A stretch of 64,000 bases of DNA from Gibbula magus (lineage: Eukaryota; Mollusca; Gastropoda; Trochida; Trochidae), in NCBI GenBank assembly GCA_936450465.1, contig OW388292.1, forward strand, positions 30,082,368 to 30,146,367, read 5' to 3'. The number at the start of each line of letters is the position of its first letter. Position 1 is the stretch's first letter. The translations under genes were made by a program, and so were the position numbers. The notes beneath the pieces were generated by a model that saw only the letters and a list, made by a program, of their open reading frames with translations, was not told the origin of the DNA and did no database searches. This document shows, piece by piece, positions 1 through 64,000 of this stretch.

Positions 1-307
1 ACAGAAAGAGACCGGGGTGGGTAGTGAACGTCAATGGATTGTGATAGGCTGTGGCAGAAGTCCCTACAATGTGATCAGTAGAATCATTGACAATTGGTAC
101 ACTTGCCCTATTGTAATATTGGCATAAAGACAGATGAATCCAAATTTAGTCAACACTTGGGAAATGTACACAACATATCAAAATGAGCATGCTCACATGT
201 CATTTTGAGGTTTTGTCACTTCCCTATTTAAAACATGTTGCCATACTCCGTGAGCTTATGTTTCATGACGCAAGCTCCAGATGAAATTCTTGAATACTTT
301 CAACGTA
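1..307. other. unassigned flank
   Basis: I see no coding region, RNA gene or clear repeat here. The segment lies outside the left arm of the long inverted repeat that begins at about 308. Confidence 0.5.
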
Positions 308-775
308 TAGTCCGGCAGCCAGCCCTTGTGACCGGGAAAGTGCGTCCATAGAAAATATTTTTGTTCCTGGTGAACCCTATTGGTATATACTTGAGGAAAC
401 TGAATGATGACACTTTGTCATCATTGAGCATTTTGAATAATTAATGTTTTAATTAGATAGGGTACACTCGTGATTTCAGTTATCCAGACAGACAGACAGT
501 TATGTTCACAAAATTGAAATAAAATTAAGGCAGTTATATATCAATTGTTGTCTATTAGTATTATGAAAACAAGTTTACTTTTTTCAATTTTTTTTGTTGA
601 AAAAAAAACCGAATGACCAAAATGTTGATAATGTGTCTGGATAAACGAGGTTTCTGAGCAAATTTGGTTTTCTTGCAGTAAAATTGGATTTATTGGTGTA
701 ATAATTTACTTTTGATTATAATTACGATTATTGAATCATAATCAAAAGAAATAGTGATAAAGTTTCAGTTAGTAT
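308..775 (+). repeat. left arm of a long inverted repeat
   Basis: Read on the minus strand, 8465-8936 matches this segment almost end to end, with small indels. Both arms begin at TAGTCCGGCAGCCA on their outer sides. They continue through a region reading AAAGTGCGTCCATAGAAAAT and end at an inner AAGTTTCAGTTAGT. The arms enclose about 7.7 kb that contains the Penelope-like relic and its nested insertions. They could be long terminal inverted repeats of one element, or two copies of one repeat in opposite orientation. Penelope elements can carry inverted terminal repeats, but I cannot tie these arms to the Penelope sequence. Arm limits are approximate. Confidence 0.75.
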
Positions 776-965
776 ATGTTTTTTGACCAATTCTGAAAAA
801 AGACCCCCATGAAACCCAACATAGTTATGATTACTTGACATTAGAACAAGGAGATTTTCTGGATAACAACTTCTTTAATATGAATATACAAGACGTTTCG
901 GAGTATATACTTACTCTATCATCAGTTGAAATGTAAGAAATAACACAATGGTATACATTTATATA

Positions 966-1549
966 CACTGACGGGCAAAAGAAAGTATATGGCTCAGTTG
1001 TATTTATCATATGTATAATTTTCAAAGTCAAATATCTCGAGTTGTCGACGTCGTATTGAAAAACGGACTAGTTTGTGAAATTAGTCCAAAACATTAAATC
1101 AGTCAAAGAATACCTCTACGCGGTTTGAATTTTTTTTTATCAAAATTAAAAATTTAAATTTTGAAATTCCCCCAAATTAAGTTTGATAAAACACAACTGT
1201 TCATCGACATATAACACATACTCTGTGTGAAAATCAATAAATGTGCTTCGTCCTGCACACATTTACAACATTTTGAACATGGTAGGGGTCATGTTGGTGT
1301 AACTTTCATTTCTTACCCCTGTCTACTTTAAATAATGATATTTTATCAATAAAGAAGTTGACTATCCACAGAACTTGTTCTTATTCAATGATATTTTAGT
1401 TAAGAAATAAAACAGTCACCAATTAAGTTATTCAAACTACTGCCGAAAGGTGTTATTGTATCGTGCCATAATCAAATGCATCTCATTTCTTTAAAATATC
1501 GAATTAATCGAAAACAAGTGTGTTATATACTTTCTTTTGCCCGTCAGTT
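966..1549. mobile_element. 584-bp MITE with TA target duplication (Tc1/mariner type)
   Basis: The left end reads CACTGACGGGCAAAAGAAAG and the right end is its inverted complement for about 24 of 25 bases (GCCCGTCAGT at 1539-1548). TA lies directly outside each end, at 964-965 and 1550-1551. The related Penelope tail at 31070-31100 runs through this point without the insert. No coding capacity is seen. A TA duplication and short inverted ends fit a non-autonomous Tc1/mariner-type element, but the family is inferred. Confidence 0.8.
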
Positions 1550-1971
1550 TAGTAAAGAAACCAATGGCGAGAAAACTCAATCAGGTAGATTAAATTAAGT
1601 TTTTAAGATGAATTCGCATGAGAGTGGTATAAATTGATGATTTGTGATACAAACCTGAGGAGCATTAATAGATGATTTTAAAATCAGCAATGGCCTGTGG
1701 GCTTTATTGAAGTAGTGATTGGACAACAGTAATACAAATTGGTAAAAGGAGGAAAGCCAATTGCCTTTATTGTATATACAAGAACAGTTGATTGGATATG
1801 AAATGCAGAAGACATGGTGATTGAGAGTATTAGGAGTGGCCAGTGTTTTTGGTGTGAAGTGAATGGTTCTGATAGGTGTAGACTCCTCGGATAGGCGCTG
1901 ACAAGAGTGAATTGATGGTAGGGTGGGTGCTCCTCGGATTTGCCTCCGACAGAATATAGATGTTCGAGATG

Positions 1972-2352
1972 AGTGAATCCCCATGTACATGTTAGGAAGA
2001 TCCTTTGGTCGCGGTTTATTGCAGATTGTTCCCTTGTAATGTCAATCGCTTATTGAAGTTTTCTTTGGTGCAAGTTGTTATTTGTTGACAAGACTGTGGT
2101 AGCCTCCCAGTTGATAGTGTGATCCTTGTTCAGAGTATGCTCAGATAGGGAGGATTTCTGGTCAAAAGTGTTAACATACGCTTTATGTTCCTTGATCCTT
2201 GTGTTGATAGGCTGCAGCATTTCTCTGATGTACTCTTGTCCACAGTAGCATGGCATTTTGAAGATGCATCCTCTTGTAGTGCTGGTTCGTCTGCTGTTTG
2301 CTTTTATTTGAGTAGCTGCTTGAGGATCTTGCACAGGGAAATGTAACATCAA
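1972..2352 (-). pseudogene. Penelope GIY-YIG endonuclease, degenerate
   Basis: Reading leftward from 2352, the translation holds the Penelope endonuclease core: an IFKMPCYCG segment, then EYIRE where YIGE is usual, then INTRIKEH with the conserved arginine. A region rich in DQKSSLSEHTLNKDH follows. The frame meets a stop at 2050-2052, but related sequence continues to about 1972, as in the copy at 31540-31800. The YIG glycine is replaced by arginine, so activity is unlikely. In Penelope elements this domain nicks target DNA to prime reverse transcription. It is separated from its RT by the DNA transposon to the right. Confidence 0.75.
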
Positions 2353-2455
2353 TGCTGACTATTAGTCCAGAGGCAGGGCCAAATTACCTTGTTGTGATTA
2401 TTAACAAGTGTTTTTTTGCTGTTTTACATAGCAGTAAGGGTCTTGATGAATTTTA

Positions 2456-2510
2456 GCCCGGGTGGCCGCTCGCCACCCTGGTGGCTTTTTCAAAATCCAA
2501 GATGGCCGCC
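2456..2510 (+). repeat. left terminal inverted repeat
   Basis: It starts GCCCGGGTGGCCGCTCGCCA and runs through TTTTTCAAAATCCAAGATGG. It pairs with 6844-6898, with about five mismatches over 55 bases. The element end is placed at 2456 because similarity stops there. Confidence 0.85.
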
Positions 2511-2673
2511 AAGATGGCTGCCATGAACGTAAAAAAACAAAATATCTTCATAACATTTGTTCTAGATTGTGTAGAAGGGCATATTTGGTGATTTTTTTAA
2601 CCTTTCATTGTCAAACAATGTTAATTTAGTATTTTGGGGTCATTTTTTGCGAAAATAAATCCAAGATGGCCGC
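2497..2673. repeat. left subterminal motif pair (CCAAGATGGCCGC)
   Basis: CCAAGATGGCCGC occurs at about 2497 and again at 2661-2673, with a variant AAGATGGCTGCC directly after the first. The same motif in inverse orientation occurs three times near the right end. Arrays like this are typical transposase-binding sites. The CCATCTT core also resembles a YY1 site. Both roles are inference. Confidence 0.6.
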
Positions 2674-3099
2674 TAAATACAAAAGAAAACGCAAAGAAAA
2701 GATATAATTTTGAATCGTGATTGCTGATATTACAATGATTACCTCTTCCAATAGCTATTAACTATATTACATTTATGTAACATTCATGTTTAAGACATCA
2801 CAAGACTTTATGTCCATTTCTAATTGAAAAACCATGCAGGTGTGATCGCTTTGGTTAAGTTATGTATATTTATGCTGAGTCATGTTTCCCTAAAATTTAA
2901 TATATCTCAACCGTGGGTGCAAATATTAAGATAAAATTTTTTTAGACTTAACTAAAACATCTAATACACATATCCCTTATTTAAACATATTCGTTTTTAG
3001 TCTGAAATTGATATATGAATGAAATATATTTTTAATCATATTTGCTTATATATCATTTTCATGTGATAAGACACATACACTCCCCCTAAATTATATCTT

Positions 3100-6000
3100 A
3101 TGTCTTTTACACTACAAAATGCAACTAATTTATCACAAACAATGTACAACAATTCATCAGTAACGGGACGGGATATGTCTAGACGTATCTTGGTAGAGAA
3201 GGTGATCCAACATTTTGGAGAAGAAATGTTACCTTTACATTCCCCTGGAATGGCAACTTTACTTGTGTTCAGGAAGCATGTTGCCAAGAATCTTAGAATT
3301 GTGGATGATGAAGAGAATAGTTTTATGGATGATTGTGTGAAGAAAGTTGGCAAACAAATCATGAAGGAGTCTAGGGCATTAAAACGTGACTTCAAATCGT
3401 ACAACAAACGTATTGACAGGGACATTGCATCAGAGTGTATAAGTGAGACACTGATAAAGTTACTGTCATCAATCAGCCCAAAATTTGAAACCTCACTGCA
3501 GACGCTAATGATAGGTAACATCATCAGCTCCATGGTTACATGTCAACCAACACCATTGCAAATAGCCATAGGGGTGTTGTTAGGAGATCACAAGATGCTC
3601 ATTGAGGAACTTTACAAGTATGATGTCTCCTGCTCATATGATGAAGTCCGTCGAAAAAGTCATCAGTTGTCTATCTTCCCCTCATCAATATGAAACCCAG
3701 CGATCCAACAACGGATCACCAAGGGCTTTGAAGTCACCAGAAATTCAAATCAAGACATTCTTGTCCTCACCTGTGATCAAGCGATCTACAAGATTGTTTT
3801 AGACATTATCTTTCACCAACCGTTGCTACTGGAAACCATTGTGCCCATTCTAGGTGGGATGCATTTCATCATGGATTTCGTAAGCAGCATTGGAACTCTA
3901 ATGGAAGACAGTGGTTTGAAGGAAATCCTGTCAACAACTTTTGGCTCCATTGAAAAGATGTTGCAGGGCAAAAAGTATCCACAAAATGTTCGTGCCCTAC
4001 GACTGCTTACAGAAGAATTGCTCCGACCCGTCTTGGAGAAGGAAAATTCGGACATAAGCAATATGGATGATCTGGAGGATGCTCTCGATGCACTCTCAGT
4101 GCAGAGTCGCACCACAAAGCTGTGGGTATGTAACATCATCAAGCCAACATTTCTGATGATGAGGTTTTGTCGAGCATCACATGAAGGAGACTGGCCTCTG
4201 CACATCAAAACCGCTGAGGACATGCTGCCCTATATGTTTGCTGCACACAAGTACAACTATGGTAGATATGGGCTCTACTTCGTTCGTTCCATGACCTGGC
4301 TTGGCCAAGAGATGTTGGACAGATTCTGCAACGGTCAGCAATCGCTTCACCATAATGCTGGGATCTACAATGGACAATGGAGCGACATATTCATAGAGAC
4401 GAACTGGATGAGAAAAGGACATGGTCCAGGTGGCATTATTGGAACAACAGAAAGGCCTCAAACCATGGCAACATGGGTGTACAGTATGGATGCTACCATG
4501 ACCATGACCGGAGACCTCAAGAAAATGTCTGGAAATGAAGAGGCAGTGCAAATGACCCACAAGGAAGAATCGCCAAGTCGAATCAATGGGGATGGGGATG
4601 ATCGTCAGTCGTTGCGCAAAATACAGCTGTCATGTATCAATCCCATGGATCCAGAAAGTCATGAAAGTGGATCTCTGCTCAACATCAGGACTGGTCAAGT
4701 AGCCCAACCAGATGTCAATGTTGAAAATGCCGTGGACATTGGGGGTGATCAAATGATCCAGTTCGAGAAATCCTGGCCAGAAGGTTTCTACACTTCACTC
4801 TCAAGAGAAGTCGTCAGATTCAACACCAAGAAGAAACATCTGACTGTCGGAGAACATGCTGTGATTGACCAAGAAGCCATCTATGCCCGCGTCATTGGCC
4901 TCCTAGTCAGTCAGAGGACACTCAACTTTCAGGAAGTCCTCGCTACAGAACTCACAGCCTATCCACCTTCCATGTTTCATGCTGATTGCCAAATGCGAGT
5001 TGCTACCGGAAAGTCCACACTGAAGAAGAACATTAAAGTCGATGTCTCACAACGCTTGACAATGAGCCCAACTGCTCTCGTGCTGGATGTGTCAGCTGTT
5101 ATTTGGACACTTGATTCGCCTGCTCAGGGAACTGTTGCGACTTTCATATCTGGATTCAAGGCATGGCTCTCTCTGCTTTTGTCTGGAGCTGATGTCTACT
5201 TGTGTTTTGACAGATATCATGACTACTCAACGAAAAGTAATACCCGATCTGCCAGAGCAACAAGTAGCCGTATCCATCATCTGACACTGACAACTCCATT
5301 GCCTGCTCGAGATACAGTGCTCAAGAACTACACAAACAAGGCACGGTTAAACAACTTATTTGTGAGCAAATACTAAGTGATGTTGACTTCTTGCTTCAAT
5401 CAACTCAGTATCACAAGCTAGTACTTACAGCAGATGAGTCCGAGCCCACACAAGTGTCTGAAGGACAAACAACTCTTCGTGAAGATCTCTCTTCATCTCA
5501 TGAAGAAGCAGACATCTTCCTCACCCAACAAGCCATCCACATTGCTAAGGAGGATCCAGAATCAAGAATCGCTGTTGTTTCTGATGATACAGATGTGTTT
5601 GCTTTGCTACTGCACTTCTATTCGAGTGAGAAGCTAGAGTCACCAATGACTATGCAGTCCCCAGTCAAGGGTCGAGCTTGTATTGACATAAAGGAAACTG
5701 CTCGCAAACATTCTGACATCACGTCCTCAATCCTAGCACTCCATGCCATTACTGGATGTGACTCAGTTGCAGCAACATATGGAATTGGGAAGACAAAAGC
5801 AGTAAAGGTGATAAGACAAGGCCACACACTTGATCAACTTGGTAAATCTACGGCAACTCTCACCAACGTGGTCAACCAATCAACTGAGTTCATGGCTGCA
5901 TGCTATGGTTGTAAAGCACCATGTTCTTCCATGACGGAATGCAGGCAGCAGCTGTGGGCACAGAAAACAGGAACATCAACTGCAGCACCAAAACTCTGTG

Positions 6001-6443
6001 GCTTACCACCAACAACTCAAGCATTTGAGCAAAATGTTTACAGAGCACACTTCCAGGTTGCTCAGTGGTACACAGCCCTTAGTGGAGATCCACCTTCTCT
6101 CAATGCGGTGGATTATGGTTGGGAAGCAGATGAAACAAATAAGTGTCTCATCCCAAGAAATATGACAGAAGGAGTACCCTATGCTCCTGAACAAATCTTG
6201 AAGCTGGTCAAATGTGTTTGCTCTTCACAGCTACCTTGTAAAGGGACAAACTGTGGGTGCAGGGGAAGTCAACTTCCTTGCACGATGTTCTGTGCCTGTG
6301 GTGGTGGTCAAGGCTGTTTGAATCCTTTGAACACACGGGACACTGACGAAGCAGTCAATCAAGAAGAAGACGACACGGCCAACAATCATGGCGAACCTGA
6401 TGACTTTGCAGACGAAATCATTGATGAGGATGAATATGTGTAA
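3100..6443 (+). pseudogene. transposon-encoded protein with XPG/PIN-like nuclease region and Cys-rich tail, broken
   Basis: Three open segments form one gene of about 1,100 codons. They are 3100-3690, then 3694-5376 in the same frame after a TGA at 3691-3693, then 5359-6443 after a -1 frame change near 5355. The middle part has LGGMHFIMDF and QWSDIFIETNWMRKG, landmarks of a multi-copy invertebrate family. The last part has HEEAD and SDDTDVFALLL, then GCDSVAATYGIGKTKA, a helix-hairpin-helix-like segment as in FEN1/XPG nucleases. A cysteine-rich stretch follows at about 6205-6320 (CVC, NCGCRG, CTMFCACGGG), like a tesmin/TSO1 CXC region, and then an acidic tail. The start at 3100 is the first ATG of the open frame; the true N-terminus could lie upstream. 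The likely role is transposition of the surrounding element. I did not locate a DDE triad with confidence. Confidence 0.75.
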
Positions 6444-6500
6444 AATGTACGATTTGTGGTATTTTGTGGTATTTTGATGATGTTCTTGAATGCATGCTTT

Positions 6501-6843
6501 GGCGGCCATCTTGGATTATTATTATCAAGAGTCAACAAATTGTCTTAAAATAGGACAAAAGAATCCTTGTCCTTGAAAAATATATCTTAATACCCAACAT
6601 TATGAATCTACTGGGGCAATATCCATAGTCATTATCAGCGATAGATTTATGTCACTATTTTGACCTCCATGGCGGCCATCTTGGATTTTTTTTTGTCAAG
6701 AGAATCACAAAATAGTTTATAATAGGATGATAATATTCCTTGTCCTTGACAACATATATAATGACTCCAAAATCACGATTCTACTACGTTTTTAATAAAA
6801 CCATTTTCATTGATGGATTTTTGCTCACTATTTTTGCCACCAT
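6501..6843. repeat. two-unit degenerate tandem repeat in the right subterminal region
   Basis: Units of about 170 bp start at 6501 and 6671, each with GGCGGCCATCTTGGATT, then TCAAGAG, an AATAGGA segment and CCTTGTCCTTGA. The start of a third unit at 6844 forms the terminal repeat itself. The right end is therefore a short array of the same terminal motif. Confidence 0.75.
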
Positions 6844-6898
6844 GGCGGCCATTTTGGATTTTGAAAAACCCACAAGGGTGGCGAGTGGCCACCCGGGT
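6844..6898 (-). repeat. right terminal inverted repeat
   Basis: It is the inverse complement of 2456-2510. It ends GTGGCCACCCGGGT and is followed by TTAA sharing its last base. Confidence 0.85.
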
Positions 6899-7305
6899 TA
6901 AATTTCAAGTATATACTAGGGACAACTGAAAAATGAAAAAAACCCATTGTTAATAGACAAAACAAGCTTTCCTTGAAATGTGGGATCCTGCCACTGGACT
7001 ATATGTTCTTGATGAGGCTGGCGATCTTGTAGCTGAGATAGCCGAAGTATTTAGGAAATTGTTACTCAAATTTCTCGGTTAAGGCTTGTGGGATAGATCT
7101 TATGGTGAGTGTTTTCAGGGTAGTCTTGATGATTAGACTTGCTGGATATTCATTGAGTGGGGGTAAATGTGTCCTTTCGATGTTTTGGTTCTTTATTGAG
7201 GGTATCAGGTTTACAGATGGATTTTATCACATCTTGTGAGTGTGACTATGCTTATTTAGTGGATGATAACATGAACTGTATTGTGTGTACTGGTCAGTGT
7301 GTTTG

Positions 7306-7764
7306 TCACGGCGCGCGATAGACAGATATTCTGGGTCCATGCCCAGTAGTTTGCAAGGAGACATATGAGAAGGGAAGATTGTGGTTACTGGTTAGACTCT
7401 GTTTCCATGACCAACCTGATTCTTGGATGCTTGGCGTTGAGATGTTGTAGGAGATGATGGCTATGGTGGTGAAAGTGTCATCAACCTTGTGGAACCAATA
7501 AAGCGATTGAAAAGGAGCATTAGAGAGTGCTGGTTCTTGGAAGGATGTCATGAAAATCTCTGTTATTAGGGAAGATAGCTGTGAGCCCATTGGAAGTCCG
7601 TGGATCGTGTCAGTGAAGATAAAATAGAAGTAGCCGATGGTTAACTTGGTATCGAGCTGTTCAATGCGGATGTGGAGCTTGGTGTCTTCTAGGGTTTTCT
7701 GTTGAGGGATATGTTGGTGAAGAAATCGACGACATCGTAGCTGACCAAACTGTCTGTGAGACAA
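7306..7764 (-). pseudogene. Penelope reverse transcriptase fragment
   Basis: The minus-strand translation has HGLPMGSQLSSLITEIFMTSF followed by LYWFHKVDDTFTT. This is the Penelope RT pair of a GLPMGSPLSP-type motif and the catalytic DD motif, seen here as KVDD. The fragment covers the palm region only, and the N-terminal part is missing. The endonuclease that should follow lies beyond the inserted DNA transposon at 1972-2352. The reading frame is open across the fragment, but the element as a whole is dead. Confidence 0.75.
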
Positions 7765-7790
7765 GTCCTACATCATCGACTCACCATCTT

Positions 7791-8464
7791 CTGCCAAAAT
7801 GATACCCTTTGGACATTAATTAATACTTGAAATCAACGTCATATCTTGCATCTGCAGCAATGTAAATCACTCAATGCTTCGTTGATTCGACAGGAAGACA
7901 GTACATTGTTCTTTAAAATGAAACACATTATTGTCCGTACAATGTGCAATTTCTTTGGAGAAGCCGAGCAACTATTTGTGTCTGTTGTTTCGTTGTCTCT
8001 GTTATCCTTGTCTTTGCTGTTTTTATGTATAAATAGATACACATGACCTATGAAATAACAAGGTGTTTGATATTCCTTATTAAAAAATGTGTTGCAACGT
8101 CTGGCCTACACCGTTAGTGTCATCTGAATAAGGGTCTGAATATGTGCACGCCCATACTTTTTAATGTCACTTTTCATGTCATTGCAGTTATACATTTAAC
8201 GTTTAAGAAACATTTTTCTTTTGCGAGACTACTCTTGTCAACCAATAACTTAACCTTCAAATTGCCCAATATCAGTGCCCGTTTCGTGTTCGAATCTTGG
8301 GTCTAAACTTTGAAATTGACTATTTCCTGTTTTTGTCTTTTGCAAATTAACTCTTTGTGATAAATGTGTTGCTTGGTGAATAATAAAAAAATCATTTCAA
8401 TACAAAATAAAAATGGTAAATTGTGTTTTTTTTTAAAAACAAAAAAAAGTAAACAAATATAAAC
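7791..8464. other. AT-rich spacer inside the inverted arms
   Basis: No gene is supported here. Short open frames at 7839-8046 overlap each other on both strands and show no family features. Confidence 0.5.
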
Positions 8465-8936
8465 ACTAACTGAAACTTTATCACCATTTCTTTAGATTAT
8501 CATTCAATAATCGTAATTATAATCAAAAGTAAATTGTTACAACATTATATCCACTTTTACTGTAAGAAAACCAAATTTGTTCAGAAACCTCGTTTATCCA
8601 GACACATTAAACACATTTTGGACTTTGTTTTTTTTTCAACAATTTGTTTTTACTTATTTTCATAATACTAATAGACAACGATTGATATATAACTGCCTTA
8701 TTTTATTTCATTTTTATGAACACTAAAAAATAATTACTTGATGTGTCTGGATAACTGAAATCACGAGTGTACCCTATCTAATTAAAACATTAATTATTCA
8801 AAATGCTCAATGATGACAAAGTGTCATCATTCAGTTTCCTAAAGTATATACCCACAAGGTTCAATTTCTGTAAAAATATTTTCTATGGACGCACTTTCCC
8901 ACCTAGGGTGAAAATCGGGGTTTGGCTGCCGGACTA
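8465..8936 (-). repeat. right arm of the long inverted repeat
   Basis: It is the inverse complement of 308-775, ending on the outside with TGGCTGCCGGACTA. Internal GTGTCTGGATAA-type segments occur in both arms. Confidence 0.75.
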
Positions 8937-9979
8937 GTACGGAAGTTGTTTCTGTATCGGGACATCCAATCCGTGGAGAAGGTGGAGATTTTGTTCTGGG
9001 GGCTCGTAATCGGTATAGTAAGATACGGATTCCCCCTGGCGTACCCACCGAAGTATTGGAATCTAGATAAATTGAACCCTGTACGTATGGACTAAGTTCA
9101 CACCTAATAAACTAAAAAAGAGACGCTAAACCCTTAAGTGATGCATTTAGTAATTGCTCCTTGCAATGAAATTCATTCCAGTCACGGCGTAGAACTGTCG
9201 AAAATGTAAAATCGGCACCGTTATCAAATAATATAAAGCCAATCTTCGTGTATCACATTTGTTTTTTATTTATTTTTTTATTTTGTCTTCCACTCACATT
9301 GACAATTATTAAGGAGGGAAATCGATTTTATTGGTTGAAGAACATACGTGTACAGTTGATACATAAGCGAGTAAATCCATACGTATATTCTCACTTGTAC
9401 TAACTACGACGACACGAAGGAGAATAAGCCACAAAAGCTGCGATGAAATCAGTATTTTTTCTGTTAATTAAATATCAATGATCACGTTGCAATGGATAAT
9501 TGTTTTTGGTGCATATTATAATCCATACCTCAATAATTACTACTTATACAGTTGAAAACTATTCCTGCATACATACAGCCATAAACCAATTTGTTAATTT
9601 ATTATGAATTATATAAACTGTTGAAAATACCTTCAGTGCATATTTTCAGTACCAAGTGAAAAGACGACCGTGCAAATCCGCAAAACAAAAGAAGGCCCAA
9701 AACGACATACAGATGCCATCTGTATGTTTCCGAAAAAGATCATGAACTAGCCACGATATATGGTGCCGAAGTTGAAATAACAGTGAAAACGGGGTTCAAA
9801 ACCCATTACCATTGATCCTCCAAGGTAAATAATATGACTTGAATGCCAAAGCTTTAACTACTACTTTTTCACGTGATTTTCATTTAGATATCAGTAATTA
9901 TCTCAATTTTAGTTGCAAACTTATAATTATACGCACTAGTCATTCAACATATAATAAGTGTTTGCCACTAACATGGCAA
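8937..9979. other. non-coding, nothing recognised
   Basis: This is mixed AT-rich sequence with no supported gene. A minus-strand open frame at 8839-9048 lies partly in the inverted arm and has no family features. Confidence 0.5.
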
Positions 9980-10341
9980 TGTCCCCCGCCGATAACATTG
10001 AGTTTAAAAGACACATCATTTGGTCAAAATGAGCTACTTCATATATTACTGGTAAAAAGTGTCATGATAATCATCAAATTTGAAGACTTTGGGTGCTCGG
10101 GTTCATGAGATATTGGTTAACCAGAGTTCGAAAGTGGTCAAAGTGTCGTGGTGCCCTTGAAAATAAGGTCAAGGTCACCAAAAATCGACTGGTGTCTGCG
10201 TCCAACCACAATGTAGGCTGACACCAAATTTGAAGACTTTGGATGCAACGCTTCATGCGATATCGCGTAAACAAGAAATGTGACGGACGGACGGACGCCG
10301 CTGAATACATAATCCCCCGTTCCGCGTTGCGGCGGGGGACA
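9980..10341 (-). mobile_element. CCCCCGCCG-ended inverted-repeat element, copy 1
   Basis: The left end is TGTCCCCCGCCG (9980-9991) and the right end CGGCGGGGGACA (10330-10341), a perfect 12-bp inverted pair. The right end also carries CCCCCGTTCCG just inside, so it can fold into a C5/G5 hairpin. Inside, two related units contain CAAATTTGAAGACTTTGG and CATGAG/CATGCG segments. Copy 2 at 22556-22986 has the same layout in opposite orientation, so I assign minus here. The family is non-coding and unclassified. No clear target duplication was found. Confidence 0.75.
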
Positions 10342-10374
10342 AAAACAGACACACGAGCAAGAAGACAACACTGA

Positions 10375-10755
10375 CCCGCCAGCAGCAGGACTCTGACCGA
10401 TGATAACGAGGACAATCCCTCACCACCAGAAAGTCCAAACCCCAGAGCCGATGGACAGTCTAACCCTGGGCCCTCTACGACGGAGACGCCAACAAGAACA
10501 ATCAAGAAGCCAGCAGCGGGTCTCTCCAAGAAGCCGAGACATAGTTTCCACCCCCCTGGTAACCAAAGGAAGATGTCAGACACTGGATTTTCCCCTGTCC
10601 CTATTGGATCCACATCAAATGCTTGGGTTTCACAAGATAATTTAACTGTATCCAGCATGTATAAATGGCAATTGATTGAACTAATGTTTGTTACGTATAT
10701 TCGATTACTAAAATATTGCTTTCCCCCCATGAATAATGAAGGAAACGTTGACTGA
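10375..10755 (+). other. Pro/Ser-rich open frame, unassigned
   Basis: One plus frame stays open from 10375 to a stop at 10753-10755. Up to about 10620 it is rich in Pro, Ser, Thr and charged residues (DDNEDNPSPPESPNP). Base composition is higher in GC than the surroundings up to about 10610 and then becomes AT-rich. It could be an exon or a retroelement gag fragment captured beside the element ending at 10341. There is no conserved domain, and it may be chance. Confidence 0.25.
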
Positions 10756-10995
10756 AAAGGTGAAGTAGAGATGTGTTTGTGATGTCTAATCTTGTATTTA
10801 GACATGGGGCTGCTTGATTTTATTTTACTTACATGTAAGGTGCATTCATTGTGTCTTTTGGGGTCACATATGCCAAACGTTATATATAATGTTATAAAGT
10901 CTTCAAAACGAAAGTCATGAAAACCTACTGTTTTGTATACTGACTGTAAGTAGTAATTTCTGATCGTAAACCGGACAATGCAGCGAGATTGAGCG

Positions 10996-11051
10996 AGGGA
11001 GTGAGTTATTGTTTAACGCCGCTTAGGCAGTATTGCAGCCATTAGCGGCGA
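10996..11051 (-). mobile_element. LINE 3'-tail fragment
   Basis: On the minus strand it reads TCGCCGCTAATGGCTGCAAT, then a GCGGCGTTAAACAATAACTC segment and ACTC. It matches the last 55 bases of the LINE copies at 44,740-44,796 and elsewhere. Confidence 0.75.
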
Positions 11052-11111
11052 TAGCGATATTGACGCGCGTCAACAAGTCTAAGGTTATTTTGGAAATATA
11101 TTTAAACATAG

Positions 11112-11425
11112 GTGAGGTGAGTTGGGAGTTTAACGTCGCTTTCAAGATTATTTCACTTACATGTGTTGCTAGTAATTTGGCAGGGAGAAACCCCGCAACG
11201 CCATGTATCTATGCATTGCAGTGAAACCTGCGAGCATCGGCTGTAACTAGCGAACCATGGGTGGTACTACGCTGAAATACAGCGTAGCATTGCACCCAAA
11301 CCTTACTGCGTGAAGAACAGTTCTCTACTGCAGACAAAGTTGCCGTGCCCCTGGCGGGATTTGATCCCCGGACCTCTTGATCCGAAGCCGAACGCGCTAA
11401 CCACTGCACTATCCCGCCCGCCCCC
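11112..11425 (-). mobile_element. tRNA-derived SINE, full length
   Basis: On the minus strand it opens with a tRNA-like head at about 11345-11425. This has an A-box-like TAGTGCAGTGGTTAGCG and a B-box region GGGATCAAATCC in which the usual GGTTCGAATCC has decayed. A body of about 230 bp follows, shared with copies at 23579, 47029 and 62830. It ends with AAGCGACGTTAAACTCCCAA and CTCACCTCAC, matching the LINE tail. SINEs of this type are transcribed by RNA polymerase III and mobilised by a partner LINE. Confidence 0.8.
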
Positions 11426-11613
11426 TGTTGAATAGGTCAATGTTTTTAAGTCCAACGAATTATTATGAAACACAATGAGGATATATTTAATAGCAGGAAA
11501 TTTACGAAATATTTAAATGATTAAAATACCAATTTTAATAGCAAAAAAAATCAACGATTTTAATCTAACACTGCATATTGATTATCGAACAATGAGCGTG
11601 ATAAGCATGCTAG

Positions 11614-11915
11614 TGTGGAGATCAGCGGTTCCCGGCAGCCAGCGGTGTCCGACGTCTTCCGAGTGCAGCTCCGATCAGCCGAGAGTTCCCGAACTGGGCC
11701 GACGTCGGATTCCGAACAACCCCGAGGACTGCCGATCTCCGCAGAGCAACGGGGAGTCTGTCGATAGCACTGTGAGTATAAGGACGTAATATTCCCTGCT
11801 TGCGGTGCTGTTTGGCTCGTGCACTATTAGTGCATATATATATTACATGCTTATCTAATGCCTAACATGCTTAGTTAACCTCAATGTAATTCTAGTGAAT
11901 CCCATATTCACTACA
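11614..11915 (+). repeat. 5' LTR
   Basis: It begins TGTGGAGATC and ends TTCACTACA. It differs from 21602-21903 at four sites (near 11706, 11730, 11782 and 11848). A GAGTATAAGG segment near 11773-11782 could serve as a TATA-like element. TGGCGCTGTGAAC begins two bases after the end and is the candidate tRNA primer site; I cannot name the tRNA. Confidence 0.85.
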
Positions 11916-13100
11916 GTGGCGCTGTGAACAATTCGGAGCGAGAATTTGTAATGTAACTGTAACTGTAACTTTTGTGCCATTCATCACAGTTATCATATTT
12001 GGATTTCCCGCTGAGGCCGGGGTGTCTACACGGTGCTTGTTCACCTGTGTCAGCCACCTTATTATGAATATTTCCTACACAGTTTATTTAAATTGTGTTG
12101 TTGTGTGCTTTTCATGTGTCTAATTCTCTAACTTTTGTGCTTTTCATTCTACTCGTGGTTGGAACTCAATGCACGTGCGGTAGACGTGCATGGTAGCCAT
12201 ATTGAATGTTGTGAAGACTACACGTGAGTGACACTTTTTCATTCAAATTGATGTGTTTCATGCTGTGTTATTGACAGTGACAATAATTGACAATATTATT
12301 GCAAATTTTCATTCAGGATACGTTTGAATAATTTGCACTTGTGAATTTTGATGAAAATTCTATTTATTTTCACCCTTGAGTAAATGACTTGGGCGGAAGT
12401 TACCGCTGCGCAGAATACATGCGCAGTCGTGTTTTGTTTACATCCGGTACTGATGTCAACATTCTAGATATTCAACATGTGCAACAATTCAAGATTGACA
12501 ATTTAATTATCTCTTTCCATCACTGTTATTGATTTAACGTGATGAGTTTCAAGCTCTACATGTTTGTTTTGCTTGAATATAATAAGTAAACAAGACTTTG
12601 TTTACACTTCCGGTTGGACTTTGACATTTTTTCATGTTTGTTTACATTTGGATTAAACATGAATGAGATGTTTTTCAGTTGTCAAATGCACATATTTGTG
12701 AATTATTGTGAAATACAATATCTGCAGACACATTCTTTAGGATTTTCATTTGGAACTAATGGATTTTTCCTACATTTCTTTCATGATGTACTGAAATTCT
12801 TTCCTACACTTTGTAATTAAGTGTATGGTTTTCTAGACCTACAGTCTACATACATGAATTTACATTGATTCTTCATAACATTGATAAAGACAATGAATAT
12901 TCTCTACAATTTCTACATCAATTTCTTGGATTGTTTACATTGACATTGACAATGTGTGTTTCTATGTTCTACATTTGATTGACTGGATATTTCAACCAAT
13001 GAATTCTATTTACATCTTTACATGGTGCATGATGTTTTATGAACAGTGTTTTCACTGACATTAGTTGTGTTGTGTCACTTTCTTTCGTGGATTTTTCGAC
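11916..13100 (+). other. retrotransposon 5' leader
   Basis: About 1.2 kb lies between the 5' LTR and the first gag ATG at 13101. It is AT-rich, unlike the coding part. No coding region is supported in it. The putative primer-binding site lies at its start. Confidence 0.7.
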
Positions 13101-15174
13101 ATGGATTCTTTGTTCTTTATCAATCGTTTAAAGTCTCGTGACTTGCGTTCTTCACAATTAACTACGGAACAATTCGATGAAGTGATGACCCAAAATCAGA
13201 TTTTCTGGATTCTGAATTTTTCACGGAAGATGTTCTCTCTAAATGTAACTTTCAATTCAATCCTAACTTGAATGAACGCCCTTATCTTTATGATGAAGGG
13301 GAGGAGGAGACCGATGGTAATTACGAGAACACTTCTCCGGTGAAGTTAACTGGAGCCACCGAAGGGCAAAGCGGTTCTTATTTTCCGCTTGGTGGAGAGG
13401 GGGTAGAGGCAGGAGTCAACAATGCCGACGTAGATAAAGTGCATGTGCTGTTCGCGGGTTATGTGAGCGACTCAATCAAATCTCTTGCGAAGTCTACTTA
13501 TGACGGAAATCAAACCCTGAAAACCACTCTCGAAACGAATTATGCCAATCTAAAAGAGGAATTAAAAGTACGTGAACAAGACTTTATCACAGCTTTGCAC
13601 CGTTTGAGTGGTAAAATCTCCTCGAAAAGTGAGCAAACCGACACGGCTCTGACACATATCACCCATAAAGTCGCTGATGGAGAGGCAGGAACTAATAAGA
13701 AATTAGATTCCATAATTCGTCGGTGCGCAGACCTAGAGAGGAAAACTGATGACTATCAGGATGGTTTGAGGGGTACATTGATAGACCTAGATCGGCGCGC
13801 AGATGACAAATTTGCAAAAATGTCAGACATCTTCATGTCAAGAATCGAGGAGATAGATACCAACTTTAAGGATGAGCTATCCAAGTTACTTCGTAAGGTT
13901 GACACATCAAATGAGGATCGTATCTCTCAAAAGATTCACATCATTCTCTCAAGGACGAGTCGCGTACAGACTTTAGAATAAAGCAACCACACAGCGCGCA
14001 ACCGTCATTATCTAACCCCCAGCCTTCCACAATGGATGACATGATCCGAAATGTCACAGGGATAGCAGATTCTAGGAATCTAAAGAAAACTCTAGAATTC
14101 GATGAGGGTTTGGATCTAGACTTGGATGAGTACCCACCCTGGGAGCACAATAAATCATATCGTCGTAGGTCAACCCCGCGTCGTCAGGACAACCAACAAG
14201 CTAGTTTGAAACCCGTGTCGAACGTAATTGTCTTTGATGGGAAGGAAACTTGGACTTCGTTCGAAATGAAGTTTAACCTATTTGCCACCTCCGAAGGATG
14301 GTCAGACAGAGAACGGTGTTACCAACTGTGTTTCGCAGGGGAGGCAAGCCATTACTACGCTAACTGTAGGAGTGCGGAACCAGACATCAATTTCACGAAA
14401 TTGATGAACAAACTTAGGAAACGCTTCAGCATTATAGAATCAGCCTCATCCGCTAGACTTCGTCTCACTACCATGACTCAACAGCCAGGAGAATCGCTTG
14501 AAGCCTGGGCTGAACGGGTGTCAAACACTGCTCACATCGCTTACTCTAATCTCCCGGAATAGTTCGTGGAACAGGAGGTGAAATCTCATTTCTGTAGAGG
14601 ATGTAGTGACCATGAAGCAGCAACACTTGCCTACAATCTCCGACCACCGACGTTCGAGAAAGCCATAGAGGATATCAGGTACTTCCTTCACAGTGAAAGG
14701 GGGACACACCCAAAAATAAGGCGAGAAGTGAGAGTTGTACAAGCTGAAGGGGACTGGGACTCAACAGTTCCAGAAGTGAGAGCACTCAGTCGTTCTCAAT
14801 CACCAAATCGCTATGACAGAGAGGCTGACACTCGACGCCTGGTGAAAGAGGTAATGAAGGAGGACATAGACAACATCCGAAGCGACATGGATATCATCCG
14901 GTCGGATGGCATCAGAAATCGTGAGGATCTTCAGGCAATACGGAAGGATACCGAGGCACTCAAGTCCTCCATCTCTCATCTCACCAAGCTGATGGAGAAT
15001 AGATTTACCCCACGGTCACGTTCTCGTTCTCCCAGCCCATCGCGCAACAACAATTGTTACGGATGTGGACAGTCAGGACACTACAAGGCTGAGTGTCCCC
15101 AAAGGCCACGTTCGCCAACTTCGGAGAGGACAGTTTCTTTCCAGGAGTCACCAATGAAGCCTTTAAACTCCTAG
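13101..15174 (+). pseudogene. gag: gag, interrupted
   Basis: The ATG at 13101 opens a frame that passes to the next (-1) frame near 13181-13199 and again near 13900-13925. It then stays open to 15174 apart from a TAG at 14560-14562. The N-terminal part is acidic and helical with likely coiled coil. The capsid-like part (about 14220-14700) contains YYANCRS and QQPGESLEAWAERV. A basic RSRSRSPSPSR stretch and one zinc knuckle, CYGCGQSGHYKAEC (15056-15097, CX2CX4HX4C), close it. Gag forms the particle and binds RNA through the knuckle. The last codons overlap the frameshift signal at 15162. The breaks could be mutations or base-calling errors. Confidence 0.8.
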
Positions 15175-15206
15175 GGGGTGAGTCACCTGACCTACACTCT
15201 CCCCCT
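15162..15206 (+). promoter_or_regulatory. -1 ribosomal frameshift signal between gag and pol
   Basis: TTTAAAC (15162-15168) is in the correct phase (T TTA AAC in the gag frame), two codons before the gag stop TAG at 15172. A hairpin follows: AGGGGG (15173-15178) pairs with CCCCCT (15201-15206), and after one mismatch GAGT (15180-15183) pairs with ACTC (15196-15199), closing a 12-base loop. The spacer is about 4-5 bases. A slip back by one enters the frame open from here to 15362. TTTAAAC is a well-known slippery heptamer, used for example by coronaviruses. Function is inferred from the design. Confidence 0.8.
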
Positions 15207-18200
15207 CATGGTCTTGAAGCTAAAGGTCAACCTCCATGGCCCCCGGACACCTTCTTTGTAAATCACGACAGCTGGTTTGGACACACCCCTCTTTTAGATG
15301 AGTGGGGGGAGATCGATGAGGAAACAGGTCTACTGATAACTGATAACCTGTACGAGAGCTAGAACAGTTCGCCATTATGCCTAGAACATTTCACCAAAGT
15401 TCAAGTGATCTATCAGTATGCTTGATCAATGTTACAGATCACAATGTCAGGATGGACAAAGGACAGCTTGTGGGTCACGCCTATGACGCTGAACTTATAC
15501 AACCAGATGGACCGACCCCCACTGCTCAGATTGCAGGAGGAAGTCAACAGCCTTGCATCCCCGATATGAAGAGGGGGGATTCCGTCGGGGCTGTGCCTGC
15601 CCATCTTCAGGATTTGTTCAAACGATCTAAAGGTCATCTGGAAATCGAGGATCAACGCCAGCTTGCTCTTCTATTAGAGGAATTTGAGGACGTCTTTGCG
15701 CAACACGATCTGGATCTTGGAGAATTCACCGCCATTGAACATGCAATAGACACAGGGGATCATGTACCCGTCCGACAACGCCTCCGCCGCGCCCCCTTAG
15801 GATTTGCCCAAGAGGAGGAAGCACATCTTAAGAAAATGTTGGATGCAGGAGTGATCCGGCCCTCCACTTCGGAGTGGGCTTCGGCACCAGTACTGATCCG
15901 GAAACGTGATGGTAGTGTCCGTTACTGCATTGATTTTCGCGAGACAAACTCCAAATGTGTTAAGGATAAATTCCCACTTCCTCTAATAGATGACTGTTTG
16001 GATACCTTTGCGTCAAGTCGTTGGTTTTCGAAATTGGACGCTAACTCAGCCTACTGGCAGGTGAGGATCAAACCCGAAGATTGTAAGAAAACTGCCTTCG
16101 TGACCAGGTACGGGTTGTTTGAACATGTCAGGATGGCATTCGGACTCTGCAATGCGCCAGCCACCTATGCCCGTGTAATGTCATTAATACTTGCCGGACT
16201 GAATTGGGACATAGTACTAGCCTTCTTGGATGACGCCATTGTCAACGGAACGGATGTGCAGCAACATTTCACTAACTTAAGACAGGTGTTACAACGATTC
16301 CGGCAATATGGACTGAAGCTCAAACCACGAAAATGTGAACTGTTTCAACAGGAGATAGAATTCTTGGGTCGAATGGTGAGTCAGGGTAAATTGATGGTCA
16401 ACCCATAGTCTAACAGCTGTAGAGCAATGGCCCCGACCTAAGTCCACCAAGGAGGTGGAAGCTTCCTAGGGTTTGCCAATTATCATCGAGCTTTCATCAA
16501 GGAGTATGCTCAAATAGCCATTCCACTGTACGACATCACCGGGAAGAAATCATTTGTGTGGACAGACACCCAAGAAGAGAGTTTTAAATGCCTCAAACAC
16601 AAACTCGTCACCACGCCCGTCCTAAGTCTACCAACCATGAATGACCCATTTATCCTGGACACGGATGCCTCAAATCATGCCATTGGAGCTGAACTAATCC
16701 AAGTGCAGGAAGGCCAGGAGAGGGTAATAAACTACGGAAGTTTCTCCCTCACCTCAGAACAGCGACGTTATTGCACCACCCGAAGGGAACTTCTTGCGGT
16801 GGTGAGGTTCACAAGGCAATATAGACATTATCTACTAGGACGACATTTCGTGTTACGGACAGACCACAACAGCCTACGCTGGTTATTGAACTTCAAATCT
16901 CCCGAGGGTCAACTAGCTAGGTGGTTGGAGGAGCTCAGTCAATACGATATGACTGTAGAACACCGTCCTGGGAATAAGCACCTGAATGCGGACGGCCTCT
17001 CCCGGCTGGGAGATGACCGTACCTGCAACGAATATCAACCGCTCGTGGAAGTGAAGAACTTACCTTGCGGGGGTTGTAAATACTGTACCAAGGCCCAACA
17101 GAATTGGGGATCATTCATCAAGGACGTGGACTATGCCGTTCCATTATCCCAACGTCCCCGATATGTGCAAGCTGTCCCAAAAGGAGAGGATCCTGTGGGT
17201 ATGAACTACTCGCTTCAACATATTGAAGTACAACCTCCCGTCCAGCAGGTGACAATGAGCTCGGGCACCAACTTGAACACACTTCCCCTTGAGGTGCGTA
17301 AACTCAGCAATCAGGGGGACTCCTTAACAATGGGGTATTCTCCTGATGAATTGACCCAATTACAATGGAAAGACTCGGATCTACTCCTTCTTTTGGAGTG
17401 GCTCCATGGAGACAAAGAACCAATGGACGCAGAATTGCAGCTCTCCAGTCCGGCAAGTAAGTCATACTGGATGGATCGAGGACTGTTTAAGTTAAACTCT
17501 GACTGTGTAATTGTTCGAATTGCCCCTTTGACATATCCGCCCCGAGAGCAGATCCTTGTTCCCTCAGCAGCCCGAAAGGACGTTCTATCGGCTATACATG
17601 ATATTCCGACCGGAGGACATTTAGGCATTACAAAAACTAAGCAGAAACTGCAACACCACTTCTACTAGTACCGATGTGGACAAGATGCAGCTGAGTATGT
17701 CAAAGGCTGCCATTTATGCAACAAAAACAAGAAACCAAATCGGAAAGCTCGTTCCAATCTAACCACCTTTCATGCAGGTGCACCCATGGAGAGGGTGCAC
17801 CTAGACTTTATCGGGCCACTCCCGGAAAGTACAAGAGGTAACACATGTATACTCATGATGGTGGACCAATTCACCAAGTGGGTTGAGTGTATCGCCTTAC
17901 CCAACCAAAAAGCAGAGCTGACTGCGATGACTGCAATTAATGAATTCTTCACCCGATTCGGATTCCCATTTCAGATCCACACCGACCAAGGTCGAAACTT
18001 TGAGAGCAAGGTATTCCAAGCAGTGTGCGAAATGCTTCATATCACAAAGACCCGTACAACGCCGTACCGGCCGTCATCTAACGGCCAAGAGGAGCGATAT
18101 AACCGTACCCTCATGCAAATGATACGATGTCACGTGACCAAATCTCAAACGACCTGGGACGAATACTTGCCTCAGTTAGCAAGTGCCATTCGATCTTCGG

Positions 18201-18886
18201 TGAACCGACAGACCGGATATACTGCCAACAAACTTATGCTGGGACGTGAGGTTAATCTACCGGCAGACCTTATGTTCGGGGAACCCATGGACATGGAAAG
18301 GTCCCCAGACATGGACGACTACACCAGTGCATTGAGAGCGGCCATTATATTCGCTCATAATCAGGCGAGAAACCAATTAGGTACTTCCCTAATGCGCATG
18401 AAAAGGGACTATGAATTGAAAGCTAGGGTTCATCAGGTTGAGGAGAACCAACCAGTGTATGTTCTAGATTCAGCTGTCACCCCAGGCCGTTGCAAAAAGT
18501 TGTGTCCTGTTTGGAAAGGCCCGTATTGGTTGGAGAAGAAACTCTCACCAACTCTGTTCATTGTAAACTCTCGTAATAGGCAATTCACAGCTCACCATGA
18601 TCGTGTGGAAATGTGTAGGGATAGAGTTCTCCCCCTGTGGTTACAACGGAAGGTTTCTCGCCAGGGGGCCGCGGCCAACTTGGCTGCGGTCCCTCAACCT
18701 CTAGATTCTGAGGATACTCCCGAGATTGTTTATTGTCTCTGTCAAAGGCCTGATGATGGCGGGTTCATGATCGCATGTGATTCCTGTGATGAGTGGTTCC
18801 ATGGTAACTGTGTAAAAGTAACAGAATCCGCAGCAGCCACAATGCCAAAATACTAGTGCCCCATCTGTGTTTCGGATACCCTGTAA
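15169..18886 (+). pseudogene. pol: pol: RT, RNase H, integrase and PHD finger, interrupted
   Basis: Entered by the -1 frame, the first part (to 15362) shows no D-T/S-G protease motif. The next frame (from 15347) holds RT with SAPVLIRKRDGSVRYCIDFR and AFLDDAIV, an F-L-D-D version of the catalytic motif. Frame changes follow near 16406 and 16445-16460. RNase H (about 16650-17010) has ILDTDASNHAIGA and TDHNSLRWLL. Integrase has an H-H-C-C finger around 17605-17725, DFIGPLPE, HTDQGRNF and GQEERYNRTL for the D-D-E triad, and a GPY-type module (VWKGPYWLEKK). A C4HC3 PHD finger spans 18734-18868. In-frame TAG codons lie at 17666-17668 and 18854-18856. Pol copies RNA into DNA and inserts it. Confidence 0.85.
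18734..18868 (+). other. PHD finger at the integrase C-terminus
   Basis: The spacing of YCLCQRP, IACDSCDEWFHGNC and CPIC gives the C4HC3 pattern of a PHD finger. The DSCDEWFH segment is typical of fingers that read histone H3 tails. A TAG at 18854-18856 falls just before the last Cys pair, so this copy would lose those ligands. Its position after the GPY module is where chromodomains sit in other gypsy lineages, suggesting a targeting role (inference). Confidence 0.8.
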
Positions 18887-18962
18887 CAACTTGTTCTCTG
18901 TTACAGGTTATTACAGCTTACTCTTTGCGTTCCGCAAGCAAACACACGAACAATCAGCAATC

Positions 18963-21104
18963 ATGTCTCGTCAACGCTCACCTGCCGAGGAAATACGCGC
19001 AGTCGTCAGCGAAGAAATCAATCGGGAAAGAGAGGAAAGAGAGAGAGAGACAGTACGGGAGGAAGTGCGCAGGATGTGGGCTCTCACCCAGACCCAGAAC
19101 ACGGTTTGGATAGCCCTGATGGAGCAGGAGAGGAGACAGTCAGGACAGGCTCCAGTCGCCCCTCGACGGGAGCCTGAGGTCATGGTTACCCTACCAGCGC
19201 CAGCTCCAAGGTTCCACCAAGGGAATACTTCAGTCACCAGACCCCAATCGAGGAACGCCCGTTCATCACGAGTAACCAGCCTGTCTCCAGCTCGGACCAG
19301 CCACGCAAGAGGACGTTCCCCAAATCGTCGCCCTAGGACCCCACCGCCTAAGTTTCAGGTGGTGGTGGAGCCTCCGTCACCAGACCGGAGAGGACGCTCG
19401 CCAGTTCGACGCTCACCACCTAGGTCTCGGGTGGTGGTCGTCCGCTCAAGGAGTCCCCTACCAAGAAATCCACCCAGGTTAACCCCAAGACAACGAGAGG
19501 AAGAACGGAGGGGAGGAAGACAAACTCCGCATTGACCTTCCTCAACCTACAGTCGTTCGAGTCCCCGGACAAGAGAGGAGACCCACCGTCGCCCAGAGGA
19601 GACCCACCGTAGTTCAAGGAGTCCCCAGACAAGAGAGGAGACCCCCCATCGCCCTGACTATCGCACCTTGCCAAGGGATAGACGGCACGAGGCCTTCCCA
19701 AGCACTCTGCCAGCCAGCACCCCCTCCGGATCTCAGTGTCCGGTGGTGGGATGTCCTAAGTGGACAAGGAAGTTGAGGGACCACGCCTTCAACGCTCATC
19801 TGCCCCGCTACCTCCGGGACCGTTATAGCCAGGAGATAGTTGATGATGTGGATGTTCTGGACAAGACCCTGCTAGCCCTCAGACAACTGGCCATGTGGAT
19901 ACTTGGACCTCAGGCTACCATCAGCAATCTTTTCCACCATGTACGAGGCAGCCTTCACATGCCGGGGAACTGCATTCTGCCGGAGACGGCTATTGGAAGG
20001 AAGGAAGGTTGGCAGATACCGACAACATTCCGTCTCCATCCGCTCAACTCCCCCGCTTGTCTTCGTCACTGGCGGATGGGCCTTCATCTGGTTAATTTAA
20101 TCTCGGCCGAACAACGGAAAGAATTCCGCGCATTCCTGATGCCGGTACCACGATCAACACTGCCTGGACCCTCCAACACAAATGTGGAACACACAGAGAC
20201 AGAGCCAATGTGGCTCGAGGAGGATCGGGAAACGGAAACTGAACATCAGGAGACCGACACCCAGACTAGGGAAGAAGCTGCCATCATCCCCGACGACGCA
20301 AGTCCTGTTCCCCTGGTGATCGACAGCCACTACCACCTGGACAGGACCTGGAGGGCACTCAATCTGCCCGGAAGCCCCTCCACCACCCGTCTGTTGGAGG
20401 AAGGACCACAGCCAAGTCGCCGCCACTCGGTCATTGTCACAGGAGGGGTGGAGGTGTATTGTGACCCCGAGACGCACCCAACGGCGCCATCTCCGGAAGA
20501 AGGGATCGTCAGTGCGGTGGGAATTCACCCCAAGAAGGTGGGGACGGCTACGGACAGCCAATTCCTACGCATGATCGAGCTCTGGAGGAAACCCCGAATC
20601 GTTGCAGGCGAGATGGGCCTGGACCGATCCGTGTCGCCATCGCTATGGGCACAGCAAGAGGAAGAGCTGACCCGTCAACTCCGTTACATCCCCGGCAACA
20701 CTCCAGTCGTCCTCCACATCAGAGGGGTGAATCAGGATCTTTATGGAGTAGACCCCCATACAAGATGCCAGCACCTTCTGTCCAGGCACCTGGATACCAA
20801 TCACCACCTACACGGAAGAGTGCGGGAATGGACCCAAATCTTCCCAAACACCTACTTTGGAATCGCAGGCCGTGTCAGATCCTTCGACACGGTCCAACAA
20901 AAGGGCCTGGCCGCCATCCCTCTCCAACGGCTACTCCTGGAGACGGATGCCCCGTACATGCCCCCTCACGGACACCAGACCAACAGCCCCACCCTCATTC
21001 GGGCAACGGCCGACCACATTGGGGACATCTTGGGTATCTCGTCGGAAGAGGTAATGGCCGCAACCTATGACAACGCCCGCCGGCTATACAAGATGTTCGA
21101 CTGA
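18963..21104 (+). pseudogene. third ORF: Arg/Ser-rich region, C2H2-like finger, TatD nuclease domain
   Basis: A frame of about 713 codons starts at ATG 18963 and is broken only by TGA at 19533-19535. The N-terminal third is charged, then Arg/Ser/Pro-rich with two similar blocks. A C2H2-like finger follows: CPVVGC then RDHAFNAHLP (about 19737-19806). From about 20320 there is a complete TatD-family domain: DSHYHLD, VGIHPKKV, VAGEMGLD, VVLHIRG, HHLHG, LLLETDAP and a C-terminal YDNARRLYKM. These carry the His, Glu and Asp metal ligands of TatD DNases. TatD enzymes are metal-dependent 3'-5' exonucleases or endonucleases. I infer that the product acts on element DNA or replication intermediates. 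The stop may be a CGA to TGA change. Sequence after the stop (19536-21104) remains open. Confidence 0.85.
19555..19650 (+). repeat. short tandem repeat inside the third ORF
   Basis: Two units of about 60 bp share GAGTCCCC, GACAAGAGAGGAGACCC and CGCCC. They encode repeated RSxSP-TREET-like segments between the premature stop and the zinc finger. Confidence 0.6.
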
Positions 21105-21601
21105 GTGAGGGGGGCAATGTCATCAAATTTGGATTCCGGCCATATTCCGCCGGAAATTACTGTTTCCTCCGCAGGAAGTTACTTGCGGACGGTTTGTACA
21201 TAAACAAAAATCTTTGGAAAGTATAAGCATATTCCTCCGTTCAAAAAGAATGGAGGCGTTACTTAAACAATGATAATATAGAGTGCCAAATCAGCACCAC
21301 GTCCAGGGTCGAAGTGATGATACAGATTATGAACACAAATAAGCTGGAGATATAGGAAGATAACACGGGGGAAAACCTTGGAACTATCACAAGCTCTGAG
21401 AAATTAAGATGTAACAAACTGGATTTTAGAACAGAACTGGCAAGGCATTGGATTAAAGTTCAAACACCAAGGACACAACGGGAAATCAATTGTTAATCAA
21501 GGCAACGCGGAGAATCCAAGAACTCCTTCAAAGCGCAAGACATTACTTGTGAAAGGGACTATGGGCCACCCATGGATGGGGGCTCATAAGACAGGGAGGA
21601 G
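21105..21601 (+). other. retrotransposon 3' region with two candidate polypurine tracts
   Basis: GAGGGGGGCAA (21107-21117) lies just after the third ORF and is followed by TGTCATC. AGACAGGGAGGAG (21589-21601) abuts the 302-bp repeat. Either could prime plus-strand synthesis. If the first is the true tract, the real LTR would be 21118-21903 and the 5' LTR copy would be truncated. Confidence 0.6.
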
Positions 21602-21903
21602 TGTGGAGATCAGCGGTTCCCGGCAGCCAGCGGTGTCCGACGTCTTCCGAGTGCAGCTCCGATCAGCCGAGAGTTCCCGAACTGGGCCGACGTCTGATTC
21701 CGAACAACCCCGAGGACTGCAGATCTCCGCAGAGCAACGGGGAGTCTGTCGATAGCACTGTGAGTATAAGGGCGTAATATTCCCTGCTTGCGGTGCTGTT
21801 TGGCTCGTGCACTATTAGTGCATATATATATTAGATGCTTATCTAATGCCTAACATGCTTAGTTAACCTCAATGTAATTCTAGTGAATCCCATATTCACT
21901 ACA
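21602..21903 (+). repeat. 3' LTR
   Basis: It is 302 bp, equal in length to 11614-11915, with four substitutions and no indels. It is followed by CTATTCATTT. Confidence 0.85.
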
Positions 21904-22405
21904 CTATTCATTTTTGAAAATGAGAATGAGAATGTCGAAATGGTAAATACAATCATCCTACGCCCTGGTGCAAATAATGTTTACGATTTGAATTATTCGT
22001 CAAGCAGACAAAGTTGTATTTTAGTATGAAAAAAGCACTATCGTGAACTTGATGCTTAGTTTGATGACTTGAAAACGGTCTATTACATGATCCATACACG
22101 TAGTTGTTTCACATGCAATATCAAATGTGGTTAAACAACAAATGAATTAGTGTAATATACAATGTAACTTACTTTATTTCGATCCGAAAAGACCTATTAC
22201 ACGTACATTGTAGACACCCTAGACACGTATTATTGTTTGAGACCACTCCATTTTGGTCACCTCCTTGCAACCACGCGCTTTTGATTGTGTGCAGCACGTG
22301 AAGTTAGAATCTCAGCTTGGCAACATGACATTCATATGCTGTCCATGCATCACAAGTTGAAATGAACAACGTCCGTGCAGCCACGATTTTCGCTTAACGC
22401 TTATA
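21904..22405. other. non-coding, nothing recognised
   Basis: AT-rich sequence with no supported gene or repeat. Confidence 0.5.
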
Positions 22406-22465
22406 GTGAGTGAGTGAGTTATTGTTTAACGCAGCTTCGGCAGTATTGCAGCCATTAGCGGCGAT
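22406..22465 (-). mobile_element. very short LINE tail insertion
   Basis: The last 60 bases or so of the LINE family lie here on the minus strand. They are flanked by TAACGCTTATA (22395-22405) and TAATGCTTATA (22466-22476), a target duplication with one change. The copy contains essentially only the conserved 3' tail, a severe 5' truncation. Confidence 0.8.
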
Positions 22466-22555
22466 TAATGCTTATAAAGAGTTATCATGGACTGAATAGC
22501 TAGTTAAAACTGTATATTTTCTCATAAACAATCTTATAAAAAAATTCATCTGTAT

Positions 22556-22986
22556 TGTCCCCCGCCGCCGCGGAACGGGGGATATACGTCCGTCCGTCCC
22601 GTTTCTTGTTGTTAGCGTGATTCCTCATGAACCGCTGCATTTAGTCTTCAAATTTGGTACCAGTCTTCATTAGGGGAATACGCAGATACCAGTCGATTTG
22701 GGTGACCTTGATTTTTTTCAAGGTCACTACGAGACGATGATTGTCAAAATGTTGGCACGATATCTCATGAACTGCTGCACCTAGATTCTTCATATTTCGT
22801 ACCAGTCTTCATTTGGGGACTACACGGACACCAGTCGACTTTCAAGGTCACTACGAGACTTTGACCAGTTTTTAAAATATTGTTGGCCCGATATAACAAT
22901 AATTGAATCAAACATGTAATGGTCACTACTCGGTATAAGACGTGTGTCCATCCCTTTAGCTCATTTCTTAATTGCGGCGGGGGACA
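22556..22986 (+). mobile_element. CCCCCGCCG-ended inverted-repeat element, copy 2
   Basis: The ends TGTCCCCCGCCGC (22556-22568) and GCGGCGGGGGACA (22974-22986) are perfect inverted complements. Two internal units of about 130 bp share CATGAAC-GCTGCA, TCTTCA and ACCAGTC-TTCAT segments. TCAAGGTCA occurs at 22718-22726 and 22842-22850, and its inverse at 22703-22711. It has the same family and layout as 9980-10341. Confidence 0.8.
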
Positions 22987-23025
22987 TGCTCACATTTGTG
23001 ACAATTACTTGTTTGATATATATTC

Positions 23026-23345
23026 GAGTTCTGTTTCGGAAAAGAAATTCTAAGTAACATTTCCATTGAAACGGTCAAAAAAAATAACTCGAAGAAGTTG
23101 AAAACCCCAAAAGGCACATCTACACATGATGATTGTTCCACACACCAAGTTTCGTTGAGATATGTCCTATAGGTTTTGAGTTCTGTTCCGGAAACGAAAT
23201 TCTAAGTTACATTTCCATGGAAACGGTAAAAAAAAATAACTCGAAGAAGTTGAAAACCCAAAAGCCACATCTACACATGATGATTGTTCCACACACCAAG
23301 TTTCGTTGAGATATGTCTTATAGTTTTCGAGTTCTGTTCCGGAAA
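23026..23345 (+). repeat. tandem repeat, period about 151 bp, two units plus a stub
   Basis: GAGTTCTGTTYCGGAAA starts at 23026, 23178 and 23329. The two full units are nearly identical, with CATGATGATTGTTCCACACA in each. The third start breaks off at about 23345, where the coding-like segment begins. Confidence 0.85.
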
Positions 23346-23347
23346 CA

Positions 23348-24574
23348 ATGTTTGCGGGGGATAATTACCTCTTCATCATCGATATGGTGTTCACTTACAT
23401 TGCACTTCATTTGTATCGCTGTGCAATCCGACGAGGCAACACCAAGCTAGCCAACCAGTGCTTCTCCCGGTTTTCAGACATGTTCTTCATTACCAACATG
23501 ACCCAGTATCAGGAACTGAGCGTCAGAGCTTATGTCACGAGACTGCAAGCTCCCGCAAAAGTCCAGGAATTCTTGGAGGTGAGGTGAGGTGAGTTGGGGT
23601 TTAACGCCGCTTTCAAGAGTATTTCACTTATATCGCAGCTGCTAGTATTACGGCAGGGAGAAAGCCCGCAACGCCAAGTGGCTATGCTTTGCGGTGAAAC
23701 CTGCGAGCATCGGCTGGAACTAGCGAACCATGGGTGGTACTACGCTGACATTCAGTGTAGCATTGCACCCAAACCTTACTGCGTGTAGAACAGTTCTCTA
23801 CTGCAGACAAAGTTGCCCTGCCCCTGGCGGGATTCGAACCCCGGACGTCTTGATCCGAAGCCGAACGCGCTAACAACTGCGCTATCCCGCCCCCAGGAAT
23901 TCTTGGAGCCAACAAACTCAATGTCAGTGTCGGGCAATGATTCCAGAGGTGAAGGCGGCGATTTCACTTTAGAGGCCAAGAATCGCAGCATTAAGATCTC
24001 GCTGCCTCCTGAAATGCCCAAACCGTCACAATGGCAGAGAGTTTGTCGCAACCTTGACAACCTGGATTGCGTGTGTCAGCACATTCATGACTTGACTGGT
24101 ACATCATCAGTCGAGTCTGACTACAGCATCAATCTCGCCAGCGAGATCAATCACTGGCGTCATCATTTACGGCAAAGCAGCTACTTCCTGTTCCCTTTTA
24201 AGTCTTTGACACATGTCAGCTTAGCCGGCGGTTCATTGGACACGCAGTTAGTGTCATTTGCTAAGAAAGCAAAAGCCAACAAGAAGGCATTTGTAGATGG
24301 CATTCTGGCCGGCATTCATGTTGAACGAGTTTACATTCTCCCCGGAGATCGAGACAAAGCTCAGGATGTCTCAAAGAAAACAAACAAAGAGCTTCTTATT
24401 CTCGTTCAACAGGAAATTGACTCCATCAGGGAGCTGGGAGCACGAGCTCGGGCTAACTCCTTCCAGAAGGAGCTGGACTTCAACATCAAAACGTGTACAA
24501 AAACGGTAATTCTTAACTTCTTGCAAGTTTTGACTGACTGCCGCGCCAAACTGTTGACCCAGCTCGAGGGCTAA
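23348..24574 (+). pseudogene. unassigned protein-coding relic split by a SINE
   Basis: The open frame 23348-23578 starts MFAGDNYLFIIDMVF and reaches a 16-bp sequence. That sequence reappears at 23893 after a SINE, and the same frame then runs to TAA at 24572-24574. Insert plus duplication is 330 bases, a multiple of three, but the SINE supplies a stop at 23585-23587. Landmarks are NRSIKISLPPEMPKPSQWQR, CQHIHDLTGTS and a Lys-rich region near the end. The whole is about 300 codons without the insert and intronless. It resembles C-terminal parts of large hypothetical proteins that I recall as multi-copy in molluscs, so it may be transposon-derived. No function is claimed. The left border abuts a tandem repeat, so the N-terminus is probably missing. 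Confidence 0.55.
23579..23892 (-). mobile_element. tRNA-derived SINE with 16-bp target duplication
   Basis: CCAGGAATTCTTGGAG occurs at 23563-23578 and 23893-23908. The 314 bp between begin, on the minus strand, with GGGCGGGATAGCGCAGTTGT (A box within), then GGTTCGAATCC (B box). They end in GGCGTTAAACCCCAACTCAC. This is the cleanest full-length copy in the window. Confidence 0.92.
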
Positions 24575-26540
24575 ATGTATGAATGCACCTACTACTCATT
24601 GTATATACAACTAATTGTGTAATAGAGAATTGTATATAAGAATTTAATGTAAATCACAAATGCAATACTTCTATTATGCAAACGTAATTGAATATAGTAT
24701 AATTGTACACAAAATATATCGTTTCTATACCTGTGCAATATGAGAAATATTTTTATCATTTGTTATAGAAATGTGCAATATAATTGAAAATATCAAAGTT
24801 TTATACCCAAATATATCAAACATATCTTAATTGTGTCTCCTATCAAATATTAATTATCATAAATGCACTGCATATAAGCATGAAGTTATGGCAATCAAAC
24901 GCAATAACTGTATTTTACAACCGTAAATCAAATGCAGTATATTTGTTAAAAATATATATACAATTTCAATAACTGTGCAATATGAGTGACAAAGTTTAAG
25001 GAATATATGATACAATATCAAAGTCGTATACCCAAGTATGTCAACCATATCTCAAGTTCAAAGCCTTCTGTGTCTGTGTGTATTGTCCCATAATTTGACT
25101 TATAACACAGATACATAATCTTATTCAACATTTTGCATATATTGAAGTTATTATAAAATAAACCTCATCACGAGTTTAACATTTCTCTCAGTGGGTACCA
25201 ACGTCAAATATGAAATAAATGCGCATATTATATATAATACAGCAATGTAACCGAAACATTGCATACAACACGAATAGTCACTAACGAGTCACTTATTTAG
25301 GTCCAATTGAAATCAAAACTCCGTACGCGTGCCGATACCAACAGCAGTTACTCCCCTTTAAAGTTTAAACTAGTTTATGTAATGTGGACGTTGCGAAATG
25401 TCATCAGGTGATTTTCAATAGACAACTTGACAATCTATGTATATTACAATTAACAAGTTTCATAATTACTGAACGTTGCTCATCTATATTCTAAAAAAGG
25501 ATATGGGAATTTTTGTATTCCTAACAAAAAGTAAATGACCTCATCTCATTAGATAAGTGTTTAACTTCAAATGTAAACTTTGAGAGCTGTTTAGAAGTTG
25601 TAGAGATGAAGAAAAAACAAGTGTTCTGAAGGTATTGATTAGTTTCTTCGTATTTAGTTCTAAAACATAGAAACATTCGCCAAAACACAACAGTGGTTTG
25701 GAGTTCATCTCTTTTCATTCTGCACGTGCATCAGGTTTCAGAGATGCACGTGCTTTAGCTTTTTTCTCGTGTCTGGGGACCAAGACATTGTCTAGACATA
25801 GACAATGTACTTGTAGCTTGATCGTGCTTGCTTCAAGTGATATAGAAAAGCCCTAGTTATTTCGGGTTTTTGTTCATAGAGAACAATTAGTTTGATAGTG
25901 TCCTTACCGGAAGGACACACATATATTTAGTGTCTCCATCGCAAGAGACAAACAGACATCATATAGTTTTACATTATCAGTTCACATTTAGCTCATTTCG
26001 TTAGTTCATTAAGAGAATCACGTTTTGTTCCTTGAGTTTTTTTGTTTTTTTCAACATACCAGTTTATTTAATATCTATAAGCTTCCACTGCAAAACAACA
26101 CGATATATGGATAGTCAACTTCTTTATTGCAATGAATGCAAAGTTTCTATATAGATGCTTACACCGTTATTGAACAAGTGATGCTAGTAGCCTACACCGA
26201 AACGCCGCATTCATGGCAATAAACGACTTGACTTATGTTAACCTTTTAATCACTGTATGCCGTTAGATAAGAAAACGTGTGCGTTGATAACGACACAAGT
26301 GCCTAATGCAGGCTCTATAACGTAATGAACACATTATAGTCTATATAGCAACAGTTACTTCCCTTTGTGGTCCTCATGAATTGATGCTAATTATGCACAC
26401 TTTTGGGTTCTCCTTTTGGTAATTGTGTTATCAATTTGTAGGATAAAAGGTCACTCATATTTTGATGTTATTAGTGAACAGCAGTAAAAATAACAAAAAC
26501 ACGTAAGTCACATAATGTTTAATCTTTACATTTAGACGTG
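24575..26540. other. AT-rich non-coding stretch
   Basis: No gene is supported. Short open frames here have no protein features. Two related ATATAAG/ATATCAAAG segments at about 24640-24840 and 24850-25040 hint at a degenerate duplication. Confidence 0.5.
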
Positions 26541-27709
26541 TTAAGGACAATGATATGGAACATTTTTGAAATTCGTAATGGTTTTTTTTGTCACGGAGTA
26601 TCCCGTACACTTGAAGTGGGCCCAAAAGGAACAGTGGCTTTGTGTCACATCCCACCCAAGGGCATCCCCGGGTTCGCCGACGGAGATGTGACACAAGCCA
26701 CACCGGGTCTCCACGTTGTCTGTGTCGACACAGATGTGTTTGAAGGACGTAGAGTTGGAGACGGGAAGTCTTCTGCGGAGGTGGACGGTCCGGGTTAACT
26801 GGCCGTTTCCGTAGATCCGGACAGTGATTGGTTTGCCTGGTGGTTTAAAGATTAATATAACAACGTGAATATTAATTTGACACTTAGGCCTATCTGTATG
26901 AGGTACTTATTGGTGACTTATGCTACACGTTTTCCATTTACATTTTAAAGGCATTACATAAAAGTGAATATATTCACATGTACTAAATTTTAATATGTAT
27001 TTTCCATATACCGAATAACCAGCGGTTGTGAGAGGAAATGCTGATGTTCTTTACCAGTAGAGCCATATACTGGTTCTTGAGGACGGGGGAGCCGTGCATG
27101 CAATTCTGCCCGGTGTCTGTCCGGACATGGGCGTAAACTTCGGCCCGCACCGTCCATCCATGCTGTCTTACTGTGAAAACAAGAACATATATTCAATTTT
27201 ACAGTGTATATTCAACCTTTTGGATAATTTTTTATTATTAACATCAATAAATGTTACAGGCGATATGCCTTAGTTTTATGACGTCACAGCGAAAACTTAA
27301 ATATTCCCCTTCGGCTTAATATATGAACCCGGCATACTTATCCTCGAAGATAATATTAAATATTTACATCTTTAATGAGCGCCCGTTTGTGAGAGTCGTG
27401 GATAAAATCTACTGGCATGGGCCCTGAGTGATGTTTGGGGCGCTTCGCCGGCGTTTGAAGGGGGGCCCGCTTCCTCTTGCTCACCCTCTTCCCCTTTTGA
27501 TATTCTATAGGAATCTGTAATATTGACATAAAGTCTTATATATACACAGTATATAAATAACATCATTATAATTATGTCACTTTGCATTATGATGTTTTAG
27601 CAATGTAATTTGTAGCTTATTTTAAATGTATTATCGTAATAATTAATCATTTTGAGTTAAACATTTGTGAAAATATGAACCTTCTTACCTCAATTTCTTC
27701 TTTGGACAT
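26541..27709 (-). CDS. four-exon gene of unknown function, 204 aa model
   Basis: Read leftward, the exons are 27709-27689 (ATG, 7 codons, then donor GTAAGAAG), 27514-27368 (49 codons, acceptor ATTACAG, donor GTAAAT), 27162-27012 (acceptor GACAG, donor GTATAT, phase 1) and 26836-26541 (acceptor CCACCAG, ending in TAA). All phases agree, giving 615 nt. Exon 2 is basic (KGKRVSKRKRAPLQ and KRPKHH), a likely bipartite nuclear signal. Exons 3-4 look like beta-rich globular sequence with WTVRAEVYAHVRTD and ITVRIYGNGQ, and have several Cys. I recognise no family. The exon 3 acceptor is the weakest point, because an earlier AG nine bases upstream would bring a stop into frame. Confidence 0.6.
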
Positions 27710-27772
27710 TTTTCTCTTCTCGTAGGCAGGATAAAGTATGATAAATCCATAGAAGTTTCAGTCGATTTTACC

Positions 27773-27783
27773 CTTATAAATAC
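27773..27783 (-). promoter_or_regulatory. candidate TATA box for the four-exon gene
   Basis: On the minus strand the sequence reads GTATTTATAAG about 65-75 bases before the ATG at 27709. This leaves room for a start site near 27745 and a 5' UTR of 35-40 bases. Position and composition are the only support. Confidence 0.35.
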
Positions 27784-28322
27784 CATTTGAACCAATGAAC
27801 AAACGCAGTTCAAGGAACCAAACATTATTGACCGAACATATTGCAGTTCACAAAACTTGTTATGAAAGTTTCCATAGTAACTAATACTCTATACCAAGGA
27901 TAGACATTTTATTAAAAGCAATAAAACGACGCGCCTTGAAGATGTCAGCGATTGGTTGGTGGGCCTCCATATATAGCGGTACTTTTTGCTCCGTTCTGTG
28001 ATACTCGCAAAAATACTTACTTTTATCGATTAGTACTACATCCGGTTTCGTATCTTAGTTCTCGTAAGTTTTGGAAACTCAGTGATAGTCTTTGTGTTAT
28101 TTCCTGTTTGAAGACATTTTGAACTTACCGTGTGAATTATTATTGGCTACAAAGTCAAAGTAGAGGGTTTCAAGTCACAAATTGCATAAATCGACCAAAT
28201 GTTAAAAAGCGTAATTGATTCAGCACATGCCGAATACTCAGGAAAACGGCATACGTTGATCATCCAGCGAAAATGTTCAAAATACGCCGAACTATTTATG
28301 GTTTTCTACGTAGATCCGAGGG

Positions 28323-28999
28323 TTATTCGTCAATCGACGTATTATACGCCGATATCAGGGTTTCCCCAACCTGGTCTGCTTTGGCCCTCAGTGTGTTGGT
28401 CTGTCTCCTTTCCAGCTGTCCGTCAGTGACCATCCTGATATGCAGAGGAATCTGCTCTTATTCCTTGTGAAGCATGGGGATGAGTCGGTAGATGTTACGT
28501 CTGCCAGTCAGCTGGTTGAGTCTCTTGTTCCAGGCTTCTAGGTCTTTGTTGGTGTGGATGGCCGTCCTTGAAAACACACCAGTTTCCAGATTCGAGTCCA
28601 TGTACTAGGACAGCTGCAGCAGCACGGGCGTGGTGGTTTGGGTCTCCAGCTCTGAAATGCCGGGATGATGTGGTTCTCGTCCAGGAACTGCAGGGCCATC
28701 AGTTTCTTGACGAATCTAAAAATAAAAGGAGATCTTAGGTATATTAATTATGGAGTTTAAAAAATATTTATTGATTATAAATGTATATTTACCTGTGTGT
28801 ACCCGTGTTCTCCTCGTGGGCAGTTGCAAGGCCCACGTTCTGTACCTTCCTATAAATTGCTTGATTCATGTGGAAGGTGCATCCCTTGACCTGCACGCCT
28901 GAGAAGATCTCCTGGAAGACCTTCCTAGTTGCTGCCTGGAAATCTGTCGCCATACCCTAAACGGAGATTCCCTGTCAGCCCCTTCACTGCATCAAATAC
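28323..28999 (-). pseudogene. MULE-type transposase relic, two exons
   Basis: On the minus strand, 28999-28793 encodes ATDFQAATRKVFQEIF and VKGCTFHMNQAIYRKVQ, the MULE transposase signature around the catalytic Glu and the GC-FH motif. It ends at donor ACAG/GTAAAT. After an AT-rich intron, acceptor TTTTTAG leads into 28715-28323. That exon has FVKKLMALQFLDENHIIPAF, AIHTNKDLEAWNKRLNQLTG and a stop at 28323-28325. Internal stops (for example after HKE and LQLS) and a frame change at the start of the first exon show decay. The conserved N-terminal DNA-binding part is not seen. Confidence 0.75.
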
Positions 29000-29450
29000 C
29001 TGTAATTAAACAAATACATTAGATTAAGAAGTCCATCTCTAGGGGTCATCCGTCTGTTGAAAGGTTGATCACTGTGTCACACAGAGAGCCATGGTTGATG
29101 CCAAATGATTTACTTTTCCCCGTCTCGTATCTTACATACCTTGTGTGTTTGTACACGAAACTTGTGAGTCCAAGTAATAACCTACTCTCCAAACTTTTTA
29201 AGTAGGTTATTTGTTTGTTTAAACAAACATAATGTTTTGAGTTGTTTTGATAACAAAATGGGCATATCTGCTTTTAGCTCGGACCCGAGTAAGCAGTTAT
29301 CACCAAAACGGGTTAATTAAGAAAGTAGAATCGGTAATGTTAATGGAAACAGATTAATATTCACTTTTCATCCTTCCTAGGAATCTTCAGTACACTTTGG
29401 GTTCCCTTAAGAGGAAAGTGTATAAGTGAATTATGTACATGATGGTTTTT
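29000..29450. other. intron-like or intergenic AT-rich sequence
   Basis: No coding signal. It contains the acceptor (ATTACAG on the minus strand) of the MULE exon at its left edge. Confidence 0.45.
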
Positions 29451-30120
29451 AAAATGGGAAGAGTGTTATGACAGGAGGGGAGGAAGTCAGCGACAGGGTT
29501 TTCCATTCAAGTACTCACATCTTGTATTAGTAGTTAGTAACTGTATAAATATTCACATCTGCCTTGTGGAACCCTCGAAAAAGAGCAGCAAAGTATCGGT
29601 GCGCACTGTCATCTGTACACTGGCCCATGAGCTCCACCCATTCCATTGTGTAGGTGAATGTGGCGAGCATTATTCGGTCGAAGTGGGTTAAAGGTTTTAT
29701 CCAAAATAACCTACGTATTCTCTGGGACCAATCAATTGCTGGGCCTATGAGGTCCTGAATATCACTCCATAACTGATGTAGTTTATAAAATGGGAAGAGT
29801 GTTATGACAGGAGGGGAGGAAGTCAGCGACAGGGTTTTCCATTCAAGTACTCCCATCTTGTATTAGTAGTTAGTAACTGTATAAATATTCATATCTGCCT
29901 TGTGGAACCCTCGAAAAAGAGCAGCAAAGTATCGGTGCGCACTGTCATCTGTACACTGGCCCATGAGCTCACCCCCTTCCATTGTGTAGGTGAATGTGGC
30001 GAGCATTATTCGGTCGAAGTGGGTTAAAGGTTTTATCCAAAATAACCTACGTATTCTCTGGGACCAATCAATTGCTGGGCCTATGAGGTCCTGAATATCA
30101 CTCCATAACTGATGTAGTTT
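29451..30120 (-). repeat. 336-bp tandem duplication carrying an exon-like segment
   Basis: Units 29451-29786 and 29787-30120 start at AAAATGGGAAGAG and differ by only a few bases. On the minus strand each holds an open segment with SDIQDLIGPAIDWSQRIRRL and LATFTYTMEWVELMGQC, then YFAALFRGFHKAD. It is preceded by an ACATCAG acceptor-like border. The leftmost unit ends in GTGAGTAC, a donor-like sequence; the other has a changed base there. The protein segment is not recognised. It may be an exon of the neighbouring mobile gene or of a host gene. Confidence 0.7.
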
Positions 30121-30954
30121 TTTTCATTATGAGAAGACATTTGCAACTTGTGGGAATGTGAGTAGACAGTGGGAGCGTACACAGTAGTTGGTGATAGGAT
30201 GTATGCACCACAGTGACAAGAAAGAAATTTAATATCACGTGATTGCATATCCCCAGACTGGTAGAAAATCGTGCGTCCCACATTTCAAGGCTGTATGCTG
30301 TAGTGCATCTTAATCATGCAAAACACACTTTCTTATGTACCATTGTAAATGTCATGGTGTGTATTTCCACGCTTATTAAGTGAAATGTAAAATGTACCCT
30401 AACAATAAGGAAATAAAGGAAATTTTCACATGTTCGTAGTCACTTGTCTGTTTCTTCCTTGGACCCTCAAGAGTGAAGGCTGCACTAGCGAAGGTATGAA
30501 AAAGCGCTTCATATTTCTTTACATTTTGTTAATGAATGAGAAAAAGCAATCAGTATACTTGAAAATACTTCCACATAAAACATTAGGACCGTTTTATTTT
30601 TGTAATTGTACAAACTCCATTTATGGAAGTAATAACCCATCCTCATAGAAGAAAACCACATCCGAGGTACTACCATCGCCCTTGTCATCATAGCATGTAT
30701 TCAAATACTAGTAGGTCATACATATTTTAGGGGTACATAATAAAGAGTATTTGAAGAAATGAAATGTTTTTTAGGGCTGTACTAATAGCTCCGACGTGGT
30801 GTTATATGTTCTTTGTGATAGAAATACACCTAATTCCGAGCTAAAACAACAGTATATGTATATACAGCCAATTTCTCTATAAACAATCTGCAACTGCCTT
30901 GAAAAGGGGATCGTTTATTCCGAGGTATTAGTACAGTTCTACATAACATTGCAT
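30121..30954. other. non-coding, nothing recognised
   Basis: AT-rich sequence. No supported gene. Confidence 0.5.
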
Positions 30955-31792
30955 TTCTTAAGAACAGGAAGATTTTCTCGATAACAACTTCTTTAATGTG
31001 AAAATACACGACGTTTCGGAGTACATACTCACTCCTTCATCAGGTGGAATGTAAAGAAATAACAAAATATGGTACATTTATATAGCAAACAAAACAATGT
31101 TGAGGAAAGTCAATCAGGGAGATTAACATGCATGAGAATGGTATACAATGGGGATTTGTATTACAAACATGATGGAGATGAAGCATGAGAATGATGAGGA
31201 TTTGCAATACAAACATGAATGGGAGTCAGTAGATAAACAAAAGCCTGTAGGATTTATTGAAGATGTAAATAAACACACATGATGAAACGAGGGAGGCCAA
31301 TTGGCTTTATTGAAATTAAGCAAATAATAATTATAGTTGATTGGAAGAGAGGCCAATTGTTGATGTGGGTGGTTTTGAAGTTGTTGCATGGTGATTGGAG
31401 CTGTTAGGCGCTGATAGGCGTTGATTGGTGGGGACTCCTCGGATAATTTGCTCCGACAGGAGTGGATCGAAGGTAGGGATACTTGGATTGGTTTGGTTGG
31501 GTTCTCCTCGGATATTTCCTCCGACAGGAGATAGAAGTTCTAGATCAGTGAATCCCACGCACATGGTAGAAAGATGCCTTGATCGCGGTTTATTGCAGGT
31601 TTTTCCCTTCGAATGTCAATCGCTTCTTGGAGTTTTCTTTGGCGCCAGTTCTTGTTGTTGGTTGACAGGACTTTGGTAGCTTCCCAATCGATGATGTGAT
31701 CCTTGTTTTTCAGGGTATGCTCAGATAGGGCGGATTTCTGGTCAAGTTTGTTGACGGACGCCTGGTGTTCCTTGATCTTTGTATTGTGAACA
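30955..31792 (-). mobile_element. 5'-truncated Penelope-like copy (endonuclease end and 3' region)
   Basis: It matches 830-965 and 1552-2250 of the first relic without the MITE. The minus-strand coding part 31792-31540 carries IKEHQASVNKLDQKSALSEH and ends with KPAINRDQGIFLPCAW. The GIY and YIG motifs upstream are lost at the truncation, next to a retroelement fragment. The 3' region contains the ACGACGTTTCGGAGTA segment and copies of CTCCTCGGAT. Confidence 0.75.
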
Positions 31793-32296
31793 CTGGTCAC
31801 AACTGGTCAACTTAGGCCAAAGTTCTATAGAGTAATCAGGTAGTTAATCCTGAGTACTGGCCAAACGGGCAAGGAAGCAAAACTCAACTTACTCGGCGTG
31901 TGGCTTGTACAGAACTCTTGCTGCGCGGGTCGACATCGGGGCTCCTCGCTGGTCTGTCACTCTCGTGACATCTCGTTGATCCGGAAGTCATCGCCAATCG
32001 CCACATCCCTCCCCGTCTTATAGGCTTTGGTCCGGTTGGCGGCGGTTTCCTTTGGCGGTTCAGGACAGGGTCGTCAGAGTCCAAACCCGGCGATGACGGA
32101 GCTGTGGTATACGGGACACCCCGCATACCTCCCGCGCAGCATCCGCTGGAAAGTCAGGGTGGTCGGCCCCTCCCTGTCAGGTATTCTCACACCCGTCGCT
32201 GGAACCTCAGGCATCGGCTCCTGGGTTCTTTCGTCAACCGACGAAAACCCTCCTGTCGGACACACCGCTTCGGTGCATCATTCCCCCCTGTTCACC
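31793..32296 (-). mobile_element. 3' region and probable LTR of a second TatD-bearing retroelement
   Basis: This GC-rich island follows the TatD fragment on the minus strand. Directly after the TatD stop comes AGGGGGGAATGATG, a polypurine-like tract equivalent to the one at 21107. Further on is GCCTATAAGACGGGG, a TATA-like site, and then sequence typical of an LTR end running into the Penelope copy. No second LTR is in the window, so the LTR call is by analogy. Confidence 0.55.
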
Positions 32297-32511
32297 TCAC
32301 AGGGAGTAGACGCGGCGCGCGTTCTCGGTGGTGTAGCGCGCCACATCCTGAAGAGACTCCCCCCGGATTCTCCCAATCTCGGCCAGGGTGTGCCCGACCT
32401 ACTCGGGCCTGTTGACATCGTGTCCGGGGGACGGGTGCCTTGGGGTGTCTGTCTCCGCCAATGAAATTTCAAGAGTTTTCACGTCAATATCAATGCCAAT
32501 CAATAGTCACC
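32297..32511 (-). pseudogene. TatD nuclease C-terminal fragment from a second retroelement
   Basis: The minus-strand frame reads SLAETDTPRHPSPGHDVNRP, then a TAG, then GHTLAEIGRIRGESLQDVAR and TENARRVYSL before TGA at 32297-32299. This matches the TatD C-terminus from the ETDAP motif to the NARRLY helix seen at 20930-21100. The nucleotide sequence is different, so it comes from another family or subfamily. The domain is cut off upstream at about 32511. Confidence 0.7.
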
Positions 32512-33606
32512 ACTCCGCGGGTAAATCGTGAATGTAGAATATCCGAATACGAACAAGCCAGGCAGTACTACTGTTGACAGTCGATCCTATTGTTGAATCC
32601 GAGTGTAGAATGACAATTCTCCGCAAACAGGATAGTTTATGAACAAAGCTGCCTCAAGAACAAACAAAAGAAAAAACTTCGACAACGTACCAGAAGTGAC
32701 GGGAATGGAAGTAACTCTAATATGTTTGTACTTTGTTTGTGTGCGGTCTGTTTCTGTATGCTTCACTGTTATGTCATGAGTGTAACGGTTCAAAACCAGG
32801 CTACCCTTTGTTAAACATTTGTGACCCAAAGACAGTTTAATATTATAAAATACATAGAGGATATTTGACATTTCTCGTCGAATACCTTATATATCTCATC
32901 GAGTGAAGTACAAAATGGATATTTTCACGAGTGGTGCAGCCAGTGTAAATATATTATTTCTTCTTCACGAGATGAGATGTACATGGTATTCGACGAGACA
33001 TGTAAAATGTGCTATTTATTAGATCCGAGATCGTTCCATGGCCTTCCTATGACGTCATCCTATTGTTAGGATGACGTTACATGATTGAAAGTGTTATTTC
33101 ACTGAGTAGAATACCATGTTATTTCACTCAGTGAAAATACGGATTTTATTTTAACTCATGAACGCCGTATTTCAGCACAGAATATATAATAAATTCACAT
33201 TTTTCATCACTCATCTTCACTGGAATATATGTTTTCTACACATGTAACAGTTGTACGGATGCAAAAATGAATATTGTTCAATCAATCAAATTCTTTGCTT
33301 ATGAACAAATCAAATGCTGAAAAAGTAGGTGGTATGAGATCAATGCAATGCAATTGAAAAAAAAAGAAATACATCTTGATAAAAAATACTGTCAAAGGTC
33401 AGTTAATGAAACAAATAACAACTAAATAATTGGTAGTTGTTTGTAACCCAGAAAAGTGAAAATTCGTTACACATTCAATCAGTGTTGCATTTTTATTCAT
33501 TAATATTTTAAAATAAAGGACTGGAACTGATAAAAAAAATTCCATAAGAAACACATTTCCTTCTTTGGAGACCCAATTTGTGTCCAACATCAACAATAAT
33601 TTAATA
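32512..33606. other. AT-rich non-coding stretch with a small inverted repeat
   Basis: The only structure seen is an inverted pair, ACATTTCTCGTCGAATACC (32869-32887) and GGTATTCGACGAGACATGT (32985-33003), with ATCTCATCG/CGAGATGAGA nested inside. It may be a short MITE. No gene is supported. Confidence 0.55.
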
Positions 33607-36000
33607 CTGTTTATGCCAACCTCCTTACATCTAGTGAAATATGGAGCAGCATATGACTCTTGATTAATGATGACATGCTTTTAGGCTCCAGGGAATCAAT
33701 ATCCATGAAATATGTATGCGGTGATTGCTTTGATAGTTTGATTATTTCATCTCAACCTTGCATCAACCTATAGTGCTCTATATGATAACTGAGTTATAAA
33801 GTAATAAAAATAATAAACAATGAGCTACTACATGCAATATATTATGTGAATATATATACAATTCTGAACAATTAGTCGACTAACGGACATTGAATTGGCT
33901 TTAAACTGTCAACATTGTCATGTAAGGTTGCTCATGTACAAACTAAAATGTTTAATTGCATTTAGCAGAGCTGTCTTTTCTATCTAATCGTGTATCAATA
34001 TCAATAAACCCTATCACAAGGTAGTGCTTAATTGTGCTACTGACAAGTCCTGACATAGATTGTCATGATCAGACATACTTTATAAAGACATTTAAACCAC
34101 TATTTCCTGATAAAAACATGTTAAGAACTTGTTTTCATTTATAACCTCTTCTCTGATTCGATTTGTTCTCCTCTGATCCCACGGTTTCCTACTCAAGACG
34201 TGAGCTACATTAATATTTGAACACTAATTTTAATATATGGGATATATATTCTAATTGGATGTTTTATAAACATTGTAGTATAATGTACTTTAAGTGATGA
34301 ATCCTCTTACAACCAAGATTTTAATATGTCCAAGATTTAATATTTGCCTTACCACATCTTGCTGAGGAAAATAATGAGCGAATGTAATGTAAATGCGAAT
34401 GTCTAAACCCATTTGAAAAGGAGAAAATATATTATATAGATTGATATCGGAGAAATCTGACAGCACTACCCCAAATAAATATAAAGTATGTAGCTGAAAC
34501 ACAAACCCCAAAACGAGTATTGATTTTTATAATTACGCAGTTTTCTAATTCAGTATGTTCTGGATATCTAAAATGTAGGAACGTCACTGAACAAAAGTTT
34601 GAAATGAGTTGCATTTGTTTTGTCTTGGCATAAATAATGTGAGATGAGTTGCATTACCTTTGTCTCCGTATTAATAGTTTCATAAAAATGCATTTCATGT
34701 TAATATAACAATATCCGTAAGTCCCCCATGAATAAATGATAAAATGAAAGATTTAGTTTACAGTTTGTCCTATAAATCGATGCAGATGCGTGCGATGTAG
34801 TTTCATGTATTTTAGAAGTAACATCAAATTAAAAACATTATCCACTGGGTTTCATGTTCCAAAAGATACAAGTTTAACCAGATTTTGTATATTTAGCTTG
34901 GCATTGGCATTGGATACATATTTCATACATCAAATCAAATTCCTTTCTTGAAAGTTGAAACATTGAAATGGAAGCCATGAACATTTGAAAAAAATAGATC
35001 CTAGGACCCCTACAACTAAACCTGGATGAAACCTGTTTGGTGAAATGCGAAATTTAATGGATTGGATGAAATAATCAACTTGTGTCTACATGTTTACCGA
35101 TACTTATGGGAACATAACAAAGAAGAAAATTCTCTAAATCTGCCAATAACATTGTCCCAAGATCTCAATAACATAACAATAACAAGGAAACACTTGAGGA
35201 AATCAAGTGTATTTGATTTGGTACAAATGAAGCATTTACATTGCAAATATTTGAAACTGTTTTATTTGAAAAAGTTACTTCTAATCTTAGGCAAAAATCA
35301 ATGTCCTCAATGCATTCTAATTTTAATGTAATCAATACAATAATCCATCCAAGCTAGTTTGAAATGATTTTGAATAAGTACGTCGCAAAAATAAATAAAT
35401 AATTTTCCCTTCAAAGGACAAAACTATTTGGGACATTATTCCGATTATAAATTATGCTATTCCCTTTCGTGCAGTAGAAGTCAGGTTTTTAAAAAACGGT
35501 ATCATATTTGTTATTGTTTTGAACATAGATATCCATATTGTCATTATTGTAATGGCATATATGAATCTGAAAATGATTTTTAAAAAATTTTCAATGCAGT
35601 ATAATGACGTCGCATACAACATCACTTCGTAAAGACGAGAGGCCATTGTTTTTGCCGTATTATTTTTTTTAGGTTTTATTGCCACTTACAAATGAATGCA
35701 GTCAACCCGAAGATAGTTTGCTCCTTGAGCATCAGTCTGTTGCATTAGATCTACATATTCTGGAAGATACATCATCTGTGCGCTCAAGGATTAACATTTT
35801 ACATACGCCACTTGCTAAACAATAAACAAGAGGGATTCAAAGCTTCTCCATAATCATTTTTTCAGTACCTTCAAGTTTACACAGATTTGATGATGCTTAA
35901 TGCCTTCGATCTTTCAAGTCAAACCAATTTCGCAATCCACTTGAGTCAATTGAAGCATCCCTTTCCGTGGCGAGAGACAACTGTGATTGATCAAAGTTAA
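33607..36000. repeat. duplicated block, copy A
   Basis: Landmarks in order are ATTAATGATGACATGCTTTT (about 33665), a GAGCTACATTAATATTTGAA segment (34200) and AATGAATGCAGTCAACCCGA (35690). CACTTGAGTCAATTGAAGCA with GAGAGACAACTGTGA follows (35938-35995). The first two and the last recur in the same order and similar spacing at 58268-60310. The third recurs at about 54645 and the last also at 54815. The block is non-coding as far as I can see. Confidence 0.6.
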
Positions 36001-37311
36001 GCAAGAAATGCTACAACTTCATTCATTGAATGCCAACAATGAAGTAAAGGATTCATCCTTCTGTTTGTGCATTTAATGCATTGCATTGCATAGGTGCATT
36101 GATAAGTTGAATACATATGGAAACAATATTTTCTGGAAAACAGCTTTTTTATAGTCGAGATACACGACGTTTGGGAATGCTTACTTCTCAACTTTGGCTT
36201 TAACAAAGTAATTTAACAACGCCATATAGGGCAAACTGAACGAGGTTCTGACAGTGTTCCGATTCAAATATTATTAAAGACTGTGAAATAAATGATTATT
36301 TGTAAAATGTCAATTTCAGCAAATCAAACTATTAAATATAAAGTGTTTTACTCGATTTCGAAAAAAATATGCTAAATTGCTTTATATTTACCGAAAAATA
36401 AGTTTCAGTATACCAATTCGCCCGAGGTTAAGACAGTTTTGATCTAACTTCGGACAGTACCACCTTAATGTTCCATCATGCGTAAATGGTTTAAACTATT
36501 TATCGAAATGATTCTTAATATCCAAAAACACATGATGAATAGTCCTAGAACAATAATATATCCGTTGTTAAACTACTGGAAGTAATTAGTCACTAATACA
36601 GAGCATGCTTTCCGATGATAATTCCATAGATACTGCTGCACGCGTCGTTAGAATATATGACGTCACAATCGAATTCACAGGCATTCACACAAAAACGGTT
36701 TTAGCGCTAAACTTCTCATTTTCTAACTTAATTTTGTTGTCATATGTGAAACTGTAATGTTTCTACATATTTTCTAGCCCCCCCCCCCCCCCCCCCACCC
36801 CCCCCACCCCCTCCCCAGTCATTTAAAACGATGCAAGTGTTTACAAAGAAAAAGTGTCCGAACCATGGTCAAAACTTTCTGAACCAGGGTCATTTTGACA
36901 TATTATCAAAATCTCAATATTGAACCTCAATATAGCATTTAAGGTACCAATATTCTAAGTCATTGTAAAAAATTAGTTTCTTTTTCTATATTCATTCAAT
37001 TTGATACATTCCAGAGTGTCCTAGATGTTCTGGACTGGGCTCCAACATTTACATTAAAACAAATATTTCGCAAATTTCTTTCTAAAACCGTAAGCAAAGG
37101 TTGACATTGAAAAAGATCTCAACTATCAAGTATTTATCAAACGAAATAACAAATAGAACAAATTGAAAAGAACATTTTGAAATAAACATATTAAAGTTGT
37201 TGCAGTTAGTATTGCCTCCGCTACAAGTGAAAAGTGTCCAAAGTATGGGCGACTTCGAGTGGTGTCCGAACTTCGGTCAGTTTCCCCTTAGCAAGGTTGA
37301 AATGAACTACA
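36001..37311. other. AT-rich non-coding stretch with a poly-C tract
   Basis: A run of C with a few A interruptions lies at 36779-36818. Nothing else is recognised. Confidence 0.6.
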
Positions 37312-37449
37312 TCAAACTAATCAAATCAATCACTGCATACATATTTCATGGATATTGATTCCCTGGCTCCTAAAAGCATGTCATCATTAATCAAGAGTCA
37401 TTTGCTGCTCCATATTTTCACTAGATGTAAGAGGGCTGGCATAAACAGG
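37312..37449 (-). repeat. inverted copy of 33607-33742
   Basis: Read on the minus strand, this matches 33607-33742 closely, from CTGTTTATGCCA through the GATGACATGCTTTTAGG landmark to ATAGTTTGAT-like sequence. The two form a widely spaced inverted repeat. A third, direct copy of the core lies near 58285. Confidence 0.75.
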
Positions 37450-38472
37450 AACGTCATATTGCTGATGTTCTACGCCATGAAGCAAATTTGCTTTGCTCGT
37501 GGAGTTTTAAAGTGTCGATTCTAATCCTTTATTCAAGTATTTATGATTGATGATGTAACAATGATTGAATGGGTAAAGTGTTTATTTGACATTTGTTATG
37601 TCATGCCAACAATCTTGTTGTTATTAGTTGTGGTTTGTATAATTTTTAGTAAGAACTGACTCACTAAATTGTCAAAAAATTAAAATGTCAATAGTTTCTT
37701 ATTTATGTTTCACTAACATTGCATTGAACTATTATCAGCAGATGCTTGTTTGTAAGCATAGTATTTAATCGATTAGACAGTTTTCATTTTTACATCCATA
37801 CAACAGTGACAGTCATTGAAAAAAATGTTTCAGTGAAGATGAGTGATTCAAATCCACCTGATTCACTGCTGGATTGAAGAGGTTCAGCATCGTCCTTTAA
37901 AACCGGAAGGTACTGGGAAGTGGGTTTAATGGGAAAATGTGAGGTCCTTTTGGCTTTGGGTTAAAAAGGTCGAGTTGAAAGCTGAAACTGTGTTAATGTA
38001 TCGCTTTAATATGATTTGCAGGAAACTGGAATATCCTGAACCAATCCATTTGCTCGTGTTAAAGTTTCAACATATTCACGTTAAACTAATGTGATGTTCG
38101 TAATTCAAACCAGGACGTGAATATCACGTGTGAGCTAGCAGAGGTACGATATTCACGTGACATCAGAAACTCTAGAGAGGTTTGATATTGACCTTTTGTA
38201 TCATTCATTTCTATCATTTTCGTGTATTTGTCTTAGTCCATTTCAGAATGTATAAGTGGTGGTAGTATAATGGTCTCTTTCCATTATTCATTTAACTCGC
38301 TAAAGGTCAATAACATTAAGAGTTGATGAATTTCATTGCTTAATAATATTGATTAATGGTGATTGAACAAACTTGGAGAGCTGCTTAGTTCAATTCAATT
38401 ATAAAAAAAAATGAAACCGTGATTATCATTTGTTCGTTATTAGGTTCATTATGTGGTATTATCATCAACGTT
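37450..38472. other. non-coding, nothing recognised
   Basis: AT-rich. A small cluster of ATATCACGTG/ATTCACGTGA words lies at about 38115-38160. No gene is supported. Confidence 0.5.
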
Positions 38473-38484
38473 TCTGTATCTGCA

Positions 38485-38584
38485 GCAATCTTTTTTAAAT
38501 TAGGCAAATAAATTAAATATCTCGCCGATAATGGCTGCAATACTGCCGAAGCGGCGTTAAACAATAACTCACTCACTCACTCAC
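38485..38584 (+). mobile_element. LINE 3' tail, 100 bp
   Basis: The family 3' end (GCTGCAATACTGCCGAAGCG and following ACTC repeats) lies between TCTGTATCTGCA at 38473-38484 and 38585-38596, an exact 12-bp target duplication. Confidence 0.88.
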
Positions 38585-38596
38585 TCTGTATCTGCA

Positions 38597-40380
38597 TACA
38601 TGTCTGCACTATTTGAAAACTTTAAATACGTTTTATGCTCATTCAAAGCTTACATTTTGCACGTTTTCGTCAATACCAATCCTGTAATCTTTTCTAGTAT
38701 ATTATTTTTACATTAATTGCGAAAAGGGTGTTGCATCATGCTTGTCGCAGCACGTTAGTGTTTGGTCTTTATAAAAATGTTGCCAAAGATTATGAAGAAA
38801 AGACAGTCAAAAATAATATCTTAATATGGTTCAGTCAAGTTGCCTCTCCAACTGCGAATTGTAGAGCATACATGCGTGGCTATATGTACTAATATAGTTT
38901 CAATAACTGGTTCAAAGAAGCTAAGGACTTATACATTTCACTTGCTTGAAAAATTGTAAAACAATTAAAGAATTCGTTGTTTATTATGAATTAAAATTGA
39001 CAGATAGCATTACTAAACACCATGTTGCTGAATCATATTTATTTATGGTACATTTTCTGTTAAATATCAATTTATCTTTGTTTGAAGTAAATAAAGTTGG
39101 AACTTATAAGTGTTCCCGATAGGAGAGATAGCTGCAGTCGTAGTAAATCAAATACATGTAAAATCTAGTAAAAAGGGTTCCTTTAGCAATCTTTGCTAAG
39201 GTTGACCTTCTTTAGGACTACACTTAGGTAACCTAAGTGACATACGATCACAAGCTTTTTGAAAGGAGGCACATAACAGTTCAGTTGTTTTACATTTGAC
39301 ATTGTCATCATAAGTCTTGAATGTCGGACATTAATAATACAATTACTATGAGAAATAGTATCACTTCTTTTAGAAATTTCGTAAACGTAATATGAACTGA
39401 AGCATGTTATATGGATTGACAACTTCGTTATTGCATCAGTTGGCGGCATGTTGGTTTTACTGATCACGTAAACACCACAATATTGAAGAGTGATTATGGT
39501 AGTGAGAGGGGTATTGGAATGACGACTACCGTTACACAGCAGAACATTTTACAGAGCTTGGAATTCCGAAAACCGAAACTTGAAAAGGTGCAGAAACTTT
39601 TGTAGAAATGTTGTACATGTTGGTTCTTGATCCCGAAACAAAGCTATTCTAAATGAGTGAGGGCGATATATGTCAATGTCACAATGCTTCCATTTTGGAT
39701 AAATCTTCTCTGCCAACCAATATATAGATACATTAAGGAATCCTACGAAATCTTAAAAAGATCTAAATGACACATGCTGAGTATGTCCATACCTGTACAT
39801 ATATACTGGACTTAAAATCATTAAAATCCTATCAGGATCTATTGACCTATAAAAGTGAGATTAAATTTTCCACCCACTAACAGAATTACCTACAATTCTG
39901 TGTTGATACAAGACGCTGATACTACCATCTTCATTAAAACTTGAATGAGTGACTTGACTGATTATCTAATGATACACCTGTTTCCCGATTAATCTTCAGT
40001 GTGCCTTCTACTGAGGACAGATGACCAAATCAGTAGATAAATCCTTACATTCTCAGCATTAGTTATTAAGTTACCTTTTTGTTTGATTACTGGCTTGATA
40101 CAAACTGAATAAGCAGATCAGTAAGCCTTGGATATCTGTAACTTTTTATCAACTCTTATTGATATGTTTTATAGCAGGAGACACTTGGGTGAAATTATAT
40201 TTATGATCCAAAATCATTCTTCATTAATTTTAGTTTAAACATACACATCTCTGAACACATTAGACTTCTAGTGTGGTGATGTTGTGACACTGTGACGTCA
40301 TCGTGATGAAGACGTCTTGACATTGTGATGGCATCAGGTGTTTGATGGAACAGCAAAAATGTTACATCCGTCACACATCA
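38597..40380. other. AT-rich non-coding stretch
   Basis: No gene is supported. The end (about 40140-40340) resembles 52200-52300 and 52620-52760, including AAAATCATTCTT and repeated TGACGTCATC-like words, so it belongs to the duplicated-block system. Confidence 0.5.
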
Positions 40381-41215
40381 ATGTAGTTGTAAACTATGAG
40401 AAATGGGATTCCTGTACAGTCTTCAGTGAATCACTTATCAGCACATTCAGGTTTTGACATTATCTTGGATGGGACCATCTTGAATGCATCAAACATTGAA
40501 CAAAACACTCTATCAATCTACTAAAGTCATTACAAGTGAGAGATATACTCATACTTTTCAGAGTGTATCGAATGATACCCTACACTTTTCCCCGCACAAT
40601 CAGACACATATTGTGTGAGTGTTGGGACACTGCGCACATAAGGGAAACCTTTTATCCAGATATTGCTATATCTCAAGTTTTTAGCCAATTTGGGAACATC
40701 GTGTTTTAGACTTTTTAAAAGCTGTAAATCTTTTCGACAAATTGTAACTTTTGACTATTCTAAATTAATTTTTAACCAAATTGTGATAATTTGCTTGTGT
40801 TTTTTTACGACCTTTGTATCATTACTTTTTGCTTTTGCAATTTAAATTTTGTTAATCAATTAACTTAAATTTCTCGCCGCTAATGGCTGCGATATTGCCG
40901 AAGCGGCGTTAAGCAATAACTCACTCACTCACTTTTACCCGTGGGGCCCTTACGAGGCGCAAGCTATGTTATGTAAATTTGTTACTCAGGTCCATCATGT
41001 CAAAATTATTGATACTAAACCAAATCTTTAGATATCTAAATGTTGATAAAAAAAATACGCCATTGGGCATGTGTACAGACTTGACACTCCCGAAGATTTT
41101 CATGTATGTTTTTTCAGTATCCAAAGAAAGTTTCCTTATGCAATTTTGAGATAGATCGCCTCTAGGAATTTCATAAAACCTCCTGATAAAGAACAATTCC
41201 AGTAGTTGTCAAATA
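40381..41215. repeat. duplicated block, copy B
   Basis: ATGTAGTTGTAAACTATGAG with GAAATGGGATT (40381-40412) recurs at 49718. CATCAAACATTGAACAAAAC (40488) recurs as a diverged copy at 49832. GATAGATCGCCTCTAGGAA (about 41151) recurs at 50112. A LINE tail (40595-40929) is inserted in this copy only. Confidence 0.7.
40595..40929 (+). mobile_element. diverged LINE 3' end
   Basis: It carries the end of the RNase H-associated ORF (TGTGAGTGTTGGGACACTGC) and the tail CGAAGCGGCGTTAAGCAATA with ACTC repeats. It is flanked by CACTTTTCCCCG (40583-40594) and CACTTTTACCCG (40930-40941). Many differences from the copies at 43919 and 63077 mark it as older. Confidence 0.85.
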
Positions 41216-43905
41216 GCAACTTATTTGCAATTCAAACACAATTATTTTCACGTCATTTATTATGTTTTTGTTGTTTTCAATGGATGATATATCAGGATAC
41301 AGGAGAAGACGGACTGGAGATGAGTCCATGTATGAAATGTTATTTTTCATACTATTACTATACATATTAATTACCTGGAAATAATAGGTTGACTGAATTT
41401 TCACGATTTTCCTATTAGTGTTTGGAGTATGCAGGAAAACATCAGACACATGGAGAAAACCAACTACATTCTGTTCTCTGAAAACGGTACAAGTAGACAT
41501 ATCATCCATCTTGGTCAGTATGAGGGATTGGGTAAGTAATCCGTGAATCGATTTTGAAATTCTGTTGGTCTGGGCAATAGATAAAATGGTGGAACAAAGT
41601 GCTAGTGTCAAGCGCAGGAAAGGCTAATGGGTTGAGGTAAATCAACTATTCTTATTTGACCAAACGGGAATCTTAAGCACACTTATAGAAAGGTATACAA
41701 ACATGTCCATGTAAAATCGTTTGTGTTCTCAAAATAGCCAATCATTTCTAATATACTGAACAAAACTACTTAAAAACTATTTTTAAAATGTTTCTTAAAA
41801 AGATAGCTCCAATCATAAAATCCGTCCATGCAAGCGTGCATAGATCCTAACAAAGGAATGTTCCAGTAATTATTGCCATGGATTTTATATATCAAATTTT
41901 ATCAAATGGTATGTTCAGCCTAATTACGTAAATACTTGATCTTGACTAAATTCATCAGCAATAACAGAACATAGCTTGGAATTTACCTCTATTAACTAAA
42001 CCCATCAAATTGAAGACATGTTTTAAATTGTAAAGTGTAGCAAATCAACGTTATCAACAATAAACATAAAGCATTCATTGAGCTATACATTTCATTCCAT
42101 GAATAATATAGTAGGTTTTGTCATTGGTGACAAATTTATAATATGGTAATATTTAATGAAGACTGTCAACTATCCCTGAGGTGTTGTAAATTCACAAGTG
42201 ACAACATTAAGTGGATTGAGATATGTTCCCTTGACAAACTAACATCCTTATTTATTAGAGCATGTAGCTATAGGCCAGCTCAAATTTATGGACTTTTATG
42301 AATGTATCATGTGCTACTGCGATCTATATTTATGTTTCATAATGCACTTTCAAGACAACACTATTTGAAGTCCTAATCATCTAATCTAACATCAATCTAA
42401 CACATCCATAATCACTGACAATTTCTTCAGGCAAGGTATCTGTAATAAAACAAAGTAATGTATTACTATGAGTTTTAAGCTGTGGTGTTTACAAGGATTT
42501 GTTTAGTGATGTCAGAACTCGTGACCTTGACCTTTGACATTGAACAGGAACATGTCTAGACAATTTCCCAGGGGTATAAGTATGAAGATATTCATATGAT
42601 ATATTAAAACCATTATTGGAAAAAAGTTAAAGCCAAAACAAAATGCTGCAGTTGCGACAGCGGAAACTGCACGAAAACTGATAGCACTGCTAATAAAGCT
42701 CTTAAAGATGTTGTTTCATCTGAAAAGCATAACATATAAATACACAGGAAACTGCCTTTGTTTCATCTTGTAATCAAAATATATTTAAATATAATTACAT
42801 AGGAAATTGCTTTCAGTTTCAGTTTCGTTTTATGAAAGATTAAAGGAGACGCCTCAAAGCAAATAACCATCATGAGTAAGAGGTCAGAATCACAGACGAA
42901 TGATGCCAATGTAATAAAGTCGACTATATTGATGCCATGGCCTCACCAAACGAGGTCCCATCTATCAACAGATATTTCCCAAATGAATAGAATGCTTGTC
43001 AACAATAAAATCCAGCAAGAAGTATAGTTTGCTACTTAGGGACTGAATTCCCACACGCTGTCTTTATCTGCACGCTGGACAAGTTTCAGTACAACCAAAG
43101 AAGATACAATATAATATGTTTTAAAAAAAAGGAAGAAATACAGTACAACTTGGATTGGAACAGTTCATAGCTTTTTTAACAATACTGTACTGTACACTAT
43201 ACAATACTATTAACAATATAGATAAACATGTTTTGTTATTACTCAAATATCGAATGTATTTAAGCCACATGATGACATTTTGTGCAACGATTATTGCACT
43301 TTTGACTAGTACTGATATAAATGCTAATATCAAGAACTGATCTGCAATCTGCAATCTCACACTTAAGTGCAGTTAAATTTGAATTACTAAAAGTTTCAGA
43401 AGTTTGCAGACATATTTAAACATGTAGTCCTCAACACCATAGGTTTGATAAAATAATATATTTTTTTCAAAATCAATTTAAATAAATAGAAGTGGCAGTA
43501 ACCAATCAAATTATTATTTTAGTTGTCTCAATGATAGTTTGTCTCACTTTTTTGGTTTTCTTCTGCCTTTTCGGAAAGTTGCATATGAATTTAGTTCCCA
43601 AATTTACCTTTCCATATAATTTAAATTCTTTGAATGTAATTCTGGTAGATGTAAAGTGTTGGCTTTGAATTATTAGATGAAAACTGTGAGAACATTATGA
43701 CGTGACGATCAATGGGGATACACTGATTAAAGGCTATTTCCGTATTGTGAGTGAAATATATCTTTAATATTTACATAATTTGTATGTGTATATGTTGATA
43801 TACAAAACATGAACACATAATTTCTATTGATAACAGCATGGCATATCAAACAATATAATATTCCCAAGACTGTTGGGCTCTGAAATAATTTTATGCAGGA
43901 TAGTT
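41216..43905. other. AT-rich non-coding stretch
   Basis: Nothing supported. A minus-strand open frame of 146 codons at 41171-41611 has low complexity and no domain. Confidence 0.5.
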
Positions 43906-43918
43906 CTCTTTCTTGTTT

Positions 43919-44605
43919 ACTGCAGAAGCTAAGGCCATCCTTAAGGCCGTCCATCACATTAAAAACTCAACCCCTAATAATTACATTATTTTTTCCGATT
44001 CACTTTCTTGCCTACAAGCAATTAAAAACTGTAAGAGTGATCACCCAATTATCAGGGATATTTTATTACTTCATAATTCTTGTCTCCAATGCGACATCGT
44101 CTTCTGCTGGCTTCCTAGCCATATGGGTATAAGAGGTAATAACAAAGCTGATTCGGTAGCTAAATCAGCATTAAACCTCAAACATATTTCTCCCACTAAA
44201 GTTCCATATACGGATTCTAAACCTGCTATAAGATCTTACATTAAACAACGTTGGAAGTCCCAATGGGACCAACAACATCATAACAAACTTCACACTATTC
44301 AAACTCATTTAGGATACAAATCTCTATCCTCTTTTACCCGGCAGGAAGCGTGTGTCCTACGACGATGTCGTATTGGACACTCTCATCTTACTCACTCATA
44401 TCTTTTAAAGGGGGAAGATCCCCCGATATGTATACCCTGTCAGTGTCCTCTCACAATCAAACACATTTTATGTGAGTGTTGGGACACTGCACATATCAGG
44501 GAAACTTTTTATCCTTCTATTTCAATCAGTCAAGTTTTTACTCATTTCGGTGAGCATCGTGTTTTAGATTTTCTAAAGGCTATACACCTTATTGACAAAT
44601 TGTAA
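43919..44605 (+). pseudogene. LINE ORF2 C-terminus: RNase H and Cys/His-rich region
   Basis: The frame starts within the truncated copy at AEAKAILKAVHHIKN and shows RNase H landmarks FSDSLSCLQAIKN and SHMGIRGNNKADSVAKSA. These supply Glu and Asp catalytic residues. LRRCRIGHSHLTHSYLLKGE and a CIPCQCPLTIKHILCEC finger-like segment follow, ending at TAA 44603-44605. RT and endonuclease are absent, so it is a dead fragment. The frame is intact, so the insertion is young. Confidence 0.85.
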
Positions 44606-44796
44606 ATTTTAACTTTTCATTATCAGCTTTTATTCAACTTGTGATAATATGCTGATGTTTTTACGGCCTTCGTGCCGTGTTCTGTTTTTCAATTGCAATT
44701 TTCTTTTTTAAATTAGGAAAATAAATTAAATATCTCGCCGCTAATGGCTGCAATACTGCCGAAGCGGCGTTAAACAATAACTCACTCACTCACTCA
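43919..44796 (+). mobile_element. 5'-truncated LINE with RNase H domain
   Basis: The copy lies between exact 13-bp duplications CTCTTTCTTGTTT (43906-43918 and 44797-44809). It contains the C-terminal ORF part, a 3' UTR, and the GCGGCGTTAAACAATAACTC tail with ACTC repeats. RNase H plus a tail of short repeats suggests an I/Nimb-type clade; the clade is inferred. Confidence 0.9.
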
Positions 44797-44828
44797 CTCT
44801 TTCTTGTTTCACATCGATTTGGTTTCTT

Positions 44829-45217
44829 CATCCTCGGTTACCCATGGTTTTATATATGCTCCGTTACTCTCAACTATATCACCCATGGGAAACCTTATCA
44901 GGAGAATCTGTACTCAAATTACCCGCCCTTGGCTGGCGTGAGCCAATCAAACTGCTACGCAGCTTGTACCTGCGAACCAATGACAATTCATATCACTTCG
45001 TTGCACAGCACGCGAGGTCATTTTGTTAGCCATCCGTCACCGGTTATCTCCTTTGACCATTTCCGTCTTATCCTATTGAGCATTTTCTTTGGTTAATGAC
45101 TTCGTCACGCCGGCCAAGGGCGGGTAATTTTAGTACAGATTTCTCTCATAGAGTTTCCCATGGGTGATATAATGGAGAGTAACGGAGCATATATAAAACC
45201 ATGGGTAACCGAGGATG
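44829..45217. mobile_element. foldback-type element with 8-bp target duplication
   Basis: Arms of about 115 bp (44829-44943 and 45104-45217) are near-perfect inverted complements, beginning CATCCTCGGTTACCCATGG. GGTTTCTT lies directly outside both ends (44821-44828, 45218-45225). An 8-bp duplication fits hAT-like or P-like transposition, while the long arms resemble foldback elements. Non-coding. It lies immediately 3' of the LINE copy. Confidence 0.9.
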
Positions 45218-45225
45218 GGTTTCTT

Positions 45226-47017
45226 AAGTTGTATTAGTTTTTAACATGAGGCTCATTATATGCAACGACTCACAAGATCCTAGTAAAGGGTAAATACCAT
45301 CCTGTAGTATGTGCTTAAATTTCTTGTTTTGGCCAGTCATTTAACTATAACTAGTACATGCAGATAGACGTTACCATGACTGCTATTTTCTCGTGTCACT
45401 CAACACGCTCGTTGCAGTTTGTCACTTCGACATTGAGCTGTCTGCTAATACGTTTTGGATCAAAGCCTTCAAATTGTCAGTAATCACAAGGGTAAGTGAA
45501 CGAAGGCGGAACTAATGTTGACAGAGTACGTTTTTATAAACGGCCTGGTCGCCTGTCGGCGGTGGCAGGTAAAATGAAGATGAATTGTGACCTAGGTTGA
45601 TCATTAACACCATTCAGCTTTTATTGAGACATGTAGTCCGCTGAACCTTAATGTGGAATAAATATGTTGCATGTGTTTGCCTTCCATTACATTCACTTGG
45701 TAAATTCATATTAGCAACTGTCACTAGGAGAAATTTTGAAACAGAGGTACATTTACTTCATGTCTCAAGAAGCCAACTAAGCTTAATTGGAAATTTTGAC
45801 TAAGTATCTTTTTTTATATTTGTGAAGAACATGCATTTTAAAAAATCGTCATTTTGGAATCTCCTAAAATAGACGAGAAAGACGTATTACCTTTATGAAG
45901 TCCAAGATCATCAATTATGTATAACTTTTATTGATTATTTAAGTTAAATAACCAAAATATTTCGAAAAAGCAATTTCACTTGGACGGAAATAGAAATAAA
46001 AGTATGATACTCTGATGTACTCAAACTCTGATGTATGAAATTGCCGGTACCTTAACAAACTATGAGCCAAAATCAACATTCCTAATATACTTCCTCCGGA
46101 AGCAGTAATTCGTTTAACAATTTACAATTTTTTTGCAGTTAAGTGGACAAAGTAAGAACATTGTTGCAAAGTTGTTTTACACAAAAGTTGTCTAGTAGGA
46201 AAGTAGACAACGTATCAGAAAAAGAGTATGTGATGTGACAGAAACATTATCTAACAGTTAAACAAAGCAGATTTCATTTCATTCACAAATTAGCATTCAT
46301 AAAATTCTGTGTCCAAGAACAAATATTATTACACTCAGAATGAAATTCAATATTCGCTGTTGTAATATGAGTAATTCAATTCTTTTCAAGAGAACTAATG
46401 AAACTTTAGTAACTTCATTGTAACAAACTTTCGCTAGTTACAGTAATGCTCCTTAAATTTTTGGAAAAAGACAAATTAGAAGAAAAAGTTGTACACTGGC
46501 GATATCCGGTCTGTATTAGTGTAATGACACCTATAAATCACAGAGAAGTGTTAGATTAACGATATACAAAAGATACCAGATTGATTAAAAAAACCCTTTT
46601 AAATAACCTTTTTGTCACTTATTGTCAATAATTGTTGGAAAAGAGGAGGACATTTCAAGAACAAGTTACTTCCATATTGTGCATGATAAAAGATGTCCTG
46701 ATGAGTGAAAATCAACTCGTTAACAACAATTATGTTTTCGTCCTTTGAAACCTAATGTTTATCGCGTAGTTTCAGCAAAGAAACAATATTTATTTTGAGT
46801 AAAACGAAACAGTACCATTGAACATGAACATTTTTTGGAGGAAATGAGCCATAAAATATCCTATCTCTATACGGTCTAAATGTAGGGGAGTGAAACACCA
46901 ATTCTTCTGCATGTGTATGTATATTACGTTTGCTCTTTTCTTGTGTCCTTTACCATTACTGTATATCGATTACTTGGTTTGAAAAGAATGATGCAAGTTG
47001 ATAAGATATAAGATCTT
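45226..47017. other. AT-rich non-coding stretch including duplicated segment C
   Basis: At 45465-45600 a segment with CAGTAATCACAAGGGTAAGT, TTTTTATAAACGG and GGCAGGTAAAATGAAGATGA recurs in diverged form at 55840-55955 and 61840-61950. No gene is supported elsewhere. Confidence 0.55.
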
Positions 47018-47028
47018 ACATTTAATGA

Positions 47029-47328
47029 GTTAGCGCGTTCGGCTTCGGATCAAGAGGTCCGTGGTTCGAATCCCGCCAAGGGCACGGCAACTTTGTCTGC
47101 AGTAGAGAACCGTTCTACACGCAGTATGGTTTGGGTGCAATGCTACACTGAATTTCAGCGAAGTACCACCCATGGTTTGCTAGTTCCAGCCGTTGCTCGC
47201 AGGTTTCACCGCAAAGCATAGCCACATGGCGATGCGGGCTTTCTCCCTGCCATAATACTAGCAGCCGCGATATAAGTGAAATACTCTTGAAAGCGGCGTT
47301 AAACACCAACTCACTCACTCACTCACTC
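47029..47328 (+). mobile_element. SINE, slightly 5'-truncated
   Basis: It lies between exact 11-bp duplications ACATTTAATGA (47018-47028 and 47329-47339). The first 16 or so bases of the tRNA-like head are missing. The B box GGTTCGAATCC is intact at about 47063. It ends AAGCGGCGTTAAACACCAAC with ACTC repeats, the clearest match to the LINE tail. Confidence 0.9.
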
Positions 47329-47339
47329 ACATTTAATGA

Positions 47340-48698
47340 ATGGTATAATCTTGAAGGATACAAACGTGCTTTCATGTTTTTAATTTGAACAATTTGAACA
47401 AAATGCATGATAGTTATAATCTAAAAACGTGGTTCAAATTGATACACAATAAAATGTTTTGAAAGTAGAAGTGTTCAAAGAGTAAGACGTGTTAAGTCTA
47501 GTGTAAAGAATGTGAAACATGGTATTTTCTGATTTTAATCAAATTAAATTGAATTCCTTTCTTCGTTGACATGCATGCAAGGGGAAACTGGAAAGTGCAT
47601 GGTATTCGTTTTAAATTCTTTGGTTTGAAAAATATCTAATTTTAGCATACACATCTGTTCACGTCCTCAACGTTAATTAGATGGTGTTGTATTAATGGTC
47701 CATCTCGACATACCAACCATGCTTTGTTATTGGTGTTAGCATTACCTCTGTTATGGCTGAGATACGTCAATGATGTGTTTTGTTTGCGATAACTATTTTA
47801 AAGGATGAAATAATGACAAAACAATTATTATTATTATCGATAATCCCCATGCATGAAGTCTTTGGAAAATTGAGTAGAAGTTTAAGTATAATTTACAAAA
47901 TCAAGTAAATTTGGATATGGAGAAATTGTTTCTTGAAATAAAACATTTCGTGACAAACACCAGACAGAACTGAAGTTGTAACATTGTGAATATAAACCCC
48001 TGATAAGTGATACTAGTTGATGTTGGTATGAAACATGTCAAGGAATGTAAATTTACAGAGGGTTCAGTGTACACAGATGTGTGTTCAATATACTTGCTAT
48101 TACTATCTCCATATATTCACCTATATCAAACTTTTACACATTTTAACCTGTATATGAAGGAACTTATTAATTATTAAGTGTGATTTAGTAACGACATCAG
48201 GAGATCAATGTAATCATCATACTTACATGTATGCGTTTAATTTGGATCAATTATCAATGGACTGATAACAGTATTTTCAGAAAAGAATATAGTTAGAAAT
48301 ATTATGTTAGTTCATGTTAAGCTTGGCTTGGATATTCGGATTAAGAAATGATTGGAACACAAAATTGTAATAGATTTCATTTTGTCCGAAAAGAACTGCA
48401 TGATAACAAAAAACGCACTCTAAATAAAGTTGCTCATTTGATACGTATGTGTACATTGGTACATATATTTGCCGAATTTGTTTATTAAATAAAAGAAAGC
48501 ATTTTATTGTTCTTCCGCATATCTCTCAAATGTTAAGTAAGTGCAAAGCTCATTATCAGTGAATCGTGTTTACATTAACTGTGTTTGTGGGGATTTTCTG
48601 GTGTTTTTGCTGGGATGTGAACGGTTTCGATATAGCTCTTGCATTCATTCTTGAACGTTAACACTATTTGTTTCTGCGATTGCACTAAACGTTTCAAG
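47340..48698. other. AT-rich non-coding stretch
   Basis: Nothing supported. Confidence 0.5.
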
Positions 48699-48990
48699 GT
48701 GTATAGAGATGTTATGCTTATATGTGCAGATAACATGGCAGTCGTAAATGCTCTGTTATCGGGCTACATAAAAGTAAGATAGGTTATGTAGATATTTGTT
48801 ATAAATTGCAGCTAAATGTTCATGTAAAGAAAACAAAAGTTATGTTTTTTTTAGAAAAGCTGGACAGCTTAGGAACTATGAGAAGTTTTGTTAACGGAGG
48901 TCGGTTGGATTTTGTTAGTACATTAACTTATAAATATCTCGGGATACACATTTCATGTTTATGGTATGGTGACTTAGCTCGGGTTCATGA
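48699..48990 (+). pseudogene. LINE reverse transcriptase relic
   Basis: One frame gives VYRDVMLICADNMAVVNALL, where ADN stands for the catalytic ADD motif. After stops and a frame change, LNVHVKKTKVMFFLEK and NGGRLDFVSTLTYKYLGIHI follow. These are RT palm motifs C to E of non-LTR elements. It is old and short, and the clade cannot be assigned. Confidence 0.6.
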
Positions 48991-49040
48991 TAATGTGATG
49001 ATACTTTGCATCTTGGGAGAACTACACCTACTTGACTAGC

Positions 49041-49715
49041 TCGGGGTGGGCTGGGTAGGCATTCGCTTGATGTTTATTAGTATGTCAATATTATCGAATA
49101 ATTAGTAAGCTTATTGCAATAACATCCGATTATCCGATCCGATCCAATCCATCCGATAACACTTGGTAAAAAAACAATAAATCAATCTATTCTAATACAA
49201 ATGTTAAATCTCATAAAAATGTTAAATAATCAACAAACACTTCTTTTATCTTAAGTGAAGTAAGATGTATTTGTAGGAGAATGTCCGAAAACTGGACATT
49301 AGTTTTGCACGTTGACCATAAATGCAGTCTGATTTACATGCACACTATTTGTACCATTGTCATCCCTCACCTGACGACTCGGGAGACACTGATGTAAATA
49401 TGGTACATCAGACTGCAGTACCCTCGAGAAAAGCATACAGATTTTTTTGTCAATCAATAGATCTAAATATATCAAATATTCCATAAGAAGATGAAATACT
49501 AATCTTAGTCATTATTCATATTTTCAAAGTTTTGATTCATTCAAAACCATAAAATGAGACATTTCCCTTTAGAATTCATCTGAAAAAAAAAATCCCATTT
49601 GCCACATCCTGTTCATCATTGTGCATATTGAAGGGGGTAATCTTAAATTGTTTCACTAAATGTATTTTATACACACGATTAGCTGATGAAAAAGCAGTTA
49701 TTGTACATCCGCCAT
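49041..49715. other. AT-rich non-coding stretch
   Basis: Nothing supported. Confidence 0.5.
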
Positions 49716-50165
49716 ACACCAATGTAGTTGTACAATATGAGAAATGGGATTTCTGTACAGTTCTTGTCTTCAGTGAAGCACTCTTATCAGCACATTCAGG
49801 TTTATTTTGGATTGGTCTGCGTCGATACATCAAGAATCGAATAAACCACTCTCACAATCTCCTCAAGTCAACTGAAGCAACTTCTTTCTAGTATAAAGAG
49901 ACCTGTGAGAGGTTATGTCAATTCGTTACTCATGTTCGTTATGTCCAAATTGTTCTCATAAAACCCTACAAAATTAATAGATATTCCGATATTAAAAAAT
50001 ACGGTAAAGAGCAGGTGTACACACTTGACACTCACTAATGTGAAATGATAATCATTTACGTTTCTTTCAGTGCCCGAAGAAACGTTCCATATATCATACT
50101 GACAGGCATAGTGATAGATCGCCTCTAGGAACTTATAACATCACCTGCTAAATAGCAATTTAAGT
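49716..50165. repeat. duplicated block, copy D
   Basis: It is a counterpart of 40381-41215 without the LINE insertion: AATGTAGTTGTACAATATGA, AATCTCCTCAAGTCAACTGA and GATAGATCGCCTCTAGGAAC occur in the same order. Confidence 0.7.
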
Positions 50166-52296
50166 TGTAATGTATCATTATTTAATAGCAGCTTTTCGGC
50201 AATTTGAACATACTTATTTTCACATGCTCTCAGTTTTCCCTAAGGTTATTTTCTGAACAAGAACGTTGATATATTAGTTGATCGCGTGTAAAAAGTAAAT
50301 AATAACTTTAGACTTGAAGACGCCAAAGTTCAATAACTCATGTCAAATCAGTTGTATAATCTCACATTATTTATTTCTAAATCATTAAATGACGAAAATC
50401 GTTTAAAAGAATTATATTTATAGATGGATGATGGATGATGTTAATCCATGTTAAAATGAAATTAAATCAACATGATGCTCGTTTTATGTCAATGAATAGT
50501 AGACCATAGTTTTCAATGAATAATATGCTGAGAATCGATGTTCAATATTCAAGGTTCAAAATTCAACTCCATGACTTGGATACATCAGAATACATAAATA
50601 TGTAAAGAATGATTCATTTCGTGTCATTTCGAATCTACATGAACATTTGGATGGCTCCGGGATTGACTTCTGATTACCTGTCAATGAATCCTTCTGCAGG
50701 GTTATGAGCAAAATGTGAAACATGAACCATTGTCAAAGGTGTAATAAGAAAATTCCAGCTATTATAGTTATCTAAAATTAAATGAGTATCACTTTTGATG
50801 TTTTATCTACTATGGTATTTTAACATGATTTTATTATGTTGATTAAATGATTTTCAAACTTCCATCATTACTCGATAAAAAACAGACAATACAAGGAGCC
50901 ACGAAAATAGTTCCCAGATTCGCAGTTTCAAAAAGTATTTTTCCATCGAGACATAGCTGTCAGCATTCACCAATTATGTGCATGGAAGCAATATTCACAC
51001 TTATAGGAGAAGGTCTTAATCGTTTTGACATTTTTGTAGAATAGTTGAATCACTAACTATATGTTCATTCAGTATCAATCAGTGGTCATTGTTTCGTTTT
51101 GCTAAACTCCAATGCAATGTATGTCATTCAAATCTATGTTATAATGCAAGAGGTTAATTCTTTGTTTGGAACCTGTCAGGTTCATATTGTGTGTGTTAGA
51201 TAATTTAACTCAAGTCAAATGAATCAAACACCATTTCATGAAAAAGTGTCCAACACCAGATCAGATAACAGGCTTTCATATTAAATTCATGGAGCAAATT
51301 ATCAACTTGTAAATTGTTTGGCAGCTTTTTTAAAAATTAATATTGTTATAAACGAAAATATATATAAATATCTATTCTGCAAATGTAACGTTTTATTTTC
51401 TGTAATTACTTGTGATAAACATAAAGGAACAGCTATATTGTTTACCTCATGGTTTTTTTAAAATGAGCATCCTGCAAAATATAATTACATGAACTTTACT
51501 TAAACTGTTTAAATCGGGAAAACAGCTTTTCACGTTTTTTCCTTGCAACTGCAGGAAATACATGTACATGTATTATCCAATCTATAATCTCAAAAAACAT
51601 CTCATATTATAGTGGTATAAAGAAAATATTGTTTTGTCTAAGATAACACATTTTGAAGACAGGTCCGACCGCTTCTGCTGAGGAACATGTTCTTACTTTA
51701 CTTAAGTTAAAAACTTGACCTTAAAAGGGTTCTCAGAAGGATGTCAGCAATTAAGTGATAAGAAATACTATATAATAACATAATAAGAAATCAATTTTGA
51801 TAACAAGAAATACTTGCAATTGTCTAAACCACAAAGATCCCTTATTTTCATGTTTTAAAATCTTTTTGACAAGTTATTTAATCTGCCATACTTGCCATGC
51901 TAGATAATGCAGTGTCTGTTTTAGAGGATGTCCACAGCTAAAGCTCAACTGATAACCAGGTTAGTCAGAAATAAGTGAGCAATAAAAGGATAAACAGGTA
52001 TCATATTGTGAAATCAATGTGGAAAACAATAAGTACTTGTAATCAAACAAAACCTCAATTATATTATATCAAAATCCTTTAAGTTTGTTGGCAAGCTATT
52101 TAAGTTGCAATATTTTCCATGCTAGAAAGAGAATCTCAACCAAGTGTCTTCTGATATCAAAAATATCAACACGAGTTGATACAAGTTACAAGGCTTTGCT
52201 TACTTTTATCAACGAGTTTTGATATATTTGATATCAGAAGACACGAGGGTGAGATTCTATTTATCATCCAAAATCATTCTTACGTGAAAATAGTGT
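50166..52296. other. AT-rich non-coding stretch
   Basis: No gene is supported. A segment at 52150-52290 has an inverted pair around GATATCAGAAGACAC / TGTCTTCTGATATC and resembles 40140-40230. Confidence 0.5.
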
Positions 52297-52309
52297 TCAT
52301 ATCTGAACA

Positions 52310-52618
52310 TTGGGACACTGCACATATCAGGGAAACTTTTTATCCTTCTATTTCAATCAATCAAGTTTTTACTCATTTCGGTGAGCATCGTGTTTTAGAT
52401 TTTTTGAAGGCTATACACCTTATTGACAAATTGTATATTTTAACTTTTCATTATCAGCTTTTATTCAACTTGTGATAATACGCTGATGTTTTTACGGCCT
52501 TCGTGTCGTGTTCTGTTTTTCAATTGCAATTTTTAAATTAGGCAAATAAATTAAATATCTCGCCGCCAATGGCTGCAATACTGCCGAAGCGGCGTTAAAC
52601 AATAACTCACTCACTCAC
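52310..52618 (+). mobile_element. LINE 3' end, 309 bp
   Basis: It is flanked by exact 13-bp duplications TCATATCTGAACA (52297-52309 and 52619-52631). It holds the last codons of the LINE ORF (WDTAHIRETFYPSISINQVF), the 3' UTR and the ACTC tail. It is very similar to the copies at 43919 and 63077. Confidence 0.92.
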
Positions 52619-52631
52619 TCATATCTGAACA

Positions 52632-53710
52632 CATCTCTGCCATTTGACTTCCAGTGCGGCGAGGTCATAGCATTGTGACGTCATCATGATTATGACGTCA
52701 TAGCATTGTGATGTCATTACTTGATGATGTAAAAGCATTGTGATGTCATGTAGTTGACGGTGACAGGGCATTGTGCAAAATCTACTGCCAAAACGATATC
52801 TCCTAGGAGATCATCATTGAAAATCCATACAACTTTTATCCGCTCACCCACATAATACAAAGCATGATTAATACATAATAATATACATGAGTTTTTTTGT
52901 TGTAAATGTAATCTTTTGAGATTCGCTTAGTATTCCCATCAATATTAATTAGATATGCTAAATTTATGTATCACAGCTGAATCGTTATGGGAGCATTACA
53001 TAGAAGTCTATTGAAACAATGTCTTGTTATATATTCCTCTTCGTTTGCGTTATTTAAATATTAATGTAACTCAGAACTGGAGTAGGAAATCGTAAGATCA
53101 AATACCATGAGACAGATTTTATTTGATGCATATATGTACAGAATATTTTCTTGCTGTAGGTTATTTGAACTGTGCAAATAGCGTCAGAGAAGGGTTTAAA
53201 GATGAAACATTTAAAAGAAATGTTGTGTACATACAGAAAGTATTCTTTTATGCAAATATGTAACTGCATTTGATTTCTGTTTGATTTTAACAAATATGTC
53301 TGGATCGAGTCGACATAAATTTACAAAGTAAAGAAGAAAATACCTTAAGCAATGCAGTTTGTTGACTGAGTGGATATAGATTAACAAAATAAAGAAGAAA
53401 ATTACTTTCAGCAATGCTTTTTTGGAGGGATCAATACAAATCCTTCAAATCTCAAACTTATGAACATTGCTACCTTTAGCAGGAAGGCAGAAATTGTCTA
53501 CCATTTGACTCCAGAAGAAGACTTTTACTTATTAGATACATACATGTATGAAATATACCCCTTGCAAGTATTTTGAAACAACAAAGTTTTATTTGAAATT
53601 GTCATCTTTTGAATGGATTTCAATACCAAGAAATTGACTGTGGAAATTATCACTCCTAAAACCAATTCAAATGTCCGTTTACAGATTCTCCTCAGGTACA
53701 ATGTAATATA
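52632..53710. other. AT-rich non-coding stretch
   Basis: Repeated TGACGTCAT/CATTGTGATGTCAT words lie at 52675-52760. A pair of similar TAAAGAAGAAAAT-ACTTT segments occurs near 53325 and 53390. No gene. Confidence 0.5.
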
Positions 53711-53714
53711 TTAA

Positions 53715-54070
53715 AGGGGCAGTAGCACGTTTTTTCGCTAAAACAAGTAAATGAAATGTATTTGAAAAATAATCTCACCAATAGTAAAACACCCTTCTCT
53801 CTTCGGAAAATCAAGTTAAAAATGAGTGTACATGGTTCGTGAAGCAATGGGAATCGTTTTTATAAATCGAAATAATAAAATGTGTTCACAATAAAAAAAA
53901 TGGCCGCCATGCAATTTTTGCTTTATACGCAACACCGTTATTGGCACTACGGTTTGTAATTGGTTTGTGTAATAAGATTGTTTACCCTCAAATATAAATG
54001 ACATAAACTGTCATTATAAATGGGAAATTGGAAAAAATAAAATTGGCAAAAAAAAAGTGCTACTGCCCCT
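53715..54070. mobile_element. TTAA-flanked MITE, 356 bp
   Basis: AGGGGCAGTAGCAC begins at 53715 and its inverse complement GTGCTACTGCCCCT ends at 54070. TTAA lies directly outside at 53711-53714 and 54071-54074. TTAA duplications are typical of piggyBac and Kolobok elements. It contains an AAATGGCCGCCATG palindrome. Non-coding. Confidence 0.88.
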
Positions 54071-54074
54071 TTAA

Positions 54075-56150
54075 GTGTTTGTCTTCTGGTTTAAATTATG
54101 ATAATAAGTAGTGATACGAAATGGACATATTTTCATTAAAACAGCTCATAACTTCGACTTCATGTGAGCGAGTTTGAGTTCTGTTGTTGATGTCTGTGTA
54201 ATGTAATGATTTACAGCACATTTTCTTTGGAATAGACTTTCCAGACGGATTAATTGTTTATCGGCACTTACAAACCTTGCATGAAAAAGTAATGTGAGAT
54301 TAATTCAAAAATCCCCATTACGATTTCAGCAATTAGATACGTTCTAAACTTAGATGTAAGATGAAATGCAGTTCATGATTATGTTAAGAAAAGAGCAGAA
54401 AACCTATTTGTAGTACTTATGTTAATTATATGTATGTATTTGTTATTTTCATTATAAAAAAAAACATTTTCTGCAACTGAAGTAGTCAAAACAGTTTAAT
54501 CATTATTGTTAAGTTTATTTTTAATCTAGGTCCACAAGGGGTCCTCTTATTGTTCTTGCAATATTCAAATTTGTGGTACTTTTTCCAAACGTACTGTCAG
54601 TTGAAGTAGGTTCACATAATTGTTCATGCTGGCATTTCAAACGAATGCAGTCAATCCAACAGCAACCAAAAACACTAAAAATCTAAAGGTAAAAATGGAC
54701 CAAACCAAAGGGTTTTAAAGCTTTCCCTTTCAGTAGCTCTAGGTTTAGACACTCAAGATAATGTGTAACCTCCTTGATCTTTCAAGCAGAGAACGGAACC
54801 TCTTTACAGTCTACTCAAGTCTATTGAAGTTATACCGGTTAAGTAGTGACATACAACTGTCGCTAATAGAATAAGCACAGTTTAGAAATGTTTTAAAACC
54901 ATACCTTCCTGGTTAAATTTAGAAAATGTTTTACTAAAAACGCATTAACTTCACACAGTCAGACATGTTAACAAGGTTCACTGGTAATAAGAAATATTTA
55001 TTATGTAGTCATACCATATGTATTGTCTTCTAAGTAACTCAGTTAACTAAGTTATTATGAACAGTCCGCAGATGATACTTACGAAATTATATCTTCATTA
55101 TTCAGAGTCAGTTATATATTGATATTCATATGTTTTACCTCGACTATTCTGTTACTAACTTTCATGATACAATAAGTTTCTGGATAACAACTTCTTTATT
55201 GTGAGTATATTATATATTTTGGAGTGGTTGTCAGCAGATGCATAAGTTCCTAAAAGTCACAAAGAAGTTGTTATCCAGACATCTTGTACTCTTCGTATGC
55301 ATCCCACTTCAAGGAAAGCCAAATAACTTCAGGATCACCAAAAGTTAAAATATCCACAATTTACATTTTCTGTTTACATGTTATTTCTCTAAAACGCATC
55401 CTCTTTTTCACAATTAAAAACGTAATCCCAAAGTTCAAAATAGATCCCAATAGGTTTGATAACACTATTTCGAATTCCAAAATACATCTGGGAAAGAGAT
55501 ACATGTATCTAGACGTTGATCATCATTAATTACCCGCTCTTTCCCAAAACGCACCCAGTTTACATAACTCTTGTCTTGAAATTTGGTCAAATAAGTCACC
55601 ACGAATTGTCCATTCACGACACGTTGTCTAGAGTTTCACGACCAAATGGCTGTGAACTAATATTAAAACAGTTTAACATTAATTTATGGGACGATTTATT
55701 TTTCAAAAGCTTAGTTAGATAACCATCCATTATAACCGAGGTTGTCATGACCCAAAGTCACATAACTCACTGATCATGGTGTTCCTGTCAACAAGAAATT
55801 GAGTGTATGTTGATCTTGGTTGATTCAATGTCTTTAAATAGCCAGTAATCACACGAGATGGTAAGTAGGTTAGGTTGGGCTAATTTTGAGAAAATACGGA
55901 TTTTATCTACTAATTTTGTCATCTGTCTTCAGCATCAGGCAGGATGAAGATGAATCGGAAGTCACTAAATAATCATTCAAGCTTGATGTACTATAGGCCA
56001 TTTGTCGGATATGGAGGACAAGGTAGGACCCTGGATATAAATGTTCATTGCTGTGAAATTATTAAAATAACTGCTAGTGTTGGTATAAGTTGTAATATAA
56101 TATAAATATCTATATAATATAATATACTTACATATACATACGTAATTATA
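54075..56150. repeat. AT-rich stretch with duplicated block, copy E
   Basis: ACGAATGCAGTCAATCCAAC (54645), CTTGATCTTTCAAGCAGAGA (54770) and CTACTCAAGTCTATTGAAGT (54810) match 35690-35970 and partly 60180-60270. The 55835-55960 part matches 45465-45600. A short TTTCTGGATAACAACTTCTT segment at 55180 also occurs in the Penelope tails. No gene is supported. Confidence 0.55.
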
Positions 56151-56160
56151 TTGTTAAAAC

Positions 56161-56240
<80 letters not shown>

Positions 56241-56248
56241 GTTTTAAC
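56151..56248. repeat. 98-bp palindrome with (TA)n centre
   Basis: The left arm TTGTTAAAACGTGTGT and right arm ACACACGTTTTAACAA are inverted complements around about 65 bases of TA repeat. It could form a cruciform. Confidence 0.85.
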
Positions 56249-58267
56249 AATAGAATTTGTTTTTAATGTATTGAATGTGTATCATAGGTCTTACGGCCGA
56301 ATACCTGTATGTATTGCCATTATGTTTTGTGGATGGTCCATTGAATGCACAGACGTGTGACACCAGTATAAATTCTCTTTCTCTAGCAAAAATATAAGTT
56401 GTAAAGACGATTGTTGTCCCTTTTAACGTGTAAGTGAATAATTACTTTCATTCATTATTACATTCGATGATTAGTTCAATGATTATTCATTGCTTCTGGT
56501 AAATAATTGACTCCCTAAAGCAATATGAAATATATATAGTACCAATAGTAGATTTACATCATATATTGCATTATCTAACTTCAACATCTGGATGTCAAGT
56601 TTGTGCTTTGGTGCGACGTACTGTCAAATTCCTCAAATTAATAAAGATTTAAGGAGGCACATTAATAATCGTTATGTAATTATGTTTCAACTGTGATTTA
56701 AATCGGTTAATTCCAGATTTTGTTCAATCACCATCTATTCTTGTTACAAAGCTATGCTATGCCATTCATCAATTCGAAATCTGGCTAATGACGAGATAAA
56801 GGGTAATGGAAGAAGAGATAGTGTTGCCAATCACTTACAATGTACTTCAACCCAAGAGTGCTCTTCCAGAAACAATAATATCCAAATAAAATTAACTTAA
56901 TTTATTCAAAGTGAAAATTACTAGGTGATTTCAGAATTTGCAAGTAAAAGCTTTTATTATACCACCTAACTCAAGTTTGTCACTGATAAATGCTCAACTT
57001 GTGAACACTAAATCATCACAAGCATGTATTTTGGTCACAAGAATTACGTTCAAAACAAGAAACAACACTGGAAATGCTCAAAGGGACTGTATGTATAAGG
57101 TACTATCTTATGGTCCATTAATGTCATATTCTTGCTACCAGGCACACTGTGTGCACTCAAAGCACTGTACCATGAACAGCATATTAGTTTATCGTGAAAG
57201 TGTGATATGACAACACTTTCACACGTCGAAGCTTCGATATCAACAAAGATTCAAGTTTCCTGCCAATCATCATATAATAAATAGAGGATATCTGTCTGTT
57301 CCATGTTTATCTCATCGTGTGAGGTAAAAATGTATAACTGTTCTACGTCACGAAATGAAATAAACATGGTATTTGTCAAGAATTGACGGATATTCTATTT
57401 ACTATATGATGTTATCCTTGTAATTACGTCCGAAAAGGGTTGTTTTCACGCCGAGCGGTCGCAAGGAACAGCCCGTCACCACAGTAACGTCATAAGTAAA
57501 ATAGCTGCGTCAGTCCATTGTTTTATGACGTCAAATTATATCAGTAGCTGGTCGCGGTGAAAATTTAAGTTATTTTCGCTGTAGATAGACAGTTTATTTC
57601 ACTGATAAATCCCGGTATTCCATTGCCCGTCATATAATAAATACTTTTTCTCTTCACGAATCTGACAGCTGACTTTATTACAAATCTGTACTTTCTTAAC
57701 TCAAAACCAACAGGATTACATAGTTTTTCATTAAACACACACATCAAATCCCTACATATTGACATCGAAGATTTATCAATCCTCTTAAACCCACCAATCA
57801 AATAACTGATTTACATAATCTTCTAATCAATGACGATTTTTAAAACAAAACAACCAAATACGATGTTGATGAAAATCGTAGGACTGGAATTGTTTTTTTA
57901 TTGTCAATTTTTAATTTACAAATCCCCGAGAATAATCCATTCAGGGCAATTCAAGCAGACTCTTAGAGATGAAGATAACTGTTAAACATATATCAGCTTG
58001 GATATGAACCTCAGAATGGTGGCTATAGATCAGTAGATGATTTGAATTAATCAACTGTATTGAACTTTGAACCAAAACTACAATCTCTCTCTTATCCAAA
58101 TTTTGGCTTTATAGTATCAAATAATGCAAAGGATTAGAATTTATCCATTAAGAAAACAATTGACCTTTCGTTACTAGAAACTCTAATGCATGTTAAATGT
58201 TATCAAAGGTTTTATTCCTGTTCCTGTTGGTGAGTACATACCGAAGTGCCTTATGAAAATGGCGAGC
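56249..58267. other. AT-rich non-coding stretch
   Basis: CATATAATAAATA occurs at about 57270 and 57631 as a direct repeat around a less AT-rich segment with GACGTCA words. It may be an inserted element, but this is unproven. No gene is supported. Confidence 0.5.
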
Positions 58268-60310
58268 TGTGAAGGAATCCTTATTAATGATGACATGCTT
58301 TTAGGGGTCAGGACATCAATATCCATGGAATATGTATGGCGCGATTGTTTTGATTAGTTGGATGTATCTCAACCGTGATTCTATGGTTCAGTTAAGAGGG
58401 TGCTACATGTACTTATACCATAAGGACATGTTACATTGATGTTGATGTTACTGTAAATTGTCAATGTCAATGTAATACGATTGAGTGATTACTTAAATTA
58501 CAATACTCGCTGCTAATGGCTGCATTACACAATAACAATAGGCAATACAAAGGTTGACCGGGAAGTGGTTCTGAACATTTAATTGAACAAGTGAAATTTA
58601 ATCTATCTATTAACGGTTGTCATTTCCTGAATGATGTGTTACTTTAGGTAATGAATTGAACGTTTCATGTATCTATGGATTTCATATTTATAAAATCCTC
58701 AACCTGAATAGACTTCCATTGTGGAACATTTGTCAACTTAATTAAGACCATATGTCACAATCAAACTGATTTGTAAATACAGTGCATTTATGAAAGCACC
58801 TTTCGAATGTCCAAATAAACTATCTAAAGAACTTATGTGAATCTTCTCCTCCCTTCTCTGATGCAATTTGTACAGTTCATACAACCTGCAGCAAGAAAAT
58901 AGTCTGGACATGTATCTATCAACAGGAGGGTATGTGTGACCATAAGGTTTCCAACCCTAGACATGAGCTATACTAGTATTTGAACACTGCAGACGAAATG
59001 GGATATAAACCCTATGGGGATGGGAATAATCGATATAGCATAACCTAATACTTCAAGACTGTTAAGTCGTTCAGTCGGTGGCTAAAATGAATACTTGTTT
59101 AAGGGACTTTCAGTGCTGGTGATTGATCTCTGACTCTGAGAGTGTAGGGGAGAATTACGTAATCAACAGTCCACAAAATACTCTTGCTGATAGTCCAACA
59201 GTTTGGACACTTTACACAATACATATTTTGTATATTGGGAGCATAGTTAAATAATCTTTGAAACACATTTCATTTTGTGCCTATATACATCGGTTTAATG
59301 GTTTGTAAGTATGACCAAAAAAGGTACATTGTTATATAAGTGTATTGGCATAGGCACTAAAATCTCACGAGTTCAGAAATTTGGCATAACATACGTACAT
59401 TGTTGATTAGTGATTTATGGGCGTCACAATAATATGTCTAAAAAATACGTCCTTCACGTTTCACATTGGGTATCTTATGTGTTTATCTATACTGCAGGTT
59501 TGTGGGACGAACATTTCTTTCATTTTCACAGTTGATACTTTTGCGAGGAAACCGATTTGAACAGTATGTCTAATCATGAATTATAACATTTTGTTCTATT
59601 CAGTTGTAGTCATTTTTGAAAAAGTGCATGATGTACATTTGATTGTAATGTAAAAATATGAAGGAAAACCAAGATGGATACTGGATAGTCAACTTCGGTG
59701 GAGATACTAATCTCGTTATCGTGGTTTTCTAACTTCTAAAATTCTTCGTAAATAAATTATGTAAAGATATATAGCGCATTTCTTTGACATATACTCTCCC
59801 TATGGATCAACTGTTTATGGGCAAATGCAAATCGTTGATGTTGACCGAAGATTTATGTTAGAATTGATTAAATTCATTAGATACATATTTTGTTCATTGC
59901 TTCATCATAAAGGTTATGGTTATGGTGCAGTGAAGATTAAATGAATATCTGAATATTATGAATGCATAAAATACGAAATCACTTCAGCAGTCTTGTTGAT
60001 TGAATGTAATTAAGAGTAGTTAAAATCACCCCCCACCCCTCCCCATCATTTTGGGATCAAAAGTGGTCATCTAAATTTACAAAAGTATAGCTCCTAATGT
60101 CATATAAAAAACTTACTCAACAACAAACCGTAGGTATTTCATGCCTTTTAGACCTCTATTACCTTTACCTCCAGTACCTTTGTGTTTACACAGTCTGAAA
60201 ATCTAATAAACCTCCTCAATCATTCAGGCATTGAATCACACCACTTTCACAATCCACGCAGGTCAATTGAAGGGATTTCAGTAAAGTGGTGAGAGACAAC
60301 TGTGACTAAT
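58268..60310. repeat. duplicated block, copy F
   Basis: It is collinear with 33607-36000: ATTAATGATGACATGCTTTT (58285), a GAGCTATACTAGTATTTGAA segment (58964) and AATCCACGCAGGTCAATTGA with GAGAGACAACTGTGAC (60250-60305). A decayed LINE-tail trace (GCTGCTAATGGCTGCATTAC) lies near 58508. Confidence 0.6.
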
Positions 60311-60465
60311 AGATGCAGCAGAATTTAGAGAGCAAATGCTCTCAATGCTTCCCTTTGAGTGTCGACAGACAAGAGAAATGTTGGTAGCATGTGAAAAAAA
60401 TGTTAGATTTCTTGTTACATTATGATGAACAGTTGTAAAGTACGATGGATATATGCCATGTCTTA

Positions 60466-60467
<2 letters not shown>

Positions 60468-60501
<34 letters not shown>
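60468..60501. repeat. (TA)n microsatellite
   Basis: A pure TA dinucleotide run inside AT-rich sequence. Confidence 0.9.
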
Positions 60502-60505
<4 letters not shown>

Positions 60506-60752
60506 TTGCAAAAGTAGTTTTGCTACAATATCAATGATCACTACAAATTTGTTTCATACTGCATGGCAGCAATTTTCGAGTGATAGCTTGTTAGGTGTTT
60601 TGGCCACTTTTGTTACATGCACGCTTGTGTCTGGAGACTGATTGGGGAGCTTGGGCTGTGTTTTGGCGATGTGTTTTAGAGTGTTTGGGGTCGAGCGCTC
60701 TTCATCCTTATAAGGTCAAACTGCAAAAAACCTTTCTGGTTTTTGTATTTTG

Positions 60753-60756
<4 letters not shown>

Positions 60757-60822
<66 letters not shown>
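60757..60822. repeat. (TA)n microsatellite
   Basis: A pure TA dinucleotide run of about 65 bases. Confidence 0.9.
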
Positions 60823-60825
<3 letters not shown>

Positions 60826-62829
60826 TATTCAAGTTATTACAGTTAATAATAAATATAATATATAACACTATTAGTATACTACAATGGACTTGAACTTACA
60901 CTTCTATTTGCAAAAAATACATATTTGGCTATGATGAATAAAATCATAATACATTCATATTGATTTCTAAAGAAAGAAAACCTAGGGTACTAGGAAATCC
61001 ATATATGACATATATTGAGATAGAAATAGAAATAATGAGAATGTACACGATTGCTTGCTTCCTATTCCTGGCGTTCTTCACATACACCAGTTAGCACTGT
61101 ATCATTAAACAAATCTGGAAACATTTATTCAGCAAGTGAAACATTTGTATCAATTACAATATTGTTTGTCACTATTTTCTGGATACGCAAACGTAAAAGG
61201 ATAACGACAGTGAACAATTACTTCACATGAGAGATGTGTTTATAAACTATTTACATTACAATATCACTCACGTCAAGCAATTTCATTTCGTTCTGGCAGG
61301 ACAAATAAACATGTACAATCGGAGCACTAGAATACCTCTAGCTCTCAACAACTGAGCATAATGAAATCAAGTTTGTTGCAGATAACACAGTTTCCAGATG
61401 GAGCCATCAGTTTCCGCATTAAAACAAGTCCTTAGCACCACTATTTATTTGATAAATAATTTCTCACCAAATTCTAGAATGCCTCACGGACCAAACCTGT
61501 AAAACTGCCGCCTATAAATGATTATCCAGTCGTTACTTACATTTGGACTAGTTGTTCAAAATGGAACTGTAGGTGTTTCAAATACTTTTTATATTCATAT
61601 TTCTTTAGAAATGTGCAACAAGGACACCATTAAATACTATGGTTGACAAATTTCGAGTTTCCAAAACTATAGGCGTAAATATAAGTTTACGGGTTATACT
61701 AACATTTAGTTGCTAGATTTCCTTTCCATTTTATATCATTGAAATTTAATCTGTAGACAAAACACTTACAAGATCACATAAAGCAATAGTTATATTCGTT
61801 TCGCTTGTCTTTTATATAGCTTTTTAGACCACTGCCTTCAAATAAACACTAAGTGGTAAATGAAATAAGGTGGATCTAATGTTGATAAAGCACGTTTTTA
61901 TCATCCATTGGTTCATCTGTCGTCAGTGGCAGGTAAGATGAAGATGAATTGAGAGCAAGGTTGGTGATATAATACCATTCAGGGTTTTAATATTAATTCT
62001 TTATAAACAAAAATTCGGTTTCGAGATGACAAATAGATTCCCCATCTTAAGATGTACATGTTAATTGAATTTATTTTGAAAACATAAAATTCACAGCCTT
62101 GTTTTACTATGGGGTCTCCAATTAAAATCGTGAAATTTATTCCTGTAATTAAAGTTGGAAGAAATGGCTTTGTTGTTCCTCATAGGGAAGTACCTATCAA
62201 TCTAAATAACACTGATATAGAGTTAATATAATGCTGGAATCCAGCACTTTGAGCATGCAATTTGCATGGATATATGTGCTATATAAATTGTCTATTATTA
62301 TTAGTATTATTATCATGCAGAACGTTATGGTCCATCTGGCAATTTTAAGTGAACATTATTGTAGACAGCTGACGATGCTATGGTATCATACACTTTCTTA
62401 AACTACTAAGACGTCATAATCAAGATGGCATAATGATGCTTTGACTTTAACTGTCGAAGAATATGTGTTATGACAAATGCAATTTCACCTTTTCAACAAT
62501 GCAAAAACAAACTTGTTGATCAAGATGAAAATATTCTCGATTTGTCTCGAATATGTGTTACTTTAATTACATCGTGTTGATATATATCATATTTATTAGA
62601 TTGCACCTTGGCAATATTTTCTATATAACTTTTTTATGTTCCAGGTATAGTGTAAGTGATAATGTTTTCTTTATTTTACATCTAATTAATCGTTTCATAC
62701 AGAAAGCAAAGGAATACAAGAAACATGAAATACTGTCAGTCTCTCAAACTCATGAAATTAACATGTATAATGAAGTTATTTCATATCATATATACTGTAT
62801 GCTAACATTTGTAACTGTATTTATTATAG
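60823..62829. other. AT-rich non-coding stretch with duplicated segment
   Basis: 61840-61985 matches 45465-45620: a CTAATGTTGATAAAGCACGT segment, then GGCAGGTAAGATGAAGATGA and an ATACCATTCAG end. No gene is supported elsewhere. Confidence 0.55.
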
Positions 62830-63060
62830 GCGAGGTGAGGTGAGCTGGGGTTAAACGTCGGTTCCAAGAGTAATTCATTCATATCACGACTGCTAGTATT
62901 ATGGTAGAGAGAAGGCCGCAACGCCATATGGCGATGCTTTTCGGTGAAACCTGAGAGCATTGGCTGGAACTAGGGAACCATGGGTGACAAAGACAAAGTT
63001 GCCGTGCCCCTAGTGGGATTCGAATCCCAGACAAGCAAATCACTGCACTATCCAGCCCCC
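62830..63060 (-). mobile_element. SINE, internally deleted
   Basis: On the minus strand it starts GGGGGCTGGATAGTGCAGTG and has GGATTCGAATCC as B box. It lacks about 60 bp of body and ends AACCCCAGCTCACCTCACCTC. It lies 16 bp from the next LINE insertion. Confidence 0.8.
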
Positions 63061-63076
63061 TATATTTAATATAACA

Positions 63077-63956
63077 ATATGCTTCAAGGCTGCATGATGG
63101 CAGCAGCATCTTTACTGCAGAAGCTAAGGCCATTCTTAAGGCCGTCCATCACATTAAAAACTCAACCCCTAATAATTACATTATTTTTTCCGATTCACTT
63201 TCTTGCCTACAAGCAATTAAAAACTGTAAGAGTGATCATCCAATTATGACAATGTGACATCGTCTTCTGCTGGCTTCCTAGCCATATGGGTATAAGAGGT
63301 AATAACAAAGCTGACTCAGCTGCTAAATCAGCATTAAACCTCAAACATATTTCTCCTACCAAAGTTCCATATACGGATTCCAAACCTGCTATTAAATCTT
63401 ACATTAAACAACGTTGGAAGTCCCAATGGGACCAACAACATCATAACAAACTTCACACTATTCAACCTCATTTAGGTTACAAATCTCTATCCTCTTTTAC
63501 CCGGCAGGAAGCTTGTGTCCTACGACGATGTCGTATTGGACACTCTCATCTTACTCACTCATATCTTTTAAAGGGGGAAGATCCCCCAGTATGTATACCC
63601 TGTCAGTGTCCTCTCACAATCAAACACATTCTATGTGAGTGTTGGGACACTGCACATATCAGGGAAACTTTTTATCCTTCTATTTCAATCAATCAAGTTT
63701 TTACTCATTTCGGTGAGCATCGTGTTTTAGATTTTCTAAAGGCTATACACCTTATTGACAAATTGTAAATTTTAACTTTTCATTATCAGCTTTTATTCAA
63801 CTTGTGATAATTTGCTGATGTTTTTGCGGCCTTCGTGCCGTGTTCCGTTTTTCAATTGCAATTTTCTTTTTTAAATTAGGCAAATAAATTAAATATCTCG
63901 CCGCTAATGGCTGCAATACTGCCGAAGCGGCGTTAAACAATAACTCACTCACTCAC
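63077..63956 (+). mobile_element. 5'-truncated LINE with RNase H domain, second large copy
   Basis: It lies between exact 11-bp duplications TTAATATAACA (63066-63076, 63957-63967). It is nearly identical to 43919-44796 but starts slightly further upstream and has a deletion near 63247. That deletion removes about 35 bp and breaks the RNase H frame; the rest of the ORF (63286-63768) is open. Confidence 0.92.
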
Positions 63957-64000
63957 TTAATATAACATTATAATATGTTAAGTACATTTTAAAAATATTT

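What the first reader, a model, noticed from the sequence alone, without database searches (positions are those of the whole stretch)
18963..21104. A TatD-type nuclease ORF carried by a Ty3/gypsy retrotransposon
Downstream of integrase, inside the element bounded by matching 302-bp repeats, lies an ORF with an Arg/Ser-rich region, a C2H2-like finger and a complete TatD signature set (DSHYHLD, GIHP, GEMGLD, LHIRG, LLLETDAP). TatD is a cellular metal-dependent DNase family and not a standard retroelement component. All metal ligands I can check are present, suggesting selection on activity until recently. A role in processing cDNA ends, in competition between elements, or in resisting host DNA sensing is speculation.
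Basis: partly seen in the sequence, partly recalled or inferred. Interest (0 to 1): 0.88.

Follow-up and report, generated by a model that had tools for sequence, protein, structure and literature searches.

The report
TatD nuclease gene inside animal retrotransposons
A family of jumping genes in a sea animal, probably a mollusc, carries as its third gene a captured DNA/RNA-cutting enzyme that selection has kept intact over long times, although the copy seen here is damaged; this points to an unrecognised nuclease step in the life cycle of these elements.

Summary
Confirmed, with corrections. Window 11614-21903 is a Ty3/gypsy element with, downstream of integrase, an ORF3: Arg/Ser-rich part, C2H2-like finger, helical domain and TatD domain (E=3.6e-31). 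It is no one-off insertion: 12 of 20 LTR loci in the genome carry ORF3; the three ORF3-less loci that were read lost RT, integrase and ORF3 in one shared deletion ending inside the TatD frame. More distant families (about 40-45% identical) have it behind integrase-PHD or Gag. The TatD domain is under purifying selection (median dN/dS 0.16; wrong frames 1.2-1.6). The window copy is broken: stops in PHD and ORF3, protease missing, eight TatD codons gone with the second-histidine motif; all six ligands stand in 7 of 10 sister loci. ORF3 proteins form a clade beside animal TATDN2. A pol-less relative has Gag-protease-ORF3 in one frame. Likely role, inferred: a TATDN2-like 3' exonuclease/RNase acting on the element's own RNA:DNA or cDNA ends. 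Closest precedent: DEDDy-exonuclease ORF3s of bdelloid elements. My paper searches showed no TatD described in a retroelement.

The parts
11614..11915 (+). 5' LTR (TG...CA); 4 mismatches to the 3' LTR
11769..11777 (+). candidate splice donor inside the LTR (ACT|GTRAGT), kept in 18 of 19 LTRs aligned
   Evidence: function inferred
11916..11932 (+). candidate primer binding site, nearly the same next to the 5' LTR of A2, A3, A4, A6, A8, A9
   Evidence: tRNA match not tested
13268..13981 (+). N-terminal gag-region ORF
14032..14562 (+). Gag (Retrotrans_gag, just below the Pfam cut-off)
14566..15174 (+). nucleocapsid, CCHC knuckle; same frame as Gag, one stop between
15175..15376 (+). short NC-RT gap; protease frame seen here in sister copies A2 and A8 is missing in this copy
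15377..16408 (+). reverse transcriptase (RVT_1 2.6e-27)
16556..17668 (+). RNase H (9e-33) and integrase zinc domain (1e-7)
17786..18700 (+). integrase core (rve 5.2e-14) and C-terminal part
18734..18856 (+). PHD finger (3.8e-10) at the integrase C-terminus, cut by a stop at 18854-18856 in this copy
18890..18906 (+). candidate splice acceptor (pyrimidine tract then AG) upstream of the ORF3 ATG; same letters in 7 of the 8 aligned loci that have the stretch, the AG changed in A9
   Evidence: function inferred
18963..19535 (+). ORF3 N-terminal part, Arg/Ser-rich; ends in a stop at 19533-19535 in this copy
19737..19799 (+). ORF3 C2H2-like finger (C-x4-C-x9-H-x4-H)
   Evidence: spacing read from sequence
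19800..20150 (+). ORF3 helical middle domain shared by relatives in abalone and sea urchin
20319..21092 (+). ORF3 TatD domain (PF01026); eight codons missing near 20813
21050..21209 (+). stretch (end of TatD frame and following bases) retained in the deletion derivatives L032-L034
21588..21601 (+). candidate polypurine tract
21602..21903 (+). 3' LTR; flanks CTAG/CTAT, a 3-of-4 match (five sister copies have perfect 4-bp duplications)

Best explanation
ORF3 is a long-standing third gene of a Ty3/gypsy lineage. It was taken once from the ancestor of animal TATDN2 (a class II, HxH-type TatD nuclease) or a close relative, joined to a zinc finger and a helical domain, and kept by selection while the lineage split into families whose ORF3s are now about 40-45% identical. 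Shown: location, spread, shared gene order, selection, nearness to TATDN2. Inferred: the protein is made from a spliced message (donor in the LTR, acceptor upstream of the ORF3 ATG), uses finger and basic Arg/Ser region to bind nucleic acid, and acts as a 3'-5' exonuclease / structure-specific RNase on the element's own replication products: trimming unpaired 3' ends or clearing RNA from RNA:DNA hybrids left by reverse transcription before integration.
For: PF01026 hit and fold. 104 matches in the own genome (lower bound). By LTR, a search not biased by ORF3: 12 of 20 LTR loci carry ORF3. Ten sister loci, chosen because they match ORF3: Gag in 7 of 10, integrase+PHD upstream in 7 of 10 (in A11 about 5 kb away); LTR in 9 of 10, on both sides in 5, perfect 4-bp TSDs in those 5. 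Nine loci of more distant families, also chosen by ORF3: integrase+PHD in 5, a PHD piece in 1, Gag-protease in 2, none in 1; L120 has Gag-PR-RT-RH-IN-PHD-ORF3, with RT 64%, RNase H 72%, integrase 78% and 53% to the window. dN/dS of the TatD domain 0.160 (42 of 55 pairs, dS above 0.25), finger+helical 0.187; wrong frames 1.21 and 1.64, antisense 1.15; L115-L116 0.05-0.06. Same range as integrase 0.17, RT 0.32, Gag 0.30. ORF3 clade 100/98 next to TATDN2-type 97/94. [quoted passage not shown] E. coli TatD trims 3' overhangs of DNA (PMC4176340, passages). L029/L117 keep ORF3 in one reading direction with Gag-protease, in L029 as one open frame, compatible with action inside particles.
Against: No activity, expression or splicing data. 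Deletion derivatives moved recently (L032 LTRs 4 of 280, L033 1 of 282 mismatched) without ORF3, so it is not needed in cis. In L029 and L117 the second-histidine ligand is Asn, so in that branch the protein may bind rather than cut (though H152A of E. coli TatD, which I take to be the corresponding residue, stayed active; PMC4176340). dS is saturated between the distant families. Some close pairs, above all with the A8 copy, reach 0.5-0.66.
Confidence: 0.45

Rival explanations
1. ORF3 is a counter-defence protein: the nuclease destroys or shields against host small-RNA, RNA:DNA or DNA-sensing responses to the element rather than processing its own cDNA.
For: Position of an accessory gene after pol. 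Between some families ORF3 has changed more than pol: window against L120 45% (TatD part) with RT 64% and RNase H 72%; A1 against L115 40% with integrase 64%. TATDN2 works in germ cells on R-loops (PMC12709183).
Against: Against L031 integrase (40%, partial) and ORF3 (41%) differ equally. The TatD domain is strongly conserved within families with no sign of positive selection in pairwise dN/dS; no host target known.
Confidence: 0.2
2. ORF3 acts mainly as a nucleic-acid-binding chaperone or nuclear-targeting protein; catalysis is secondary or lost in some branches.
For: Finger and helical domain are shared by relatives in abalone and sea urchin; ligand changed in L029/L117 although dN/dS of L029 against L031 and L120 is low (0.11-0.13).
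Against: All six ligands are kept in 7 of 10 sister loci and in 4 of 9 distant loci; E and D stand in 9 of 9 of the latter.
Confidence: 0.2
3. TatD is a passenger: a host TATDN2-like cDNA caught by the element, neutral or decaying.
For: The window copy is broken, and copies without ORF3 moved.
Against: dN/dS 0.16 with frame controls above 1; presence across families and relatives in other animals.
Confidence: 0.03
4. A multiplied host gene family that only happens to lie next to retroelements.
For: Gene models in Haliotis rubra and sea urchins are annotated as uncharacterised proteins; L119 shows ORF3 without pol in 8 kb.
Against: Same order gag-pol-PHD-ORF3 between LTRs with 4-bp TSDs; deletion breakpoint inside ORF3 in LTR-bounded derivatives; ORF3 in frame with Gag in L029.
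Confidence: 0.03

Closest known systems
DEDDy-type exonuclease ORF3 of bdelloid rotifer LTR retrotransposons (Juno, Vesta; PMC5408684, passages read)
   Same: An extra enzymatic ORF downstream of pol between LTRs, of a 3'-5' exonuclease type that can act on RNA and ssDNA.
   Different: Unrelated nuclease type (RNase D-like against TatD barrel); there acquired at least twice and, by the authors, its intragenomic evolution shows no significant departure from neutrality; here one clade with strong purifying selection, finger and helical domains, and a Gag fusion.
Animal TATDN2 (PMC12709183, PMC10085689, passages read)
   Same: HxH class II TatD domain, long N-terminal extension, neighbouring clade in the tree.
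   Different: TATDN2 is a cellular gene; the TATDN2-type hits match only the TatD part of ORF3, not finger and helical domain; ORF3 is inside an LTR element.
2-ODD (AlkB-like m6A demethylase) ORF of orchid Ty3/gypsy elements (PMC9289625, passages read)
   Same: Host-type enzyme captured as an additional ORF of a gypsy element and retained through diversification.
   Different: RNA demethylase, not nuclease; plant; recent.
C-terminal integrase modules: chromodomain of chromoviruses (recalled; mentioned in a passage of PMC12440569); PHD fingers in Ginger1 transposases (PMC2836005, passages read)
   Same: A chromatin-reader type module at the C-terminus of a gypsy-like integrase.
   Different: Here a PHD finger in an LTR element, followed by ORF3.

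Membership tests
Ty3/gypsy (Metaviridae) LTR retrotransposon | pol order RT-RNase H-integrase | tested here: met
Ty3/gypsy (Metaviridae) LTR retrotransposon | LTR pair and target-site duplication | tested here: met
   LTR pair; TSD 3 of 4 bases in the window, 4 of 4 in the five sister copies with both LTRs
Ty3/gypsy (Metaviridae) LTR retrotransposon | aspartic protease between nucleocapsid and RT | tested here: not met
   missing in the window copy; open frame with protease motifs in A2 and A8, Pfam protease in L029 and its relative in L120, so the lineage has it
Ty3/gypsy (Metaviridae) LTR retrotransposon | tRNA primer site and polypurine tract | tested here: inconclusive
   conserved stretches at both LTR borders; tRNA match not tested
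TatD nuclease (PF01026) | profile match over full length | tested here: met
   108.9 bits, cut-off 27, 1-253/253
TatD nuclease (PF01026) | TatD fold | tested here: met
   model of moderate confidence
TatD nuclease (PF01026) | complete metal ligand set | tested here: not met
   second-histidine motif missing in the window copy; all six in 7 of 10 sister loci
TatD nuclease (PF01026) | nuclease activity | not testable with these tools
   no assay
TATDN2 group | HxH (class II) motif | tested here: met
   class rule from PMC10085689
TATDN2 group | falls inside the TATDN2 clade | tested here: not met
   neighbouring clade, 100/98 against 97/94; no animal TATDN1 or TATDN3 rows were in the tree
TATDN2 group | R-loop resolving RNase activity | not testable with these tools
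   no assay
DEDDy ORF3 of bdelloid elements | DEDDy (RNase D-like) exonuclease domain | tested here: not met
   only TatD and a sub-threshold amidohydrolase hit in Pfam for the TatD frame, none for the Arg/Ser frame

The most novel reading that the evidence does not exclude
A nuclease of TATDN2 descent is the normal third gene of an animal-wide gypsy lineage (molluscs, echinoderms and possibly more), doing a required step on RNA:DNA or cDNA ends inside the particle or nucleus; the cellular TATDN2 and this retroelement branch would then be two sides of one germline nucleic-acid pathway.
Probability: 0.35. Interest if true: 0.85.

Novelty: new variant of a known kind. Interest (0 to 1): 0.72.

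Why it matters
To my knowledge LTR retroelements are described as managing with RNase H and integrase as their only nucleases, apart from the bdelloid DEDDy cases whose use is unproven. An old, selected, largely ligand-complete TatD makes it testable whether gypsy elements need help with 3' ends or RNA:DNA hybrids, and gives a model for TATDN2 substrates. It also warns that genes annotated as TATDN2 or as uncharacterised proteins with a TatD domain in mollusc and echinoderm genomes may be retroelement ORF3s.

Tried and rejected
Rejected: passenger insertion (dN/dS); single host-gene insertion; ORF3 as an oddity of this copy.

Led nowhere: viral contigs, two scans, no relatives. The genome-contig scan listed 80 bacterial loci, not used further. 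A search with the Gag-protease-ORF3 protein of L029, residues 430-1557, found nothing at E 0.001 among 7978 candidates. Whole-genome searches for PF01026, RT and integrase did not complete; the LTR search failed three times before it was answered. In all 31 requests did not complete: 13, 16-18, 24, 27, 34, 36, 38, 40, 42, 46, 48, 54, 57, 63, 68, 75, 78, 80, 82, 84, 86, 91, 93, 95, 97, 99, 100, 102, 105. So the share of integrase-PHD copies that carry ORF3, and the host's own TATDN genes, are not known here. Integrase and ORF3 trees both group L115 with L116, but there are too few distant rows for a congruence test. The second structure job was not used.

A slip of mine: in the query file made the TatD piece (and the integrase zinc piece) was translated out of frame. 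Its hits mark homologous DNA, not protein identity. TatD statements therefore rest on in-frame work: A2 query; L029 query; the other pieces of that file were in frame.

Rows dropped: and 96 codons that read as stops, gaps and frame-broken parts were left out; HSPs on the other strand, and those under 55% identity and pairs under 50 shared codons (60). Tandem ORF3 copies A3b/A3c are in the figures but not. Loci were fetched because they match ORF3, so 'ORF3 present' is no result there; what lies upstream is. Of one search's groups I read the window, 10 sister loci (two more, on C8 and C13, and a fragment on C12, not fetched) and 9 distant loci; loci matching only residues 215-437 at about 33% were not read. 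Of 8 LTR loci without ORF3, 3 were read.

Full report
WHAT IS THERE. The element spans window 11614-21903. Its LTRs (302 bp) differ at 4 positions. Pfam finds Gag (just under the cut-off), CCHC knuckle, RT, RNase H, integrase zinc and core domains, then a PHD finger at the integrase C-terminus. Downstream lies ORF3 (18963-21104): an Arg/Ser-rich part, a C2H2-like finger, a helical domain and a TatD domain over the full profile (E=3.6e-31). An AlphaFold model (mean pLDDT 70, 11 sequences) matches solved TatD structures first (best E=6.4e-13; 14 of the top 17 named TatD, TATDN or deoxyribonuclease). By sequence 9 solved chains match, the best being YcfH-type TatDs, with human TATDN3 among them.

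THIS COPY IS BROKEN. ORF3 is cut by a stop at 19533-19535 and the PHD finger by a stop at 18854-18856. In one search the PHD stop is seen in the window alone among the 8 loci that have the stretch; the letters of the ORF3 stop recur in A9 only. About 500 nt between nucleocapsid and RT are missing; there sister copies A2 and A8 have an open frame with protease motifs. The TatD domain lacks eight codons including the second-histidine motif. An uninterrupted ORF3 frame exists elsewhere in the genome.

THE GENE BELONGS TO THE FAMILY. The own genome (1.47 Gb, no name) has at least 104 stretches matching ORF3. The LTR search gives 35 matches, which I sort into 20 loci by position; 12 of them have an ORF3 match next to the LTR. 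Ten sister loci, chosen by ORF3 match, were fetched. Of these, Gag is found in 7 (A2-A8), integrase plus PHD upstream in 7 (A2-A6, A8, and A11, where about 5 kb lie between), PHD without integrase in A9, RT but no integrase in A7, and only the Arg/Ser part in A10. LTRs are found in 9 of 10, on both sides in 5, and those 5 have perfect 4-bp target duplications. One locus (A3) has three ORF3 C-terminal copies in tandem.

COPIES WITHOUT ORF3. Eight of the 20 LTR loci have no ORF3 match. Three were read (L032-L034). All three show the same junction, window 15569 to 21050: most of RT, RNase H, integrase, PHD and nearly all of ORF3 are gone but the last part of the TatD frame is kept. LTR pairs: L032 4 of 280 and L033 1 of 282 mismatched, L034 99.6% over 234. 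They are non-autonomous descendants of TatD carriers, and they show that ORF3 is not needed in cis. The other five, single LTRs or fragments, were not read.

SECOND FAMILIES. Nine loci with ORF3 at roughly 40-45% identity were read. L120 carries Gag, protease, RT (64% to the window), RNase H (72%), integrase (78% and 53% in two pieces), PHD (60%), finger and TatD in that order. L115, L116, L031 and L118 have integrase and PHD upstream of ORF3; L030 has a PHD piece; L119 has only ORF3 within 8 kb. L029 and L117 have Gag, CCHC, protease and ORF3 with no RT or integrase between; in L029 this is one open frame of 1572 codons between identical 198-bp repeats, with a 4-bp duplication if the LTR is taken to end two bases before the end of the repeat. 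Its Gag is 99% identical to that of L120, so this form probably arose by loss of the pol core. L117 has two stops in the mapped frame.

SELECTION. Pairwise Nei-Gojobori estimates: TatD domain median 0.160 (range 0.098-0.360) and finger+helical 0.187 (each 42 of 55 pairs, dS above 0.25). Controls on the same codons (46 pairs): in frame 0.174, +1 frame 1.21, +2 frame 1.64; antisense 1.15. Finger to TatD as a whole 0.21 (71 pairs, dS above 0.05), RT 0.32 (12 pairs), integrase 0.17 (19), Gag 0.30 (19), Arg/Ser part 0.40 (51). Close pairs, above all those with A8, reach 0.5-0.66, which I read as decay after insertion, with A8's broken frame adding misplaced codons. Among distant loci 0.05-0.39 where it could be computed, dS often above 1.5 and then unreliable; L115-L116 0.05-0.06. 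All six metal ligands stand in 7 of 10 sister loci (A2-A6, A9, A10); A7 and A8 have changed or missing ones, A11 lacks the HxH stretch. Of 9 distant loci 4 have all six (L031, L115, L116, L120); L029 and L117 have Asn for the second-motif histidine; in L118, L119 and L030 some positions were not covered or are lost.

ORIGIN. Protein searches found relatives with the same finger-helical-TatD layout in Haliotis rubra, Strongylocentrotus purpuratus and in records without a species name, and in two from a Sedimenticola MAG (possibly host DNA of a bivalve; my inference); Lytechinus variegatus has a relative of the TatD part. An Elysia marginata model, named retrovirus-related Pol polyprotein, joins an RT piece to a TatD piece (P0011). 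In a 42-row tree the ORF3-type rows form a clade (100/98) that also takes in P0013, a record I had put with TATDN2; next to it stand 9 TATDN2-type rows (97/94), both apart from bacteria (97/95). P0011 and P0013 are long branches. Animal TATDN1 and TATDN3 were not in the tree.

HOW IT PROBABLY WORKS. A splice donor motif in the LTR is kept in 18 of 19 LTRs aligned and an acceptor-like tract upstream of the ORF3 ATG is the same in A1-A6 and A8 (7 of 8 loci that have it); a spliced ORF3 message is inferred. HxH-type TatDs include TATDN2, described as an RNase with 3' exonuclease and endonuclease activity that resolves R-loops (PMC12709183, passages), while E. coli TatD digests ssDNA and RNA from the 3' end and trims 3' overhangs (PMC4176340, passages). 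Reverse transcription makes such substrates (general knowledge). The Gag-protease-ORF3 frame of L029 is compatible with ORF3 entering particles. Rivals (counter-defence, binding without cutting) remain open.

NOVELTY. Additional enzymatic ORF3s are known, the nearest being DEDDy exonucleases in bdelloid LTR elements (PMC5408684, passages). Searches of the paper library for TatD with retrotransposon (14 papers), with Gypsy (3), with LTR + reverse transcriptase + transposon (1), with transposable element (27), and for TATDN2 with transposable element (6) or with expansion + mollusc (0) listed no paper whose title or shown abstract start describes a TatD gene in a retroelement; the papers themselves were not read except passages of PMC6962438. 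Most subscription papers, and Repbase entries, are not covered. Passage searches for TatD in three surveys of animal LTR elements gave none (PMC12440569, PMC8220671, PMC8556966); a mollusc survey has no word beginning with 'nuclease' (PMC6238403). PHD fingers are known in Ginger1 transposases (PMC2836005, passages).

LIMITS. No expression or activity data; genome unnamed; counts are lower bounds; genome-wide searches by integrase, RT and PF01026 did not complete.

Noticed in passing
L012 (G000:C17:60492500-60501146): Three tandem ORF3 C-terminal copies about 1.68 kb apart, the two repeat junctions carrying the first 55 bases of an LTR; unusual internal amplification of the TatD part.
   Followed up: partly
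L029 and L117: The two pol-less Gag-protease-ORF3 elements differ much in the N-terminal and Gag part (dS 0.33-0.47) but hardly from nucleocapsid to TatD (dS about 0.02), as if they had recombined or converted recently.
   Followed up: partly
window 18734-18856: PHD finger at the integrase C-terminus, present in both element families (57-60% identical in L115, L116, L118, L120), a possible chromatin-targeting module.
   Followed up: partly
L030, reverse strand about 5942-7267: Long tandem array of short repeats inside the ORF3 linker frame.
   Followed up: no
window 10992-11419 and 22405-23892: Repeats (253 nt at 92%, 61 nt at 93%) flank the element on both sides, apparently another repeat family around the insertion.
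   Followed up: no
L015 (A5), positions 955, 2039 and 3125: Start of the gag-region ORF repeated three times at about 1.08 kb spacing.
   Followed up: no
giant squid genome paper PMC6962438 (one passage): A figure legend lists a 'TATDN2' gene among non-Hox, partly transposon-like genes in the squid Hox cluster; it may be an ORF3 of this kind.
   Followed up: no
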